Shown: piece after piece, positions 1 to 64,000 of the stretch
How positions within the stretch are numbered: the stretch's first letter is position 1
Layout of the letters: each line of letters opens with the position of its first letter
NCBI RefSeq assembly: GCF_030389965.1
Contig: NZ_CP128399.1
Location: 744,001-808,000, forward strand
Length of the DNA: 64,000 nt
Reading direction: 5' to 3'
Origin: Candidatus Chlorohelix allophototropha
Lineage (GTDB): Bacteria > Chloroflexota > Chloroflexia > Chloroheliales > Chloroheliaceae
The notes under the pieces: generated by a model
The model's input: the letters and a program-made list of their open reading frames with translations, nothing else
Databases searched by the model: none
What the model was told of the DNA's origin: nothing
Made by a program: the position numbers and the translations under genes

Positions 1-401
1 ATCGGGCGAATCGCTTCTCGTGCGGCGCTGGTAATGCCGCCCATCAGCACTGCCACTTTATCCTGCTGGATAATCTGAGTGGTAAGTTGGGTGTATTTTC
101 CGGTATCCGATTGAGTATCGTAGGAAACGAGCTTCAACTTGCGCCCTAACACCCCACCGTTATTGTTGATGTCCTTGATGGCAAGCTTCGCTGCATCCGC
201 CATCGGTTTGCCATAAATATTTAGCGGACCTGTTTCGTCCAGCAAACTTCCTACTGCAATATCGCTTTTGTCATCGGTAGTCGCGCTTTTGGTAGAATCA
301 CCGCAAGCTGACAATGCCAAGTTTGCCATCAACAGGGTTAAAACAAGGAACCCGAAAGCCGTTTTAACGCGCTTCTCACCCATCCTCAAGAACCTGAACA
401 T
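1..401 (-). CDS. ABC transporter substrate-binding lipoprotein (branched-chain amino acid/amide type), 3' part outside window
   Basis: The reading frame from an ATG at 401 begins with a short basic segment, a hydrophobic stretch and a lipobox ending LSAC, so the product is a lipoprotein anchored outside the membrane. After it comes the start of a periplasmic-binding-protein fold of the Leu/Ile/Val/amide (HAAT) type: IAVGSLLDETGPLNIYG, then DAAKLAIKDINNNGGVLGRKL and a YDTQSD motif. Such proteins capture amino acids, urea or amides for an ABC importer, whose other genes must lie left of position 1. A Shine-Dalgarno AGGAGG sits about 10 nt upstream of 401; an in-frame ATG at 383 is less well placed. 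Only about 133 residues are visible, so the ligand cannot be named. Confidence 0.85.
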   Translation of the reverse strand, partial: MFRFLRMGEKRVKTAFGFLVLTLLMANLALSACGDSTKSATTDDKSDIAVGSLLDETGPLNIYGKPMADAAKLAIKDINNNGGVLGRKLKLVSYDTQSDTGKYTQLTTQIIQQDKVAVLMGGITSAAREAIRP

Positions 402-826
402 TAACTTGTGTCCTCCTCAATGCTTAACGCTTGCGACTGCACCCCTATGCATCGACAAACATTTTGACTTAGATTGATAATATCTATAGCAGGTGGGCAC
501 TTGCTATGACCCCTTAGTCCTGCCTACAGATAGCGCAATTCACCCCGCAATGTGTATAGCTGAACCTGTATATAGCCACCGTCAGTTAGTGTATTATTAA
601 CAGTAACGCACCCGTTGATAATAATAGCAGATTAATTAGATAGTGTAAAGTGGACAATTATGAAAGATGGGTGTAAATTTTCTCACCTTTTGAAATCTTA
701 ATGGTTGTTGAAATATCAATTGAGAGGGGCAATGATGGGCGGATAAAATGGGTGGATTCGGATAACTTGAGAAGGGCGGTTCGCTTCTCTCCTGAAATGG
801 AAGTGAACCACCCTTAGTTGCTTGCT
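402..826. other. Intergenic region between the binding-protein gene and gyrB
   Basis: No gene is supported here. It must carry the promoter of the leftward binding-protein gene, but I see no convincing -35/-10 pair. Two hairpins occur: 487-506 (8-bp stem with one G-U, 4-nt loop), which would fall in the 5' leader of the binding-protein mRNA, and 772-815, just downstream of gyrB. Confidence 0.5.
772..815 (-). terminator. Hairpin downstream of gyrB
   Basis: Arms AAGGGCGGTTCGCTTC (772-787) and GAAGTGAACCACCCTT (800-815) pair at 14 of 16 positions around a 12-nt loop, starting 11 nt past the gyrB stop codon. There is no clear U-run in the leftward direction, so it may be a Rho-aided terminator or an mRNA 3'-end stabiliser rather than a classical intrinsic terminator. 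Confidence 0.45.
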
Positions 827-2746
827 CTAAATATCGAGGTTTTTGACGTACTTGGCGTGGGTGGTGATGAAGCTCTTGCGGGGTGGTACTTCATCGCCCA
901 TCAGCATCTGGAACACTTCATCGGCTCCAGCGGCATCATCAATCGTTACCTGTAACAGCGTGCGATTACGTGGATCCATTGTGGTATCCCACAACTGCTC
1001 CGAGTTCATTTCGCCCAAACCTTTGTAACGCTGGATGTTTACTTTGTCAGAACTAAAACGCTTCATAGCAAGGTCTTTTTCCGCGTCATTGTAGGCGTAA
1101 ACTACTTGCTTGTTGTGAGCAAGGCGATATAGCGGAGGCTGAGCAATGTAAAGATGCCCGTTCGAGATTATTTCTTCCATATTGCGGAAGAAGAAAGTTA
1201 GCAGCAAGGTGCGAATATGTGCGCCGTCCACATCAGCGTCAGTCATAATGATGATACGGTGGTAACGCAGACGAGCCAGTTCAAACTGGTCACCAATACC
1301 CGTACCAAGCGCGGTAATAAGTGACCGGATAGTATCGCTGCTGAGCATTCTATCTAAGGCTGCGCGCTCCACGTTGAGGATTTTACCGCGTAATGGCAAA
1401 ATCGCCTGAAAACGGCGGTCGCGTCCCTGCTTGGCGGTACCACCTGCGCTATCACCCTCGACAATATACAGTTCGCTACGGGTGGCATCTTTCTCAGAAC
1501 AGTCAGCCAGTTTACCGGGAAGGGACAAGCCATCGAAAGCGCCCTTACGCACGATATTTTCTTTGATTTTGCTTTGTGCCTCACGCACGCGCTGTGCCAA
1601 CAAGCATTTATCAATAATGCGCTTGGCATCGGCGGGGTTTTGCTCAAGCCATTCCTCTAGCGCTTCACCCACCACCGCTTCAACAATTGTCTTGACCTCG
1701 GCATTGCTCAGCTTAACCTTGGTCTGACTCTGGAATTGCGGATTGGTCAGCTTCACACTGACGATAGCGCACAAACCCTGACGGATATCATCCCCGGTAA
1801 AATTATCATCTTTTTCTTTAAGCCCACCGCTCTTACGCGCATAGTTATTGATAGTGCGGGTTAAAGCGGTGCGGAAGCCAGTGAGATGCGTACCACCGTC
1901 CACGTTATTGATGTTATTGGCGAAGGCAAAAACCGACTCGTTATAGCCGTCGTTGTATTGCATTGCCACTTCTACTTTGGTATTGTCAACAGTTTTATCG
2001 ACATAGAAGGCGCGCTGCTGGATTACTCCACGCTTGCGGTTCAATTGCCGGACAAAAGAAACAATGCCACCCTCGAAATAGAAGGTTTGCTCTTGATCGC
2101 TGCGTTCATCAACTATTCGTATTTTGAGGGCTTTGGTGAGAAAGGCAGTTTCACGAAAACGCTGCGCCAGTGTTTCGTAGTTATAAACTGTGCCTTCAGT
2201 AAAGATACTGTCGTCTGCTTTGAAGATAACGGTTGTACCACAGCCGTTGGTCGGGTCGTCAGTCACTTTCATATCGAAAGCGATGCGCCCTTGTTCATAC
2301 TCCTGATAATAGAGTTTACCCTCGCGGCGCACTTCCACCCGCATCCATGTACTGAGCGCGTTTACTACGCTTGCGCCCACGCCGTGCAAACCGCCTGAGA
2401 CCTTGTAGCCGCCATCTCCGAACTTACCACCGGCGCGCAGTTTGGTCATAACCACTTCCATCGCGGGGCGACCTTCGCCCGGATGCATGTCGGTGGGGAT
2501 ACCGCGCCCGTTATCATTGACGGTTACTTTATTATCGGTGTGAATAAACACTTCGATAAAATCTGCGCCGCCGTTCATAGCTTCGTCAACGCTATTGTCG
2601 AAAATTTCATAGACGAGGTGATGAAGACCGTACAAATCGGGGCTACCAATGTACATACTAGGTCTGGCGCGCACATGCTCAATATCATCCATTACCTTGA
2701 TGCTTTGCGCCGAATAGTTCTGTATCTCTTCCATATCTTTAGCCAC
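827..2746 (-). CDS. gyrB: DNA gyrase subunit B
   Basis: ATPase subunit of DNA gyrase, the type IIA topoisomerase that introduces negative supercoils together with GyrA. The 639-residue length fits GyrB without the extra C-terminal insertion. Visible landmarks in order are the GHKL ATPase (EIFDNSVDEA, NDNGRGIP, GGLHGVGASVVNALS), the transducer with a QTKxKL loop (SQTKVKLSN), the TOPRIM domain (YIVEGDSAGG, then MTDADVDGAHIRTLLLTFFF) and the C-terminal tail (QRYKGLGEMN). The start is a GTG at 2746 with GGAGG 9 nt upstream; the in-frame ATG four codons later is too far from it. It is followed by a hairpin at 772-815. Confidence 0.97.
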   Translation of the reverse strand: MAKDMEEIQNYSAQSIKVMDDIEHVRARPSMYIGSPDLYGLHHLVYEIFDNSVDEAMNGGADFIEVFIHTDNKVTVNDNGRGIPTDMHPGEGRPAMEVVMTKLRAGGKFGDGGYKVSGGLHGVGASVVNALSTWMRVEVRREGKLYYQEYEQGRIAFDMKVTDDPTNGCGTTVIFKADDSIFTEGTVYNYETLAQRFRETAFLTKALKIRIVDERSDQEQTFYFEGGIVSFVRQLNRKRGVIQQRAFYVDKTVDNTKVEVAMQYNDGYNESVFAFANNINNVDGGTHLTGFRTALTRTINNYARKSGGLKEKDDNFTGDDIRQGLCAIVSVKLTNPQFQSQTKVKLSNAEVKTIVEAVVGEALEEWLEQNPADAKRIIDKCLLAQRVREAQSKIKENIVRKGAFDGLSLPGKLADCSEKDATRSELYIVEGDSAGGTAKQGRDRRFQAILPLRGKILNVERAALDRMLSSDTIRSLITALGTGIGDQFELARLRYHRIIIMTDADVDGAHIRTLLLTFFFRNMEEIISNGHLYIAQPPLYRLAHNKQVVYAYNDAEKDLAMKRFSSDKVNIQRYKGLGEMNSEQLWDTTMDPRNRTLLQVTIDDAAGADEVFQMLMGDEVPPRKSFITTHAKYVKNLDI

Positions 2747-2833
2747 CGAATACGACCTCCCTAATATTATGCGACATATATCTTAACCCACCCATTATAA
2801 CATAAAACTTAATAATTTGTTCGTATTTTGAGG

Positions 2834-3187
2834 CTATATCGCTAGAATTTTGGCAAGCAATGCTTCAAGTTTTTCAATACTAAATGGCTTCATAAGGCGC
2901 CAAAGTCGAGGTATGCCCCCTCCGCCGCTTTGAATACCGGTCAGAACTACAGGCAAGTTTACCAGATATAAATCTGAACTCTTTCTCAGTTCTCGCGCCA
3001 ATTCAGTACCGGTTATAGTGGGCATCATCTCATCCACCAATACAAGGTCGGGATGTTCTTCTTGTATCAGACGGCGAAATTCTTCAGGCGCATTGGTTGC
3101 TAGAGTCTGATAGCCCAATGACTCCAGCATATCCTTTATTATGTCCAGCATAAATTCCGAGTCATCAATTACTACAACTTTAGCCAT
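2834..3187 (-). CDS. Stand-alone response-regulator receiver (CheY-like) protein
   Basis: A 117-residue protein made only of a receiver domain, with no output domain. The acidic pair D8/D9, phospho-acceptor D52 (in LVLVDEMMP), the switch Thr (VVLTG) and the conserved Lys (LMKPFS) are all present, so it should be phosphorylatable. It would act by protein-protein interaction, like CheY or Spo0F. The hybrid kinase gene begins about 470 bp away in the opposite direction and is a plausible but unproven partner. The glycine-rich loop before PRLWRLMKPF is somewhat unusual. Confidence 0.9.
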   Translation of the reverse strand: MAKVVVIDDSEFMLDIIKDMLESLGYQTLATNAPEEFRRLIQEEHPDLVLVDEMMPTITGTELARELRKSSDLYLVNLPVVLTGIQSGGGGIPRLWRLMKPFSIEKLEALLAKILAI

Positions 3188-3656
3188 TTTTAATCTTCAT
3201 CTCTCCTATCAATTCACAAACCCTATCATTTGCCTGATTATAGACTGAGTCTGAATTATCCCGCAATTTTAACTGACGAGTAGTTGCCTGCTGCCTGACC
3301 ACTGGCAATTTTAGTAGTATTTGGATGTGCCACAAGAAGCCCGAAAGTGGGGTATCAGTCGAAGCTACCAGAGTTAAGGGTTTAATTATGTTTGGGGACG
3401 AAGCTAGTTTTGCGCAGTGGGGTTTGTTGGGCTACCCCTTCAGCGTACTAGAGAAACTGCCAGTTTGATTGTGGCAAGTTGAATGATTATTAAATTGCTT
3501 ACCACACAATTTAGTTATATAATTGTTACTCTTTTATCAAAGAGTGATAGGTTTAGTGGTACCCGCGTTTAAAATCTCAATACAATACCTTGCCCACGTC
3601 CTAGCTGTGTTGTCAGCCTTAAAAATGATGTGCTAGTAGTATCTCCGCGAGGCAAT
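3188..3656. other. Divergent intergenic region, receiver gene / hybrid kinase
   Basis: It should contain the promoters of the two divergent signalling genes, but I see no clear consensus promoter. A small perfect hairpin (7-bp stem, loop TATC) lies at 3528-3545. A weaker inverted repeat built on GTGG/CCAC lies around 3463-3510. Confidence 0.4.
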
Positions 3657-6600
3657 ATGAATACTAATGTTTTGCGCGACTCCTGCAAAGTACTTATCAT
3701 CGAGGACTCTGTTGAAGATAGAAACATCGTAAAGGGCTATTTAAACCACGACCCCAACTATATCTACCACTTTGAAGAAACTGATTTGGGAGAATCCGGG
3801 CTTGAACTGTGCCTTTCATGGCATCCCGACCTTATTCTGCTGGCTTACCGTCTGACAGATTTTACCGGCGTAGAATTTCTTAAGGCTTTGACCGCGCGGC
3901 TGAAAGCGCTGCCCTGCTCAATAATTATAATCACCGGGCAAGGCAGTGAGGCTGTTGCCGCCGAATGTATAAAGTTGGGGGCGCAGGATTATCTGGTTAA
4001 AGGCACGTTTACTCCCGAAAGCCTCCAACTTTCGGTTCAGTCCAGCTTGAAAGCCTATAAGCGCAAGGTTGAAGAAAGTTACTTTTTGGCTACCACGATT
4101 CTTGATAGCATCAGCGATGCTTTCTATGCCCTTGATAGGGAAGAGCGTTTCACCTATGTCAACCGGAAAACAGAAGAACTTTGGGGTATGCGGCGGGAAG
4201 ACCTAATAGGCAAAAAGCTAGGGGAAATATTCCCACAGTTGGTAACTTTATCGGCTTACCAATATATGCATAAAGCTTTAACCGAGCAAATTCCGGTTAA
4301 TTTTGAAAACTATTCTGATTTTATTCAGCAGTGGGTAAAGGTCAGCGTTTATCCGGCAGGCGGCGGGATTTCGGTTTATTTCCAAGATATAACGGCGCAG
4401 AAACAAGCTGAACAACAAATGCAGCGCTGGCATGAAGAACTGGAAAAGCGGGTGGTGGAACGCACTGCCGCGTTGACAGCCGAGATTGAGGAACGAAAAC
4501 GAGCAAAGGCAGCCCTCAGTGAGAACGAAGCGCGTTACCGCTCCCTTTATGACAACAATCTTTATGGCGTAATATTAGCAAAGCTGGATGGAACTATACT
4601 GACGGCTAATTCGGCGGTTTGCCAGATGTTGGGATACGAAGAGCAAGAAATCCTAGCCTTGGGTCGGGACGGTATTGTTGACCGGAGTGCGGAACAAATA
4701 CAGCGCGACCATGAACAATTGCAGCTACTTGGTAAGGTTTACCGGGAAACCGTTTTCATTCATAAGAATGGCGCTAGGCTGTTGTGTGAGGATGCTACCA
4801 GTATTTACTGGGATAAAAATGGTCAGGAACAGCTTTGCATCGTAATCCACGACATCGGTGCGAGGAAACATGCGGAAGCAGCCGTACGCGAAAGCGAAGA
4901 ACGTTATCGCTTCCTTGCCGAAAATAGCACCGACATGATCAGCCAACTGTCGCCTGATAGAGTTTTCGAGTATATCTCTCCGTCTTGCAAAAAGTTTACA
5001 GGTTATACGCCCGAGGAAGTAATTGGTCATTCTTTTATCGAATTTAGCCACCCTGACGACCGAGAATATCTTTTAGGACTCTGGGCAAACTGGCGCGAGC
5101 AAGACGATAATTTATTAATAACCTGCCGCAACATCTGTAAAAACGGTCAATATATCTGGATAGAAGCCAGCGTTCATTTCATAACTGAACCGGATACCGG
5201 CAACCTGCTTAGTGTCATAGTTATAATGCGTGATGTAACCGAGCGGAAAGAGGCGGAAGAAGCCTTGCGCGATAGTGATGCGCGCTTGCAGGCTTTTATG
5301 GACAATACTCCGGTAATGGCATGGATGATGGACGTGGATGGTGTCCTGCGCTTTGTCAACCGGAGTTTCTGCAAACTGGTCGGGATGGAAAAAGAAAAGG
5401 TTCTGGGCAAGACCTCTTACGACTTATTCCCGCTAGAAATGGCTGAGCAGTATACAAGGGACGATCGGAAAGTGTTCGAAACCGGTGAAACCCTCGAAGT
5501 GCAGGAACACTACCTTAGAACAGATGGCTCGGTGGGTTACACGTTGACAAATAAATTTGTTCTTTTTCAATCCTCTTCACAACCCTTGCTTGGAGCTGTG
5601 TCAATTGACCTCACGGTGAGGAAACAGGCGGAAGAAGCCCTACGCGAAAGCGAAGAACGTTATCGCTTCCTTGCCGAAAATAGCACCGACATAATTAGTC
5701 GATTGTCGCCTGACAGAGTTTTCGAGTATATCTCTCCGTCTTGCCAAAAGCTTACAGGTTATACGCCGAAAGAATTAGTGGGTTATCCCTTCACCGATTA
5801 TGTTCACCCTGATGACCTAGCCGATATACTAAAGCTACGAACAGCTTGGCATGGTCAAAGCAACGAATTAGTGACCTATCGCACCCGCTGCAAAAACGGT
5901 GACTATATCTGGGTAGAAGCCAACACCCGTTATATAACTGAACCGCATACCGGAAAGTTACTTAATATTCTCGCTATCGGGCGTGATATAACAGAGCGGC
6001 GGAAAATGGAAGAGGCATTGACCACCGAAAAGCTAAAGGCTAGAAACCTAGAGTCGTTGGGTATCTTTGCCGGTGGTATAGCCCACGATTTTAACAATAT
6101 CCTGACCGTCATTCTGGGTAATATCTCTTTTGCCAGAACCCAATTTGAAACCCCCCAAGCCTTAGAACAAACCCTGTCCGAAGCCGAAGCCGCTTCCTTA
6201 AAAGCCTCGGCGCTGGCTTCTCAACTGCTGACTTTTTCAAGGGGAGGTGCGCCACTAAAAGAGAAAGCCCGCTTGAATACAATTATCCTTGATACGGTTC
6301 AGTTTGTAACCCGTGGCACTACTATTAAATGCAATTTCAAGGTGCTATCTGACCTGTGGACGGTGGAAGTTGACCGGGATCAACTCAGTCAAGTGCTTCA
6401 AAATCTAGCTTTAAACTCTATGCAAGCGATGCCTAAAGGTGGAAATCTAAACATAGAAGCCATCAATGTCAGGCTGGCTGAAAACGAAGCGCTGAACTTG
6501 AAACCCGGTAACTATGTTTATATAACCTTTCAGGATGAGGGAATCGGCATTAAGCCGGAAGATTTACCCCGGATATTTGACCCTTATTTCACTACCAAAG

Positions 6601-7157
6601 CGTTGGGAAGTGGCTTGGGTCTGGCGATAGCTTATTCCATCATAAACAAGCACGAAGGCACTATAACCGTAGAAAGTACGTGGAATCACGGTACGAAGGT
6701 GAACATTTATCTGCCCGCCGTGGAAAATGAGAAGGTAGTACAACCGCCACAGTTGCCACCACCATTGCCCCGCTCGTCTTTCAATGGGCGAGTGTTGCTG
6801 ATGGACGATGAAATACTGCTGCTGCGGGTGTCCGCAAAAGCACTGACACGGATGGGGTTCGATGTAGCATTAGCCGAGAACGGGCAAGAGGCGCTTGCTA
6901 AATACTCGGAAGCGTGGGATAACCAGTTGCCCTATGAGTTGGTGATATTGGATTTAACCATACCGGGCGGAATGGGTGGTCTGGAAACTTTTGAGAAATT
7001 GCGGGAATTGAACCCTCAGGTAAAAGCGATAGTTTCAAGCGGGTATTCAAATGACCCGATTTTGGCAAATTACGGGGACTATGGTTTTGCGGGTGTACTT
7101 AAAAAACCCTACAATTTAGCAATGCTGGAGGAAGTAGTAAGGCAGCTCAGCGGGTAG
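3657..7157 (+). CDS. Multi-PAS hybrid sensor histidine kinase with terminal receiver domain
   Basis: Cytoplasmic hybrid kinase of about 1166 residues with no membrane segment. Domain order: N-terminal receiver (about 10-125), PAS 1, a coiled coil (about 255-300), PAS 2 to 5, HisKA with phospho-His H810 in GGIAHDFNN, HATPase_c (N box NLALNSMQ, DEGIGI, GSGLGLAIA), and a C-terminal receiver with D1099 in VILDLTIP. In the N-terminal receiver the phospho-acceptor position is Ala (A63, in LILLAYRL), while the acidic pair, Thr and Lys remain, so it is probably a pseudo-receiver. PAS 3 and PAS 5 are recent duplicates. I chose ATG 3657, preceded by GAGG, over the GTG at 3630, which has no Shine-Dalgarno; nine extra residues would result. 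Signal unknown. Confidence 0.92.
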   Translation: MNTNVLRDSCKVLIIEDSVEDRNIVKGYLNHDPNYIYHFEETDLGESGLELCLSWHPDLILLAYRLTDFTGVEFLKALTARLKALPCSIIIITGQGSEAVAAECIKLGAQDYLVKGTFTPESLQLSVQSSLKAYKRKVEESYFLATTILDSISDAFYALDREERFTYVNRKTEELWGMRREDLIGKKLGEIFPQLVTLSAYQYMHKALTEQIPVNFENYSDFIQQWVKVSVYPAGGGISVYFQDITAQKQAEQQMQRWHEELEKRVVERTAALTAEIEERKRAKAALSENEARYRSLYDNNLYGVILAKLDGTILTANSAVCQMLGYEEQEILALGRDGIVDRSAEQIQRDHEQLQLLGKVYRETVFIHKNGARLLCEDATSIYWDKNGQEQLCIVIHDIGARKHAEAAVRESEERYRFLAENSTDMISQLSPDRVFEYISPSCKKFTGYTPEEVIGHSFIEFSHPDDREYLLGLWANWREQDDNLLITCRNICKNGQYIWIEASVHFITEPDTGNLLSVIVIMRDVTERKEAEEALRDSDARLQAFMDNTPVMAWMMDVDGVLRFVNRSFCKLVGMEKEKVLGKTSYDLFPLEMAEQYTRDDRKVFETGETLEVQEHYLRTDGSVGYTLTNKFVLFQSSSQPLLGAVSIDLTVRKQAEEALRESEERYRFLAENSTDIISRLSPDRVFEYISPSCQKLTGYTPKELVGYPFTDYVHPDDLADILKLRTAWHGQSNELVTYRTRCKNGDYIWVEANTRYITEPHTGKLLNILAIGRDITERRKMEEALTTEKLKARNLESLGIFAGGIAHDFNNILTVILGNISFARTQFETPQALEQTLSEAEAASLKASALASQLLTFSRGGAPLKEKARLNTIILDTVQFVTRGTTIKCNFKVLSDLWTVEVDRDQLSQVLQNLALNSMQAMPKGGNLNIEAINVRLAENEALNLKPGNYVYITFQDEGIGIKPEDLPRIFDPYFTTKALGSGLGLAIAYSIINKHEGTITVESTWNHGTKVNIYLPAVENEKVVQPPQLPPPLPRSSFNGRVLLMDDEILLLRVSAKALTRMGFDVALAENGQEALAKYSEAWDNQLPYELVILDLTIPGGMGGLETFEKLRELNPQVKAIVSSGYSNDPILANYGDYGFAGVLKKPYNLAMLEEVVRQLSG
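4885..5011 (+). repeat. Duplicated PAS-coding segment, copy 1
   Basis: This 127-bp stretch of the hybrid kinase gene is nearly identical to 5641-5767, exactly 756 bp (252 codons) downstream. It encodes the first part of a PAS domain (RYRFLAENSTD, FEYISPSC). Weaker similarity continues after it, around 5145-5175 versus 5890-5920. Confidence 0.9.
5641..5767 (+). repeat. Duplicated PAS-coding segment, copy 2
   Basis: Second copy of the segment at 4885-5011, in the same frame. The near-identity at DNA level points to a recent intragenic duplication or gene conversion. Confidence 0.9.
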
Positions 7158-7290
7158 TTTGGCTATTGTTACTGAACTGATGCTAGACCTGCTCAGTATT
7201 GTGGAATTGATCAGGCAGGTAAAGTATGGCTTAGGGATGGCTAGGTGCGTTACGACGTTGGAATTGGCTTGATATAACTTTTTTGGGAGG

Positions 7291-7312
7291 GGGCAGACAC
7301 CGCCGTCTGCCC
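7291..7312. terminator. Hairpin between convergent genes
   Basis: A perfect 8-bp stem, GGGCAGAC (7291-7298) and GTCTGCCC (7305-7312), closes a 6-nt loop. It lies between the convergent ends of the hybrid kinase gene and the aldo/keto-reductase-like gene. A T-run precedes it on the plus strand, but no U-tract follows it in either direction, so it is only a probable bidirectional transcript end. Confidence 0.45.
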
Positions 7313-7325
7313 GATTCGTTTAGTG

Positions 7326-8273
7326 CTATCGGACTTCTGCACCCACAAAGCGTAACAATTTTGATCCGTAAGTGGTAGCGCTATAAGCGCTGCGCCATTG
7401 CGCTCCATAATCGCGTAGTTGTTCGCACTCAGTTGGGCTTAACGCCCCTTTTTCCATTGCGGCGAGGGCTTCGTCAAGTTGCGTTCGGTTCTGTACACCG
7501 GTTAGGACTACATCTACACTAGGGTTGGTAAGAGCATAGCGGTAGCAATCCGGCAAACTTGGCACGTATGAATCCGGCGATAACCCCGGAGGAGGCATGC
7601 TAATTAGCCGTTGCCCTTCATGCCCTACGTTAAAAACCACCGTACCGGGGCGTTGGGTTTTATCTTGCGGCAGCAGCGGGAAAATGCCAACTTCTACCCC
7701 TAAATGTGCCAAATTATAGCGTAGCATTAGCACATCCAGTTCACTCATCCACTGGCGCGCCAGCACTCGTGAGTGAAAAGACGCACCCACATAACGCACT
7801 AACCCTCGGTTAAGCAATTCTTGATTCACTTCTTCCATTACGCCAAATTGCTCACGGAAGAACCGATTAAAATCACCCTCTTCTTTCAAGTCTTGCACCG
7901 ATTTGAAAAGCTCTGCGGAAGCATCTTTTTCGTTCACCCAACCCCAGTGAAACACATCAATATAGTCAATTTCCAACTCGATGAACTGATCAATCAATAT
8001 CCCAATCAGCTTTTCGGGGTTGTTGATATAGGAAACGGTTGCCAGCACCACCTTGTCGCGTACTGCTGAACCCTTTTGGCATAATTTCCGAAGTGCTTCT
8101 GCGGAATTACGGTAGCTGTGATGGTGTAAATCTGAAGAGAAGAAGAAATAGTTTACGCCACGCTCAAAGGCGTATAGCACATCTTCTGAGCTGATTCCGC
8201 TACCACCTCCGATGCCTAGTGGGCTAACCTTCAAGCCTGTTTTGCCAAGAGTTCTGGTGCTAAAGCCACTCAT
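7326..8273 (-). CDS. Aldo/keto reductase-fold protein of the RiPP locus, catalytic tetrad apparently lost
   Basis: The 315-residue product follows the aldo/keto reductase pattern: RTLGKTGLKVSPLGIG at the start, RDKVVLAT, EIDYIDVFHW, RYVGASFHS, and a C-terminal NPSVDVVLTGVQNRTQLDEAL. The usual tetrad (Asp and Tyr of the FDTAxxY segment, Lys after the third strand, His of the LHW segment) does not align. The first segment reads FFFSSDLHHH, the Lys position is V80, and the only nearby His (H109) is shifted. It may therefore not be a standard NADPH-dependent carbonyl reductase. It lies 22 nt downstream of the LanM-type dehydratase gene in one operon, so it probably acts on the modified peptide or assists the dehydratase (inference). 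ATG 8273 has a good GGAG 7 nt upstream. Confidence 0.8.
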   Translation of the reverse strand: MSGFSTRTLGKTGLKVSPLGIGGGSGISSEDVLYAFERGVNYFFFSSDLHHHSYRNSAEALRKLCQKGSAVRDKVVLATVSYINNPEKLIGILIDQFIELEIDYIDVFHWGWVNEKDASAELFKSVQDLKEEGDFNRFFREQFGVMEEVNQELLNRGLVRYVGASFHSRVLARQWMSELDVLMLRYNLAHLGVEVGIFPLLPQDKTQRPGTVVFNVGHEGQRLISMPPPGLSPDSYVPSLPDCYRYALTNPSVDVVLTGVQNRTQLDEALAAMEKGALSPTECEQLRDYGAQWRSAYSATTYGSKLLRFVGAEVR

Positions 8274-8295
8274 GCGATTACTCCTTTTTTGCGCG

Positions 8296-10317
8296 CTACT
8301 TTAACGAGGTTACGCCTTCCGGGTTGCTCTGTAGATAATCCCGGAGCGAATTATGAATAACTTCAAGCTGCTTTTGCAAATCATGTGGACTGAATTGTTC
8401 TATCCGCTTGCACACCTGATTAAAGCCGGAATCCTCAAAACAATTACTTACCGATAGTGTAAGGGTTATGGCGAAATCTCGGCTATCGGACGTTGTTAGG
8501 AAGAATGGGATATCGTCTTGCTCCATCGCCTGTATTTCCTCATCTAGCAAATGCCACAACGGTGGGCAAGTTTCGGTCAGGAGAAAGGCGTGCCCAAGCG
8601 CCTCGATTTCAAGGCTGCGTTCTAATCCGGTGCGTAAGTAGCGCGGATGGGTTAGTTTGCTAAGGATAAAGCCGTACACTTTGGTACTTCTGAAAATTAT
8701 TCGGACAGGCTGGTTTTTGAATTCGGCTAAAACTCCGCTAGGGTTCAGCAGTTCAGGCTTTAGCTCTGAAATAAGCCGGTAGCCTTCCCGAAAGCCTTCT
8801 ACAAAAGCCCCACTATAGCTTTTCACGTCATGATAGCTACCTTCCAGCAGCGGTACATTTGCGCCGGGAGTCATACGCCCGTTTTCGATGTAGAGTTTCA
8901 TGCCGTCTGTATTGATATGCTCCCAACGTCGCACCTTCACTTCCACTTCTTTTTCGGTGATTTGCGCCAGCGCCCCGAAATCATAAGAATCGGACTGTTG
9001 CTCGAATTTGAAGGGCATAAAAGCGGTTCGCAGCACGGTATTTTCTAATAAATCCAGTTGCGCCTGTAGGGCGGGGTCGTAGGGGCGGGTCGCTGCAAAG
9101 AAATCGATAACCCGTGGGTTCAGTAGTGTTTCTGCATCTACCAGCACCGGGTATTCACCGCAAGCTATTACGTTCTCGTAGTGGCAATCGGTGGCTTCCA
9201 GTGCATAAAGCACACACAACAACATTCCCAGCCGTTTATAATAGCGTTCTACTGCTGAGGTATCAGCACATGGTAGGTGTGGTACTAATTCCATCCAGCC
9301 GTATTCGATTTGATCCAGCACTTTTACCACTTTAAAAGCGGGGTTAGCTCCTTTTGTGTTGAGCCAACTCAGAAAGTCGTTAAAACTCTTTTCCATGCGT
9401 ACAGGTCGAGGTTTATAGAATAGTTCCAACCCACTGGTAAATCTTAGTTTGATGGCGCTGCGCCCGTGTTGGTGCGGATCGGATAAACCTGCAACCAGCT
9501 TTATAACTGCGCCCGTCTCCTGTCCATTCGCAAAATCTTTTTGGATTTCCGCCCAATCAGCCGAGAGGCGGCTCAAAAACTCGGCGGTTGCTTCAATCCA
9601 GAATTGCAAGGTGGTTGCCAACAGACGCGCCAACACACTATATTCTTGAAAGAAAGCCACAAATTTTCCGGTTAGTAAGCTTTCTACAAACTCATGGTAG
9701 TATTTGCTGGTGTGCTGGAGTGCGGTTGGGGTGGCAAATAATAACAGAGGTTGGCGGGAAGTGCGGAAGTTTTGAAATTCCAGAATCAGAGTTTGCCCTG
9801 CCAGATTGCACAAACGAACTAACAACGCGCGTTCGAGACAGGCATGCGCTTCGTTTGTCAGCAGCTGATAAGCCTCCCCGCTCAATCGTGCTACTTCCCG
9901 GCGACCTAGCGCAATAAAGGGTACGAACAATTCTTCAAATGGTGCTGGGTTTGCCGGGTCTATAAAACGTAATTCATCAATGGTCTTGAAAAAAGGGGCG
10001 CTTTCCAACACTTCCTGCAATAGTTCAGCCCATTGTGGCAGCATCTGACTCCGCTGAAACGCTACACCACTTAGGTTGCGGCGAATCTCAGCTTCACTTT
10101 TACCATTCCAGCGCCAACGCCGCGACAAAGCTTCTCGATCTCCGCCACAAGCTAGTTTTGCCCACCGCTCCATTAATTCTTCCACTGCTTCCGGTGGCGT
10201 TTCCACCGTGCTATACTCTGCCTCTGTTCGCGCATGTAGCGGGCAGGCTCTTTCTACTATTTCAAACATCTCATCGCGATAACGCTTTTTAAGTTGCGTC
10301 GGTTCGTTCTGTATCAC
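8296..10317 (-). CDS. LanM-type lanthipeptide dehydratase domain (DUF4135) without the LanC cyclase domain
   Basis: This 673-residue protein matches the N-terminal dehydratase half of class II lanthipeptide synthetases, which phosphorylate Ser/Thr of a precursor peptide and eliminate phosphate to give dehydroalanine/dehydrobutyrine. Visible motifs are DPHQHGRS (D280, H282, R286), YKPR (301-304), DCHYENVI (378-384) and VLVDAETLL (392-399). Typical LanM proteins are about 1000 residues, with a C-terminal zinc cyclase. Here the frame ends at a normal stop right after the dehydratase region, and the next gene starts 22 nt later in a different family, so this is not a frameshifted LanM. PoyF of the polytheonamide pathway is a known precedent for a dehydratase-only LanM relative. 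The start is a GTG with AGGTG upstream. The precursor gene lies just upstream. Confidence 0.9.
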   Translation of the reverse strand: MIQNEPTQLKKRYRDEMFEIVERACPLHARTEAEYSTVETPPEAVEELMERWAKLACGGDREALSRRWRWNGKSEAEIRRNLSGVAFQRSQMLPQWAELLQEVLESAPFFKTIDELRFIDPANPAPFEELFVPFIALGRREVARLSGEAYQLLTNEAHACLERALLVRLCNLAGQTLILEFQNFRTSRQPLLLFATPTALQHTSKYYHEFVESLLTGKFVAFFQEYSVLARLLATTLQFWIEATAEFLSRLSADWAEIQKDFANGQETGAVIKLVAGLSDPHQHGRSAIKLRFTSGLELFYKPRPVRMEKSFNDFLSWLNTKGANPAFKVVKVLDQIEYGWMELVPHLPCADTSAVERYYKRLGMLLCVLYALEATDCHYENVIACGEYPVLVDAETLLNPRVIDFFAATRPYDPALQAQLDLLENTVLRTAFMPFKFEQQSDSYDFGALAQITEKEVEVKVRRWEHINTDGMKLYIENGRMTPGANVPLLEGSYHDVKSYSGAFVEGFREGYRLISELKPELLNPSGVLAEFKNQPVRIIFRSTKVYGFILSKLTHPRYLRTGLERSLEIEALGHAFLLTETCPPLWHLLDEEIQAMEQDDIPFFLTTSDSRDFAITLTLSVSNCFEDSGFNQVCKRIEQFSPHDLQKQLEVIHNSLRDYLQSNPEGVTSLK

Positions 10318-10393
10318 TTTTCACCTTGCTGAAAAAATCAAGCGTAATTACAGTTACTTGAGTGACAAACTAGCACCGTTTCCAAAATAAAGA

Positions 10394-10421
10394 GGGTTAG
10401 CTACATACAAGTAACTAACCC
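10394..10421 (-). terminator. Attenuator-like hairpin between precursor and dehydratase genes
   Basis: Arms GGGTTAGCTAC (10394-10404) and GTAACTAACCC (10411-10421) pair at 10 of 11 positions with a 6-nt loop. Read leftward, the hairpin is followed by TCTTTATTTT, a fair U-tract. It lies 18 nt after the precursor stop and 77 nt before the dehydratase start. Partial termination here would keep precursor mRNA in excess over the enzymes, a common layout in RiPP operons. Confidence 0.65.
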
Positions 10422-10438
10422 CTTGACACTAAATTCTG

Positions 10439-10738
10439 TTACCAGACACTAATAATAACTGAATTCCTAGAAATATAGATAGTTGCGCCCTTAGCGCCAC
10501 CGGCTACTGCATCTAGGTCACTTTCGGACAATTCTCCACCGGGTGCGCTACTGCTTACTTCTTCCCTGAGTTTACCTGCTGCCATCAGTTCAGCAGTATT
10601 GAATTGGTAACCAGCTGCCGCAGCAACATCAAGAACGTCCTCGACTGAGGCTCCGCTACCAAGGGTCATTACTTTGTTTTTTAATTCGGAATCGGTTTCT
10701 ACCTTTTCGAGAAATTCAGCGGCGGCTTGTTGAGACAT
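10439..10738 (-). CDS. Nif11-type RiPP precursor peptide without cysteine
   Basis: A 99-residue peptide with a Nif11-like leader (AAAEFLEKVETDSELKNKV, then AAAAGYQFNTAELMAAG) and a classical double-glycine end, ELSESDLDAVAGG. Cleavage after GG would release an 18-residue core starting AKGATIYIS and ending VIISVW. The core contains one Thr and three Ser but no Cys, and there is no Cys in the whole peptide, so lanthionine rings cannot form from this peptide alone. It has a strong GGAG 6 nt before the ATG and is followed by the attenuator hairpin and the LanM-type dehydratase gene. It is expected to be the substrate of that enzyme. No dedicated C39 transporter-peptidase gene is visible beside it. 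Confidence 0.88.
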   Translation of the reverse strand: MSQQAAAEFLEKVETDSELKNKVMTLGSGASVEDVLDVAAAAGYQFNTAELMAAGKLREEVSSSAPGGELSESDLDAVAGGAKGATIYISRNSVIISVW

Positions 10739-11084
10739 AAGGTGCTCCTTTCAAACATACAAAACATGTAAGTAAATTATTGAGAGTAATATCAATTTGT
10801 TCTGACAGGATTACTAAGAAAGAAATTTGTCTTTTATTTTGTCCATTCTGCTAATTAGTTGCTAATCCCTCAGTGACTTGCCAATAATAACAATATTTTC
10901 AGCCCCTTAATATGAACTAGCTAACACTTTCTTTATGTTGGAGCCTGCATATTGGAAAAATTATAAAATTGCACTTTCGCGTATTAGGAAGGTTCAGTTG
11001 CATGCAGGCTTATGAAATCTCAAGCAGGCTAGCGTTACCAGTAGGCACTTTTGATGTACCCTTGTTTTAAGGAAATAGGTAAAG
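10739..11084. other. Divergent intergenic region, RiPP locus / tsaC
   Basis: About 350 bp of AT-rich sequence separating the RiPP precursor (leftward) from tsaC (rightward). A probable tsaC promoter lies at its right edge. I could not identify the precursor promoter with confidence, and no additional small ORF with a good ribosome binding site was seen. Confidence 0.4.
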
Positions 11085-11090
11085 TATAAT
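11062..11090 (+). promoter_or_regulatory. Probable sigma-70 promoter of tsaC
   Basis: A perfect -10 box TATAAT (11085-11090) lies 17 bp after TTGTTT (11062-11067), a weak -35. Transcription would start near 11097, which leaves the upstream ATG (11101) almost leaderless and supports the GTG at 11131 as the true start. Confidence 0.6.
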
Positions 11091-11130
11091 TTCGCGGGCA
11101 ATGAAGCTTTGCGGAATGGAAGGATATACT

Positions 11131-12102
11131 GTGAATGGTCAAACGGTGGAGTATCAGACTTTAATAACGGATTCGGTGGATGAAGCGGCAGAGCGTTTGC
11201 GACTCGGTCAGACTGTTATTTTCCCTACCGAAACGGTATATGGGCTGGGCGCTGATGCGACTAACCCGGCAGCGGTATTGGAGATTTATGAAGCCAAGCA
11301 ACGTCCTGCTGATAATCCGTTAATCGTACATATTCATGATTTAGCGCAGGTAGAGGAACTGGCGCATAGGGTGCCTGCCTACGCTTACAAGCTTATGGAG
11401 CATTATTTTCCCGGTCCCCTTACCATTCTACTTCACAAACAGCCCGTTATTCCTGATATTACGACAGCGGGTAGCCCCCTGGTATGTTTGCGCATGCCTT
11501 CCTTGCCGATATCGCTAGAGTTTCTCAAAGCCTGTAATTTGCCGGTAGCTGCGCCAAGCGCAAATATTTCAGGTCGTCCAAGTCCCACCCGCTGGCAGGA
11601 TTGCTTGGAAGATATGGACGGTAGGGTAGGGGCTATTCTGCGCGGACCGGAAGCCACACATGGACTGGAGTCCACTATTGTGGATTGTACCGGGGCGAAT
11701 CCTGTGTTGATGCGTCCTGGCATCATTACACTGGAAGAACTAGCACAACTTATACCGGGTATTACGGCGCATATCCCCAATAAGACAATAGCGTTACCGG
11801 GGATGAAATACCGTCACTATGCACCTCGCGCCCGTGTGTTTATGTTAGAGGGTGGTAGCCAGCCTCCCACCGATTTGCTAGAACCTCCGGTGGCATATAT
11901 TGGGCTTGAACCGCCGGTTTTTGAAACCGACTTTCAGCTTATTCTTGATTCTCCGATTCAATATGCCCATGAGCTTTTTGCCTTTATGCGCGAATGCGAT
12001 CGCAAGGGGATGCTTCAGGTTTACGCCCAACGTTTGCCGGAAAAAGGCATTGGGCGCGCGCTTATGAATCGGCTTAACAAAGCTGCCGAAGCGCACCTCT
12101 AG
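11131..12102 (+). CDS. tsaC: L-threonylcarbamoyladenylate synthase (Sua5/YwlC type)
   Basis: Makes threonylcarbamoyl-AMP from Thr, bicarbonate and ATP, the first step of the universal t6A37 modification of ANN-decoding tRNAs. The YrdC domain shows PTETVYGLGADA, the KQRP motif and PSANISGRPSPT. The C-terminal extension with GMKYRHYAPRA is the Sua5 domain, so this is the long form (about 323 residues) rather than the short TsaC. I prefer the GTG at 11131, which has GGAAGGA 6 nt upstream and follows the TATAAT at 11085 at a sensible distance; an in-frame ATG at 11101 adds ten residues. It appears monocistronic and ends at a strong terminator. Confidence 0.95.
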   Translation: MNGQTVEYQTLITDSVDEAAERLRLGQTVIFPTETVYGLGADATNPAAVLEIYEAKQRPADNPLIVHIHDLAQVEELAHRVPAYAYKLMEHYFPGPLTILLHKQPVIPDITTAGSPLVCLRMPSLPISLEFLKACNLPVAAPSANISGRPSPTRWQDCLEDMDGRVGAILRGPEATHGLESTIVDCTGANPVLMRPGIITLEELAQLIPGITAHIPNKTIALPGMKYRHYAPRARVFMLEGGSQPPTDLLEPPVAYIGLEPPVFETDFQLILDSPIQYAHELFAFMRECDRKGMLQVYAQRLPEKGIGRALMNRLNKAAEAHL

Positions 12103-12127
12103 ACTAAAAACTCAACCCAAAGAAAAA

Positions 12128-12164
12128 AGCCCCTTTCCGGTAAAGGAATAGGGGCTAATTTTTT
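12128..12164. terminator. Bidirectional intrinsic terminator
   Basis: Arms AGCCCC (12128-12133) and GGGGCT (12151-12156), extended by TTTCC/GGAA pairing inside, are followed on the plus strand by AATTTTTT. On the minus strand a run of six A precedes the stem, giving a U-tract leftward. It serves convergent tsaC and the next minus-strand gene. Confidence 0.85.
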
Positions 12165-12169
12165 AAAAG

Positions 12170-13540
12170 CTAGAGCTTGAAGCCCAATACCAGAAATACG
12201 GTTTTTCCGGTGACATCTGTGTTGGTGTAAGCTTTCGCCGTATTCGAATCATAAACCAATACCAGCAAACCATCGGTGAAGTTTGAAGAAAAAGCGGTAA
12301 GAGTACGCTGCCCTGAAGTGTTACTTTCGGTTACGTTAGTGTACCCTTTGGAACTCAATTCACTCTTAAAGAATGCTACTACTTTATCCTGCGAGTCACC
12401 GCTGGCATAGAGATTGTAGTTGAACTGTTTGTAGCTGGAGAAACCCTGCTCAAACGCGCTTTTAACCAGTGAATTGATTTCGAGTTGCTGTGCGCCGGGA
12501 TACACCGAAATAGCGCTGCCACCCTGCTGTGCTGCCGCAGTAGTAGCTGCTTTTGTTGCTGCCGCAGTAGTGGCTGCTTTGGTAGTTCCAGCCGCCACAG
12601 TGGTAGTTGCTTTAGTTGCGCCTGTGAAAGCTGAACCAGAGCCGCTGATAATAAGTATGAGCGAATCTTTAGCATTGATTCCGGTAACACCTGCCGCACT
12701 GGCGATACTGCCGGGGAATCCAACTATCCCCACTGCGTTTGCGCCCTTCTGGTAAATAATGATGAAAGCGCCAAGTGTTTCAAGTTGAGATAAAGTACTG
12801 GAGTCTGCTTGCCCCATCGCTGTGCTGGTGAGGTCGTTCCAGCCCTGTTTAGGAAATTCACTCTGGTAGAAAGATTTAATTGCGGCAGTATCATCGGCGC
12901 TGCTGAAAGCATCCACCGTACCGTTAGGTACATTTCCGATACTACCGGCGAATTGGCTCTTTACCGCATCGGGAAGGGTAACAGATGTCAAGCCCGGGTA
13001 CGCTGGAATACTTCCAATGACACCCGTACCACTACTACTTGTTCCGGCAGCGGTGGTTTTAGCGCCAGCGGTAACCGTACCTATAGCGGTAGCTTTTGCG
13101 CCACCTGTGATTGCTTGGGAGGCACTAGTAGCGGTGGCGGCTGCGGAAGCTTGCGTGTTATCGCTTTTGTTGCCACCGTTAACTACCAGCACGATACCCA
13201 CAATTGCGCCAATTATTACAATTAGCCCAACCACAATACCGATGATTAAACCCGTGTTGCCCTTTTTCGGTGGTGGCGTTTGCCCGTAGCCGCCCTGTCC
13301 ATAGCCTTGTTGCTGTGGAGGATAACCACCGGGCTGCTGCTGATAGCCACCAGCGGGAGGAGGATAACCACCGGGCTGCTGATAGCCACCAGCGGGAGGA
13401 GGATAACCACCGGGCTGCTGCTGATAGCCACCAGCGGGAGGAGGATAGCTACCCTGACCGGGATCGGTAGGTTGCCCGTAGCCGCCGCCCTGTGGCGGAT
13501 AATTTCCATAATTTCCACCGGGACCTTGTGGAGGATTCAT
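12170..13540 (-). CDS. Membrane-anchored protein with Gly/Pro/Gln/Tyr-rich tail and two related extracellular domains
   Basis: A 456-residue protein of unknown function. Residues 1-90 are low-complexity (GGYPPPAGGYQQ repeats, a prion- or annexin-like tail). A membrane helix follows at about 98-121 (GLIIGIVVGLIVIIGAIVGI), then an Ala/Thr-rich linker and two similar domains of about 110 residues. Each domain has a YPG start and a segment of the form FYQSEFPKQGW or FFKSELSSKGY, separated by a second Ala/Thr-rich linker. The tail is probably cytoplasmic and the domains outside. The neighbouring lipoprotein at 13837-14352 carries one copy of a related domain (WYRNEMTKLGW). Function not known; a surface or sensing role is only a guess. 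Confidence 0.75.
   Translation of the reverse strand: MNPPQGPGGNYGNYPPQGGGYGQPTDPGQGSYPPPAGGYQQQPGGYPPPAGGYQQPGGYPPPAGGYQQQPGGYPPQQQGYGQGGYGQTPPPKKGNTGLIIGIVVGLIVIIGAIVGIVLVVNGGNKSDNTQASAAATATSASQAITGGAKATAIGTVTAGAKTTAAGTSSSGTGVIGSIPAYPGLTSVTLPDAVKSQFAGSIGNVPNGTVDAFSSADDTAAIKSFYQSEFPKQGWNDLTSTAMGQADSSTLSQLETLGAFIIIYQKGANAVGIVGFPGSIASAAGVTGINAKDSLILIISGSGSAFTGATKATTTVAAGTTKAATTAAATKAATTAAAQQGGSAISVYPGAQQLEINSLVKSAFEQGFSSYKQFNYNLYASGDSQDKVVAFFKSELSSKGYTNVTESNTSGQRTLTAFSSNFTDGLLVLVYDSNTAKAYTNTDVTGKTVFLVLGFKL
13321..13443. repeat. Tandem repeat of about 42 bp, three copies
   Basis: Units of 42, 39 and 42 bp (13321-13362, 13363-13401, 13402-13443), each beginning gataaccaccgggctgctg and encoding GGYPPPAGGYQ(Q)Q on the minus strand. 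The near-identity of the DNA suggests that the low-complexity tail varies in length by slippage. Confidence 0.9.
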
Positions 13541-13836
13541 TTTCCAACCCTTTCACTAAATACGCTAACTGGTTCAGATTTTTTTGAGAAAATTCTGATT
13601 GATTTTGTTAAAGCCGGATTAATCAATGATATAGTTAGATTAATGTGGAGTCTATGAGTAAACTCACAGAATATTCATATGTGTTGGCAAAGATGCGATT
13701 TCAGGCGACTTGTTCTATACATTGAATATTATCGCCCGAACCAACTTTGGAAGGAGAGATATAAGTCGAGAAGGAGGGTTTACAACCCTCCTCCAGTAAC
13801 CCGAATTTGAATACAGACGAATTCTAAGCCAAAACT
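13541..13836. other. Intergenic region with terminator
   Basis: It separates two minus-strand genes. It holds the hairpin at 13773-13791 and must contain the promoter of the proline-rich membrane protein gene. Nothing else recognised. Confidence 0.4.
13773..13791 (-). terminator. Hairpin downstream of the small lipoprotein gene
   Basis: A perfect 8-bp stem GGAGGGTT/AACCCTCC with a 3-nt loop lies 46 nt past the end of the lipoprotein gene. A pyrimidine-rich but not U-only tract follows leftward. Confidence 0.55.
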
Positions 13837-14352
13837 TTATTTGGCAACTGCTTTATAGCCTGCTTCCAGCACAACCAGAATATTCTTATCTGCCGGTAGA
13901 ATACTAGTATAGCCTTTCAATATCCCGTCATTGCGTGCGCCTGTTCCGATCATAATAACCGACACTACTTGCTGGTCTTTTACAAAGCCTAAGACCCAAC
14001 CGTTGCTACCAAGCGTAGTAGCTTTTAGTATTTCCTGAGTGCGGTCACTCCAACCAAGCTTGGTCATTTCATTGCGATACCAGTTCTGGGTATCGGAAAG
14101 AGCAGAATTGGTGGCGTAAACCTTCATTTTAGGGTTGGGAAAACTAGCATTATTGTTATCCTTTAGCAAGGCGGCGGTAAAGGTAGTATCGCTGGCAAGA
14201 TCATCGAGGGAGGTAGTACCTTGATAAGTTGGTACGGTGTAATTCTTATCGGTAACGGCGGCGCTTTGTTCGCCGCATGCCGCCAGAGTCAGCGACAGCA
14301 CTAATAAAGCTAAAGGCAGGAGCAGATACATTTTACGTTTCAACTGAGGCAT
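13837..14352 (-). CDS. Lipoprotein related to the neighbouring membrane protein
   Basis: A 171-residue protein with a signal peptide ending in a lipobox (LTLAACG), so probably attached to the outer face of the membrane. The mature part contains NWYRNEMTKLGWSDRT, GWVLGFVKDQQVVSVIMIG and a C-terminal NILVVLEAGYK, the same pattern as each domain of the product of 12170-13540. The two genes are likely paralogues. ATG 14352 has AAGGAA about 6 nt upstream. No enzyme motif seen; function unknown. Confidence 0.75.
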   Translation of the reverse strand: MPQLKRKMYLLLPLALLVLSLTLAACGEQSAAVTDKNYTVPTYQGTTSLDDLASDTTFTAALLKDNNNASFPNPKMKVYATNSALSDTQNWYRNEMTKLGWSDRTQEILKATTLGSNGWVLGFVKDQQVVSVIMIGTGARNDGILKGYTSILPADKNILVVLEAGYKAVAK

Positions 14353-14550
14353 CGGATTCCTTTTTCTCTTAAGACTTTCGCTTCAGGCAAGGGGCTTAAG
14401 CTTCTTGTCTACTGTTCTAGGCGAAAGTTCTGTTCCTGTAAACAAAAATGCAAGTCGGAAAGTAAAAATGGATGTATTAAATACATCCACTTTGAAGATC
14501 GTAGCAATTATATACCATGTCGAGAGTTAAAAGAAGCCCTGTGTTATTTC

Positions 14551-14952
14551 TTACTGCCCAACTCTAGCCACCGGAATGCGTTTGATTTCAGTTGCACCGG
14601 AGCGCGCCAGCAAGAAAAAGCCCACCAGTGCCGGGAATGGTACTATCACAAATAGCGGTACCGAAATTAGGGCAACAAAGCTGGCAAAGAAAAATATCAA
14701 TGTTCCCGGTATTCCTACGATCAGTTGCAGCAAGCCTCCGGTATAAGCCGAATTTGGCGCAAGAAAAACTCCGGTAATGCCAATTACTGCCGGTAATAGG
14801 AAGAATAGGATCATTGTGAGAACATCTTGGAAGTCCAATATGCTTGCGCCGGGTGATTCCGCATGCCAGATTTTGGCGTAAATCAACGCTGCAAAGAAGC
14901 AAAAAATCAGCAATAGCCCGCCGATCAACCCTAAAGTGGAATATTTTTTCAT
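14551..14952 (-). CDS. Small integral membrane protein
   Basis: A 133-residue hydrophobic protein with about four membrane-spanning segments (TLGLIGGLLLIFCFFAALIYA near the start, then two central helices and a last one around PLFVIVPFPALVGFFLLA), ending in a short basic tail. The ATG at 14952 has GGAGGA upstream. An upstream in-frame ATG at 15051 would add 33 residues without ribosome binding site support. No family recognised. Confidence 0.7.
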   Translation of the reverse strand: MKKYSTLGLIGGLLLIFCFFAALIYAKIWHAESPGASILDFQDVLTMILFFLLPAVIGITGVFLAPNSAYTGGLLQLIVGIPGTLIFFFASFVALISVPLFVIVPFPALVGFFLLARSGATEIKRIPVARVGQ

Positions 14953-15428
14953 ACTACTTCCTCCACGATACGTCCAATCTACATACTTATTGTAAGTATT
15001 AATTGATTGTAAAACCAATAGGTAAACACTAAGGTTAATACAGGCAAACAAAAGTAAATATCTGATGTTGATTTATTGGTTTGAGAATTCAGAACAAGCT
15101 AAGTTCTATTTTGGGTGCTAGTAAGCTCCTTTTTCTAGGCTCAAGTGACAGGGCAGTTGCAAGAAAGGGACTTGAGTTCAGAAAGAAATAGAGGAATTGA
15201 TGAAAAAACCTTTCATGGTTAAAATTGTGGTTCTCATCCAACCAGAAAGGTTTCTAAAATGAACTATAGCGCACTTTAATGTTATTTTCTGAAAAGCCCT
15301 GTTAGCCCCGCTAAAACATTTGTCTAAACTGCTTTTAGAGGGTAAAATATTTGTATCGTTCCAAGAAGAATTTCCGTATATTAAACGTGGAATTTCTGGC
15401 GTACCATTAAGGCATTTAAACAAGGCAA
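14953..15428. other. Divergent intergenic region
   Basis: About 475 bp between the membrane protein (leftward) and the lipoprotein-ligase operon (rightward). It should carry both promoters. I see no strong consensus, no RNA gene and no credible small gene. Confidence 0.35.
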
Positions 15429-15434
15429 ATGGCG

Positions 15435-15746
15435 ATGGATAAGATTACGGAAGATGCTGCACTCTTAACCCCTGAAACAAACGGTTCAACGGTACAACCA
15501 CGAAAAAACCGCTTGAAAAAACACTCCGGTAAGTTGCTGGCAACCAGTCTACTGGCAACCAGCCTTTTGTTAGCCGCCTGCGCCGACCAAGATTGCACTT
15601 ACATTTACAGGCAGGTCACTCAACCGGCTTCCTCCGGTTTCACTGGTTCTACTAACCAGCAACCTGTTACCAATTGCTACAGTAGCGGTAACCGCTATTA
15701 TGGGAGCAGTTATGCTTATGTTGGATCTTACGGTAGTAGTGGCTGA
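15435..15746 (+). CDS. Small putative lipoprotein with Gly/Ser/Tyr-rich C-terminus
   Basis: About 103 residues: a basic N-terminal part of some 30 residues, a hydrophobic segment with the repeat LLATSLLATSLLLAAC ending in a lipobox Cys, then a mature part rich in Ser, Gly, Tyr and Gln with two further Cys, ending GSSYAYVGSYGSSG. It is the first gene of a five-gene operon. The second ATG (15435) is 9 nt from AAGG and preferred over 15429. Small lipoproteins (YgiB/DUF1190 type) often accompany glutathionylspermidine-synthase-like ligases such as YgiC. This one has the right position but no clear sequence match. It could be the acceptor of the ligase (inference). Confidence 0.65.
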   Translation: MDKITEDAALLTPETNGSTVQPRKNRLKKHSGKLLATSLLATSLLLAACADQDCTYIYRQVTQPASSGFTGSTNQQPVTNCYSSGNRYYGSSYAYVGSYGSSG

Positions 15747-15758
15747 TAAATCTTTCCT

Positions 15759-16427
15759 ATGTTAAAACCAGTTCAGCTATACCGGCGTTGGCGAGATGCC
15801 GCCGGTCCTTTATTCGGAATGAACGTGCCTGCCGCTCCTTTCTCGGAGATTGGAGCAATTATGAATCTTAGCAAGCACGATGCAGCCCAACCACGCGCCG
15901 ATGAATTATGCCATGCAATCGCGGTCACTTTGGCTAATTCAGAAATGGGTGAGCTTGTAAAAGCGGGTGAGGCTGCGTTTATTCTGGATTTACCCGGCTT
16001 TATCTCGGTCGGAATCGGCGCATATTTGCAAGGGGAAGGTATTGCGCCGGTCTTGTTGCTGGCATCCTTTTATTATGCTAATGCTTTTATTGATGGGCGT
16101 GCCTCACTTCCTAATCTTGCTTACTATGGCGCTCTGCTAGGGGGCTATAGCGAGGAAAAGGGATTAGCTTTTTTACTTGAGCGTGAACGTCTTCCCTATC
16201 CTGAGCCAGATAAACTTGCCCTTATCGGGCAATTTGATAACCGTTATGCGCTGGGTGAAAAGTATTTTCCTCCGTTTGAGGCATTACAGCGCAATGGAAT
16301 CAGGGCTTTGGTGGATGTTCGTCCGCTTGGCGAGGAGGTCTTGCCCGACCTGTTTGATTATTATGAACTTGCTGCTGAGGCAGGTTTTGATATTTACTCT
16401 TCCCGACTTAATATTCCTTTCAAATAA
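15759..16427 (+). CDS. Conserved-looking protein of unknown function in ATP-grasp ligase operon
   Basis: A 222-residue soluble protein with no signal peptide or clear membrane helix (a moderately hydrophobic stretch VLLLASFYYANAF is near residue 110). I do not recognise the family. The start is 12 nt after the preceding stop and the end 27 nt before the ATP-grasp gene, so they are probably co-transcribed. No metal or nucleotide motif is evident. Confidence 0.7.
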   Translation: MLKPVQLYRRWRDAAGPLFGMNVPAAPFSEIGAIMNLSKHDAAQPRADELCHAIAVTLANSEMGELVKAGEAAFILDLPGFISVGIGAYLQGEGIAPVLLLASFYYANAFIDGRASLPNLAYYGALLGGYSEEKGLAFLLERERLPYPEPDKLALIGQFDNRYALGEKYFPPFEALQRNGIRALVDVRPLGEEVLPDLFDYYELAAEAGFDIYSSRLNIPFK

Positions 16428-16454
16428 CTACTTTACGTAATAGAAGCAAAAAAA

Positions 16455-17765
16455 GTGTATAGCTTAATTGAACGGCTGCTAAAAATATACCCACGTCGCT
16501 ACGCAAATATGGCAGTAGCTTTTAATGACCGTGCCGCTATTTGCGATCAACTTATTGAAAGCCGGGTAGAAGGTCAAATTTATACTGGCTTGAATGGTCT
16601 GGTTTTGACGGCTTATGAAAGGGATAGCCTGATAAAACTGACACGCCTATTTGCTAGCATTATGAGCAAAGCGATGGGGCTTATTCTAACTGAACTGTCC
16701 GATGCAGAGCTTGAAGAACTAGGCTGGCCTCCCTCACTAGCATATGCACTACGACATGAGCCGCCCAATCGCTGGTTGACTCCAATCGGGCGTTTTGATT
16801 TTGGCTTGGATGAGTACGGCAATTGGCAATTGATGGAATATAACAGCGATACGCCAAGCGGTTCGCAGGAAGTTACAGAGGTAGAGGCGCGAGTGTGGAA
16901 AGTGTTGCGCCGCTGCGAAGGGGTAGCACGGCTTAACCCGCGTATTGGTGAAAATATGCTGGAGGCTTTGCATCAAGAAGCGCGCTTTTTGCCTATTCCG
17001 CCGGGATATGCTGAGGCGGAGGGTCCCATGCGTCCTCCTCGTGTGGGTTTTATGGTGCGCGGGCGTTATCTTACCGATCTAGCGCAAGTAATGTGGTACA
17101 AGCGCGGTTTAGAAGCGCGTGGTCTGGAATGTATAGTAGGTGATCCTAACAACCTTTCCCTGATTGGTAATCGGATATATTTGCTAGGAGAACCAATAGA
17201 GGCGCTCTACCGTCTTTTCCCGATTGAGTTTCTCTCTCAAGAACCGCTCTTTGCCGCGTATTTGCAAGCTAACCTAACGGGTGCGCTAAAATGCCTGAAC
17301 AACCTACGCGGATTTTTGGCACAATCAAAGGCGATAATGGCGTGGGTGTGGCGTGAGCGTGACAATTATGCTCTTTTCACCGTTGATGAACGCAAAGCAA
17401 TTTACAGCAGCTTGCCCGAAACCTATTTACTACATGATTTACCCTCTAATTTTGAGCGAGGCGGTTATATTATCAAGGAATTTTACGGACGCGAAGGGGC
17501 GGAAGTTTATAACGGAGCAGAATTGAGCGATAGTGACTGGCAGGAAATCAGCGATTACCACACTTATATTGCACAACGCCGTATAAATCTGTCGGCAGTG
17601 CCGCACGCGGTGGTAAACCTTGCTAGAGAAGTGCAACAGACTGAAGTTTACCCTTGCGTGGGTAGTTTTGTGATCGGTGGTGATTGGGGGGGCTGTTATA
17701 CACGAGTAGGTGGGCGTATAACCACTGCACAGGCGCAATTTATACCCACCTTGCAGGAGGTATAA
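16455..17765 (+). CDS. Glutathionylspermidine synthase-like ATP-grasp amidoligase
   Basis: A 436-residue member of the GSP_synth family (YgiC/YjfC-like), which form amide bonds using ATP. Visible signatures are GRFDFGLDEYGNWQLMEYNSD, the family's characteristic block, then VGFMVRGRYLTDLAQVMWYK, the nucleotide-binding strand YIIKEFYGREGAEV, and the C-terminal VGSFVIGGDWGGCYTRVGG followed by an ITT segment. The bifunctional E. coli Gsp has an extra amidase domain, absent here. The substrate is unknown: polyamines, or the small lipoprotein of the same operon as proposed for YgiC-type systems. Start GTG 16455 has no strong Shine-Dalgarno. The stop overlaps the next start (TAATG). Confidence 0.88.
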   Translation: MYSLIERLLKIYPRRYANMAVAFNDRAAICDQLIESRVEGQIYTGLNGLVLTAYERDSLIKLTRLFASIMSKAMGLILTELSDAELEELGWPPSLAYALRHEPPNRWLTPIGRFDFGLDEYGNWQLMEYNSDTPSGSQEVTEVEARVWKVLRRCEGVARLNPRIGENMLEALHQEARFLPIPPGYAEAEGPMRPPRVGFMVRGRYLTDLAQVMWYKRGLEARGLECIVGDPNNLSLIGNRIYLLGEPIEALYRLFPIEFLSQEPLFAAYLQANLTGALKCLNNLRGFLAQSKAIMAWVWRERDNYALFTVDERKAIYSSLPETYLLHDLPSNFERGGYIIKEFYGREGAEVYNGAELSDSDWQEISDYHTYIAQRRINLSAVPHAVVNLAREVQQTEVYPCVGSFVIGGDWGGCYTRVGGRITTAQAQFIPTLQEV

Positions 17766-18787
17766 TGATGAACTTGGCAGGCACACCACAGCTTGATTTC
17801 GCGGAAATTGCCCGGTTGGTGAATACCAATTACGATGTGGAAGTATGGGGCGAAATTGAGGAATTGAACGAGCGGGACGGGCAGCGTGTTTTGAAATGTA
17901 ATATTCTGGATGGTAAGCCTCTGATAGTGAGGTTATGTGCGCCCATCCGCCGCTATGAGAGAGTGCTTTCGGATACAGGTGCATTGTTGCTGCTCAGTCG
18001 GGGCGGGTTTCCGGTGCCACACCTGCGTCTGACAGTAAAGGGCGAACGAGCTTTTCAGTGGCAGACCGGCTGCTGGGCGTATGTGCTGGATTATATCGAG
18101 GGTGAGCAGCCGGAAATGGATTTGCCAACCCTTAATTATATTGCTGGATTGCTCGCTGAAATTCATGATTTGGTGCATACTACCGCCGAATATCCGGGGT
18201 TGGTAAACTGGTTAGAAGAATTGCCTGTCAGTATCGAACGTGCCGAACGCGCCAGTTTGCACCCGCAATGGGGCAAAATTGCCCGCGAAGTGGCAGAGAG
18301 TCTGCGTAGTTTGCCCGACTTAAGCGTATTGCCGTTGGGTTTAATCCATACCGATGTGCATGAGGGCAATATGTTGCGCACCTCGGACGGCGAACTATAC
18401 CTGATAGATTGGGAAGATGCGGGTTTGGGCGAGATGGTTTTTGATATGGCATTAGTGCTGGGCTGGAATTGCGTGTGGCCCAAAAACACTTTTATCGCCC
18501 TGTTCGGGTCGCGCTTACCAGACCGTTATGATTTTGATGAAGAATACAGCCGCGCTTTCTTGCATGCATACCAGAAGGTTCGCAAACTCAGTGAGCAGGA
18601 AGTGAACCTGTTGGGTGCAGCAATTCGCTTTGTAATGGGCTGGTTTGCATCCCGCGATATTGAGCGTGAAATCATCTCCCCCGGAATCTCGGATGGGTTG
18701 GCTATTACCAATTGGGCGATAATGCGTAGCGTCACCCCGCTTTGGGAACGGAAACTGGCGCAGTGGGCGCTTGAAACCGCCGGATAA
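17765..18787 (+). CDS. Aminoglycoside phosphotransferase-family (APH) kinase
   Basis: A 340-residue kinase-like protein. The catalytic loop reads HTDVHEGNML, a variant of HxDxxxxN, and the metal-binding motif is LIDWEDAGLG. A probable ATP-anchoring Lys is in RVLKCNI. The family phosphorylates hydroxyls of small molecules such as antibiotics, choline or homoserine; the substrate here is unknown. The first of two ATG codons, at 17765, overlaps the preceding stop and is preceded by AGGAGG, so it is translationally coupled to the ATP-grasp ligase. That coupling suggests the two enzymes act on the same compound. Confidence 0.87.
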   Translation: MMNLAGTPQLDFAEIARLVNTNYDVEVWGEIEELNERDGQRVLKCNILDGKPLIVRLCAPIRRYERVLSDTGALLLLSRGGFPVPHLRLTVKGERAFQWQTGCWAYVLDYIEGEQPEMDLPTLNYIAGLLAEIHDLVHTTAEYPGLVNWLEELPVSIERAERASLHPQWGKIAREVAESLRSLPDLSVLPLGLIHTDVHEGNMLRTSDGELYLIDWEDAGLGEMVFDMALVLGWNCVWPKNTFIALFGSRLPDRYDFDEEYSRAFLHAYQKVRKLSEQEVNLLGAAIRFVMGWFASRDIEREIISPGISDGLAITNWAIMRSVTPLWERKLAQWALETAG

Positions 18788-18813
18788 TACTACATAATAG
18801 AAAGCATTACACT

Positions 18814-20004
18814 ATGAAACAAGCTAAACCGGTGCGTGTGTTAGACAAAGGCGCGGCGTTTAAGTTTGTGGTGCTATTAGGTGTAGTTAGTCTATTTGGT
18901 GACATGACCTACGAGGGGGCGCGCAGTATAACCGGACCTTATCTTTCTCTGCTTGGGGCAAGCGCGGCGGTGGTCGGGCTTGTAGCAGGCTTTGGAGAAC
19001 TAATCGGCTTTGGTTTACGTCTGTTTTCAGGTTATATCAGTGACAAAACCGGGCGTTATTGGACGATTACTATAGCAGGTTATGTGGTAAATCTGTTGGC
19101 TGTTCCGGCGTTGGCTTTGGCAGGAAGCTGGCAATTTGCTGCTCTGTTAATGATACTTGAGCGCACTGGTAAAGCCATTCGCGCTCCTTCCCGCGATGCC
19201 TTGCTCTCATATGCTACCAAACAGACCGGGCATGGTAAGGGCTTTGGCTTGCATGAGGCACTCGATCAGATAGGGGCGCTTACTGGTCCTTTGATAGTGG
19301 CATTGGTGATGTGGTACCGTGCAGGTAACGGCAAAGAGGATTATGCTACTGCCTTTGCCTTTTTGTTAATTCCCGCGCTACTGGCAATTGGTTTGGTTTT
19401 GATTGCACGTTTTTTGTATCCACGCCTGACCGATCTTGACGCAGCTTTGCCCACGCCTGACCCTACCGGCTGGAAACGCACCTTCTGGCTTTATCTGGGT
19501 GGGGTGGGGTTGGTGGCAGCCGGTTATGCCGATTTCCCTTTGCTGGCTTACCATTTTGAAAAAGCTGATGTGCTGTCGGGTAATATTATCCCGTTGGTAT
19601 ATTCGCTGGCGATGGGTGTGGATGCGGTGGCGGCGCTGTTATTCGGCAGGCTATTTGATAAATCAGGGATACAGGCGCTGGTTATATCAACTCTCCTATC
19701 GGCAGGATTTGCACCGCTGGCGTTTACCGGCAGCCCGGTGTTGGTAATAGCAGGTGCGGTTTTATGGGGCGTTGGGATGGGTGCACAGGAATCGATTATG
19801 CGAGCAGCAGTGGCGAAACTTGTTCCGATAGAACGGCGCGGAACTGCTTTTGGGGTATTCAACACGGGCTATGGCTTGTGCTGGTTTGCTGGTAGCGCCT
19901 TGATGGGTTTCATGTATGATATTTCTATTCCGCTGCTGGTAACTTTTTCTGTGGCGGTACAATTAGTCGCAATTTTCTTTTTCGTAGTTGCCAGCAAGGA
20001 CTAA
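18814..20004 (+). CDS. Major facilitator superfamily transporter
   Basis: A 396-residue polytopic protein with the MFS pattern: about 12 membrane helices, loop 2-3 motif GYISDKTGRYW, and a central basic loop around residues 195-220. As the last gene of the operon, 26 nt after the kinase, it is a candidate exporter or importer of the compound handled by the ligase and kinase. The substrate cannot be read from the sequence. It ends 18 nt from the convergent sensor kinase gene, with no obvious terminator in the gap. Confidence 0.88.
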   Translation: MKQAKPVRVLDKGAAFKFVVLLGVVSLFGDMTYEGARSITGPYLSLLGASAAVVGLVAGFGELIGFGLRLFSGYISDKTGRYWTITIAGYVVNLLAVPALALAGSWQFAALLMILERTGKAIRAPSRDALLSYATKQTGHGKGFGLHEALDQIGALTGPLIVALVMWYRAGNGKEDYATAFAFLLIPALLAIGLVLIARFLYPRLTDLDAALPTPDPTGWKRTFWLYLGGVGLVAAGYADFPLLAYHFEKADVLSGNIIPLVYSLAMGVDAVAALLFGRLFDKSGIQALVISTLLSAGFAPLAFTGSPVLVIAGAVLWGVGMGAQESIMRAAVAKLVPIERRGTAFGVFNTGYGLCWFAGSALMGFMYDISIPLLVTFSVAVQLVAIFFFVVASKD

Positions 20005-20022
20005 GGAATTATCGCGACAGTT

Positions 20023-21849
20023 TCAAACCGTTTGCGGGGTGGTTGTACCCACTTCTACGGGTAATGTAACGGTGAAAGTTGTTCCTTTTCCCGGCTCACT
20101 CTCTGCTATTATATCACCGCCCATAATGAGGCAAAGGCTTTGGGCTAAAGCTAATCCGAGTCCTGTGCCACCATACTTGCGGGTAGTAGAAGCATCTGCT
20201 TGGGTAAAGGGTTGGAACAAACGGGGTATATTATCAGCTTCAATTCCTATCCCGGTATCCCTTACCCTGAAAATAATTGTATTGGACATATCCCTACGTC
20301 TTTCGATCTCAAGTGAAACTGTTCCTTCATAGGTAAATTTGCAAGCGTTGCTAAGCAGGTTATATAGCGTTTGCCTAACTTTGAGTACATCGCTGTACAT
20401 GCTCCCAACGTTGGGTGGCACAAATACCAGAAGGCGGTTATTATTTTTTCGCGCTAAGGGTTCAACCATATTTATTATCCCATTTACTATATCTCGAATA
20501 TCAAACAACTCAAGATGCAGCTCCATTTTCCCGGCTTCGATTTTAGAAAAGTCTAGCACATCACTAATGATGGAGAGTAAATGCTGCCCGGCGTTATGGA
20601 TTCTCTCTAGGTCATTATTTATTGCAGACTGTTCGGTGTAGCCAATTTCTTCCTGCAACATTTCACTATAACCGATAATTGCATTCAGGGGAGTACGCAA
20701 CTCGTGGCTCATATTTGCAAGGAATATGCTTTTAGCGCGGTTCGCGGCTTCTGACGCTTCTTTTGCCTTGCGCAGTTCTAATTCACTTTGATTTTGCTGA
20801 ATCTGATAGGCTTCTATAGTTTCAAGCATCTGGTTAATCGATTGTCCCAAACTGGCGATTTCATCTTTACCCAGTTCAGGCACCCGAATCGACAGGTCGG
20901 ATTTAGCGGTAACCCTACCAACATCGGTATTAAGGCGGGTAATGCGTGCCACTACCATTTTTTCGAGTATGAACATTGCCAGTAACCCAAAAGCCAAGCC
21001 GATAAGAATTAATGAAATTAACTGGTAGGTAACGGTGGTTTTCCCTTGAGTGTATATCAGGCGCGGTTCTTCGATTTTTAAAATTGCTACTGGTAACCCA
21101 TAAATATCTTTAAGTATCGTGTATCCGGCAATCCGATTTTCATCAAGAATTTGAATAATAATCGGAGCTTCTTGATTTGGGGTAAGGGTTTCGCTAATCA
21201 GATTTTTTTCATTAGCTAAAGCTGGGTCATCATAGTCATAAATGGTAATATTAACTTTAGTATGATTACTTAAATGTTGGATGAACGAATCGTCCAAATT
21301 TCGACCCATTACCAAGAGACCTCGCGCCGGGCTATTCCCCTTGCTATTCAAAATTGGGCTGGCTGCCACCAAAGCGATACCATCATTAAGTTTTAGTAGT
21401 CCGTATATTATAGGGTCATTGCTATTTATGCTATTTAAGTTGTAAAGTTTCGGAATCAGGTCGGCTGGTAAAGGTGTACCCTTATAACCTGCTAGATCAA
21501 AACTGCTTCCATAAACCACTTTTTTCGAATTGTTAAGTATTACCAGAAAGTTCAATTCTGCTCTGGCGAGGGTGAAACTATTGAGATTCGTTACAGCATA
21601 GGCTGAGTTCTCATCATCTATGTATTGGTAGGTATCATCCCGATAAGCCCAGCCCTGTGCGGTGAGACCGAGTTGTTCGATTTCATTGGTATAGATTCCA
21701 AGTACCCGTCTGACGTTTTCCTTGGTGTCGTATTCCTCTACATGTAAATAGCCATTCAGAATGATAACTGTAAAGGCGAAATACAGCAGTATTGAAATAA
21801 AGAATACTACCAAGCTTGTAACTAAAAGTGTTTTGAGTCGAAGATTCAT
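20023..21849 (-). CDS. CHASE4-HAMP sensor histidine kinase
   Basis: A 608-residue membrane sensor. TM1 is at about 8-30, then an extracellular CHASE4-type domain (about 35-270, with [13 protein letters not shown] and [18 protein letters not shown]), TM2 at about 275-297, HAMP, a short coiled coil, HisKA with phospho-His H382 in [15 protein letters not shown], and HATPase_c with N box [15 protein letters not shown] and [15 protein letters not shown]4 domains bind unknown small ligands. No receiver domain is fused and no response-regulator gene is adjacent, so the partner is elsewhere. Confidence 0.92.
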
Positions 21850-22430
21850 AAGTCAAACAATTCCGTACAATATTGCGAAGAACCTAGAGCGAGGAGTTTT
21901 CTTGCGCACTATCCGCTATGCCTCTATTCTATGATAATTCGATATAAAATAGCCAATTTTGGCGTGGATTACGCTAATCCTCTAGGTGTTGTGCTTAGTT
22001 TAGCATTTAAATATTAAGAAAAAGCTTACAGGAATGCCGTTTAGATAAATTTAGCCGATTAAGAGCGCTTTGACCTACGGCAATATACCGTTGGCGAGTG
22101 GGTGCGACAGAAAATTTTGCAATCAACCAGTATTAGCTAAATCAAACTTAGCCTGTCCTTTTTACCCGCTTTTGTCTACCCCTTTTCCCTTGCAAAAATT
22201 TCTACCACACCACATAAATTTCTTAATGTTTCCGTAATGTGTATTGTAATGTAAAATTCATACAATTACATTGCTGTAATAATTACTTGTTGATTCTTTT
22301 AACTCCAAACTAAATAGATACCTGTAACCTATTTCATTTAGGCATATTTGAGCTACCGATACACTGGGTTGGGAATTTTACTTACGCTCCAACCCAATAA
22401 TGCCCATGTTTTTGAGAGTCTTACTAAGCT
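21850..22430. other. Divergent regulatory region upstream of the PATAN/B12 operon
   Basis: A 580-bp AT-rich region without credible genes. It contains the inverted repeat at 22248-22272 and further TAATGT words around 22235-22250. I looked for a cobalamin riboswitch B12 box because the operon contains cobO, and saw none. Confidence 0.45.
22248..22272. promoter_or_regulatory. Candidate operator: inverted repeat AATGTAA-N11-TTACATT
   Basis: Perfect 7-bp arms (22248-22254 and 22266-22272) with an 11-bp spacer, about 160 bp upstream of the first gene of the PATAN operon. The half-site centres are 18 bp apart, compatible with a dimeric repressor. The AT-rich context makes chance occurrence possible. 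Confidence 0.35.
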
Positions 22431-22970
22431 ATGAACCAGTCTGAAGGCATATCGGTTGTAAAAATCTTGGTTATTGGAGTACCTCCCTCTGTAGGTACTC
22501 AATTTATTAATTCGATAAATATGCTAAATCCGAGTTCAATACACCAGAAATATGGGGCAATATTGCCGCCAATATTCGAATCACTCAGTATTGGCTTTGG
22601 AGAACTCAAAATTGACCAGCACACCATGCTGCACTTCTATGATATTCCAAACCCTGAAGTGATAAGCCCCTTCTGGGATATCTTAGCTCAAAATTGTATT
22701 GGCGATATTTTGGTAATGCATGATTATAGTGATGAGTGCATTAGCGCAGCATTAAAAATTATTAATTTTTATCTTCTTAAGCTAAGAATGGTGTCGACAA
22801 TTGTTATAAATAGTTCTAGTCCAATTGGAACTTTTCCACTTCAAACTATTCGTAAGAAGCTGAAATTACCAAAAGATGTGCAGATGTTCGAATGTGACAT
22901 AGCTAGACCTGCTAGTGTAAAAGTTGTCCTTTTAGGATTGTTAGAACATATTTATCATCTAAGTAAGTGA
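22431..22970 (+). CDS. Degenerate small GTPase-like protein
   Basis: A 179-residue protein that reads like the small GTPases often encoded beside Roadblock or PATAN proteins: VVKILVIGVPPSVGTQFINSIN at the P-loop, then LHFYDIPNPE in the switch region, DILVMHDYSDE and STIVINSSS. The P-loop lacks the GxxxxGK(S/T) Lys (it reads GVPPSVGTQF), and the usual NKxD-type guanine motif is replaced. It is therefore probably nucleotide-free or binds in another way. It is the first gene of an eight-gene operon, 16 nt before the cobO-like gene. The family call is moderate and the loss of GTP hydrolysis is an inference. Confidence 0.65.
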   Translation: MNQSEGISVVKILVIGVPPSVGTQFINSINMLNPSSIHQKYGAILPPIFESLSIGFGELKIDQHTMLHFYDIPNPEVISPFWDILAQNCIGDILVMHDYSDECISAALKIINFYLLKLRMVSTIVINSSSPIGTFPLQTIRKKLKLPKDVQMFECDIARPASVKVVLLGLLEHIYHLSK

Positions 22971-22986
22971 CGAGAAAGATCAAATA

Positions 22987-23652
22987 ATGCATCCACCCGA
23001 AATAGACGAGGTTGACCCCAAACATTCTACAAATGAAGTTGATCCAGAAGTAGCGCCCGATATAAGTGAGGAAGAACGTCTCGCCCGCCAACTTTCCAGC
23101 CATAAAGATAGAATTAAGAAAACCAAATACGCTACTAGGAAAAATCTGGTACTGGTAAATACAGGCATTGGAAAAGGCAAAACCACCGCCGCTTTTGGGA
23201 TGTTGGTACGCGCTTGGGGTCAGGGTATGGATGTATGCATGCTCCAGTTTATCAAAGCTAAAACAGCTAATTGGGGCGAAGAAAAAGCTGCCAGAAAAAT
23301 TGATATTGAAATGATACAGCTTGGCGATGGTTTTACTTGGCTCTCTGAAGATATTGAAAAGGATAAGGAATTAGCTCGCACGGGCTGGAAACTTTGTAAA
23401 GAGAAAATTTTGTCAGGGAAATATGACCTGATAGTATTGGATGAGTTAACTTATATTTTGAAATATGGTTGGCTTGATTGGAATGAGGTAAAAGAGACCT
23501 TAGATAATAGACCAAACCGCACCCATGTAGCGATAACCGGACGATATGCGCCGCCAGAATTAATCGAATACGCCGATCTCGTGACGGAAATGACCGAGAT
23601 TAAACATCCTTACCACGCCAACATTAAAGCTCAAAAAGGAATTGAGTTTTAA
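22987..23652 (+). CDS. cobO: Corrinoid adenosyltransferase (CobO/BtuR/CobA type)
   Basis: Transfers the 5'-deoxyadenosyl group from ATP to cob(I)alamin or cob(I)yrinate diamide, giving adenosylcobalamin. A P-loop NTPase variant is clear: LVNTGIGKGKTTAAFGMLVRAWGQG, then MLQFIKA, YDLIVLDELTYILKYGWL and a C-terminal KHPYHANIKAQKGIEF, the family's end motif. The N-terminal 45 residues are a charged extension. In this operon it is not with other cobalamin-synthesis genes. It sits upstream of a protein with a CarH-like adenosylcobalamin-binding domain, which suggests a dedicated cofactor supply (inference). Confidence 0.93.
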   Translation: MHPPEIDEVDPKHSTNEVDPEVAPDISEEERLARQLSSHKDRIKKTKYATRKNLVLVNTGIGKGKTTAAFGMLVRAWGQGMDVCMLQFIKAKTANWGEEKAARKIDIEMIQLGDGFTWLSEDIEKDKELARTGWKLCKEKILSGKYDLIVLDELTYILKYGWLDWNEVKETLDNRPNRTHVAITGRYAPPELIEYADLVTEMTEIKHPYHANIKAQKGIEF

Positions 23653-23708
23653 TTTGGCAAGTCCAAAACTGATCTTGCGAATTAGGGTGTAACCTTTTGG
23701 AGCCAAAC

Positions 23709-25139
23709 GTGAATCAAATCTTTAGCCACAGATTATTGCCTCAGCTAATAAAGGTTATCGAGAATGAAAAAGCCGAAGGCATGTTGGTCTGTAACCAGAA
23801 TAACCAGAATTTTATTCATTTGATGTTTCATGAAGGCTGCCTTACTTATATTTGCGGCGGTATTAGAGAAGCCACTTCGGAAAAATTACTAAGTGAGCTA
23901 TTAACTTGGGATCAATACACGCTGGAATGGCACAAATTACCATTACTCATAAGCTACAAAAATATTGAGGATGACATCAGAAATGCCTTTATGGTAGCTA
24001 TTCAAATTCTGACAAATGATGGTAAGTTCGATAAGTTTATCGAATCCATTCTTCCCGATATAGCCCCACTTGTAGAGCACACTACTAATGCAAACGAACA
24101 AAATAATATCCCAGAGCCGGAAGAATCTAAACCGATTGTCCCTCCGTTTGAAGCTGAAGTGGAAAATACTAACCCAGTTAAAAGCGAACCTGAAATTATA
24201 TTACCAATAGAAACTACTGCAAAAGTTCTCGAAAGCGCAGGGCAAAGCATTCTACCTCCTTCGGTTTCTGCTACGCACAACAACCAAGTTCTCGAAATAC
24301 CGCAACAACCAAGCTATCCATACCAACTGTTAAAAACCAGTTTGCTCTTACCGGAGGGGCAGCACCAAAACCAATTAGACGAGTTATTGTCAAATCTATC
24401 GTTACAAGAGCAACTGGATAGTCTTCAAAAATTCCGTTTTACCGGTTATATCTACTACCATTTAGATTCGGTTACACAGGTGGAAGCCCAACAGCAGTAT
24501 GGATTGGCTCTATTCTATGATGGGTCTAATCTGGATATCGTGTATCACAATGAAAATGAAGAAAAGCGATTATTCGGGTCGCTAGCATTTGAAAAATTGG
24601 CTGCATTTCGATTGCATCCTGAAATATACAAAGTTGAGGCTCGCGTACTTAAAGCCTATCGAGCGTTGGTGTCAGGCAATAAGCCTTACCAAGATTTAAA
24701 AGCCAGCAAAGCCAATCTTACCAAAATACACGAAGCCTTCAAACAATCACATCAAGATGGAGTAGCCCTTCTTTATTTTGACAGTTTGAAACTGTATTAC
24801 TTCTTCTTTTACGAAGGGGGAGCGCAGATTGGGATTTACGGACCTGAGCCAAACACCGGCAAATTGCAGTTGCTGACCGGCGCTTTAGCTGTACCACCTA
24901 GCGATTCTAAAGCATTGATTACCGTAATGCTTGCCACACCCGCCGGGAAAACCAAACCTGAGTCTGCGGCTAAACTTAACCCAGCACAACCCAGTAGTGA
25001 AGATATAGGAACCATAATCTCCAGACAACTGGATGCCAGTAAATCAAATCTACCTGAAATTTCAGGAGCAGTAGATTGGGGCGACCTTTTTTCTAAAGTT
25101 AAAGATCCGACCGTTTCAACAGAAGCCAGGAGGGAATAA
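23709..25139 (+). CDS. PATAN (DUF4388) domain protein
   Basis: A protein of about 476 residues with no enzyme motif. An N-terminal DUF4388/PATAN domain (about 1-90: LLPQLIKVIENEKAEGMLVC, FHEGCLTYICGG, LSELLTWDQYTLEW) is followed by a Pro/Glu-rich linker (about 120-200). Two more PATAN-like modules follow, with LDSLQKFRFTGYIYYHL and EAFKQSHQDGVALLYFDS. PATAN proteins are signalling scaffolds in bacteria with Mgl-type GTPases and two-component systems. The start is taken as GTG 23709, with GGAG 6 nt upstream; a TTG at 23697 would overlap that ribosome binding site. The next gene starts 3 nt after its stop. Confidence 0.8.
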   Translation: MNQIFSHRLLPQLIKVIENEKAEGMLVCNQNNQNFIHLMFHEGCLTYICGGIREATSEKLLSELLTWDQYTLEWHKLPLLISYKNIEDDIRNAFMVAIQILTNDGKFDKFIESILPDIAPLVEHTTNANEQNNIPEPEESKPIVPPFEAEVENTNPVKSEPEIILPIETTAKVLESAGQSILPPSVSATHNNQVLEIPQQPSYPYQLLKTSLLLPEGQHQNQLDELLSNLSLQEQLDSLQKFRFTGYIYYHLDSVTQVEAQQQYGLALFYDGSNLDIVYHNENEEKRLFGSLAFEKLAAFRLHPEIYKVEARVLKAYRALVSGNKPYQDLKASKANLTKIHEAFKQSHQDGVALLYFDSLKLYYFFFYEGGAQIGIYGPEPNTGKLQLLTGALAVPPSDSKALITVMLATPAGKTKPESAAKLNPAQPSSEDIGTIISRQLDASKSNLPEISGAVDWGDLFSKVKDPTVSTEARRE

Positions 25140-25142
25140 GCT

Positions 25143-26123
25143 GTGACAGCCGTAATAATGGACATGCGCACTATTGCCAATAACTTGAGGCAGCATCTTC
25201 GACAAAATGTGAGCGCTTTCATCCGCCAGTACAATCAAACGCCCGGATTAGTCGTAATGGCAATGTGTGATGATCGAGCAACAATTGATAATATTCGCTC
25301 TCTTTCAAATGTGGCAACCGATGCCGGCATCCATTTTTCAGCTCAACTCTTTCCTAATAACGTTAAAATCCATGAGTTGAGAAAATATATTGAACAACAT
25401 AATCAAGACAGCAGCATTCATGCCATTTCGCTTCAGCTACCATTGCCTAAACATTTGAATGTTGATGAGGTAGCAAGTTTTATCTCTCCTGAAAAAGATG
25501 TTGAGGGTTTGCACCCAACTAATATGGGTCACCTCTTAATGGGAAAACCCAATCTTGTGCCGTCATCTGCTCTAAGCGCGATTAAGTTGCTAGGTCTGTA
25601 TAATATCAATCCTACCAGTCGTCACGCCGTAATCGTAGGGCGTAGTCTGGAAGTGGGTCGCCCTTTAGCCTGCTTGTTGACAAAGGCTGATGCAACAGTA
25701 ACCCTTTGCCATACCCAAACCAACAATCTTCTTGCACATACCCGTCAAGCTGAAATCCTGATTGTTGCCGCCGGTGAACCGGGGTTGATTAAAGCCGAAA
25801 TGATTCGACCGGGCGCGGTGGTCATTGATTACGGGTTAAATTATGTTGCGCGGGATAAAGTGATCGGTGATGTTGAATTCGAAAGAAGCCTAACCGTGGC
25901 TGGCGCAATAACCCCTGTGCCGGGTGGAATTGGTCCTTTGACGAATATATGCCTTTTGGAAAATGTGTTAAAAGCTGCACGGGCAATAGCAAGCGTAGAA
26001 CGAACCAGTCCTAGGGCTATTATCGATTCAGACCCTGCTGTAGGACTAAAACCGGAGGGTAAACCAGCCCTAGATTACAAACCAAACCAGATACCACCGA
26101 TGGCTGTAGTAGGAGCCGCTTAA
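25143..26123 (+). CDS. FolD-family protein (methylene-THF dehydrogenase/cyclohydrolase fold) lacking catalytic Lys and Tyr
   Basis: A 326-residue protein colinear with E. coli FolD without gaps up to residue 122. The Rossmann half is well preserved: VIVGRSLEVGRP, ATVTLCHTQT, PGAVVIDYGLN, GDVEFE and ITPVPGGIGPLT, so NAD(P) binding is expected. In the catalytic half, the essential Lys54 is Leu, Tyr50 is Asn and Asp121 is Glu. Gln98 and Gly122 remain, and the CTP motif is SSA. Normal dehydrogenase/cyclohydrolase activity is therefore unlikely. A C-terminal tail of about 45 residues beyond the family end is Pro-rich. The GTG start has AGGAGG 9 nt upstream, inside the end of the previous gene. Its place among PATAN genes suggests a sensor or scaffold role (inference). 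Confidence 0.88.
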   Translation: MTAVIMDMRTIANNLRQHLRQNVSAFIRQYNQTPGLVVMAMCDDRATIDNIRSLSNVATDAGIHFSAQLFPNNVKIHELRKYIEQHNQDSSIHAISLQLPLPKHLNVDEVASFISPEKDVEGLHPTNMGHLLMGKPNLVPSSALSAIKLLGLYNINPTSRHAVIVGRSLEVGRPLACLLTKADATVTLCHTQTNNLLAHTRQAEILIVAAGEPGLIKAEMIRPGAVVIDYGLNYVARDKVIGDVEFERSLTVAGAITPVPGGIGPLTNICLLENVLKAARAIASVERTSPRAIIDSDPAVGLKPEGKPALDYKPNQIPPMAVVGAA

Positions 26124-26172
26124 ATTGTGACTAACTCAGTATTGTTCTCTCTCTATCCTGGAGTCATTTGAA

Positions 26173-28356
26173 ATGAAACTAGAACATTCTACCCTGTCAA
26201 CCTTACTAATAGAGTGCGAACAGCAAGGTAGTTCCGGTCTACTGCATTGCCAAAATACCACCAAGCACTATACCTTATCTTTAAAGGAAGGTAAGCTTGT
26301 ACATGCCGAGGCAGAAGACAATGCGGCAACCAATGAAGCTTTCATTTTAAGTGATTTGCTGCGCTGGCAAAACGGTGAGATATGGTTTGAAACATCAGAA
26401 ATCGTAAATCCGCATACAATCACCGACAGCCAAGAAAAAATCTTCCGTATGGCGTTATCACTTTTACAAAAGGGTGAAAATGAGTCGGATACATGCCGTC
26501 AAATTCAGTCCAAACTCGCCGGAGGCACAAAATCTCTGCGAGAAAAGAAACCTTCCGTTGAAGTACAAATACCGGAGATAAGCGCTGCGGTGGAGAAACA
26601 AAGCTCAGCTTATACAGAAACACCACTGGCTATAGAAGAAGAAATAATGCAAGCCGAGCCTGAGTTGGTTGAATTTGAGAATGTAAGCTTTGCTTTGAAT
26701 CAAACTGAGGTTACTGAGATAGAGCACACTCTAGCAGAGGCAAGCGCTACCACAGAGCTATCGGAATTGATATTTGAGCTTGACCGCATGGAAACAGCCG
26801 AGTCGCACTCTTTAGTTGAGCAGCCTGAATTTATATTGGGTCAATCCTTGCAAGCAGAAGCTTCCGATCACTCTGAAGAAACTGAATATGAATTCAAATT
26901 AGACCAAATACTGGCAGAATCAACAGAGCAAATATCGGAACAGTTGAGCATAAACCCGGAATCGGCAGTTGAAGCAGAATCCTTGTCAGAAGATCACCCT
27001 GAGTTTGACCTAGATTCTAAACCCGCCGAGCAACCAAACACCAGTAACGAAATAGACTATCCTGAATTTAGTCTAGACAATGAGCATTTTGCAACTGTTG
27101 CCACTAATTCCGCTGAAGAACAGCCTGAATTTAGTCTAGGCTATGACTCGCAAGCAGCACTGGAAGAAAGCTATACCGAGTTTAAATTGTCGCATGATAC
27201 CCCGACGCCAGAAACGCCTGATGAATTTAACCTAGGTCATCAGTATTCGGCACCTAACGATGGCATGGAGAAGTTTCAAACTGAGTTTATACAGGCTTCG
27301 CAGTTGGAGGGAAATGAGGCAGGAATCCTCAGTCTAGAAGATCCTCAAAACTATGCCATTGCTTCAGATGCTTTGCTATACGATAGTAGTGAGCCGCTGC
27401 CAGAGTTCAGCCTTATGCAAACCGAAAATGCCGCAAATGAGATGGATGAGCCTGAATTTACCCTAGGCCCACAAATTCCAGAGGGTATGATAGCAATTTT
27501 TGGCATTGAGGCAGTCCACACAAACTCGGTTAGATCAAGTGAAATTCAAGAAACATTTGAAAACCAAGATTCGTTTGTGCAAGTTGAAAACGAAGCGGCT
27601 AACCCACCCGCGCAAGAGGCAAGAACTGAACCTGATAGCTATTTGCCAGTATATCAGGAGGCAAGAGCTGAGCGAGTAGTAACCGCACGTGACAATTTCA
27701 CTTTATCTCAGGAATGTCTGCCTCCTTCTACCCTGACGAATTGGGAGCAAGATGGCTTGAATATCATTTCACAACATGCTCCTAGCCCTGATATAAGTTG
27801 GATTATCAAGCGGGCGACACAAGTTAAACTGGAAGGGTATCTGGAAGTTAATGGGCGAAATCTAAACTCGGCATATTTTTCTAGATTATTTTTCCAAGAT
27901 GGTAATATTACATTCCAAAGTTTTGATGATGGTAACCAGCAGTATTTTGGTGAAGCAGCCTTACAACGCTTATATTGTGCGCCTTTACCCGATCTTTCTG
28001 ATATTAAAATCGGCAGATGTGCTCCCGGAATACTGGATGCCTACCTGACAACGCGAATACCTGCACCTAGCAGTTTAAGAGGATTGCAGTGTCAGAGCGA
28101 CAATATTATGGAACGAATGCTCCGGTTGGTAAAGAACCACTTTACTGGCAGCATTGTTTTCTATAACTCAACCGGACTAGTCTATTATCTTATGCATGAG
28201 GGACACGGTTTTGGCGGTTATCAACAGCAAGAAAATATGATGACTAGAGTAAAACAAACAATGAATCGGTTTGTGGAAGCGCCAGACACAAAGTATGACA
28301 TACACCCGGCAATTCCGAAAAAGCTACTTGAGGATTGGATGTTCATAGAGAGCTAA
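26173..28356 (+). CDS. PATAN (DUF4388) protein with long acidic linker carrying repeated EFxL motifs
   Basis: A 727-residue protein. An N-terminal PATAN domain (about 1-95: LLIECEQQGSSGLLHCQN, LKEGKLVHAEAEDN, LSDLLRWQNGEIWF) is followed by an acidic, probably disordered segment (about 130-500). The segment contains nine short motifs of the form (P/T/Y/D)EFxL(D/G/S), such as PEFSLD, PEFSLG and TEFKLS. The C-terminal 190 residues hold two more PATAN-like modules (VKLEGYLEVNGR, KNHFTGSIVFYNSTGLVYYL). The repeated motif looks like an array of docking sites for a partner protein. GGAG lies 10 nt before the ATG. Confidence 0.8.
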   Translation: MKLEHSTLSTLLIECEQQGSSGLLHCQNTTKHYTLSLKEGKLVHAEAEDNAATNEAFILSDLLRWQNGEIWFETSEIVNPHTITDSQEKIFRMALSLLQKGENESDTCRQIQSKLAGGTKSLREKKPSVEVQIPEISAAVEKQSSAYTETPLAIEEEIMQAEPELVEFENVSFALNQTEVTEIEHTLAEASATTELSELIFELDRMETAESHSLVEQPEFILGQSLQAEASDHSEETEYEFKLDQILAESTEQISEQLSINPESAVEAESLSEDHPEFDLDSKPAEQPNTSNEIDYPEFSLDNEHFATVATNSAEEQPEFSLGYDSQAALEESYTEFKLSHDTPTPETPDEFNLGHQYSAPNDGMEKFQTEFIQASQLEGNEAGILSLEDPQNYAIASDALLYDSSEPLPEFSLMQTENAANEMDEPEFTLGPQIPEGMIAIFGIEAVHTNSVRSSEIQETFENQDSFVQVENEAANPPAQEARTEPDSYLPVYQEARAERVVTARDNFTLSQECLPPSTLTNWEQDGLNIISQHAPSPDISWIIKRATQVKLEGYLEVNGRNLNSAYFSRLFFQDGNITFQSFDDGNQQYFGEAALQRLYCAPLPDLSDIKIGRCAPGILDAYLTTRIPAPSSLRGLQCQSDNIMERMLRLVKNHFTGSIVFYNSTGLVYYLMHEGHGFGGYQQQENMMTRVKQTMNRFVEAPDTKYDIHPAIPKKLLEDWMFIES

Positions 28357-28382
28357 AATTTTAAAGGTTAAGGCGGAAAAGA

Positions 28383-30638
28383 ATGAGCATTACGATTGAA
28401 ACCAAATACGAGTTCCATAAATTAGCTTCTATGATTGAAGAGGCTAAAGCCAATCAGTTCACCGGACGTTTGGCTTGTCAGCAAGGTGATAAGCTGGCTT
28501 ATATTTATATGGATACTGGAAATATTACCCATGCAACCAGTGATACAGCAATTGGCGAAGAGGCTTTGTATATTTTATTGGGCTGGAACGATGGCACAAT
28601 AGAATTCCAACCCAAATCCTCTGAGCCTGATTATGATACTAGCTGTAGCATTGACCATCAACAAGGGTTACTTTTCCGAGAAACTTTACAACTTTTCCAA
28701 CCAGCCCCGTCCAGTATTGTAATTACTCCGCCGAAAGTCGAAACTATGGAATATAGCGAAAAACAAAATCCGATTCATACACAAGTACCTGTGACTAATA
28801 ATAACCTGAGCAAAGATGAAACGCACCAGAATAATGGAGCAACCGCCCATAACTTTGGTAACACCGTTTTTCCGGGTCTGGGTTTGTCCGTTTCATTGGC
28901 GCAAGAGTCTCCTACACTTGAGCTACTCCAATTAGGCAATAAATCACAGGGAACTGAGATTTCTCGCCAAAAAACAAACCTGTTACCTTTTATCCAACAG
29001 GCAATAGCCGACCATTTTACTGGCTTTTTCTTGACCTCTATCAAGATCGAGAATAGAGCTGAAAAAAGCCTGCTCGTATTGGAAGAGGGCATAATCACTT
29101 TGGCGCGTTATAGCGCACCGGGTAGTATCCTGACCGGTCAAGCCGCTTTTGATGCCTCGATTATGTTTGCAAACCTGAGTAACTGGACTCTCACTACCGC
29201 TACTTCAAACACCAAAGAGCTAAAAGGCTATCGGGCTATCCTGAGCAATATTATCGCCCAAAGTAACCTTCAAGCTACTTCCGAAACCATAATGAAACTG
29301 GCTCAGGAATCAATCCAGCACAAATCCTCAATTATCTTGAAACTGCATACCCACTCTCGCACGCTTTATTATCTGATCATTGAAGGTGAGGCGTTGGGTT
29401 GTTACGAAGTGCTGAATAACACCCTCGAAAAAACCGAGGTGCTATTTGTGCAAATGTTAACTGAGGCAGATGTGAAACTCGATATGCTAAGTGTTCCCGA
29501 TCTAGAGAAAATTAGTATGGCTTCGCTGCAACCGATTCAGGCGCTAGGAGCGAGTATGAATGGTAATGCAAAAAAACCAGAAATGGCTCTGCCGGGATTG
29601 ATGGTTGCTAGCCCTAAATCGGCTAAAGCAGAACCGACTGTCGGTTCTGCTGCGAATAAAGAGTCCGCAGAGGAACTACCGGTAGATTGGTGGAGCGTTA
29701 AAGAAAAAGGGCGACGTCCTTATTCTAATCTAGCTGCCAGCCAGCCAAACTTTAATGGACTACGCCGTGCCTTTGAAAAAGATGCCTATACCGGAATTAT
29801 CGAAGTAAAAGGCATAGGTCAGGAATTGTACTACCTAATTGAGCAAGGTGTACCTTTAGGTTTGTTCAAGTTTGACCAGCAGACCAAAAAATATATTCCC
29901 TCGAATTTTACAATTTTACATGCCTTAGCCAAACCTGAGAACCACCTGAATGTTTATTTGGAACAAAAGCGGGTAGCGCCTCAGCAATATTATGAGTTGT
30001 ATCTTGAAGCGCTTGAAGCTGGCTCATTCAATCAAGCAGTGCAGGTAGTACAACAAGCGCTTAGAGATGGGGTAGTCCACGAAACAATTTATGATGCCGT
30101 TTTTACCAGAGCGATGCGCCAAGTGGGGGTGCTTTGGGAGAAGGGGAAAATGACCGTAGCACAGGAACACTTGGCTACTGGCATTACAGAATATTGCCGC
30201 AATTTGGTACTTAGCAGTAAAGCCGGTGTACCAAAAAAACGAATCGGGCGAGCTTTGCTAACTAGCGTGAGTGGCAATACCCATACCCTCGGTTTAAACT
30301 TGCTGGGCGATGCCTTGCGTTGGGCTGGGTGGGAAGTTTATCCACTAAATTCTGAATTGCCTGAGTTAGAAATCGTGGATGCTGCCAAGCGCCATCAAAT
30401 AGATATGGTTTGTCTATCAGTCTCACTACCGGGACAAATTTTCCGAGCAATCAAAGCCATTCGGGCGTTGCGCCAGAGCGGTTGGATTGGCATTATAGAG
30501 GTAGGTGGGGCAGCTATTTACAATAACCCGAATGCATTACAAAGTATTGGGGCTGACATTCTTGGAAGTGATGTGGAAAGTACGGTAGAGCAAACCACTC
30601 GGCTCATGGAACATCGGTTAGCTAACAAGCAGAATTAA
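28383..30638 (+). CDS. PATAN protein fused to a CarH-like cobalamin-binding domain
   Basis: A 751-residue protein with an N-terminal PATAN domain (about 1-95), two further PATAN-like modules (about 205-350 and 445-525), then a cobalamin-binding region (about 530-751). The helical cap contains LWEKGKMTVAQEH, i.e. W585-x9-E595-H596. That is the signature of adenosylcobalamin photoreceptors of the CarH/LitR type, in which these residues pack against the adenosyl group. The Rossmann part has SGNTHTLGLNLLGDALRWAGWEV; H634 is the expected lower axial ligand, although the DxHxxG motif has Asn for Asp. There is no MerR DNA-binding domain. The protein is probably a cobalamin-dependent, possibly light-responsive, signalling protein whose output passes through PATAN domains (inference). 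cobO is in the same operon. Confidence 0.87.
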   Translation: MSITIETKYEFHKLASMIEEAKANQFTGRLACQQGDKLAYIYMDTGNITHATSDTAIGEEALYILLGWNDGTIEFQPKSSEPDYDTSCSIDHQQGLLFRETLQLFQPAPSSIVITPPKVETMEYSEKQNPIHTQVPVTNNNLSKDETHQNNGATAHNFGNTVFPGLGLSVSLAQESPTLELLQLGNKSQGTEISRQKTNLLPFIQQAIADHFTGFFLTSIKIENRAEKSLLVLEEGIITLARYSAPGSILTGQAAFDASIMFANLSNWTLTTATSNTKELKGYRAILSNIIAQSNLQATSETIMKLAQESIQHKSSIILKLHTHSRTLYYLIIEGEALGCYEVLNNTLEKTEVLFVQMLTEADVKLDMLSVPDLEKISMASLQPIQALGASMNGNAKKPEMALPGLMVASPKSAKAEPTVGSAANKESAEELPVDWWSVKEKGRRPYSNLAASQPNFNGLRRAFEKDAYTGIIEVKGIGQELYYLIEQGVPLGLFKFDQQTKKYIPSNFTILHALAKPENHLNVYLEQKRVAPQQYYELYLEALEAGSFNQAVQVVQQALRDGVVHETIYDAVFTRAMRQVGVLWEKGKMTVAQEHLATGITEYCRNLVLSSKAGVPKKRIGRALLTSVSGNTHTLGLNLLGDALRWAGWEVYPLNSELPELEIVDAAKRHQIDMVCLSVSLPGQIFRAIKAIRALRQSGWIGIIEVGGAAIYNNPNALQSIGADILGSDVESTVEQTTRLMEHRLANKQN

Positions 30639-30653
30639 GTTGTATGGTGAAAT

Positions 30654-31256
30654 ATGTTAGATCGGAAAATAGAATCCGCGGTTGAGGAACTTAAAGCTGA
30701 AGTTGGGGAATTATTACAAAATTATCGTTGTGATCGTGAATCCTCAAATAAAATGCTACACCAACAAATCCAAGAGGATCACTTAAATCTGCACAAAAAT
30801 GTAAGCCATTATTTGAAGGATTTAGCTGATACTAGGATTGAAAATAACCGCAACCAAGCGGGGAGTTTGAAAGCAGAAACAGTTCAGCGCAAACATGATA
30901 TTGCCAGCTATCTTGCCAGTTTAAGGCAGAAACGGCTGAGTATGCGATGTGTGAGTACAAATGGTCATAATGTGCATGAAGACCTTTGTAAGGAAGATGC
31001 TGCTGTAACTCCTCCTTTGCCTCTAGCCGAAGAACCGACCAAAGAAGAGCCTATTCAGTTATCTGAGTTGGTTTATTATCTCTTATCAAATAATTCTGAC
31101 CGACTTAGTTTGAACGATTTAACCGAATATTTTGGTGTCGCTCGGGTAGAAAAATATTGGGATAATTTGCTAATTCTCGCCGAAGAGTTTCGACCCGGTA
31201 GTAAAAAAGAGCTGGTACGACAGCGCCGCAGAAGCATTAACACAAAAGCAAAATAA
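30654..31256 (+). CDS. Coiled-coil protein of unknown function
   Basis: A 200-residue protein. Residues 1-100 are predicted by eye as a long, charged coiled coil (AVEELKAEVGELLQNYR, HKNVSHYLKDLADTRIENN, RKHDIASYLASLRQKRL), then a Pro-rich linker and a C-terminal globular part (about 130-185, LSELVYYLLSNNSDRLSLNDLTEYFG). The C-terminus is very basic. It resembles GvpC-type repeats superficially, but no gas-vesicle genes are near. Spacing of 15 and 12 nt to its neighbours places it in the PATAN operon. Confidence 0.7.
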   Translation: MLDRKIESAVEELKAEVGELLQNYRCDRESSNKMLHQQIQEDHLNLHKNVSHYLKDLADTRIENNRNQAGSLKAETVQRKHDIASYLASLRQKRLSMRCVSTNGHNVHEDLCKEDAAVTPPLPLAEEPTKEEPIQLSELVYYLLSNNSDRLSLNDLTEYFGVARVEKYWDNLLILAEEFRPGSKKELVRQRRRSINTKAK

Positions 31257-31268
31257 GGAGTTATTACT

Positions 31269-31715
31269 ATGCTACAATCTCAAATTAATCTGAACCTGCG
31301 CTTAAATTATCCTGCTCTCGCTACTGCCATAGAACAAAATGCCGAGGTTGTTGAAGTTGAGTTAGCAGAACGCCTGCTGGAATCAGGTGTATTTGCGCAG
31401 TATGCCTCTGCTACCCTTGCCAATACCGTTGCCAACCAGATGGTTTCCTTAGTTACTGTCAGCTTATTGATTGGCGACCTCACGCCTTTCTATAACATCG
31501 TTATCTGGGAAAGCAATGCAGTCATGAACAATCAGGGCTTTTTCAAACGGGATAGCGATATGTCCCTGATTAACATATTTCAAGGTATTCTATTAGATCG
31601 GCTTGACCCTTCTTTAGCTGGCGATATTCAGGCATTGGCTAACCAAATGCGTGCAATCTTCGAATATAGTTGGCGTGAAATAGTTACGGGAATGCAAAAC
31701 AAGCCTAAAAGCTAA
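31269..31715 (+). CDS. Unknown protein, last gene of PATAN operon
   Basis: A 148-residue, mildly hydrophobic protein, mostly helical by eye (LAERLLESGVFAQYASATLANTVANQMVSLVTVSLLIGDLTPF, cut here by description rather than domain). AAGGAG lies 8 nt before the ATG. No family recognised and no catalytic motif seen. Confidence 0.65.
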   Translation: MLQSQINLNLRLNYPALATAIEQNAEVVEVELAERLLESGVFAQYASATLANTVANQMVSLVTVSLLIGDLTPFYNIVIWESNAVMNNQGFFKRDSDMSLINIFQGILLDRLDPSLAGDIQALANQMRAIFEYSWREIVTGMQNKPKS

Positions 31716-32208
31716 ACAGATGGTGACATCCCATTTTTGGGGTAACGCTGTAAGCCTCAAAACAAGTGTGCCAACAAGGTCACTCTCTTAGCTTGGCTTT
31801 GTGCAATTTTACAAAACCGTCACCGACCGAACCCAACCCAGTAGTTCACATAATGTCGTAGTTTACGAGCTAAAATTGATGCCTTGGATGCTGAGACGAT
31901 AAAGCGGGTAGTTCCAGCGATGAGGCTCGACCGACTTATATAGCTATAGCTACCTAGCGCGAATGGGTTCGGCTATATTCCAACCTAGCCGATGAAATTG
32001 GTCGCTACCGCAATGAAATTCACGCCTTACTTTTTGTGATATTCCCAGAATATAGGCAGGTCTTTGGTAACCCTTGCCGTCCCCCTGCTTTTGATATGGG
32101 CACTTAATTATTTTTGGCTCCCTTATCAGCCTGCTGAGGCGGTAAGGTTAATTAATTCCTGAAATTTCATTTCTTTTATCTGACTTTGCAAATACCTTGC
32201 GAAAATAC
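31716..32208. other. Intergenic region with transposase remnant
   Basis: Between the PATAN operon and the DUF2292 gene. The only recognisable content is the IS110-type remnant at 31780-32100. No intact ORF. Confidence 0.5.
31780..32100 (+). pseudogene. Decayed IS110-family transposase fragment
   Basis: Pieces of an IS110-type (DEDD) transposase appear in more than one plus-strand frame with stops between them. An NPVVH segment from 31835 is followed, after a frame change, by RSLRAKIDALDAETIKR and then REWVRLYSNLADEIGRYRN and EIHALLFVIFPEYRQVF. The order and wording match the central part of these transposases. No full-length copy and no clear ends remain. Confidence 0.75.
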
Positions 32209-32237
32209 TTGACAAAATAGCTAAACTAAGTTAGGAT
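32209..32237 (+). promoter_or_regulatory. Probable sigma-70 promoter of the DUF2292 gene
   Basis: A perfect -35 TTGACA (32209-32214), a 17-bp spacer and TAGGAT (32232-32237) as the -10. Predicted start is near 32244, giving a leader of about 60 nt before the gene at 32303. Confidence 0.65.
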
Positions 32238-32302
32238 TAATTTACCAAAGGGTAGGTTATACTTTGTCTATTTTGATAGTCTCATGTGGAGTTATTTAGT
32301 AA

Positions 32303-32491
32303 TTGCAAGAAGAACAAACAGCTAATAATCACAATAGCCTGAATAACCTAAACCCTCAAGAGGCTGAAGTGCTGGTACAAATATTGCACTCTCTTAGGCA
32401 AATTAAATATGGCTATATCCAGATTACAATTCAAGATGCCAGGGTAGTACAAATTGATCGCACCGAAAAACAGCGTATCAATTGTAAGTAA
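32303..32491 (+). CDS. DUF2292 (YezD-like) small protein
   Basis: A 62-residue protein matching the small DUF2292 family: a conserved block ILHSLRQIKYGYIQITIQDARVVQIDRTEK fills the second half. The 20-odd N-terminal residues are Asn/Gln-rich. Start is TTG; no ATG is available in frame. In other bacteria this family is often near sulfur-assimilation genes, but none are here. Exact role unknown. Confidence 0.8.
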   Translation: MQEEQTANNHNSLNNLNPQEAEVLVQILHSLRQIKYGYIQITIQDARVVQIDRTEKQRINCK

Positions 32492-32850
32492 TAAATTTAG
32501 GGATTTTGCTCTAGAGATTTTGGAAAGTTGCGCCGCTTTGAACTTGAGCTAAAGCTAAGAAAGAACGAGCAAGCTAAGGTTTTTAGCAAATCTAAAGCTT
32601 ATGTGCCTGATTAAAGCGGCGACTTATCGCGACAGGAAAGGCGCAATAGCACCTTCCAGTAATGGTTGCACTTGTCTAACCAGAGAAACCCAGAAACCAG
32701 ACCTCAAGTTACTTTGATTGGCTTATTCCATCTATGATTCACAGTCACAACACTTTTAGCGCTAAAGTTTGATTGAGCCAAGTTCTCTGGGTTATTATAA
32801 AATGCGCATTATGTCACATGCCTTAAATAGGCTCTAATTCATTTCTATGA
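32492..32850. other. Intergenic region, nothing recognised
   Basis: About 360 bp between the DUF2292 gene and the convergent small genes. No ORF with a ribosome binding site, no RNA gene and no strong terminator seen. Confidence 0.4.
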
Positions 32851-33108
32851 CTAAATTTCTTTCTTTACCCTTTTATTTAGCCAATCGATAGCCATTCCCA
32901 AACCATCATCTTTACCATGTTCGCTACTGATATAAAAATAATAACAACGTCCTGCTAATTTTTTACCCGGTACACTAAAATCTTGCGAACGGACACAGTA
33001 AGGAAGAGATCCTGATGCTACCGCGCGATCAAGCGCTATAATTTCTGCACTACTCCAACCGGTTATTGAAAATTTTCGGTTGTCACCAGTGTTACTTAAT
33101 AATTCCAA
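32851..33108 (-). CDS. Small hypothetical protein
   Basis: 85 residues starting at a TTG preceded by GAGGT. The sequence reads like a compact soluble domain (FSITGWSSAEIIALDRAVASG, RCYYFYISSEHG, MAIDWLNKRV). No family recognised. It is the last of three small minus-strand genes that are probably one transcript. Confidence 0.55.
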   Translation of the reverse strand: MELLSNTGDNRKFSITGWSSAEIIALDRAVASGSLPYCVRSQDFSVPGKKLAGRCYYFYISSEHGKDDGLGMAIDWLNKRVKKEI

Positions 33109-33195
33109 TTAGACCTCTTTTCTACTGAAGTGATTATTTATTTTAATTAAAGAATCTCTTCGGTTCTTTATTTTTAGACAGCTCTAGCCATTGCT

Positions 33196-33480
33196 CTATT
33201 TTTCAGACAGGTTTTTTGATCGGTAAATTCTCAGGCAACTGGTTAACGCTGCTACTCCGTTGATTTTTACACCGGAAGATACTCGCAAATAACTCCAATC
33301 GCTCTCGCTATAATTTGACTGTACCAGTTGCTCAAAATTCAGCAATTGTTCTTCTTCCGCTTTGCTTAAGGAGATCAGTACCCCTTCTATTAATAAACGG
33401 TCTGCCAGAACAAGGCAGGTTCTTAAAATACTGGCTGCTTTAACCAACGAGTTGCGTATCTTTGGTTCTATTTCGCTCAT
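33196..33480 (-). CDS. Small hypothetical protein, helical
   Basis: 94 residues, mainly helical by eye (RNSLVKAASILRTCLVLADRLLIEG). GAGG lies 9 nt before the ATG. No family recognised. Confidence 0.6.
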   Translation of the reverse strand: MSEIEPKIRNSLVKAASILRTCLVLADRLLIEGVLISLSKAEEEQLLNFEQLVQSNYSESDWSYLRVSSGVKINGVAALTSCLRIYRSKNLSEK

Positions 33481-33527
33481 AACACTTTTCCTCAGAATTA
33501 CTATAACTACCGCTTATTAGCGTGATA

Positions 33528-33788
33528 CTAATCGAATTGCTTTACTTTTTCATAATTTGAACTGGCGATTGTCAAAAAATTGTTATCGTTAAATCCTAAT
33601 TTTTGAAGTAAGGTAGGATGCATACCGGAGTAAGCCTGTACTTTAACGCTACCATCATTGCTATCCATCTTCCAAACCATCCCTATGCGAATGGTTTTAC
33701 TATTGATTTTGAAGGCTACCAACGAATAGCGCGGAATTGCCTCGGCTTTCTTTTTTGAATCATATGACACACGGATTAAAAATTTCAT
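33528..33788 (-). CDS. Small hypothetical protein
   Basis: 86 residues from the ATG at 33788, which has AGGGGA 5-7 nt upstream; an in-frame upstream start at 33833 lacks such a site. The protein looks beta-rich (KFLIRVSYDSKKKAEAI, YSLVAFKINSKTIRIG). No family recognised. First of the three small genes. Confidence 0.6.
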   Translation of the reverse strand: MKFLIRVSYDSKKKAEAIPRYSLVAFKINSKTIRIGMVWKMDSNDGSVKVQAYSGMHPTLLQKLGFNDNNFLTIASSNYEKVKQFD

Positions 33789-34193
33789 TATTTCCCCTAA
33801 AAAACATATAGGTTTTCTCTCTCGGATTGTCACCAGCGACAGCCCGAAATTTTTAGAACTAAAATCTTGTTATAAAGGTAGGAACTGTTAAATAGCTTCT
33901 ATTATCCCTTAGCTTAAGGGTGCGGGGTCTGGAATGTTGATAACAATTTCAGACCCAAACCGGAAGCGGATTTTCAGTTGCCACCGGATTTTTTATTATC
34001 AAGCCCGAAACTGCAATAATAAGAAGTCCCGGTTTTCAATTATGTTTGATTTATGGCTGAAACCGGAGTAAAACAATCTCAACTTTAAAAAAAGCAGAAA
34101 CGTAGAAAAGAGGATAAAGATTTTAAATCTTGAAAGATTTAAGTGGAAGGGAACTTAAGGTATTTGTAATTTCCAACTAAGAAAAAATGTTTT

Positions 34194-34205
34194 ACCTACG
34201 TAGGT
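34194..34205. promoter_or_regulatory. 12-bp perfect palindrome ACCTACGTAGGT
   Basis: A fully self-complementary 12-mer in AT-rich surroundings. It could be a repressor operator for the leftward small genes, but it lies about 400 bp from their start. Confidence 0.3.
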
Positions 34206-34386
34206 TATTATAACACCTTTTTTAATTCAGTACAAACCGTATTAAAAGTGTGTAACAGGGCTATTGCAAGAAAGAAATTGCTTCCCTATAAAACGGTTCT
34301 CAAAGGGGTTTGGGTAAGGGCGTGCTGTGCTTTCGTAAGAATGCATCGCGGGATGTGCGCCCTCGTTCAATTTGAGGAATTCAGGT

Positions 34387-34459
34387 AGGGCGGTTCATAC
34401 CCTTCAAGGCACAGGCTAGGCAGACGAACCGCCCTTACTGCCTGTACCCTGAAAGGGTA
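34387..34459. repeat. Interleaved inverted repeats (A-B-A'-B' order)
   Basis: Arm A AGGGCGGTTC (34387-34396) pairs perfectly with A' (34426-34435). Arm B (34398-34416, TACCCTT...ACAGGC) pairs with B' (34440-34459) over at least 13 bp. Because B lies between A and A', and A' lies between B and B', the two helices interleave. They form either a pseudoknot or two mutually exclusive hairpins. The sequence lies about 160 bp downstream of the pntB stop. The words AGGGCGGTTC also occur downstream of gyrB at 773-782. Confidence 0.6.
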
Positions 34460-34616
34460 TCTCCCAGATGGGGAATACAAAAACTATTTTCTTAACGTTT
34501 GGGATGGACGTTGAAAATGGAAATGCTGACTTTGCATGCGTCCTAGAGTGTTTTAACTATATGCCTATGGTCAAACCCCCTTGTCGCTATCCTCTTCTCA
34601 AGACCCCTCCCTGATT

Positions 34617-36017
34617 TTATTTCCGCGCTAAAGCCATCTCTTTGTGTTTAAGTAACTGTACTAGGCTGTTAAGGGTAGTTTTGGCATCCCCGAATACCAT
34701 TAAGGTATTCTTGGCGTAGAATAGCTCGTTGTCTTCTCCGGCAAACCCTGAACCTAGGCTACGTTTCAGGATTACCACAGAATGAGCTTTATCCGCATCA
34801 AGTATCGGCATCCCATAAAGTGGGCTGTCTTTCTTGTAGCGTGCTGCCGGGTTAATTACATCGTTTGCGCCGATTACCAGCACTACATCCGTTTCAGAAA
34901 ATTCATCATTAATCTGATCCGGCTCAAATAACAAATCGTAAGACACATTTGCTTCTGCCAAAAGCACATTCATGTGACCGGGCATTCTACCGGCTACCGG
35001 GTGGATGGCGTACCGCACCTTTATGCCTTGGTGCATCAGCAAATCCCCTAACTCTTGCACCGGATGTTGCGCTTGGGCTACTGCCATACCGTAACCCGGT
35101 ATGATAATTACCGATTGTGCGCTGCTCAACAAAAATTCGACATCTTCGGGGGTATAGCGCGTAACTGTTTTTGCCTGCGCTTGCGCATGTAGTTCGCCCG
35201 GTTTTGCGCCTACTGCCCCAAAAAGCACGTTAGTAAAAGAACGGTTCATAGCTTTGCTCATAATCATCGCTAGGAAGAAACCGGAGGCGGCGTTTAATGC
35301 GCCTGCGATAATCAGCACATCGTTATTGATGGCGAAACCAGTCGCAGCCGAAGCTAACCCGGCATATGAATTTAAAAGCGCCAGCACTACCGGCATATCT
35401 GCGCCACCGATTGGCAGCACCAGCAACACCCCGATTAGCAATCCTGCGCCTAGCATCAAATAGAATACAACAGAAGTAGCAGGATTTACCAATAAAAATC
35501 CAAATAAGCCCAATGCGCCGATAAATAAAATCAAGTTAATAATATTCTGAAAGCGATAGGTTATTGGAGCGCCGGTGATGAGTTCCTGAAGTTTTATAAA
35601 TGCAATAAGACTTCCGGTAATTGTCAGCGACCCGAAAAGCACCTCAATCCCCAAAACTGTCATTAGCCAGCTATCTATGTTTGTCGCTACGTGTTCCTCG
35701 AATTTAACCACGCCCACCAGAGTAGCGGCTAATGCACCAAAAGCATGGGAAATTGCCACAAGTTGGGGCATCGCCGTCATTGGCATCAATCTTGCCAGTA
35801 GTCCGCCGATTAGCGAGCCGAGCATAATACCAACAATGATCCATTCGTAACTAACGATCTCATTTTTTAGCAATGTACCAACTATAGCCAGTAACATGCC
35901 AAGCTCAGCGTATAACATCCCGCGTCGCGCCGATACGGGCGAGCATAGCGCTTTTAAACCCATAATAAATAATATTGAAGCGGCGAAGTAGGAAGCCTCA
36001 AGCAAATAATCGTTCAT
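34617..36017 (-). CDS. pntB: NAD(P) transhydrogenase subunit beta
   Basis: A 466-residue membrane subunit of proton-translocating transhydrogenase, which uses the proton gradient to drive NADH + NADP+ to NAD+ + NADPH. Nine or so membrane helices fill residues 1-260 and the NADP-binding domain III follows (VIIIPGYGMAVAQAQHPVQELGDLL, YAIHPVAGRMPGHMNVLLAEANVSYD, VLVIGANDVINPAA). Start ATG 36017 overlaps the stop of the preceding gene by 4 nt (ATGA), typical of translational coupling. Confidence 0.97.
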   Translation of the reverse strand: MNDYLLEASYFAASILFIMGLKALCSPVSARRGMLYAELGMLLAIVGTLLKNEIVSYEWIIVGIMLGSLIGGLLARLMPMTAMPQLVAISHAFGALAATLVGVVKFEEHVATNIDSWLMTVLGIEVLFGSLTITGSLIAFIKLQELITGAPITYRFQNIINLILFIGALGLFGFLLVNPATSVVFYLMLGAGLLIGVLLVLPIGGADMPVVLALLNSYAGLASAATGFAINNDVLIIAGALNAASGFFLAMIMSKAMNRSFTNVLFGAVGAKPGELHAQAQAKTVTRYTPEDVEFLLSSAQSVIIIPGYGMAVAQAQHPVQELGDLLMHQGIKVRYAIHPVAGRMPGHMNVLLAEANVSYDLLFEPDQINDEFSETDVVLVIGANDVINPAARYKKDSPLYGMPILDADKAHSVVILKRSLGSGFAGEDNELFYAKNTLMVFGDAKTTLNSLVQLLKHKEMALARK

Positions 36018-36310
36018 TGAGGTTTTTCCTCCTTCCGCTTGAACATCTTTAGCATTCGGTCTGTGACAAGAAAACCTCCCACGACATTTATAGTGGCAGA
36101 TGTGACCGCAATAAAGCCAAGCACTGTGCTTAATGTTCCTTTGTTACTGCCTGCTGCTACCAATGAACCGACCAATGATATACCAGAAATGGCGTTGGTA
36201 GCTGACATCAAGGGGGTGTGAAGCAGGGGTGGCACACGTCGGATTACTTCAAAGCCTAAAAACCCTGCCAACGCCAGAATATAAATCATTTCGAATAATT
36301 GTAGATTCAT
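36014..36310 (-). CDS. pntA2: NAD(P) transhydrogenase subunit alpha, membrane part (PntA2/PntAB)
   Basis: A 98-residue protein with three membrane helices, corresponding to the C-terminal membrane domain of E. coli PntA. It contains VPPLLHTPLMSATNAISGI, the family's typical block. Encoding it separately from the NAD-binding part is the three-subunit arrangement seen in Rhodospirillum and many other bacteria. It overlaps both neighbours by 4 nt. Confidence 0.95.
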   Translation of the reverse strand: MNLQLFEMIYILALAGFLGFEVIRRVPPLLHTPLMSATNAISGISLVGSLVAAGSNKGTLSTVLGFIAVTSATINVVGGFLVTDRMLKMFKRKEEKPQ

Positions 36311-37467
36311 ACCATTACTCCTTGGGGCAACAAAGCTTTTACCTGTTCATTTAGAATTTCCCCGCCCCGTGTTACACACGCAGCTTTTACAATTTCGTCC
36401 TCATACGAAGGGCTTGCTTTCCCATTGGGGAAAAGATACTCGAACAGGTTGAGCAGATTATGACTGTATAGGAGGCTTGCATCTGCCGGTACTGCCGCCG
36501 GTAAGTTTACTGCCCCAATTATGGTGACATCGTTTGACTCGATTGTTTGGTTTGGGGCGGTCAATTCACAGTTGCCGCCCTGTTCCGCTGCGAGATCAAC
36601 GATTATCGAACCCGGTTTCAGTAGTTGCACCATTTCTCGACTTATTAGCAATGGTGCGCGTTTACCAAATACTTGCGCGGTAGTAATAACCACATCTACT
36701 TTTGGCAATCGCGCGCTGATTACCTCACGCTCTTTCATAAGAAATTCGTCAGATTGTTCTTTGGCATAGCCCCCGCTTGTTTCTGCATCTTTTGGCAACT
36801 CCATCTCCACAAAATTTGCGCCCACACTCTTAACCTGATCCCTAACAATCGGGCGTGGGTCAAAAGCTTCAACTCTAGCGCCAAGCCGTTTGGCAGTAGC
36901 AATTGCCTGTAAACCTGCCACCCCTGCGCCCAATACCAGCACGGTTGCGGGTGATACTGTACCGGCAGCGGTCATCATCAAGGGGAACATTTTCTTGAGC
37001 TTGCCAGCCGCCAGCAGCACCGCTTTGTATCCAGCAATTGTCGCCATCGCGCTTAAGGCATCCATATTTTGAGCGCGGGCTATACGCGGTATTAATTCCA
37101 TTGAATAAGCGGTAATTTTGCGGTGGGCGAGAGCTTCTATAATCTCAGGTTTGGCAAATGGAGCTAAGAAACTGAGCAAAGTTGCGCCTTCTTGCAGCAT
37201 ATCGGTTTCGTAGCGACCAAATTCGGGATGAAATTGGGGTGGTTGCACCTTAAATATTACATCGACTTGTTGGTACAATTCTTTGGCGTTATTTACTAAT
37301 TGTGCACCCGCTGCTTCATATTCTTTATCGCTACAAAATGCCAATTTACCGGCGCACTTTTCCACAAAAACTTCGTGATTTTGTTTTTTTAGAACCACAA
37401 CAAGACCGGGCACCAGTGCCACCCTAGTTTCACCGAGATATATTTCTTTTGGAATACCGATTTTCAT
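36307..37467 (-). CDS. pntA1: NAD(P) transhydrogenase subunit alpha, NAD-binding part (PntA1/PntAA)
   Basis: A 386-residue soluble NAD(H)-binding domain I, related to alanine dehydrogenase. Visible: MKIGIPKEIYLGETRVALVPG, FLAPFAKPEIIEAL, IPRIARAQNMDALSAMATIAGY, and the Rossmann motif VLGAGVAGLQAIATAKRLGARVEAFD. First gene of the pnt operon. The Shine-Dalgarno is weak (GAGAAAATGAA before the ATG). Confidence 0.97.
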   Translation of the reverse strand: MKIGIPKEIYLGETRVALVPGLVVVLKKQNHEVFVEKCAGKLAFCSDKEYEAAGAQLVNNAKELYQQVDVIFKVQPPQFHPEFGRYETDMLQEGATLLSFLAPFAKPEIIEALAHRKITAYSMELIPRIARAQNMDALSAMATIAGYKAVLLAAGKLKKMFPLMMTAAGTVSPATVLVLGAGVAGLQAIATAKRLGARVEAFDPRPIVRDQVKSVGANFVEMELPKDAETSGGYAKEQSDEFLMKEREVISARLPKVDVVITTAQVFGKRAPLLISREMVQLLKPGSIIVDLAAEQGGNCELTAPNQTIESNDVTIIGAVNLPAAVPADASLLYSHNLLNLFEYLFPNGKASPSYEDEIVKAACVTRGGEILNEQVKALLPQGVMV

Positions 37468-38013
37468 TTCATTTTCTCATTTCTTTCACTATGAAAATTT
37501 GTTGTGATTCAGGAACGAAAACAGCTTGTATCTTTGATAGCGCAAGGGAGGGGAAATTATTCTAATGATACCGAAATGATTCAGGAGATTTTGACCAAAA
37601 ATAAAATAGGGCAGAGGATTTATAGTCTGAGAAACGCAGGTTATATTAAAAAAATGAGCGGGTAATCGGCAAGCAGTTTGCCCGCCAGCGTAACGGTAGA
37701 AGTCCTTATTTACTGGGTTAGTTCCTACGGAACTAATCGGCGAAACGAATATCTTGTTCAAAACCTTCACCCCTTTACCAGCGCCATTGAATGGTTTGAG
37801 GTGATTATCAAGATGTTTTAATACTGGATTCGCCTACTTTTTAAAAGCCTTTCCAAAACTTGATAACCTTTTTTACTCCATTAATCATAAGTTATAAGAA
37901 TCAATAATGAGGTCTAAGTCGGTAAATATAGGGTAGATAGACATAAAAAACCTTTCCGCTGCTTCTCTACAACTGGAAAGGTTTTAAGTAGTTTTCAGAA
38001 ATTTACTTTAAGC
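37468..38013. other. Intergenic region upstream of pntA1
   Basis: It contains a perfect 8-bp stem TTAGTTCC/GGAACTAA with a 3-nt loop at 37718-37736 and the terminator at 37947-37985. A 93-codon minus-strand ORF (37489-37770) covers part of it, but it has no ribosome binding site and no recognisable protein character. The pnt promoter should be here. Confidence 0.4.
37947..37985 (-). terminator. Intrinsic terminator of the OpgC-like gene
   Basis: An 11-bp perfect stem, AAAACCTTTCC (37947-37957) with GGAAAGGTTTT (37975-37985). Leftward it is followed by TTTTTT-ATG, i.e. a U-tract. It starts 28 nt past the stop codon. Confidence 0.85.
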
Positions 38014-39219
38014 TTAATGAGGTATTATCGAGAATAGGAACTTGGTTTTCACCATACCCCACAACAGTAGCACCGAAGCAAGCAGCGCGAAACCATAAAA
38101 GAAATAGGGTAGGTCTCTCACGCCCGGTATGTTGTAGAAAATGACAATGATAACTAGGTGCATAGCGAAGGAGTAAAGGCTAACCTCACCAATTGGGATT
38201 AATAGCCACCCCAACACAGGTTGCAATAGTTTCCATAGCCAAGTAGCTGCCAGAAAAAGCCCCTGGAAGATTACGAAGATAGCAAATATGCGCTCCGGTG
38301 GAAGTAAAGCTTTATCGTGCATGTCGGCGATGTAGAAATGCACATCAATTGACCCGAAGATTGTTTCTACTCCACCGTTAATTTCGGCTATATACAAACT
38401 CACCAGCATTACCGACATAGCGCCGATTGCCATTGAGTAATATCTATACAGGTTGCCCTTTGCACTGAAAAAGTTAGCTATTGCTTGGCGGTGGTAGCCC
38501 ATTACCATTGCGGTAACGAATAGCGCTTGCCAAGAAGCCAGCGGAAAGTTGCTGGCAAAAGGCAAGCTAAAGTTGCTTGGATAATACATATTAGCAAACC
38601 AGATAACCCAGCTTACTATCAATACATGCTTGGCTTTGCCTTCTTGTAGTAGGAAGAGAATTAGAGGGCTAATCGCTAGGAAAAGCACGTACATAAACAG
38701 AATACTAGAACCATGATAGGCAAACCGCATTGTCAGCGTACCGAGTAACAAATCAATCGGGTCTGTAATCTGACTCCATTGCCGATCAGCCCATAATTGT
38801 AGCGGAGAATAGTTTGCCAGTAGCACAAAAAACAGGGTTAATCCCACTGCCAGCCAATATATTTTTAAGGCGCGTTTCAGTATTTTGGTACTGGCAACCC
38901 GCAAGCCTTCTTTTTCGATAACCTTGAAATAAACTATGCCTAGGATAAAGCCGCTTATGATAACGAAACCTTCGGCGGCGCTTATATAAAATTCTCCCCG
39001 CGCAGTGAGGAAGTAAACCCAACTATCCGGTCCAAATACCCCGATATGATCCATCAGCATTACAAATAGGCTTAAGCCTCGCAAAAAATCAAGGCGTAAA
39101 TCCCGTGAACTTGCTACTGCTGTTTCATATTTCCAACGCCAGCGCACTCCTTTAGCAGTAGTTACTGCTGTTGCACCTGCAAGCTTACCTTGCAAATTGG
39201 ATTCTTTAGCGGATAACAT
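38014..39219 (-). CDS. OpgC-family membrane acyltransferase
   Basis: A 401-residue polytopic protein (about 10 helices) of the OpgC/acyltransferase-3-like group. It starts with SRDLRLDFLRGLSLFVMLMDHIG, where the Arg and the Asp-His pair are the family signature. OpgC adds succinyl groups to periplasmic glucans in proteobacteria. In a Chloroflexota-like cell the acceptor is probably another surface glycan (inference). About 45 cytoplasmic residues precede the first helix. AGGAG lies 11 nt before the ATG. It stands alone and ends at a strong terminator. Confidence 0.88.
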   Translation of the reverse strand: MLSAKESNLQGKLAGATAVTTAKGVRWRWKYETAVASSRDLRLDFLRGLSLFVMLMDHIGVFGPDSWVYFLTARGEFYISAAEGFVIISGFILGIVYFKVIEKEGLRVASTKILKRALKIYWLAVGLTLFFVLLANYSPLQLWADRQWSQITDPIDLLLGTLTMRFAYHGSSILFMYVLFLAISPLILFLLQEGKAKHVLIVSWVIWFANMYYPSNFSLPFASNFPLASWQALFVTAMVMGYHRQAIANFFSAKGNLYRYYSMAIGAMSVMLVSLYIAEINGGVETIFGSIDVHFYIADMHDKALLPPERIFAIFVIFQGLFLAATWLWKLLQPVLGWLLIPIGEVSLYSFAMHLVIIVIFYNIPGVRDLPYFFYGFALLASVLLLWGMVKTKFLFSIIPH

Positions 39220-39487
39220 CTATATTTATACTCCTAAAAACTAATAAAAAAACGAAAGCTACGGATACTTTATTTAAACTTTCGCTATATCTGAGGCTAT
39301 CGTTGTCTACGAGTTAAGCAAGTAATTTGTTTTCACAAATTCTCTCTATTTTATATATTAATTTTATCTTTCATTTGTAAAATGAATGTAAAATCCACTC
39401 AAGGAAAAGGTAAAATCACACTTATATGATGTTCATACCAATACATCACTGATGTTACATTTACTACTACTAATACATTCAAATAGG
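39220..39487. other. Intergenic region left of the insertion sequence
   Basis: It probably contains the original upstream region of the gene at 40727, now separated from it by the IS. AT-rich; no clear promoter boxes identified. Confidence 0.35.
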
Positions 39488-40706
39488 TTTTGCTACCGTA
39501 CAGATATAAAGGAGAGGAAAAGGAGGAGAAGGTTGAGGCAGAGTGGTAAACTGTAGTTTTCTTACCGACCAAAGTAGAAAGCAAAAGGATACCAAAATGA
39601 GTGACAACCTTCGCCGACATCGTGCCATAAAACAGCAATTGTTGCAACTCCACCCACAAGCGCAGGGGCGCGAATTACAATATTTAACAATTCTAGCGAT
39701 GGTGATCAGTGGGATTGTAGGTAGTCGGCATAGTGCGTTGCCTAATATCGCCGCCAAAGTGCCAGATAAAACTAAACGGGAAAGCCGCATCATCCGAATG
39801 CGCCGATTGCTCAAAAATGATAACTTTAACCAAAAAGTGGTGTATGCTCCTTTCGCCAAACAATTGCTGAGTAGCCTGTGTCATTGTCCACTGGTACTGG
39901 TGATAGATGGCAGTCAGGTTGGTGCTGGTGGAATGGGCTTAGTAATCAGTGTAGTATATCAGGGGCGGGCTTTACCTTTGGGTTGGTTGGTGGTTAAGGC
40001 TAAAAAGGGACATTTAGCTCAAGCTTTGCACATCAGATTGTTAAAGCAAGTTCACTCGTTGGTTCCGTCTGGTAGCCAAGTAGTCTTTTTGGGTGATGGT
40101 GAATTCGATGGCTGTCGTTTGTTAAGACGGTTAGATTATTACGGTTGGCAGTATGTCTGTCGTACTGCTAAAAATAGCCAGGTCTGGTTGGATGAACAAG
40201 CTCATTATGCCATCAGTAAGTTAGGGGTTCAGCCTGGTCAGGTAGTGAGTCAGAGCGGCGTAGCATTCAGCAAACACGAGTACGGACCAGTACTGGTCAT
40301 AGCGGTCTGGCAAAAGCCTTACCGTGAGCCACTTTATCTGGTGAGTAATTTGGCTCTAGCCCAGGAAGCAATCCGGTACTACAAAAAGAGGTTTAGGATT
40401 GAAACCTTCTTTTCCGATAGCAAGAGCCGAGGGTTTCGGCTGGACAAGAGCCATTTGGATGACCCTAAACGGCTAGAAAGGTTATTGTTAGCGGCTTGTC
40501 TGGCTTATCTTTGGATTGTACATCTGGGTACGATAGCTTTAGCTGAAGGCTGGAACCGGGTCATTCATCGCACCGAACGACTGGATTTGAGCCTGTTCAA
40601 TTTAGGTTTGAACCTGCTTGAGCATTTTTTGAATGAACATTTACCCTTACCAGTCGCCTTTATCCCTTTTCTTTTAGAGGATTTCTAATTGTGTACGGTA
40701 GCAAAA
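39488..40706 (+). mobile_element. Complete IS4-like insertion sequence, 1219 bp
   Basis: It is bounded by 15-bp perfect terminal inverted repeats, TTTTGCTACCGTACA (39488-39502) and its complement (40692-40706), and flanked by a direct repeat AATAGG (39482-39487 and 40707-40712; 7 bp if one A is shared). One intact transposase gene fills it. The intact ends and target duplication show a recent, possibly still mobile, insertion. Confidence 0.93.
39597..40688 (+). CDS. IS4-family-like DDE transposase
   Basis: About 363 residues with a DDE_Tnp_1-type layout: VLVIDGSQVGAGG (first Asp), VVFLGDGEFDG (second Asp), then YYKKRFRIETFFSDSKSRGFRLDKSHL (Y-(2)-R-(3)-E-(6)-K region with the catalytic Glu). 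I take ATG 39597, since the upstream in-frame GTG at 39543 has no ribosome binding site. Intact frame. Confidence 0.9.
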   Translation: MSDNLRRHRAIKQQLLQLHPQAQGRELQYLTILAMVISGIVGSRHSALPNIAAKVPDKTKRESRIIRMRRLLKNDNFNQKVVYAPFAKQLLSSLCHCPLVLVIDGSQVGAGGMGLVISVVYQGRALPLGWLVVKAKKGHLAQALHIRLLKQVHSLVPSGSQVVFLGDGEFDGCRLLRRLDYYGWQYVCRTAKNSQVWLDEQAHYAISKLGVQPGQVVSQSGVAFSKHEYGPVLVIAVWQKPYREPLYLVSNLALAQEAIRYYKKRFRIETFFSDSKSRGFRLDKSHLDDPKRLERLLLAACLAYLWIVHLGTIALAEGWNRVIHRTERLDLSLFNLGLNLLEHFLNEHLPLPVAFIPFLLEDF

Positions 40707-40726
40707 AATAGGTTTAAGATAAGTAT

Positions 40727-41350
40727 ATGTCTGAAAACTTAATGAAAATATGGCGGCGACTCTGGCTGGAATTAGTAATCGCCTTCGACTTTGTTCGAGG
40801 TTTTTTCGAGCCGTTTATGGCTTATCGAATTGGTTATCTAGTGATAGTAAAGCGTCGTTATCGCCGCCCATGGACTACAACTCTAAAAGATGGCACTACC
40901 TTGCGCCGAGGTGATAAAATAATCAGACTGCATATGAAGCTTTTTATGCCACGCTTCAGGGGTGCCGACAATGATTTATCTTATTCACGTTATCTATATC
41001 GGTTATTAGCGCCCGAAATGCCTAATCTCGCTGCTTTATTAAGGGTTGACCCCGCTTGGTCTGATTTTAAGGCAATCATGGGTCAATCTCACGTAGTAGG
41101 AAAATATACCGAAAAATTAGGCTTTGAAACCAGAGCAATACCAGATTGGTGGATTGTGGTGGTGGATTTGCTTGGTCGTGGTGCAATGCTCCTAACCGAT
41201 CCCACGCCACGTTGCTTGTTGAAGATTCTGAAGCCGCATGGAGTACGAAAACCACGCGAAACTTGGATTGGCTGTTCCACTTTAGTTGCACTTCACAACG
41301 ATACTCAAGTAGAACCGCCCCGCTTGCGCCGATTATTCAAGTATTTTTGA
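40727..41350 (+). CDS. Unknown protein, possibly YkoP-like, cut off from its upstream region by an IS
   Basis: A 207-residue protein. A central part with TTLRRGDKIIRLHMKLFMP resembles the YkoP-type domain found near polysaccharide deacetylases, but this is a weak match by eye. No signal peptide and no catalytic motif. Its ATG is only 14 nt beyond the IS target duplication, so its native promoter and most of its leader lie left of the element; expression may now depend on the IS. 14 nt separate it from the RidA gene. Confidence 0.65.
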   Translation: MSENLMKIWRRLWLELVIAFDFVRGFFEPFMAYRIGYLVIVKRRYRRPWTTTLKDGTTLRRGDKIIRLHMKLFMPRFRGADNDLSYSRYLYRLLAPEMPNLAALLRVDPAWSDFKAIMGQSHVVGKYTEKLGFETRAIPDWWIVVVDLLGRGAMLLTDPTPRCLLKILKPHGVRKPRETWIGCSTLVALHNDTQVEPPRLRRLFKYF

Positions 41351-41364
41351 CAAGGAGAGCTTAA

Positions 41365-41844
41365 ATGGCTGAAGGAAAAATAGAGCATAAATTACGCGAA
41401 CTGGGTATTGAGTTACCACCTATCTTTAATGTTCCTCCCGGCATGAATTTCTTGCGTTATGTACAAACCGGTGATCTTCTTTTTATTGCCGGACATGGCC
41501 CTACGGGTTCTGATGGGAGACTCGCTTATCAAGGTAAGGTAGGAGGAGAGGTGAGCTTGGAGGAGGGTTATAAAGCCGCACGCTTGACCGGTTTGAATCT
41601 TCTTTCAACGCTAAAAGAGGCACTTGGAGACCTTGATAGGGTCGTAAAGTTCGTAAAGGTTTTAGGTATGGTCAATGCAGTGGAAGGTTTTGGACAGCAA
41701 CCTTATGTAATCAACGGCGCTTCCGATTTGTTTGTGGCAGTGTTTGGTGAAGAAATAGGCAAGCATGCCCGTTCAGCGGTGGGGATGGGCGGCTTGCCTA
41801 ACAATATGCCGATTGAAATTGAAATGATTGTACAGGTAAGGTAA
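41365..41844 (+). CDS. RidA/YjgF family protein
   Basis: A 159-residue member of the RidA (reactive intermediate deaminase) superfamily, which hydrolyse enamine/imine intermediates of PLP enzymes. Typical features: LLFIAGHGPTG, LTGLNLLSTLKEALGDLDRVVKFVKVLGMVNA, and the Arg of HARSAVGMGGLPNNMPIEIEM, which corresponds to the catalytic Arg of RidA. GGAGA lies upstream of the ATG. Ends at a strong bidirectional terminator. Confidence 0.92.
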   Translation: MAEGKIEHKLRELGIELPPIFNVPPGMNFLRYVQTGDLLFIAGHGPTGSDGRLAYQGKVGGEVSLEEGYKAARLTGLNLLSTLKEALGDLDRVVKFVKVLGMVNAVEGFGQQPYVINGASDLFVAVFGEEIGKHARSAVGMGGLPNNMPIEIEMIVQVR

Positions 41845-41862
41845 TTTGTCCATGCTATTCCG

Positions 41863-41897
41863 AGTCGGGATGCTTTTTCAATATAAGCATCCCGACT
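41863..41897. terminator. Bidirectional intrinsic terminator
   Basis: A perfect 13-bp stem AGTCGGGATGCTT (41863-41875) with AAGCATCCCGACT (41885-41897), followed by TTT on the plus strand. It sits between the convergent ends of the RidA gene and the 2097-residue protein gene. Confidence 0.88.
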
Positions 41898-41898
41898 T

Positions 41899-44800
41899 TT
41901 AATTATGACCATGAGTTTTTACCACCGTATCTTTTGTTTTCGCGCTTGGATCTCCTGTTACTGTAAAAGTTACGCTGGCTTTTAAAGTTACACTTCGCGT
42001 ATTGCTAGCATCATTCTTGAATGTAATTCCGCCGATATTCCAAGAATAGCTCCAGTCATTCCCACTACTATTAGTCATTAATGCGGCAGTACCGATAGAC
42101 GTTACTGAATTTGTTTGCACGGTATAATTAAAGCTAACCCCATTGCTGGAATTAATAGTAACTCCACTAAAAGGTATTACAGTAGCAGTCAGATTACGAG
42201 TTGATAGTGCGCCCGTTTGAATATAAGAGTCATACGGGTTTGGTTGTACATCGTATGGTTTCCATAAGACAACCGCGCCCATATTAGCATCAAAAGAGCC
42301 TTTCCAATTTGGACTCATCTGGGCGAAAAGCTTTCCATCCCAATCGCTACAAGTAACAGCGTCCAGTGTAGCGGGTGCAGCTTCGGTGCAATACTGGATG
42401 CCTAGCGAAACTTTCCGGTCGGTTGCATTATTTATTAGGTTTGTGGTTATACCAGTTTCATCCAAAGGCCAAAATGCTGATAAATTCCATTGCAATAGTC
42501 CCGATGAAATAACCGCATTGGAGGGCGTGCTGGTATCATCGGTACGAATCCCTAATAATATCCGGTTTGCCGGAGTTGGACTATTGGTAGGATAAGCAAA
42601 TATTCTCACCAACTTGACCGAATCAAGCGCACTTAGCTCAATTAAAGCCTGTGGCGAAGAATTAAAATAATCGCTGGCTTTTGGCTCTGTTCCGGGCTGA
42701 TTATCGGTCAGGTTAGAGCTACTCAGATTGAAGCGTGCGCCACCAAGAGTCAGACCGCTAATACTGGATAGGTTGCCCGCTAATCCCGGAGATTGACACC
42801 CGGAATCATCCGGTGAGGCTGTGGTACAGAGTCGCCAGCTTAGAGTTATTCCATTTTGCGGGTCTATTTTTGGCGTGTCAGAAGTATGATCCCATGTAAC
42901 AGTCCAAGGTCCAGACCCGGTAGGCAAAATACTTTTAGGTCCTGATATTGTGCTTAATGCGGTGGTGGTACTAACTCCCGAAGAGTTTTTGTAATTGACA
43001 TCAAACATTACCCGCTTGATTAAAGCCGCATTTGTAGGAATGGCAACCGTAAATGTAGTCACACTGGAAAGCATCAAATAATTCGCGGAGGTAGGCGAAC
43101 CGCTTAGCGGAGCTAATTGTACAGGCGCTGCTCCTTTACTGTTCATGCTGACCGTCATGTTTATCAGCTTAATTTTAAGCTGAACAATATTGGTAGAACC
43201 GCTATATGGAACGCCACTGGAAACAGGTCCCCATAATGGTACGGCTGTAATGTATAAGGTGTCGGTAAGTAAATCGACTGTGGCTTTTAGCTGTTGCAAA
43301 TTAAGAACCAGATTCCCGGTTGCCTGCTGAGTTGTGGCGTTTACCTGAGAATTTTGCAGCGCTAATGTAGGGGTTATATTACCCGCTTGGTCACTCAGAA
43401 TCCATCTAACCCCACCAACATTATTTCCGGTTACGGTAGCAGTTAGCGGAATCGTAATTGAGGTAAGCGGTGACGCGGTACTATCGAAGGCGATTGGTAA
43501 AACGTTTGTCACATTATAAGGGCTAGTACCGTTGACAATGACATTGCTTACCTGTGGTTCAGGTATGGTCACACTAGTGTAGCCCGTAACGTCCTTAGCT
43601 TGGCACACTTGAGAATCTAATTCTCCCTGACCCCAGCAAATCCGGTAGGTCAACTTGACTCCCGGTTGTGGCGGGATCGTGGCGGTATTCCAGACATAGC
43701 TAACGGTATCCGATAATACTTTATTATTTATTGTTGTCAGCGAGGTTGTAATAACAGTAGTTGGATTGGTAGGGTCGGTTAGATAAGTTGCCAACAGAAT
43801 AATAGAAGATGCCCCGCGCCCTGTAACCGTACCCGTTATAGTGGTGTTCAGGCTGAGGGTGGTAGATACAGGTGGTGTAAAATTAACCGCCGCTTCCGGT
43901 ACATTCCAGTTCAGCGGGGTAGTATTAAACGGGCCACAATAGCCACTGCTATTACAGGCTTTCAACTTTATAATAATTTGCTGATTTGGCTTGATTCCCA
44001 AAGCCGATGAATCAAAGGTAATCCCAAAATTATTGGTGCTGTTGGCATCGGTGCTTAGTAGTACGTCCGCGCGCGCCGTACCATCATTTGCCTGATAGGT
44101 AACATAATAGCGAATTGATGTTACTCTTGCAGTCGGTGTGCCGGATACATTCAAAATAGTAGGTTTGGATAAATCGGTTGGTACAGGCGTGGCAAACTGA
44201 GCGATTAAATCGGGAATAGTACCCTGTACCGCCGCTTGCACCGGATAACAGAAAATGCCCGTAGCATTTCCATCCCAGCATATTTTAGGGGTAAAGGTGA
44301 TTGGTTGAGGAGGCCATGCCGCCGTGTTTATTTGTATTGACCATGTAGCAGTGCCGTTTGAAACTGCGCTAAGCGTTGCCGTGTCGTTTTTCTCTACCTG
44401 TTGTCCACCTGCCGTCGGGATATATTTATAATTTACAAATACTACGGTACTGGCACTGCTGATTTTAGCAGCGGAACCGCTTAATGCCACTAACACCGGT
44501 AAACTGGCTTGATCCGTGCTACTCAATGGGCTAACCGTTAGCGTAGGCGCTTCTACGGTAAAGGCAGCAGGTAACTGATTAGTAGGGGTAGTACAATTAG
44601 CCACATTATCGTCAGTACCCCAGCATACTTTAGCATCAAGGATGATGCCGGTTTGAGGTGGGATTCCCGTAGTATTCCACTTCACCGTATTATTATTAGC
44701 TGCGTTAGCCTTATCTAGCGTTTTAGAAACTGTTGCATTGGTTGTATCATTGTAGGTGTAAGTATAGGTGATATGATCATAAACGCCTGTAACCTGTGCG

Positions 44801-47800
44801 CTCAATGTAACCGTTCCTACTAACTTGTCGGAATTAGGACTCAGGGTAATAGTTGCTGCGGGTTTGGGAATACTCAAACCTGCCAGTGGTTGTACCAGTT
44901 TGATACAACTGCCTTCATCGGCAGTCCAACACAATTTACCGCCGATCTCGATCGGGGTTTGCGGTGGTAAAGTTGAGATATCCCACGTTACGCCCCAACT
45001 ATTGCCCGCATTTGCTTGTCCGGGTATGGGTAATTCCGCAATACTTCCACCAACACTCGCAATGTATTTGGCTGTAAAGCTCACATGATTAGGCGCAGCT
45101 AGCCCGGTAGGTATAACGGTAACTCTTATATCCACCGTTTTACCGTTTAATGGTCCCGGAATAGGCGAAACAAATTGTACAGTAGGGGTGGGCTGTTGGA
45201 TTATGACAACGGTCACCGGCACTTGCACCGCCCCGTTGTTATATACAATGTTAAATGTGCCGTTTACCGGAGCTTGGGTGAGGTTAAAGGCATTAAGGCT
45301 CACGATTAGCTGCGTATTGCCGCTAGGCGGGATTGTACCCGACTGCAAGTTAAATTTTAGTAAGGACGCTAAAGCCCCACTTGGTTGCTGAATATTCCAT
45401 GCGACTGGTCCTTGCCCACTGTTTGAGAGTTGTAGGAATGTTTGGTTAGTGAAAGCATCGAAATTCAAAGAATTTGGCGCTACTGCCAATACACCGGGCA
45501 GCGCAGTAGGTTGTGGAGTTGTATTTGCTCCTCCGCCTGTTCCATTATTGCCACCTTGTTGGTCACCACCGGGGGCAGTGGTCTGGTTGGCATTGCCGCT
45601 CTGATTAGTACCTTGACCTGTGGTAGTAGGGATTAGCGAGAAAGTAAGGTTGCCTTCTGGAGTATGATTGCCTGCGCCATCAGTAGCACGGTAAAGAATA
45701 GAATAATCACCCGCTTTTTCAATTGTAATCGGCACTGCAACAATGTCGTTATTATAAGGTTTCCAATCATCTTGGTTGATTTTATACTCTATAAGAGCGA
45801 TGCCACTTAAATTATCGGAAGCCTTAAATTCGAGGGATATTTTGTTTCTGGCTATAAGTTGATTACCCTGCGCTCCGGTTGGGTCAAAGTCGCTCAATTT
45901 AGGACGTACCAAATCCAGCCGTGGTGGGGTTTTGTCGATTATAAAATGAGCAGTAATCCGGTTAGTGCCGTTATCCAGTACAAGCGTATATGCGCCCTCT
46001 TTCTCGATAAGGTCACCCGATGTCACATTTACATTGGTTTCAAGTCCGGCACTGGGCAAAAGGTTGCCATCAGTGGTGTTAGTAGTCAGCATATTCAAGG
46101 AGGCGCTGACTTTGGTTGTATCTGAGACTTGATAATTAAGCGGTACTGATTGGGTATATAGCTTGCCATCCACTGGGCTTGTCAGAGTTATTCCAGTTTG
46201 CTGGGTGGTAGTAGTGTCGAGTCGCCCTTGACAACCGCTTTGACCCGCTGCTCCGTAATTTATCAACCAGCGTAATTGGTAGCCTTTCTCCATGTAGTAG
46301 GCAAGCGATTTGTAGCTGGTACCATCCCAAGGGTCATTAATCCGATAGGTAGCCGCAATGTTGTCCGAGCCGCTAACCACTACTACAAATTGTGTTCCGG
46401 TTTGCCCACCGAGAAAGCCTACCACGGCGGGTTGCCCTGATTTCAGGATGGAGTTGAGCGAATCCCAGTTAAAGTCCTGACGTTGTGCTCCGGATAAAAC
46501 TCCCTTGCTACAGCGAACGGCAGTAAGCGACCAATCCATCGGAATTGCATCGGGACCTAAGCAACTATTTAACTGGTCGGGGTCGGTATCTGCCTTGTTA
46601 TAGTTCAGTAGCATTGCAGCGGTGGTAATGGCACAACCGGAATCGCCAATTTTAAATGTCTGTGTGCCGATTTGGCTATTACGCCAGCGCGGGTCATTCT
46701 GGCTGTAATTTATAACAAAACAATCACCGCCGGGGGCGGGAGCAGGGGTAAGGTCTTTGGTAGGTACTTGTTGGAATCTATCGGTAACAATCGCAAAGTT
46801 TTGGGTTTGTGCTATTTTTGGAATAGCGTTGACTTTTTTATCGTTTACATTGACCGTGAAGGGGTTATTGATGCTATTTGAATTAACAATGATACGCGAA
46901 TTGTCGGTTGACCAGCAAAGAGGCCCATCCTGACCGGGATCACCATAAAAATATTCAGGTACTAGTTGGTCGGGTGTGCCAAGTGATATTTCGCGCTCTC
47001 TACCACTCGCTGCAACCTTGAACAATTCAAGTTTATTGGTATTACGAACTATATAACTCAATTGGGTGCTATCCGCAGACCAAGTTGGGCGGGTAGTCCA
47101 TAATCCACTGGCAACACTTACCGCTCTGGTTTTGGAGCGTGAGTTAAGGTCTAGTACATTGATTGCAGCATTGTCTAAAGCCTCGTTTTTTGCGGTTATA
47201 TATGCCAATTTACGTCCATCCGGTGAAATAGACATCAGGCTGGCAAAATTACCGGGTAAAACATCTACCGATTCCTGAAAAACACTTCGCGGGTGCGAGC
47301 CATCGGGTTGTACTATTATTATATCGGTGGCAGTTTCGCCCATTCTGAGAGTAGCGCGCAGGTTTATATTAGCGGGTGTGCAAATAGCAGGCGGTAGAAC
47401 CTGATTGCTTGTAGTAGTTTGCGTATTGGTAGGCCACATCAAAATAAGTAGCATTATCACGAAAGCTACCGGCAATAGCAGCGCCAGCGCCAGTAAAACC
47501 GGGCTTAATACAACAGCACGTAACCACGGTAAAGTACACGCTTGATTAAGCACCCCGTTTGTTTCGGTGGTCTGTCCTTCGATACCCACTGTGAAGTCGT
47601 ACATCCGGGGAGAGCCAACCCAATTACGCCTGCGTAGCTTTATTTCAAGCGAACTGGCGGTTATTTCTGCTTGTGGCGGGATTGTCACTACCGGGGGATT
47701 AATCAGAATTTCCATTCCCTGCACATTGGTACGTGCATACAATTTCAGGTTAACCGGCTGGTACTGATTATTGGAAATCCCGATCTGACATATGGCGGTT

Positions 47801-48192
47801 TTTTTGCGAGTTTGTACCTCTTGCGGTTGTAATTTGAGTTCTTGTGTTACCTGTTTTATTTCTTCAACATTGAGCAATAAGGGCTGGCTGGCTATTATAC
47901 CCGGCTGGCTGCTACTACCGACCAACAACACGGGAGCATAAGTACCGGGTGCGGCATTGGCTGGTAAGTTGAATCTTAGTATTGTAGAGCCTTCGTTGCC
48001 GGGGGAATCAGGATATAAAAGCATCTCAAGTTGATCGAGTTGCGCCCATCCGGCGGTAAGCTCACCTATGCCAAGCTCAAAACGTTCTACCCCTTGCGTA
48101 TTATTAATCAAGGTGACGGTAAGCTCGGCGCTTCCACCCGGTTTTAAGGTTATTTGTTCAGATGAAAGCTTTAGCTCAACTTTCTGGCTCAA
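41899..48192 (-). CDS. Giant bitopic protein (2097 aa): Ig-like domains, TM, TolB-like propeller, C39-like domain without His, Ig-type repeats
   Basis: No signal peptide. Residues 1-220 are two Ig-like domains of the COG1470 kind and TM is at about 226-253. A TolB/WD40-like propeller (about 300-460; SPDGRKLAYITAKN, WSADSTQLSYIVR) and a papain-fold C39-like domain (about 490-645) follow. In the latter, C520 (GDSGCAITTAA) is present, but the His position is Gln (Q601, TGTQFVVVVSG), so it should be inactive. Then come an OmpL47-like domain, a BACON-like domain and about eight Ig-type repeats with a IPPQ...CW...C pattern. Positive charges before the TM are few. By analogy with its paralogue, the N-terminus is cytoplasmic and the bulk external. 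It shares the layout of the 2878-residue neighbour, 38 nt upstream. Probably an eCIS-associated surface protein (inference). Confidence 0.85.
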   Translation of the reverse strand: MSQKVELKLSSEQITLKPGGSAELTVTLINNTQGVERFELGIGELTAGWAQLDQLEMLLYPDSPGNEGSTILRFNLPANAAPGTYAPVLLVGSSSQPGIIASQPLLLNVEEIKQVTQELKLQPQEVQTRKKTAICQIGISNNQYQPVNLKLYARTNVQGMEILINPPVVTIPPQAEITASSLEIKLRRRNWVGSPRMYDFTVGIEGQTTETNGVLNQACTLPWLRAVVLSPVLLALALLLPVAFVIMLLILMWPTNTQTTTSNQVLPPAICTPANINLRATLRMGETATDIIIVQPDGSHPRSVFQESVDVLPGNFASLMSISPDGRKLAYITAKNEALDNAAINVLDLNSRSKTRAVSVASGLWTTRPTWSADSTQLSYIVRNTNKLELFKVAASGREREISLGTPDQLVPEYFYGDPGQDGPLCWSTDNSRIIVNSNSINNPFTVNVNDKKVNAIPKIAQTQNFAIVTDRFQQVPTKDLTPAPAPGGDCFVINYSQNDPRWRNSQIGTQTFKIGDSGCAITTAAMLLNYNKADTDPDQLNSCLGPDAIPMDWSLTAVRCSKGVLSGAQRQDFNWDSLNSILKSGQPAVVGFLGGQTGTQFVVVVSGSDNIAATYRINDPWDGTSYKSLAYYMEKGYQLRWLINYGAAGQSGCQGRLDTTTTQQTGITLTSPVDGKLYTQSVPLNYQVSDTTKVSASLNMLTTNTTDGNLLPSAGLETNVNVTSGDLIEKEGAYTLVLDNGTNRITAHFIIDKTPPRLDLVRPKLSDFDPTGAQGNQLIARNKISLEFKASDNLSGIALIEYKINQDDWKPYNNDIVAVPITIEKAGDYSILYRATDGAGNHTPEGNLTFSLIPTTTGQGTNQSGNANQTTAPGGDQQGGNNGTGGGANTTPQPTALPGVLAVAPNSLNFDAFTNQTFLQLSNSGQGPVAWNIQQPSGALASLLKFNLQSGTIPPSGNTQLIVSLNAFNLTQAPVNGTFNIVYNNGAVQVPVTVVIIQQPTPTVQFVSPIPGPLNGKTVDIRVTVIPTGLAAPNHVSFTAKYIASVGGSIAELPIPGQANAGNSWGVTWDISTLPPQTPIEIGGKLCWTADEGSCIKLVQPLAGLSIPKPAATITLSPNSDKLVGTVTLSAQVTGVYDHITYTYTYNDTTNATVSKTLDKANAANNNTVKWNTTGIPPQTGIILDAKVCWGTDDNVANCTTPTNQLPAAFTVEAPTLTVSPLSSTDQASLPVLVALSGSAAKISSASTVVFVNYKYIPTAGGQQVEKNDTATLSAVSNGTATWSIQINTAAWPPQPITFTPKICWDGNATGIFCYPVQAAVQGTIPDLIAQFATPVPTDLSKPTILNVSGTPTARVTSIRYYVTYQANDGTARADVLLSTDANSTNNFGITFDSSALGIKPNQQIIIKLKACNSSGYCGPFNTTPLNWNVPEAAVNFTPPVSTTLSLNTTITGTVTGRGASSIILLATYLTDPTNPTTVITTSLTTINNKVLSDTVSYVWNTATIPPQPGVKLTYRICWGQGELDSQVCQAKDVTGYTSVTIPEPQVSNVIVNGTSPYNVTNVLPIAFDSTASPLTSITIPLTATVTGNNVGGVRWILSDQAGNITPTLALQNSQVNATTQQATGNLVLNLQQLKATVDLLTDTLYITAVPLWGPVSSGVPYSGSTNIVQLKIKLINMTVSMNSKGAAPVQLAPLSGSPTSANYLMLSSVTTFTVAIPTNAALIKRVMFDVNYKNSSGVSTTTALSTISGPKSILPTGSGPWTVTWDHTSDTPKIDPQNGITLSWRLCTTASPDDSGCQSPGLAGNLSSISGLTLGGARFNLSSSNLTDNQPGTEPKASDYFNSSPQALIELSALDSVKLVRIFAYPTNSPTPANRILLGIRTDDTSTPSNAVISSGLLQWNLSAFWPLDETGITTNLINNATDRKVSLGIQYCTEAAPATLDAVTCSDWDGKLFAQMSPNWKGSFDANMGAVVLWKPYDVQPNPYDSYIQTGALSTRNLTATVIPFSGVTINSSNGVSFNYTVQTNSVTSIGTAALMTNSSGNDWSYSWNIGGITFKNDASNTRSVTLKASVTFTVTGDPSAKTKDTVVKTHGHN

Positions 48193-48230
48193 CCGTAAAC
48201 TCCTATTGCATTTATAAATTCCAGCTATAG

Positions 48231-51200
48231 CTAACTATTAGTCATTGCAAAGTTAAAGCCCGGAGTACCGCTTACTGCTACAGACACATTGTAACTACCC
48301 GTAGTTGCATTGGCTTTGAAATTACCCGCATCGGCAAAACCGCCGCCGGAAGAAGTAATTGTAATTGTACGGGTGGTATTACTGAATGTACCACTCGCGC
48401 CTGCTGCTGGCGCGGTAAAAACTACCGAAACACCATCAACACCATTCCCATATATATCACGTACAACTACCCTCAATGGTTGCGCAAAGGTGCTACCCGC
48501 CGCAACAGATTGTGATGCAGGTATAGTTGGGCTGTCATTTGCAACTGTAGCAGGCGCTCCGGCATTATTAGTCATTGAGAAATTCAAGTCGGGAGCACCA
48601 CTAACCGCTACTGTAACTGTAAATGCGCCTGCTGCGGTATTGGCATTAAATGTGCCGGGGTCTGCCACTCCGCTGGCATTGGTTTGCACAGTAATAGAGT
48701 TACCGGAAGAAAAAGCTCCGGTTGGAAATGGGAACATAACCGCCGGCGCTGTGAAAGTGACGTTGTAACCAGCCGCTACAGGATTGCCATGAGTGTCTTT
48801 AACTATAACACTCATTGCGCCGTAAGCATTATTTACGGTTACATTTTGTATGGCTAATACTCCTGTATGAACAACCATACTGGCGGGAACATCCGGCAGG
48901 TTTGTGAAATTATAGGTCACTTTAATTGAAGGAAATCCGCTAACTACTGCAACAATACTATAAGGACCCCCCGCTACGCTATTAGCCTTAAAAGTTCCCG
49001 GATCTATAACCCCGCTACTATCGGTACTAAGTGTAACTGAACCTAAATTATTGCTATTGAATGTACCGGTTGCGCTTACTGCTGATGATGCGGTAAAGGT
49101 CACACTCTTGCCTGATATTGGGTTATTGGACGAGTCGGTTACTACAACTTTCATATTGCGGGTGAAGTTGTTAGTAACTATGCTAGATTGGGTTACCGAT
49201 AACAAATCAACTGCCGTAATATGGGCAGGAACATCCGGTAGGTTAGTCAAATTGAAGCTGAAAGCGGCAGTAGCATAGCTTGTTACTGTTACCTGAACAT
49301 TAAATGGTCCACCTGCTATGCTGTTTGCGGTAAAAATGCCCGGATTTGCGATTCCATTAGCATTTGTGGTGGCAGAAGTAGTATTTGTTCCGGTGCCACT
49401 GAAAATACCGCTTGCTCCACTGGCGGGCGCACTGAAATTAACAGTGTATCCTGAAATAACCGGGTTGCCATAGGTATCTTTTACCAACACTCTTAACGGC
49501 CCATAAGCATTGTTAACGGTAATAGATTGGGATAATAATACGCCTGAGTCGGTTGCCAACGTAGCAGGCGTACCCGGATTATTGGTTAGTGTGAAATTGA
49601 TTGTTGCCGATGGAAAACCTTGCACCGTTGCGGTTACCGTATAATTTGTTCCGGCTGTGGTATTTGCTTTTAAGTTACCGGAATCTGCTATGCCACCCGT
49701 TGTCGATAGCGTCGTAGCAGTATAGGTACTGGTACTGGCGAATACTACCCCCGGACTGGTGGAAACGGTTGAAGTAAATAAGACAGTATAACCACTCAAG
49801 GCGTTTTGTCCGGAATCCTCCACACGAACTATCAGGCTATTGGCAAAGTTATTATTGACGACAGTGTTTTGCCCATCACCGTTTGTTATAACAAGTGCCG
49901 CTGGATTATCGGTGTTGTTAATAAGGTTGAAAGTGACCGATGTTACAGATGGGAAACCGCTAACGCTGGCAGTTACAGAGAAACTACCTGCCGTTTTATT
50001 GGCAGTGAAAGCTGATGCGGTGGCTACCCCACTCGAATTAGTAGTTGCCGTTGAAGTATAGGTATTACTGCTGGAGAATTTCCCGCTAGGAACAGTTGGT
50101 GGGCTATACTGTGGCGCAGCAAAGATTATCACAGTACCGCTTACTGGGTTAGTATGCGAATCGGTCACGGTAACTTCTAGGTTAGTACCGAAAACGGTTT
50201 TAATCTTGGTACTTTGGGAATTGCCATTACTTATCGTCAGATTGGCAGGGTCTCCGGCTAGATTGGTCAGATTATAATTAACTGTAACTGCCGGGAAACC
50301 GTTTACTACCGCTTGGACAGTATAACTTCCAGAAGTGGTATTTGCTTTGAACCCACCGGAATCTACTAAACCCCCTCCACTGCTGCTAACAACCGTAATG
50401 TTGTTGGTAGTGGCGGTAAAGATCGCATTAGCACTAACCCCACCGGCGGTAAAGGTAACTTGATAACCATCGAGGGTGTTATTTCCTATGTCGGTCAAGG
50501 TGGCTTTGAGATTATTGCTGAATCCGCTACCTACAATTGCGCTTTGCCCGTTACCGCCCGTAATGGTTAATTTATTAGGGTCACCTTTCAAATTACTTAA
50601 AGTGAAATTCGTGTTTACAGCCGGGAAACTCGTCACTTTAGCATTTACTGCATAGTTATTGCCCGCGACAGTGTTGGCTGTATATATCGATGCGGTCGCC
50701 AACCCATTAGCTCCGGTTGTAGCGGTAGCGGCATTGTTACTGGTGCTTGCGAATGTACCGCTTGCTCCGCTTGAAGGCGCAGTAAAGGTTACACTTGTGC
50801 TTGGAACCGGGTTATTAAAAGTATCGGTAATAGATATGGCTAGGCTGGTGGTAAAGACTGTGCCTATCTTAACGCTCTGGTTATCTCCCGCCATTATGGT
50901 TATAAACGCCGGGTTTCCGGGATTATTTGTGAGGGTGTAGGATGCAGTCACGCTTGGGAACAAGTCGACCGAAGCTAGGACAATAAAGTTAGCACCGGCA
51001 ATTTTGTTCGCAGTTATAGCCCCAGAGTCTACCAGTCCACCTCCGGCGCTTGTCACAGCATGTGTATAAGTACTGGAACTGAAAACTATACTCGCGCCAG
51101 TGCTAGGGGCGGTAAAGGTAACGTTGTACCCATCGAGAGTATTACCGCCTGCATCTTTTAAAGTTGCGGTTAAGTGGTTAGTGTAGCCCGTATTGACGGT

Positions 51201-54200
51201 GGCGTTCTGTCCGCTACCCCCGGTTACAGCCAGAACAACCAGCGTATTCGGATCACCGGGCAAGTTAGTCAGGCTAAATACATTGGTAGCGCTTCCAATA
51301 GTTGCACTAACCTGATATGCGCTGAGGCTGGCAGTGCCATTTGCTGTGAATACAGGAGCAGTAACCACTCCACTGGCATCAATTATAGCGGTGGCAACAT
51401 TATTATTGGTAGTGGAAAATTTTCCGCTTGCGCCACTGCTCGGTGCAGTAAATGTTACAGTACCGTTTATCAGCAAATTACCCTGTGAATCTTTTACTCT
51501 GGCAGATAATTGGTTAGGGAAAGCGGTAAATATCTTGGCATTTTGCCCATTACCGTTTATCGGGGTGATAGTTGCTGCGGGTCCGGGAACATTACTGATG
51601 GTAAAAGTAGTTGAAATGGCAGAATTGCTGGCTACTACCGCCGAAACTTGATAACCATTTCCGGCAATAGTGTTGGCGGTAAAACTTGTGGCGGTGGCAA
51701 TACCACCGTTCGCGCTTTTTACGGTTGTAGTATTGGTGCCGTTGGCAAAAGTGCCGCTTGCTCCGCTTGAAGGCGCAGTAAAGGTTACATCCTGACCGTC
51801 GAGATTATTAGTGCAGGCATCTCGAATCTGCACCGCAAATGGAGGTGCATAAGCGGTGGTTACAGTAGCGCTAATATTGTTGCCTGCGCTAATTTGAATG
51901 CTGTTCGGTGCGCCGGGCACATTAGTCAGGCTATAAGTTGCGGGTATATACGGACCGCTGGCAACAGCATTTACTGAGAATACGCCGGGAGTGCATGTAG
52001 CTTTAAGATCAGGAGCAGTCGCTATCCCGTTTACATTGGTAACAGCGGTTGCACTTGTGCTGGCGGTAGAAGGAAATATCGCCCCTGCCCCGTTTGATAG
52101 CACCGTAAATGTCACAGTTATATTTTGTACGGGTAAGTTTGCTGCATCAACTACCGTTGCTTGGAGAGAAGTGCCAAAGTTGGTTTGTACAATAGTTGAT
52201 TGCCCTGAACCCGCGCTTGGTTGTATCGGGGTTGAGTTAGGTAACAGATTGTTCAGTAACAAATTAGCAGTGAGACTCGTGCCTAAAACACTTACATTAA
52301 CTGTATATCCATTACCCGTATTGTTATTAGCTGCAAATGGAGGGGTTGTAACAAAGCCCCCTATGTCGGTAGTAGCGCTAAAACTGTTTAATGTAAAGGT
52401 GGGTCCAAAGAAAATGCTTGGACCAATTAACGGGTCGGGTGCGCTAAAAATTACGCCAATCTGTGGTAAAGGGTTTTTATTTGCATCAGTAATCTGAATT
52501 TTGAAAGGTTGCGCAAAAGAACTACCCGTGACCGCACTTTGTCCTGAGCCGGATATTATATTGATTATACTAGGTGGTCCGGCTTGTACCGCTAGATTCG
52601 GGAAGGATGCCAACGGAGTACAGATACTTTCGGAAGTATCATAACAGGCTTTCACATCCAATATAATGCCTGATTGTGCCGTAATGGTAGTTGTATTCCA
52701 ACTTCCTTGCCAGCTAGAACCACGGATGCTATTGGAAATCAGGGTTGGCGTACCAGAACCAAAAGTTGCATATAACGAAACATGCTCGATATTATTTGTC
52801 GGACTACCGATAGTAACATTTAAGGTAGCAGGCAAAACCTTGTTGCTGGTGAGATTCTGGTTGGGTGTAACGGTTGCGCTCATGCGAGTACGCAGGTTAA
52901 TGACATCCGGCATATTCACACAGACGCTTTCGTCCACGCTGCTGCATAATTGCCCTTTGAGATTAAAAACCCGCTCTGGTCTAATCGACAACGTATTCCA
53001 AGTAACCGACCAATTGTTATTTGGTGCGGGTGATGATGGTATAACTACCTCTGAAAGATCATCCTGGAAAACTATTTTAAGCTTGGCATGGTTAGCTCTA
53101 CCAGTGGCAGTAACCGAGATTATTGCGGAACTGGCTAAAATACTGGCATCAGTAGGTGTAGCAATAGAACCACTCAGTGGAATATTAAGGTTTGCTATCT
53201 CTGGAATGTCTGTACAGATTGATTCATCGGCGCTTACGCAAAATTTACCCCGCAACTTGATAGCTGCTTGAGGGATTATTGTAGTTGTATCCCAATTGAT
53301 ACTAAAGCTATTGCTGGCAGAAGGTTTGGCAGTTAAAGTTACATCCGCCGCAGGTAAACCGGCAGCCGTTACATAGGTAGCTATTAAAACTGCGTGATCT
53401 GGTGTAGCAGTGCTTTGATTGGTATTAATCGTCAAACTTATAGGCGTAGTTAGACCAAGCACTGTTCCGGTAATCGGTGAAGAAAATACTGCGGTTGGCA
53501 ATGGTTGCGGATTAATAACTACATTTACGGTTTTATTGCCACCGTCAGAAACGATCTGGAAACTGGTACTTTGCGCTTGGAAGGGTAAAGTAGTTGAAGC
53601 CAGACTCACGCTTAAAATCGAAGCTGTGCCAGATAGTAATGAACCGCTGTTGTTACCAAACTTGAGAAGGCTCGCGCTAGTTCCCGGAGAGACTGTCCAG
53701 TTTAACGAACCTGTGCCGGTGTTACTGAGTTTGATATTTAACGAGGAGATGCCCGGTCCAAAGGTTAACTGAGCATTATCAATTGCCAATAACCCGGTAA
53801 CTCTGGCAACTGCGGAAGTAGGTATTATAGTTGGCAATGGCGTTGCAGTGGGTAACGGCGTTGCGGTGGGTAGCGCGGTTGCGGTTGGTGGCACAGTTGG
53901 TGTGGCTTTAGCTGTAGGCGTCGCAACACTAGTAGTAATGGCACGAGTTGTAATTATCGGTGCAGTAGTTACGGGAGCTTTAGTAGTCGGGACAACACCT
54001 CCGTTATTATTTCCACCTGTATTGGTTGAGTTGCCCCCGATCCCGGCTGCGGCGGGCGCTTCCCGGTTTATTGGTGGTTCAATTGTAAAAGGGGCAGTGC
54101 CTACCGTAGATAGATTTCCTGCTCCGTCAGTAGCGCGATAGTTAACAACGTGATTGCCTTTGTCTTTGACGGTAATAGAGTTTGTGGTAGTGTCGCTGGT

Positions 54201-56867
54201 ATAAGAACGCCAAGGACTACCATCGACCTGATATTCAATAGAGGAAATGCCGCTTAAAGCATCTGTAGCATCCAGTTGTAGGGTTACCGGACCGGAATAT
54301 TTGTTGGTTTTTGGATCAGCCCCTGTAAGAATCCTAGCTTTAATTTCTGGCGGTGTGGTATCAACCGTAAAGAAAATATTACGATTTACTTCAACAGGTG
54401 GGCTTGCCGGGTTTTTAGCCTGAATCGAAATCGCATAATTACCATCTTGCCGGAAAGGTATTTGCTGACCTTCGGGTAGATTTACTACCGAACTTTCGCT
54501 AGGTGGGGTTCTAGGACCTCGGATTTTGACAGTCGCAGTGAGGGTGGTTGTTAGTGTTTTCCCGGTAATATCGAACTTGAAATTCACATCCTGCCGATAC
54601 ATATTACCATCTTGGATGCCATTGGTTTCAATGGCAAGTGGGCTAGTCTCTGGGCTAGTATTATTCCCCCCACAGAAGAAACCTTGCCCCTCGTAGGATA
54701 ATAACCATTTAGGGCGATAACCGAAACTGAGAAAATTCTGAAGATTCTTGTAAGTGGAACCATCCCATGGGTCAACTACCTTATAATTGCGCGCATCTCC
54801 CCCTGAACCGCTAGTTACAACTAGAAAATGATTGTTAGTTGGACCACCTAACATTCCTACTATGGCAGGACCGCGTTGTAAAATTGAATCAAGCTCATCC
54901 CAACTGAAATTATCACGTCCGCGCAATTGTAGTCTCATATCGCTACAATTTTGCCCGATAAATGCCCAACCGGTTGTAGTTAAAGGGCTGGTATTGTCTC
55001 TTAGACAGTCCACTAAAGCGTCAGGTTGAATTGAGGTAGTGCCTAGTTGATTCAAATATTGGTTAAGAAGAATTGCCGCAGCGGTTATAGCGCAACCGTA
55101 ATCCCCCACTTTGCTGGTAATCCCAACCCTGAGCGGTACATCTGCCCATCTTGGGTCATTCATACTAAAAGGATTGACCACCGGGCAACTGTTATTGCTC
55201 TGATTGGTTGGCGGTGTAGCAGAAGAGTTAGAAAATAGCGGTATAAAGCGGTTTGCCACTAAACCTGTGTCCGGTTGGATATTCGCTCCGATTTTTGGAG
55301 GCGTTATATTTGGTATTTTTGGAGTCGGTAGATTAAAGCCGGGTCGTGGTCTCTGTACCACTTTCCCTTCTGGAAAGCTGATTTCAACCTGTTGATTTTT
55401 AAGAGCGGTTTCCTCCCCGGCTTTGGGACGAATTAAGAGACTGCTATTAGTGGTTGTCCAACAAAGTACCGGCTGCTCATTGCCGTAAAAAAGGGTAGGG
55501 TCAAAATACTCAGGTGACGATAGGAAAGTTTCTTTAGAACCAGCTTTAAGACTAATATAGTACATTTCAAGGCGGCGTGGGTCACTGGCTGCGGCATCCG
55601 GTGAAGGGCTAGGAGTAGTTCCAAGGATGGTCGTACTAGCCGTAGTTGTGGCGTTAGTGGTGGTAGTGGTAGCAGCGGTGGTGGCTGCTGTGTCACTCTT
55701 CACAGGTTTTTTCCGCTTAACATACACCAAAGTTTCGCCATCGGAAGACCAGACCGGCGCAGTGGGCCAAAAACCGCTAGGTATGTTTACTAACAGAGTA
55801 GGCTTCCGCGTATCCAAATCTAATATCCATAGGTTAGTATCATCCATAGCTAGATTTCGCGCAGTCACATAAACCAATCTTCTACCGTCCGGCGATACTG
55901 AGACGAGCGGTTCAAATATACCGGGAAGCACATTTGCACTCTCAGTTCGTACCGGGGACAATGGGTCTATTCCGGCGCGCCCACTAACGAAAATCGCTGT
56001 ATTCCCATTGTTGGTTATCAGATTTACATGTCTAAGAGAGGAAGGTCCGCAATCTACCGCTAGAGCCGGGGTAAAATTGCTAAAGAGGAAAAATAAACCC
56101 GCTATTAATAAGCCGAATACAATCACAAAAGCGGCTACCATCATTACCCAACGGCGTTTGAGCCATAATACGGGCGGCAAGGCGCATTTCTGGGTAAAAT
56201 TGCCTTCCAGTTTCCCGGTATAGCCATCCAGATTAATCACAAAATCGTGACGTACCGGGTCTTTAGCCCAGTTGCGTTCACGTGGGCGCACTTTCAGAGT
56301 GATGTGCGCTTCCTGATTTTGGTCAAGGTAAACTTCGCCGGGGGCAAGGTCATAACGGCAGGCATCTTCACTATCTTCTGCATATAGCGCATACAAAGCA
56401 GGGGCGTTGCCTTGATTCGCTAGGAAAACACGGTAAACTTCACCTCCGCGCCGAGAAATACGCTCTGTCGGTTGTAGTTCAAAAACCTGCTTTTCTACCT
56501 TAGAAACTACCAATCGGAAGGGGATAAGCAAGCTATTATCCGCACCGCTGCGGGCTTGAATAATTATTTGACCATGATAAGCTCCGGCAGTGATTCCTTC
56601 TGGTAAACTCAACTTAATGGTAATAGTTTGCTGGTCTTCTCCCTCGCTAGGGTTACGGCTTGCTTGACCGGGACGCAAGGAGAAATTTGTCGGATTGAAA
56701 ACAAGCCACTCGGGATCTAACCCGGCTGCTTCTGGGGTACTAAGCGGCTGAAGGTATAGCGCAAACTGGTCAATAATCTCACTTTGATTTGACATGGTTA
56801 AGGTAACGTCAGCGGTTTGACCGGGCGCAAGCTCAACAACTTCACTTGTAATTGTATATTTCAGCAT
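48231..56867 (-). CDS. Giant bitopic protein (2878 aa): Ig-like domains, TM, TolB-like propeller, C39-like peptidase domain, invasin-like repeats
   Basis: Order of parts: two N-terminal Ig-like domains (1-225) and KRRW followed by TM 241-263, which implies N-in, C-out. A TolB-like propeller (about 285-480; VSPDGRRLVYVTARN, WSSDGETLVYVKR) and an Ala/Thr linker follow. The C39/papain-like domain (about 560-725) keeps C592 (GDYGCAITAAA), H680 (NNHFLVVTSG) and a DPWDG motif, so it could be an active cysteine peptidase. Then come an OmpL47-like domain, a Pro/Thr linker (TATPLPTATPLPT), a BACON-like domain, three Cys-paired Ig-type repeats (about 1180-1430), and 13 invasin/Big_1-like repeats of about 90-100 residues to the very end. 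There is no LPxTG or other wall anchor. It lies between the SARP gene and its paralogue in one operon. Confidence 0.87.
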   Translation of the reverse strand: MLKYTITSEVVELAPGQTADVTLTMSNQSEIIDQFALYLQPLSTPEAAGLDPEWLVFNPTNFSLRPGQASRNPSEGEDQQTITIKLSLPEGITAGAYHGQIIIQARSGADNSLLIPFRLVVSKVEKQVFELQPTERISRRGGEVYRVFLANQGNAPALYALYAEDSEDACRYDLAPGEVYLDQNQEAHITLKVRPRERNWAKDPVRHDFVINLDGYTGKLEGNFTQKCALPPVLWLKRRWVMMVAAFVIVFGLLIAGLFFLFSNFTPALAVDCGPSSLRHVNLITNNGNTAIFVSGRAGIDPLSPVRTESANVLPGIFEPLVSVSPDGRRLVYVTARNLAMDDTNLWILDLDTRKPTLLVNIPSGFWPTAPVWSSDGETLVYVKRKKPVKSDTAATTAATTTTTNATTTASTTILGTTPSPSPDAAASDPRRLEMYYISLKAGSKETFLSSPEYFDPTLFYGNEQPVLCWTTTNSSLLIRPKAGEETALKNQQVEISFPEGKVVQRPRPGFNLPTPKIPNITPPKIGANIQPDTGLVANRFIPLFSNSSATPPTNQSNNSCPVVNPFSMNDPRWADVPLRVGITSKVGDYGCAITAAAILLNQYLNQLGTTSIQPDALVDCLRDNTSPLTTTGWAFIGQNCSDMRLQLRGRDNFSWDELDSILQRGPAIVGMLGGPTNNHFLVVTSGSGGDARNYKVVDPWDGSTYKNLQNFLSFGYRPKWLLSYEGQGFFCGGNNTSPETSPLAIETNGIQDGNMYRQDVNFKFDITGKTLTTTLTATVKIRGPRTPPSESSVVNLPEGQQIPFRQDGNYAISIQAKNPASPPVEVNRNIFFTVDTTPPEIKARILTGADPKTNKYSGPVTLQLDATDALSGISSIEYQVDGSPWRSYTSDTTTNSITVKDKGNHVVNYRATDGAGNLSTVGTAPFTIEPPINREAPAAAGIGGNSTNTGGNNNGGVVPTTKAPVTTAPIITTRAITTSVATPTAKATPTVPPTATALPTATPLPTATPLPTIIPTSAVARVTGLLAIDNAQLTFGPGISSLNIKLSNTGTGSLNWTVSPGTSASLLKFGNNSGSLLSGTASILSVSLASTTLPFQAQSTSFQIVSDGGNKTVNVVINPQPLPTAVFSSPITGTVLGLTTPISLTINTNQSTATPDHAVLIATYVTAAGLPAADVTLTAKPSASNSFSINWDTTTIIPQAAIKLRGKFCVSADESICTDIPEIANLNIPLSGSIATPTDASILASSAIISVTATGRANHAKLKIVFQDDLSEVVIPSSPAPNNNWSVTWNTLSIRPERVFNLKGQLCSSVDESVCVNMPDVINLRTRMSATVTPNQNLTSNKVLPATLNVTIGSPTNNIEHVSLYATFGSGTPTLISNSIRGSSWQGSWNTTTITAQSGIILDVKACYDTSESICTPLASFPNLAVQAGPPSIINIISGSGQSAVTGSSFAQPFKIQITDANKNPLPQIGVIFSAPDPLIGPSIFFGPTFTLNSFSATTDIGGFVTTPPFAANNNTGNGYTVNVSVLGTSLTANLLLNNLLPNSTPIQPSAGSGQSTIVQTNFGTSLQATVVDAANLPVQNITVTFTVLSNGAGAIFPSTASTSATAVTNVNGIATAPDLKATCTPGVFSVNAVASGPYIPATYSLTNVPGAPNSIQISAGNNISATVTTAYAPPFAVQIRDACTNNLDGQDVTFTAPSSGASGTFANGTNTTTVKSANGGIATATSFTANTIAGNGYQVSAVVASNSAISTTFTISNVPGPAATITPINGNGQNAKIFTAFPNQLSARVKDSQGNLLINGTVTFTAPSSGASGKFSTTNNNVATAIIDASGVVTAPVFTANGTASLSAYQVSATIGSATNVFSLTNLPGDPNTLVVLAVTGGSGQNATVNTGYTNHLTATLKDAGGNTLDGYNVTFTAPSTGASIVFSSSTYTHAVTSAGGGLVDSGAITANKIAGANFIVLASVDLFPSVTASYTLTNNPGNPAFITIMAGDNQSVKIGTVFTTSLAISITDTFNNPVPSTSVTFTAPSSGASGTFASTSNNAATATTGANGLATASIYTANTVAGNNYAVNAKVTSFPAVNTNFTLSNLKGDPNKLTITGGNGQSAIVGSGFSNNLKATLTDIGNNTLDGYQVTFTAGGVSANAIFTATTNNITVVSSSGGGLVDSGGFKANTTSGSYTVQAVVNGFPAVTVNYNLTNLAGDPANLTISNGNSQSTKIKTVFGTNLEVTVTDSHTNPVSGTVIIFAAPQYSPPTVPSGKFSSSNTYTSTATTNSSGVATASAFTANKTAGSFSVTASVSGFPSVTSVTFNLINNTDNPAALVITNGDGQNTVVNNNFANSLIVRVEDSGQNALSGYTVLFTSTVSTSPGVVFASTSTYTATTLSTTGGIADSGNLKANTTAGTNYTVTATVQGFPSATINFTLTNNPGTPATLATDSGVLLSQSITVNNAYGPLRVLVKDTYGNPVISGYTVNFSAPASGASGIFSGTGTNTTSATTNANGIANPGIFTANSIAGGPFNVQVTVTSYATAAFSFNLTNLPDVPAHITAVDLLSVTQSSIVTNNFTRNMKVVVTDSSNNPISGKSVTFTASSAVSATGTFNSNNLGSVTLSTDSSGVIDPGTFKANSVAGGPYSIVAVVSGFPSIKVTYNFTNLPDVPASMVVHTGVLAIQNVTVNNAYGAMSVIVKDTHGNPVAAGYNVTFTAPAVMFPFPTGAFSSGNSITVQTNASGVADPGTFNANTAAGAFTVTVAVSGAPDLNFSMTNNAGAPATVANDSPTIPASQSVAAGSTFAQPLRVVVRDIYGNGVDGVSVVFTAPAAGASGTFSNTTRTITITSSGGGFADAGNFKANATTGSYNVSVAVSGTPGFNFAMTNS

Positions 56868-56887
56868 AAAGTTCTATATCTAGTCCG

Positions 56888-59008
56888 TTAGGACTGTGTC
56901 TGGCTGATTGCCCAGTCAATAACTTCTTTCCAGCAACCGCTTTGTCCCTGTGAAAAGGTAGATAACATCGTTTCTACCAATAAGGGATAGGCAAACTTGT
57001 ATTCCATACCTTGCTCTTCAATTAATTTGCACCCGGTCAGTTCAAGTAAGGCAGAACCTAATTTGGTTTTATCTAGACCGATCCACCAACCCGCACCATC
57101 TGAGCGATTCAAAATAATCTGTCGCAAGACTTCAAATTTAAAGTTATAACCAATGAGTGCGGCAAGCCCAAGAAGTATTTGTGCCTCTGGTCTTAAAACA
57201 TTTACGATACGCTTTACGTATGAAATAACCTTATCAGGAAGTATGCGCTTTTGCGTCTGGTTTAATTTCAGCGTACTGTCTTCAACCAGTAAAATCCCAT
57301 CGTCACGCCACGCGCTTATCAAATCTAGTGTTAAACGGGGATTGCCTTGACTTAATCGCCCAACTTCATCCAACACTTCATTCCAAACATACTGCCCCGC
57401 ATACAGGGTTATCAACCGCAAAAGTTCGCCCGCTTCAAAGCGTTCCAATTTGAAGATAGAGTCCGGTGTTTCGCCTGCCCAATCGAGTAACCGCACCAAT
57501 TCAGGTTGTGCCAATTCATTGGCTATTGGGCGCAAAGTAACTACTACCAATAGCGATTTCAAGTTGTGGTGGCTCATCAAAGAGCGCAGCAATCGCAGAG
57601 AGGCAGAAGGCATATGTTGGATGTTTTCGATAATTAGTACCATCTTCCGCTTGTGTTGTAACCAGCCTAGTAAATGGGCAATCGCTGCAAAAATTGCCTG
57701 TGAATTAGGCTCAGCCACATTGGATTCGCTCAAATGCGATAATGAGGGTAAAAAGCGGAATAATTCGGGGCTGCAATTGTTCAGACATTCTTCCAGAACT
57801 GAAGGTTCAAGGCGCGATAAAGCCTGTTCAAGCATATCGAAAACGGCATAATAGGGCGTATCGGTTTGATCGGGATGACAGATAGTGTATAGAGGTTCAA
57901 AACCGGCTTCGTTGGCTAGAAAGGACATATGTTGGGCGAGGTGGGTTTTACCTATTCCCGCTTCCCCCCAAAGTAGAGTTAAACTTCCGTTTCCGGCTAT
58001 AGCCTCTCCAAGGCGACGATCCCAAATCTCAAGTACATTATTACGTCCTATCGTGGGTTTGGGAACTGCCGCGCCCTTACCATTGAACGGAATTAAAGCG
58101 AAATCTTTTTTAGTGACGGTGGTTGCGGTATTTATGTAGTTATTGTTACGATGGTTCTCATTTTCAGAGATTGGGGCTTTAACCTGTGTCGGAGATGAGG
58201 CAAGTTGTCCGCTGCTTATTTTCTGGTATAGCTGTTTCGTTTCTGGTAATGGCTCAATATTCAGGCGATTTTTCAAGCGCTGTGCAAAGTTGCGGTAATA
58301 AACTAAAGCTTCTTCGCGTTTCCCCGTTTCAATTAAGGTCAGCATTAATTTTTGAAGTGCTGCTTCATGTGAAAAATCGCACTCAAGCACTCGGTGGAAA
58401 CATTCGCGGCATTTTTCAATCTGACCTTGCGCATAGTAATGAGATGCCATTTGCATCAGAATCTCGGTTAATTCGTGCCGCAAGGCTTCGCGCCGTGCTA
58501 CCGACCAGTCTTCATATAAATCTTCGAGTAGGTAATCACCACGATAGAGGGCAACAGCCTGTTCATACAACCGTAAATCATTGGATAGATGCGCTTGCCT
58601 AAGTAGTTTGGTAAATTCATCGGTATCAATCCAGTTTACCATAGCGGGATAAAGCTGGATTTTGTTTCCTTCGGTGCGTAAGTAGAGCGAAGCAAAAGCG
58701 CCTTTTAATTCCGGTTCAAGGGTACGGCGCAAACTATAAACCGCCTGATTCAGATTGTTGGAAGCGCGGTCTTGGTCAAGTTCGGGCCAGAGGAGTTCAA
58801 TTGCTTCTTGGCGACTAATCTGATAGCCCCGGCGCGAAAGTATTATTTTGAAAAGGCTGCGGGCTTTTCCATTGCGCCATTGGTGACTTTCAATGATTCG
58901 CTCGTCTTGCTGTACCTCAAATCTCCCGAAAAAATATACCCGCAACAATGGTGCTACCGCAGTTTGTTCACTCCAATTTGGGGTTATATCATATCTGGAT
59001 AAGGCCAT
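56888..59008 (-). CDS. SARP-family transcriptional regulator with AAA/STAND ATPase domain
   Basis: A 706-residue regulator. It has an OmpR-like winged helix (about 20-120; FGRFEVQQDERII, WRNGKARSLFKIILSRRG, LWPELDQDRASNNLNQAVYSLRRTLEP) and a BTAD domain (about 128-270; YRGDYLLEDLYEDW, EECFHR-type helices). The P-loop NTPase part has Walker A GEAGIGKT near 350, and a helical C-terminus follows. SARPs activate secondary-metabolite and other clusters by binding direct repeats with 11-bp spacing; such repeats occur at 60581-60652. It lies 26 nt from the upstream gene and 20 nt from the giant-protein gene, so it belongs to the same leftward operon. AAGGTG lies before the ATG. Confidence 0.92.
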   Translation of the reverse strand: MALSRYDITPNWSEQTAVAPLLRVYFFGRFEVQQDERIIESHQWRNGKARSLFKIILSRRGYQISRQEAIELLWPELDQDRASNNLNQAVYSLRRTLEPELKGAFASLYLRTEGNKIQLYPAMVNWIDTDEFTKLLRQAHLSNDLRLYEQAVALYRGDYLLEDLYEDWSVARREALRHELTEILMQMASHYYAQGQIEKCRECFHRVLECDFSHEAALQKLMLTLIETGKREEALVYYRNFAQRLKNRLNIEPLPETKQLYQKISSGQLASSPTQVKAPISENENHRNNNYINTATTVTKKDFALIPFNGKGAAVPKPTIGRNNVLEIWDRRLGEAIAGNGSLTLLWGEAGIGKTHLAQHMSFLANEAGFEPLYTICHPDQTDTPYYAVFDMLEQALSRLEPSVLEECLNNCSPELFRFLPSLSHLSESNVAEPNSQAIFAAIAHLLGWLQHKRKMVLIIENIQHMPSASLRLLRSLMSHHNLKSLLVVVTLRPIANELAQPELVRLLDWAGETPDSIFKLERFEAGELLRLITLYAGQYVWNEVLDEVGRLSQGNPRLTLDLISAWRDDGILLVEDSTLKLNQTQKRILPDKVISYVKRIVNVLRPEAQILLGLAALIGYNFKFEVLRQIILNRSDGAGWWIGLDKTKLGSALLELTGCKLIEEQGMEYKFAYPLLVETMLSTFSQGQSGCWKEVIDWAISQTQS

Positions 59009-59034
59009 ACAGCACCTTTTCTATTTCTAATTTG

Positions 59035-60288
59035 TTATTTTATACACGCAGAGTCATTAATATCGCAAGAACGTAAAGTTAGATAAAGAGTTCCACCTTC
59101 GATTTCAACTTTTGCTACACGTTGTTGGGTATTTATCAGCCAGTTTTTCAGCTTTTGATTGATTTTGTTCATCACCTTGTTAGTGGTACTTTTCTTGTCC
59201 ATTGGAATCAGGAACCATGGAAACGAATCGGGTTGATTTTTATCATCTGCCGTAAAAAACAAGCTGCCTGTTTTTTGATCTACATCCACTTTCCCGGTCA
59301 TATCTGCTGAAACAACACCCATTCCCCATAGAGTGATTTTAACTTTCTGGTCGGTTTCAGAAAAAGTTACCGATATACGCATGAACGCTGCCAAAGGATT
59401 AATATCGTTTTGCAACCTGTCGCTAAAACTTTTTTGCTCAATCCTTAGAGGGCTGCGTGGTTGGTCATTCAGATTTATCCGGTCAGCATTTAAGATAAAT
59501 AGCTCCTGGATTGTCGGTAAAATTAAAAATGACCACAAAATAATAACTAGTAAGAATAGAAAGCTAAAAAGGCTCAACAGCGGATGACGTGCGATAAAAG
59601 ACCAACGTGATTGGTGAATATACTCGCCTTCAACAGTTATTCCTTCGGTAATTACAGGCGCACCTGCCACCGTCCAATTCGGTTCTACCATAATCTCAAA
59701 TTGCTGAGGCTGTTGTGCTTCATCCCGCGGAGTCTTGGGCTTCAGTTGCACCTGTACTTTAATTGCCTGTGAAGTACCCGGCATTACCTCGATTTGCGGC
59801 GGAGTGAACCGCGCTGCACAATACTGGTATGAATCGGTTAATTGCAATTTCATCAAACCCGGAGACATGCTCCGGTTTCGCAGTAACAAGGTGTAGTTTG
59901 CCTTGAAGCCTTTTGAACGGCGTGGTTGTAAACGCGCATCAACTTTTAAAGGTGCTAGAACATCAACTTCGATACGCAATTCAGTGCGTACTCCGGGTTG
60001 GGTTCGGGCGGTAGCTATGATCTTCCCAGAATAAAGATTTGGTCTTACATTCGCCGAAACGTCTATCTTGAAGGTAATACTTTCCTCCCAGTTGGGCAGG
60101 AGTTTGAGCGTTTCTCTGGAAAAACTGAACCAACCTGTCGGAAGACCCACCAATGAAAAATCAAAATCATCAATTAAGCCCGTTTGGTTAGCTAATTTGA
60201 TTACCTGCTCGGCACTACCCCCTGCCAGAACTGTCATTCTGGTGGTTTGAGGCTTTAATTCAAGCCGGGCTGTACCAGTAGTAAGCAC
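59035..60288 (-). CDS. Bitopic membrane protein with N-terminal COG1470/Ig-like domains (CisA-like)
   Basis: A 417-residue protein. Two Ig-like domains (about 1-220; LAGGSAEQVIKLANQTGLIDDF, WEESITFKIDV, LLLRNRSMSPGLMKLQL), TM at 236-258 (after RWSFIARH), and a C-terminal domain of about 155 residues (ADMTGKVDVDQKTGSLFF). The N-terminal half is clearly related to those of the two giant proteins. Proteins of this layout, sometimes called hydrolytic protein, occur in actinobacterial contractile injection system clusters. There the membrane protein CisA links the particle to the membrane (recalled from the literature, not verified here). Start is GTG with GGAG 11 nt upstream. First gene of the leftward operon. 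Confidence 0.8.
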   Translation of the reverse strand: MLTTGTARLELKPQTTRMTVLAGGSAEQVIKLANQTGLIDDFDFSLVGLPTGWFSFSRETLKLLPNWEESITFKIDVSANVRPNLYSGKIIATARTQPGVRTELRIEVDVLAPLKVDARLQPRRSKGFKANYTLLLRNRSMSPGLMKLQLTDSYQYCAARFTPPQIEVMPGTSQAIKVQVQLKPKTPRDEAQQPQQFEIMVEPNWTVAGAPVITEGITVEGEYIHQSRWSFIARHPLLSLFSFLFLLVIILWSFLILPTIQELFILNADRINLNDQPRSPLRIEQKSFSDRLQNDINPLAAFMRISVTFSETDQKVKITLWGMGVVSADMTGKVDVDQKTGSLFFTADDKNQPDSFPWFLIPMDKKSTTNKVMNKINQKLKNWLINTQQRVAKVEIEGGTLYLTLRSCDINDSACIK

Positions 60289-60734
60289 TTTCGTAGTTTC
60301 TCCTGCTGTTGAAAAATCACAAATAGCCGGAACATATTCTCAACCGGTAGATACCAGGTTATTTAATTAACGGGTGGGGATAAAAATGGTTGTATATTTT
60401 CCCCTCCATTCCGCTATCTTGATTACCCATAATTTCTGCTAATGATGGGTTAAGATGTAAAGGGCAATTTATTAGTATAAATTATAACACTATTATTATC
60501 ACATTTACATTACAAGATTAATATGAATCGTTAAATGAAGTAGGTCACAGAAGAGAATAAATCGAAAATCGGGTAAAACATAAGCCGATTAAGCGAAATT
60601 TAAGCGAAAATTAACTCAAACTAAGCGCATACTAAGAAGTTATTGCTAAGCTTATTTTTGGGCGGGTTATTTAAACCCGGATAATTAATACCATTTTTTT
60701 GAACATGGTTGTTCATTAAAAAGGAGTTAGGATT
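60289..60734. promoter_or_regulatory. Divergent control region of the eCIS-like locus
   Basis: 446 bp of AT-rich DNA between the leftward SARP/giant-protein operon and the rightward eCIS genes. A minus-strand TATAAT is at 60481-60486 (weak support as a -10). The direct-repeat array at 60581-60652 lies nearer the rightward genes. A 15-nt interrupted palindrome GGGTT-ATTTA-AACCC lies at 60664-60678. Confidence 0.55.
60581..60652 (+). promoter_or_regulatory. Putative SARP operator: TAAGCG direct repeats with about 11-bp period
   Basis: TAAGCC at 60581, TAAGCG at 60590, TAAGCG at 60601, TAACTC at 60612, TAAGCG at 60622, TAAGAA at 60633 and TAAGCT at 60647. The five central copies start 11, 11, 10 and 11 bp apart, one per helical turn, on the same face of the DNA. 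That is the known geometry of SARP binding sites. A SARP is encoded in the divergent operon. The array ends about 80 bp before the start of the rightward operon. Confidence 0.65.
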
Positions 60735-60989
60735 TTGACAACACGCAACTATTCCTCCTTCCTTTTGCGACTTTGGTTGCTGAATGACCCAGATAACACC
60801 CAAAATGAAAACCCGCTGGTTTTACAAGTCCAGCATCTCCAAAGTGGCGCTACTTGGCGTTTGAACAGCCTAGAAGAATTACAAAATCTATTACAAGGTG
60901 CAATGTCTGGTGAGCCTGATTGGGTTGCGCTTGCACCTCCTCAAAATGAAGATTTAGGTCCAACTCAGCCCGGAAATACAAACAGGTAG
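60735..60989 (+). CDS. Small protein of the eCIS-like locus
   Basis: An 84-residue protein starting at TTG with AAGGAG 8 nt upstream. It has the pattern SSFLLRLWLLND, VQHLQSGATWRLNSLEELQNLLQ, which I recognise as a small domain frequently seen beside AAA ATPase/eCIS genes in Chloroflexota-like genomes, though without a known function. The C-terminal 20 residues are Pro/Asn-rich. It ends 6 nt before the ATPase gene. Confidence 0.7.
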   Translation: MTTRNYSSFLLRLWLLNDPDNTQNENPLVLQVQHLQSGATWRLNSLEELQNLLQGAMSGEPDWVALAPPQNEDLGPTQPGNTNR

Positions 60990-60995
60990 AGTATT

Positions 60996-63131
60996 ATGAG
61001 CGTTTCATCTGCACAAAAAACCAATCTTGAATATCTTTTTTCCGAATTGCGGCGCGTAACCTCGCTTTTGGCGCATCGATTTCAGGAATTGGTTGCAGCC
61101 GGGTCGGCAGAAGAGGATGAATTTAAGGGCTTATATGTAACCGAAGAAGAAGTAAATCAACTGCTGACTGATCCTACGCTTTTTTTACCGGGCGATTATC
61201 AAACGGAACCGGAAGTTACCCCAACCGTTGAACTAATGCAGAGAATGCGGTTAGCGCATCTTCAAAAAGTTTTAGGGCTATCGGTATTTGAACTTAACGT
61301 TCTACTGATTGCACTTGCTCCTGAATTATCACTTCGCTTCGAAAAGATTTTCGCGTATTTACAGGATGACGTTACACGTCGCCGTCCCAATGTTGATCTG
61401 ATACTACGTTTACTTTGTCCAAGTCCGGCTGCTCAGATAACAGCTCGTCGTTGTTTTGACTCTGACGCTCCTTTATTGCGTTATCGGTTAATTGAACTCG
61501 GTGAAGAAACCCAGAATCGGCAAAACTCGTTGCTGTCACGCACTATCAAGCTGGACGAAGGGGTAATTGCTTACCTACTTGGCGAGAGTCGTCTGGATGT
61601 CAGGCTCAGAGGCTTGGTAGAGCTTTCTCATATCACACATGCAATCCAACTGCCGCTTGAAACCGCGTCCAATATACAACGTTTGGTTGAACTCGGTCAG
61701 GATAATATCGGTTTTGTCTGTGTGTTGGCTGGCACAGACCTATATACCAAAACTAATATTGCTGAGGATGTTTGTAAAAGTTTGGGTATGCAACTGCTTG
61801 TAGTGGATTGCACCCAAATACCAATAGCTCCCAAAACCGACGGCTTTTTGCGTTTATTGGAAAGAGAATCCAAATTACAACTTGCGCCGCTTTTCTTTGC
61901 AGATTTTGATTATCTGCTAAGAGAAGATCAGGTAGCACAGGAAACTTGCCGGGCAGTGGAACGCTTGCTGGCTGAGCAAACTGGAATAACTTTTGTATCA
62001 ATTGAACAGCAAATACCACCTTTATTGGCTGGTAAAGCTCGAAGGGTTATTACTATCCAATTGGGTTTGCCCGGTTATAGTGAGCGTCAGCATCTTTGGG
62101 AAACTTTGCTTGGTAACGAAGCGGCAGGCTTAGATTTAGAAGGCTTGTCCAGCCGTTTTCGTCTCAGTAGTGGGCAGATATTGGCGGCAGCGATTACAGC
62201 CCGCAATACGGCGGCATGGAAAGGTCAATCCTATCTGACAATGGAAGACTTAGAATTGGCTTGTCGCCGCCATTCCAACCAGCGTTTAAATTCAGTCGCA
62301 CATAAAATCACACCACTCTATCGCTGGGATGATTTGGTACTTCCGGCAGATCAGTCCAAGATGTTGCGAGAGATAACCGCACAGGTTAAACATCGCTCGC
62401 TAGTTTATGAAAAATGGGGATTTGAACGCAAACTCTCGCTTGGAAAAGGTTTGAATGTAATATTTGCCGGGCAAAGCGGCACCGGCAAAACCATGTCTGC
62501 TGAAATTATTGCAGGCGAGCTACGAATGGATCTTTACAAAATAGATCTGTCCAATGTGGTTAGTAAATATATCGGCGAGACGGAAAAGAACCTTGAACGG
62601 ATATTCACCGAAGCTGGAGAAAGTAACGCAATACTATTTTTTGATGAAGCCGATTCAATTTTTGGCAAACGCAGCGAGGTTAAGGACGCACACGATCGCT
62701 ACGCCAATATCGAAACGGGCTATCTTTTACAGAAAATGGATGAGTACGAAGGTATTGTGATATTGGCAACTAACCTGCGTAAGAATCTGGATGAGGCATT
62801 TGTACGCCGAATGCACTTTGTAATTGAGTATCCTTTCCCGGAAGAAGAAGACCGTTATCAGATATGGAGCAGGGTTTTTCCAAAAGAAATGCCCTTGGCG
62901 GAAAGCGTTGATTTACGTTTTATGGCGCGGCAATTCAAAATTGCCGGTGGCAATATCAAGAATATTGCGCTTACCGCTGCTTTCTTGGCGGCAAGCGATG
63001 GTTCTGACGCTATGGTAGAGATGTTACATCTCATACGTGCAACCCGGCGTGAGTTCCAGAAGATGGGCAAATTAATCACCGAGACCGATTTTGGTCAGTA
63101 TTACAAATGGATTAGTGAGGTAGTCAGATAA
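60996..63131 (+). CDS. AAA+ ATPase of contractile injection system type
   Basis: A 711-residue protein. An N-terminal alpha-helical/winged region (about 1-430) includes a degenerate first ATPase-like part. It is followed by a canonical AAA module: Walker A GQSGTGKT (492-499), Walker B ILFFDEAD (about 546-553), sensor 1 in ATNLRKNLDEA, and an Arg finger in FVRRMHF. Its Cdc48-like AAA module with a long N-terminal part is the architecture of eCIS ATPases such as Afp15/Pvc15, which assist assembly of the contractile particle. Placement 10-25 nt before a DUF4157 gene supports this. Confidence 0.9.
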   Translation: MSVSSAQKTNLEYLFSELRRVTSLLAHRFQELVAAGSAEEDEFKGLYVTEEEVNQLLTDPTLFLPGDYQTEPEVTPTVELMQRMRLAHLQKVLGLSVFELNVLLIALAPELSLRFEKIFAYLQDDVTRRRPNVDLILRLLCPSPAAQITARRCFDSDAPLLRYRLIELGEETQNRQNSLLSRTIKLDEGVIAYLLGESRLDVRLRGLVELSHITHAIQLPLETASNIQRLVELGQDNIGFVCVLAGTDLYTKTNIAEDVCKSLGMQLLVVDCTQIPIAPKTDGFLRLLERESKLQLAPLFFADFDYLLREDQVAQETCRAVERLLAEQTGITFVSIEQQIPPLLAGKARRVITIQLGLPGYSERQHLWETLLGNEAAGLDLEGLSSRFRLSSGQILAAAITARNTAAWKGQSYLTMEDLELACRRHSNQRLNSVAHKITPLYRWDDLVLPADQSKMLREITAQVKHRSLVYEKWGFERKLSLGKGLNVIFAGQSGTGKTMSAEIIAGELRMDLYKIDLSNVVSKYIGETEKNLERIFTEAGESNAILFFDEADSIFGKRSEVKDAHDRYANIETGYLLQKMDEYEGIVILATNLRKNLDEAFVRRMHFVIEYPFPEEEDRYQIWSRVFPKEMPLAESVDLRFMARQFKIAGGNIKNIALTAAFLAASDGSDAMVEMLHLIRATRREFQKMGKLITETDFGQYYKWISEVVR

Positions 63132-63155
63132 ACCTGAAGTTTGAGAGGTGTAAAT

Positions 63156-63956
63156 ATGTCGAATGAGGCAATGTTTGAGCGCGAGCGGTCATCGCAATCG
63201 CCTGAAGCGGAGGAGGCATCCGAAACTATCGCCGAGCAAACTCCGGTGGTATCTCCGGTGGCAGCCAGCGCCATGCTAGGTGGTCAAATGTCTAAAGTAC
63301 AGCGCCGCGCGTTGGTACAAAATGTGGCGGAGAACTTTGGGAATAAACAGGTGCAGCGTATGCTTGGTACAGTAAGCCGCTCGGCATCTTCCGGTCCTGA
63401 GGGCGGTTCTTTAGAAGAAGAATTGGCTGATGCGGTGCAATCCGAGAGAGGGCGCGGCGCTTCTTTACCTGAGTCGACTCGCAGCACCATTGAATCTAAC
63501 CTCGGTCAAGATATGTCTCAGCTAAAGGTTAGCGTAAATTCCGATTTGAACCAAGCAATGGGGGCGCGCGCTTTTACCAGCGGGCAAAATGTAGTTTTGC
63601 GGGATACTGCCGATCTTTCAGATATTTCGTTGCTGACACATGAAGCGACCCATGCTATCCAGCAAGGCTTTAGCACAACCCGCCCCACTTCAATTGGCGC
63701 TGCCGATACCGAGCATGAACATGCTGCCGAGAGGAATGCCACTCAAGCTGGTGTTGCCAATGGTGTGCAGCGTCATGCGGAAAGTGATGAGGTTCAGATG
63801 AAACGTGATGAGGCAGTGCAGCGAGAAGCGGAAGATGAAGAACTTCAAATGAAGCGTGATGAGACTGTGCAACGGGAAGCTGATGACGAAGAACTTCAGA
63901 TGAAACGTGATGAGGCAGTGCAGCGAGAAGCAGAAGATGAAGAACTTCAGGGGTAG
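63156..63956 (+). CDS. DUF4157 (eCIS core domain) protein with HEATH zincin motif and tandem acidic repeats
   Basis: About 266 residues. The DUF4157 domain is at about 105-190, with SLPESTRSTIESNLGQDMSQLKV, ARAFTSGQNVVL and LLTHEATHAIQQG, where H162-E163-x2-H166 is a zinc-metallopeptidase-like motif. This domain marks eCIS cargo or associated proteins. The C-terminus consists of three 17-residue repeats, (Q)MKRDE(A/T)VQREA(E/D)DEEL, coded by 51-bp units. The ATG at 63156, with AGAGGTG 5 nt upstream, is preferred over a TTG at 63141. Translation ends normally just after the third repeat. Confidence 0.9.
   Translation: MSNEAMFERERSSQSPEAEEASETIAEQTPVVSPVAASAMLGGQMSKVQRRALVQNVAENFGNKQVQRMLGTVSRSASSGPEGGSLEEELADAVQSERGRGASLPESTRSTIESNLGQDMSQLKVSVNSDLNQAMGARAFTSGQNVVLRDTADLSDISLLTHEATHAIQQGFSTTRPTSIGAADTEHEHAAERNATQAGVANGVQRHAESDEVQMKRDEAVQREAEDEELQMKRDETVQREADDEELQMKRDEAVQREAEDEELQG
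63795..63947 (+). repeat. Three 51-bp tandem repeats in the DUF4157 gene
   Basis: Units 63795-63845, 63846-63896 and 63897-63947. The first and third are almost identical, the middle one more diverged. Each codes for 17 residues, strongly charged. Confidence 0.9.
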
Positions 63957-63968
63957 CTAGAGGTAACG

Positions 63969-64000
63969 ATGATTGAAGCGCTTGATGAATCCATAAAACT
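63969..64000 (+). CDS. Start of the next gene of the eCIS-like operon (partial)
   Basis: An ATG 13 nt after the DUF4157 stop, preceded by AGAGGT, opens a frame reading MIEALDESIKL up to the window end. The beginning resembles those of DUF4255 (Pvc16-like) tail proteins of contractile injection systems, but eleven residues cannot prove it. Confidence 0.45.
   Translation, partial: MIEALDESIK

Follow-up and report, generated by a model that had tools for sequence, protein, structure and literature searches.

An eight-gene operon of the phototroph Candidatus Chlorohelix allophototropha that may encode a scaffold complex which senses B12, and probably light, and targets gas vesicles

What would an operon do that brings a corrinoid adenosyltransferase and a cobalamin-binding protein together with scaffold proteins and two degenerate enzymes? 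The eight genes in question lie on chromosome 1 of Candidatus Chlorohelix allophototropha L227-S17, a lake bacterium whose phototrophy relies on a type I reaction centre. This bacterium and the MAG L227-5C are the reported type-I-reaction-centre Chloroflexota, and its closed genome has, in addition to two plasmids and a chromid, two chromosomes of 2.96 and 2.45 Mb (PMC10972752); the genome analysed here comprises 5 contigs with a total of 6.09 Mb, the largest two of 2.96 and 2.45 Mb. Within the window, that is, the whole stretch of 64,000 nucleotides that was analysed, eight open reading frames on the forward strand, p1 to p8, occupy 22431-31715 (Table 1) and are separated, in order, by 16, 44, 3, 49, 26, 15 and 12 nt. 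The first-pass annotation had described an operon of eight genes on one strand with gaps of 3-56 nt; the operon is present and the tight spacing stands, although the upper bound does not, the measured range being 3-49 nt. Its family calls mostly hold by Pfam and NCBIfam (CobO, the FolD family, PATAN and B12-binding), with some corrections. No Rfam RNA, and hence no cobalamin riboswitch, was found in window 20000-34000 at E-values up to 1, and given that a search for promoters and terminators around the operon returned no clear candidate exceeding shuffled sequence, it is from the gene spacing that we infer the co-transcription of p1-p8 as one operon. Immediately 3' of the operon, non-coding sequence at window 31950-32090 (+) partly resembles the decayed remains of a transposase, by eye one of the IS110 kind. 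Further on, a small ORF at window 32851-33108 (-) is 45% identical over 60 aa to an L227-5C ORF (L194:4410-4799) that has a gas-vesicle cluster within a few kb.

Table 1. Genes of the operon, with their positions in the window, their assignments and the basis of each.
Gene	Position	Strand	Assignment	Basis
p1	22431..22970	+	pseudo-GTPase, MglA-like family	homologue search, motif alignment
p2	22987..23652	+	CobO/BtuR corrinoid adenosyltransferase	PF02572 2e-65, NCBIfam PRK05986
p3	23697..25139	+	PATAN-type scaffold, TTG start	DUF4388 13.9 bits, profile match to p6
p4	25143..26123	+	pseudo-FolD	PF02882 1e-56, PF00763 4e-22
p5	26173..28356	+	PATAN scaffold, long acidic linker, conserved C-terminal domain	DUF4388 2e-6
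p6	28383..30638	+	PATAN + cobalamin-binding domain, CarH/photocobilin type	DUF4388, PF02607, PF02310
p7	30654..31256	+	short GvpC-like protein: 33-residue repeats + C-terminal domain	
p8	31269..31715	+	predicted stand-alone globin-fold protein, no histidine	AlphaFold model, structure matches

The candidate sensor is p6, in which an N-terminal PATAN/DUF4388 region is followed by a helical bundle (B12-binding_2) and a Rossmann B12-binding domain, and for which the best PDB sequence matches are the photocobilins 8j2w/8j2y and CtMerR 8jbs. The light signature of cobalamin-binding domains consists, according to a published survey (PMC11796333), of GxxW, EH, GxxH and GxxxP. The first three are found in p6 (GVLW, EH and GNTH); the L227-5C orthologue has GxxW and EH as in p6, and its GxxH reads SENSH, with Glu in place of the first Gly. 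At GxxxP, p6 reads NSELP and the orthologue FSELP, the Pro being kept and the Gly lost; the Pro contacts the cofactor, and no cofactor contact was seen for the Gly (PMC11796333). The position of the CarH bis-His histidine is Glu in p6; SasPcob (Gln) and CtMerR (Arg), both of them proven photoreceptors, likewise lack His at this position (PMC11796333). By its contact residues p6 is thus a good candidate for a light sensor, one that the strict signature misses, and it would be expected to bind cobalamin and to respond to light. A search for relatives with two peptide patterns only matched L227-5C alone, and the AlphaFold model from the single sequence was unusable (pLDDT 38).

Other cobalamin-binding proteins were seen in these genomes. 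The nearest relative of the p6 domain, 51-52% identical to it, is a stand-alone cobalamin-binding protein of L227-5C (L034:3445-5705, -) whose gene precedes that of a chemoreceptor (MCP) by 41 nt, which suggests that the p6 type of sensor is wired to behaviour in L227-5C too. On chromosome 1 of L227-S17, near 2744516 (L040:8484-10316, -), a PAS-HisKA-HATPase histidine kinase carries a C-terminal cobalamin-binding domain that shows the complete light signature and, as in CarH, a His right after the Trp, and by the textbook it is a better candidate for a B12 photoreceptor than p6 of the same genome. Stand-alone cobalamin domains with the full light signature and PAS-like neighbours occur in other Chloroflexia (L035:4179-6144, L036:1208-3264 and L038:6542-8262); at L035 the larger neighbour carries a STAS domain.

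A second possible element of the sensor is p8. Its AlphaFold model, built from two sequences, is all-helical (pLDDT 82, pTM 0.78). Its top matches in VIA-align are all globin-type folds: the N-terminal domain of RsbR, a non-heme globin, comes first (Z 12.8), and the others include a sensor domain of the heme globin type, smURFP, allophycocyanins and, from the photocobilin SasPcob, the globin domain (Z 10.7). Foldseek agrees with globin-type folds, with a best E-value of only 0.035 for this two-sequence model. A stand-alone globin fold is therefore predicted for p8, and since the protein contains no histidine, the usual heme ligand is impossible and the fold would be non-heme. Nor is binding of a bilin supported, given that heme oxygenase PF01126 is absent from both L227-S17 and L227-5C, although a bilin might have another source. 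The p8 orthologue is found in L227-5C only (44-46% identical); 301 Chloroflexota genomes, a sample outside which L227-5C falls, held no homologue beyond p8 itself. On this model, the presence of a cobalamin domain and a stand-alone globin in one locus resembles a split photocobilin.

Two of the proteins are degenerate enzymes. In p4, the catalytic YxxxK reads NxxxL and the folate Asp is Glu, so that the reading of p4 as a dead FolD is upheld in that both the Tyr and the Lys are gone; the loss of the Lys is not diagnostic, however, because it is absent from nearly all FolDs of the class. The L227-5C orthologue is 55% identical, forms a clade with p4 (support 100/100), also lacks the Tyr of YxxxK, has likewise lost the folate Asp and is missing the GRSxxVGxP cofactor loop. 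In a characterised enzyme the Tyr is needed for folate affinity (PMC6443876). Given the loss of the Tyr in both orthologues, the loss of the loop in that of L227-5C and the presence of two further FolD genes in each of the two genomes, catalysis is unlikely to be what is conserved in p4. A role of p4 as a folate antenna, with methenyl-THF as a second chromophore, is disfavoured by the loss of the folate-affinity Tyr in both orthologues. A single-sequence search of the genome contigs returned no relatives of p4. Elsewhere (L164:5410-6923), the gene after that of a FolD lacking the catalytic Lys encodes an FchA-like cyclohydrolase, an arrangement that fits the loss of the FolD cyclohydrolase Lys across class Chloroflexia.

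A search with p1 among 301 Chloroflexota genomes gave hits in 57, with identities of about 24%, and a canonical paralogue in L227-S17 sits in a PATAN-GTPase-Roadblock operon (L162). Judged against eleven aligned family members, p1 has lost the P-loop Lys of G1, and G3 (GTPGQ) has become DIPNPE and G4 (NKQD) NSSS; all three motifs tested are thus lost, as expected of the degenerate GTPase that had been proposed. A PDB sequence search gave no match for p1, and its divergent form is found in L227-S17 only. By these motifs p1 is a pseudo-GTPase, from the family whose members are found alongside PATAN and Roadblock proteins.

The adenosyltransferase p2, by contrast with the two pseudo-enzymes, retains its motifs (P-loop TGIGKGKTT, LDEL and ITGR) and is apparently active. 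The first pass had also considered that cobO might be the genome's only adenosyltransferase, placed here by accident; this is ruled out by a second CobO on chromosome 2, 75% identical to p2. In the tree the two are sisters (support 100/99), separate from the L227-5C copy. Of the 63 four-fold sites, 44 differ between them, and with silent sites near saturation while 72% of residues match, both copies are under purifying selection. Given that the duplicate is specific to Chlorohelix and that the L227-5C locus has no cobO, p2 is regarded as accessory and outside the conserved core.

Two further PATAN proteins accompany p6. Against the PF14332 (DUF4388) cut-off of 25 bits, p5 (28.3) and p6 (40.1) pass and p3 falls below; in profile comparison, p3 pairs with p6 at 96.8% probability and p5 with p6 at 97.5%. 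The acidic linker of p5 contains 9 EFxL motifs where shuffling gives an expectation of 0.39, and that of its L227-5C orthologue 11 EFx[LF] motifs, mostly EFDF, where 0.60 are expected, and the two linkers are scarcely alignable. The repeats suggest that p5 could be a multivalent docking scaffold. PATAN proteins are also encoded in a chemosensory cluster of both phototrophs (L165 and L167), with receiver, CheY-like, CheW-like and receptor-like genes.

The link to gas vesicles comes from p7. Its matches in 101 genomes are GvpC-like proteins only: one encoded on the second chromosome of L227-S17, where gvpA and gvpN flank its gene (phmmer 2.6e-14); another in L227-5C, beside a p3 homologue, which has the C-terminal domain in common with p7 (36%); and proteins of two more Chloroflexia, the gene of one lying near GvpF/L-like genes. 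The controls support the specificity of these matches, in that GvpC-like queries matched 0 of 300 shuffles and none of 846 unrelated ORFs was matched in either search direction. The autocorrelation of p7 is maximal at exactly 33 residues, as in all GvpC-like proteins compared, at a value that 0 of 500 shuffles reached at that offset and 27 of 500 at any offset; the GvpC repeat length is 33 residues (PMC9994262). Neither Pfam Gas_vesicle_C nor a PDB sequence search gave a match for p7. The Pfam model is not decisive for this lineage, however, given that the gvpA-adjacent GvpC of L227-S17 also falls below it (14.6 of 21 bits). By its repeat and its relatives, p7 is a GvpC-like protein of the gas-vesicle coat type. 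Some GvpC-like proteins of the lineage (L173:7530-9053 and L194:11093-12439) end in a winged-helix-like tail that is absent from classic GvpC.

How far these genes belong together can be judged from L227-5C, in which 4 of the 8 are in place and 2 more are located elsewhere. The L227-5C locus (L033) keeps the order p4-p5-p6, with p8 divergently oriented upstream, and has neither cobO nor the pseudo-GTPase. This core of p4, p5, p6 and p8 occurs in only 2 of the 5 family genomes searched, L227-S17 and L227-5C, the same two that alone among the five have FMO and gas-vesicle genes; resting on two genomes, the co-occurrence is suggestive only. Homologues of p3 in L227-5C lie outside the core, one on its own (L168, 44% over 270 aa) and one (L174, 35% over 484 aa) in a row with a NarL-type response regulator and the p7 homologue. 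The regulator is 55-61% identical to those that flank the gvp clusters of both genomes, and the chance that a p3 homologue falls within 3 kb of a GvpC-like gene is roughly estimated at about 0.6% (2 and 3 copies, 6.3 Mb). The row would thus be an independent link between PATAN scaffolds and gas vesicles.

The best explanation, to which a probability of roughly 45% is given, is that the operon encodes a B12-dependent, probably light-sensing scaffold complex that acts on gas vesicles and so on buoyancy; that the proteins form a complex and that it acts on gas vesicles are steps that we infer. The complex is best explained as specific to the lineage of type-I-reaction-centre Chloroflexota. In its favour, the cobalamin domain of p6 is most like those of proven B12 photoreceptors and keeps the W, EH, H and P, and the core is confined to the two FMO-bearing phototrophs with gas-vesicle genes among the five family genomes. 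High gvpA expression is reported in the related lake genomes (PMC10972752), and planktonic phototrophs with gas vesicles shift slowly within the light gradient, a general statement made for green sulfur bacteria (PMC4053972). Counted against it are the absence from p6 of the Gly of GxxxP and of the CarH bis-His histidine, the position of the gvp cluster on the other chromosome, the position of the p7- and p3-type genes of L227-5C outside the core locus, the failure of p7 to reach the Pfam GvpC model, and the presence of several PATAN proteins in a CheY-CheW-chemoreceptor cluster, which makes pili or chemosensory signalling a possible output.

In this best explanation, p6 would bind adenosylcobalamin supplied by p2 and by the housekeeping CobO. 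Cleavage of the Co-C bond by green or blue light would then alter the state or oligomerisation of p6, as in CarH and the photocobilins. The PATAN proteins p3 and p5 would scaffold the complex, with about nine EFxL docking sites offered by p5, and p4, p1 and p8 would be non-catalytic partners that bind ligands or proteins and tune the signal. As the output, p7 would bind gas-vesicle shells and alter their strength, number or clustering, and the altered gas vesicles would change buoyancy and the position of the cell in the light field. In a stronger form, which must be considered doubtful, an adenosylcobalamin photoreceptor with its own cofactor enzyme would directly control gas-vesicle mechanics or assembly through PATAN scaffolds and a GvpC-like effector, giving light-gated buoyancy.

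It is possible that the same B12 and light complex has its output in type IV pili or a chemosensory system, with p7 as a helical adaptor drawn from the GvpC family. The cyanobacterial PATAN proteins PixG, PixE and LsiR link photoreceptors to pilus motors (PMC7690835), L227-S17 has the PATAN-CheY-CheW-chemoreceptor cluster at L165, and L227-5C couples a p6-type cobalamin domain with a chemoreceptor. However, this is considered unlikely, given that the operon contains no pilus or chemotaxis gene, that the relatives of p7 detectable in the 101 genomes are all GvpC-like, and that the p3-p7 link is found again in L227-5C beside a gvp-type regulator. That the operon senses metabolic status in place of light, p6 reading adenosylcobalamin, p4 reading folate or NADP and p2 setting the cofactor level, is also improbable: the phototroph-only occurrence argues for light, the Tyr on which folate affinity depends (PMC6443876) is lost in both p4 orthologues, that of L227-5C lacks the cofactor loop as well, and there is neither a CobO in the L227-5C locus nor a cobalamin riboswitch near the operon. 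Such a sensor would account for the presence of CobO beside both a cobalamin-binding protein and a relative of FolD, and in a photocobilin study predicted links to the one-carbon pool by folate are reported to be frequent (PMC10979010).

Finally, the cluster may be partly fortuitous, an old p4-p5-p6-p8 unit to which p1, p2, p3 and p7 were joined by rearrangement in Chlorohelix with no functional unity. L227-5C has just 4 of the 8 genes in one place, cobO arose by duplication within the lineage and the divergent p1 is confined to L227-S17; nevertheless, all eight genes are tightly spaced, p2, itself under purifying selection, makes the cofactor expected for p6, and the p3 and p7 homologues are neighbours in L227-5C as well, which makes this quite improbable.

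The proposed complex acting on gas vesicles modifies the earlier reading. A cobalamin and light complex in which PATAN scaffolds are joined by a pseudo-FolD and a pseudo-GTPase agrees with the evidence and is strengthened by partial conservation in L227-5C, except that the pseudo-GTPase is outside the core; the gene set recurs in part in this one relative and not as a whole, and the proposed co-occurrence of cobO with the PATAN-B12 and FolD-like genes fails there, the core being kept without cobO. The notion of a self-contained system with a local cofactor supply is weakened by the lack of both cobO and the pseudo-GTPase from the L227-5C core and by the status of p2 as a lineage-specific duplicate. 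The two 3' proteins, previously called unknown and proposed as the output, are now a GvpC-like protein (33-residue repeat and relatives), plausible in this role, and a predicted globin, p8, which is more likely an input or partner than an output. The gas-vesicle link, the phototroph-only distribution and the docking-type EFxL repeats of p5 are additions.

B12 photoreceptors control transcription and second-messenger enzymes. If the complex acts as proposed, it would represent a new output class for them, a molecular input through which an anoxygenic phototroph controls its buoyancy and the first regulatory clue to the lake positioning of type-I-reaction-centre Chloroflexota. In the operon the putative B12 sensor would also come with an adenosyltransferase of its own and with two pseudo-enzymes recruited to it. 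The literature searched contained no PATAN-B12 photoreceptor with a gas-vesicle connection, and neither a PATAN fusion nor a gas-vesicle link appears in the list of fused domains in the main text of the light-signature survey (PMC11796333).

Among known systems, CarH has in common with p6 the helical bundle and the Rossmann cobalamin domain with W, EH and the lower-ligand His, whereas its N terminus is a MerR-type DNA-binding domain and that of p6 is PATAN, with no HTH; the bis-His histidine of CarH is Glu in p6, and the Gly of GxxxP is Asn. AerR of purple bacteria is likewise a B12 protein for regulation in an anoxygenic phototroph, but it controls photosystem genes and acts with the transcription factor CrtJ, for which the operon has no such gene. 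The photocobilins and photoglobins provide the closest solved cobalamin domains to p6, and a globin-fold protein is also predicted in the conserved locus; in photocobilins, however, the cobalamin and globin domains share one chain and the globin binds bilin, whereas the predicted globin p8 is a separate gene and the rest of the operon is without counterpart. The PATAN-GTPase-Roadblock modules of Chloroflexota are alike in their PATAN proteins and GTPase relative and unlike in that the GTPase motifs of the operon are lost and no Roadblock gene is present, and the PATAN response regulators of cyanobacterial phototaxis share the PATAN proteins, those of the operon being without a receiver domain. 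As to GvpC, the p7 gene lies off the gvp cluster on the other chromosome, encodes only about 2.5 repeats and differs in its C-terminal domain from the GvpC of the cluster, but the 33-residue helical repeats are common to both, and relatives of p7 adjoin gvpA and gvpN in these genomes.
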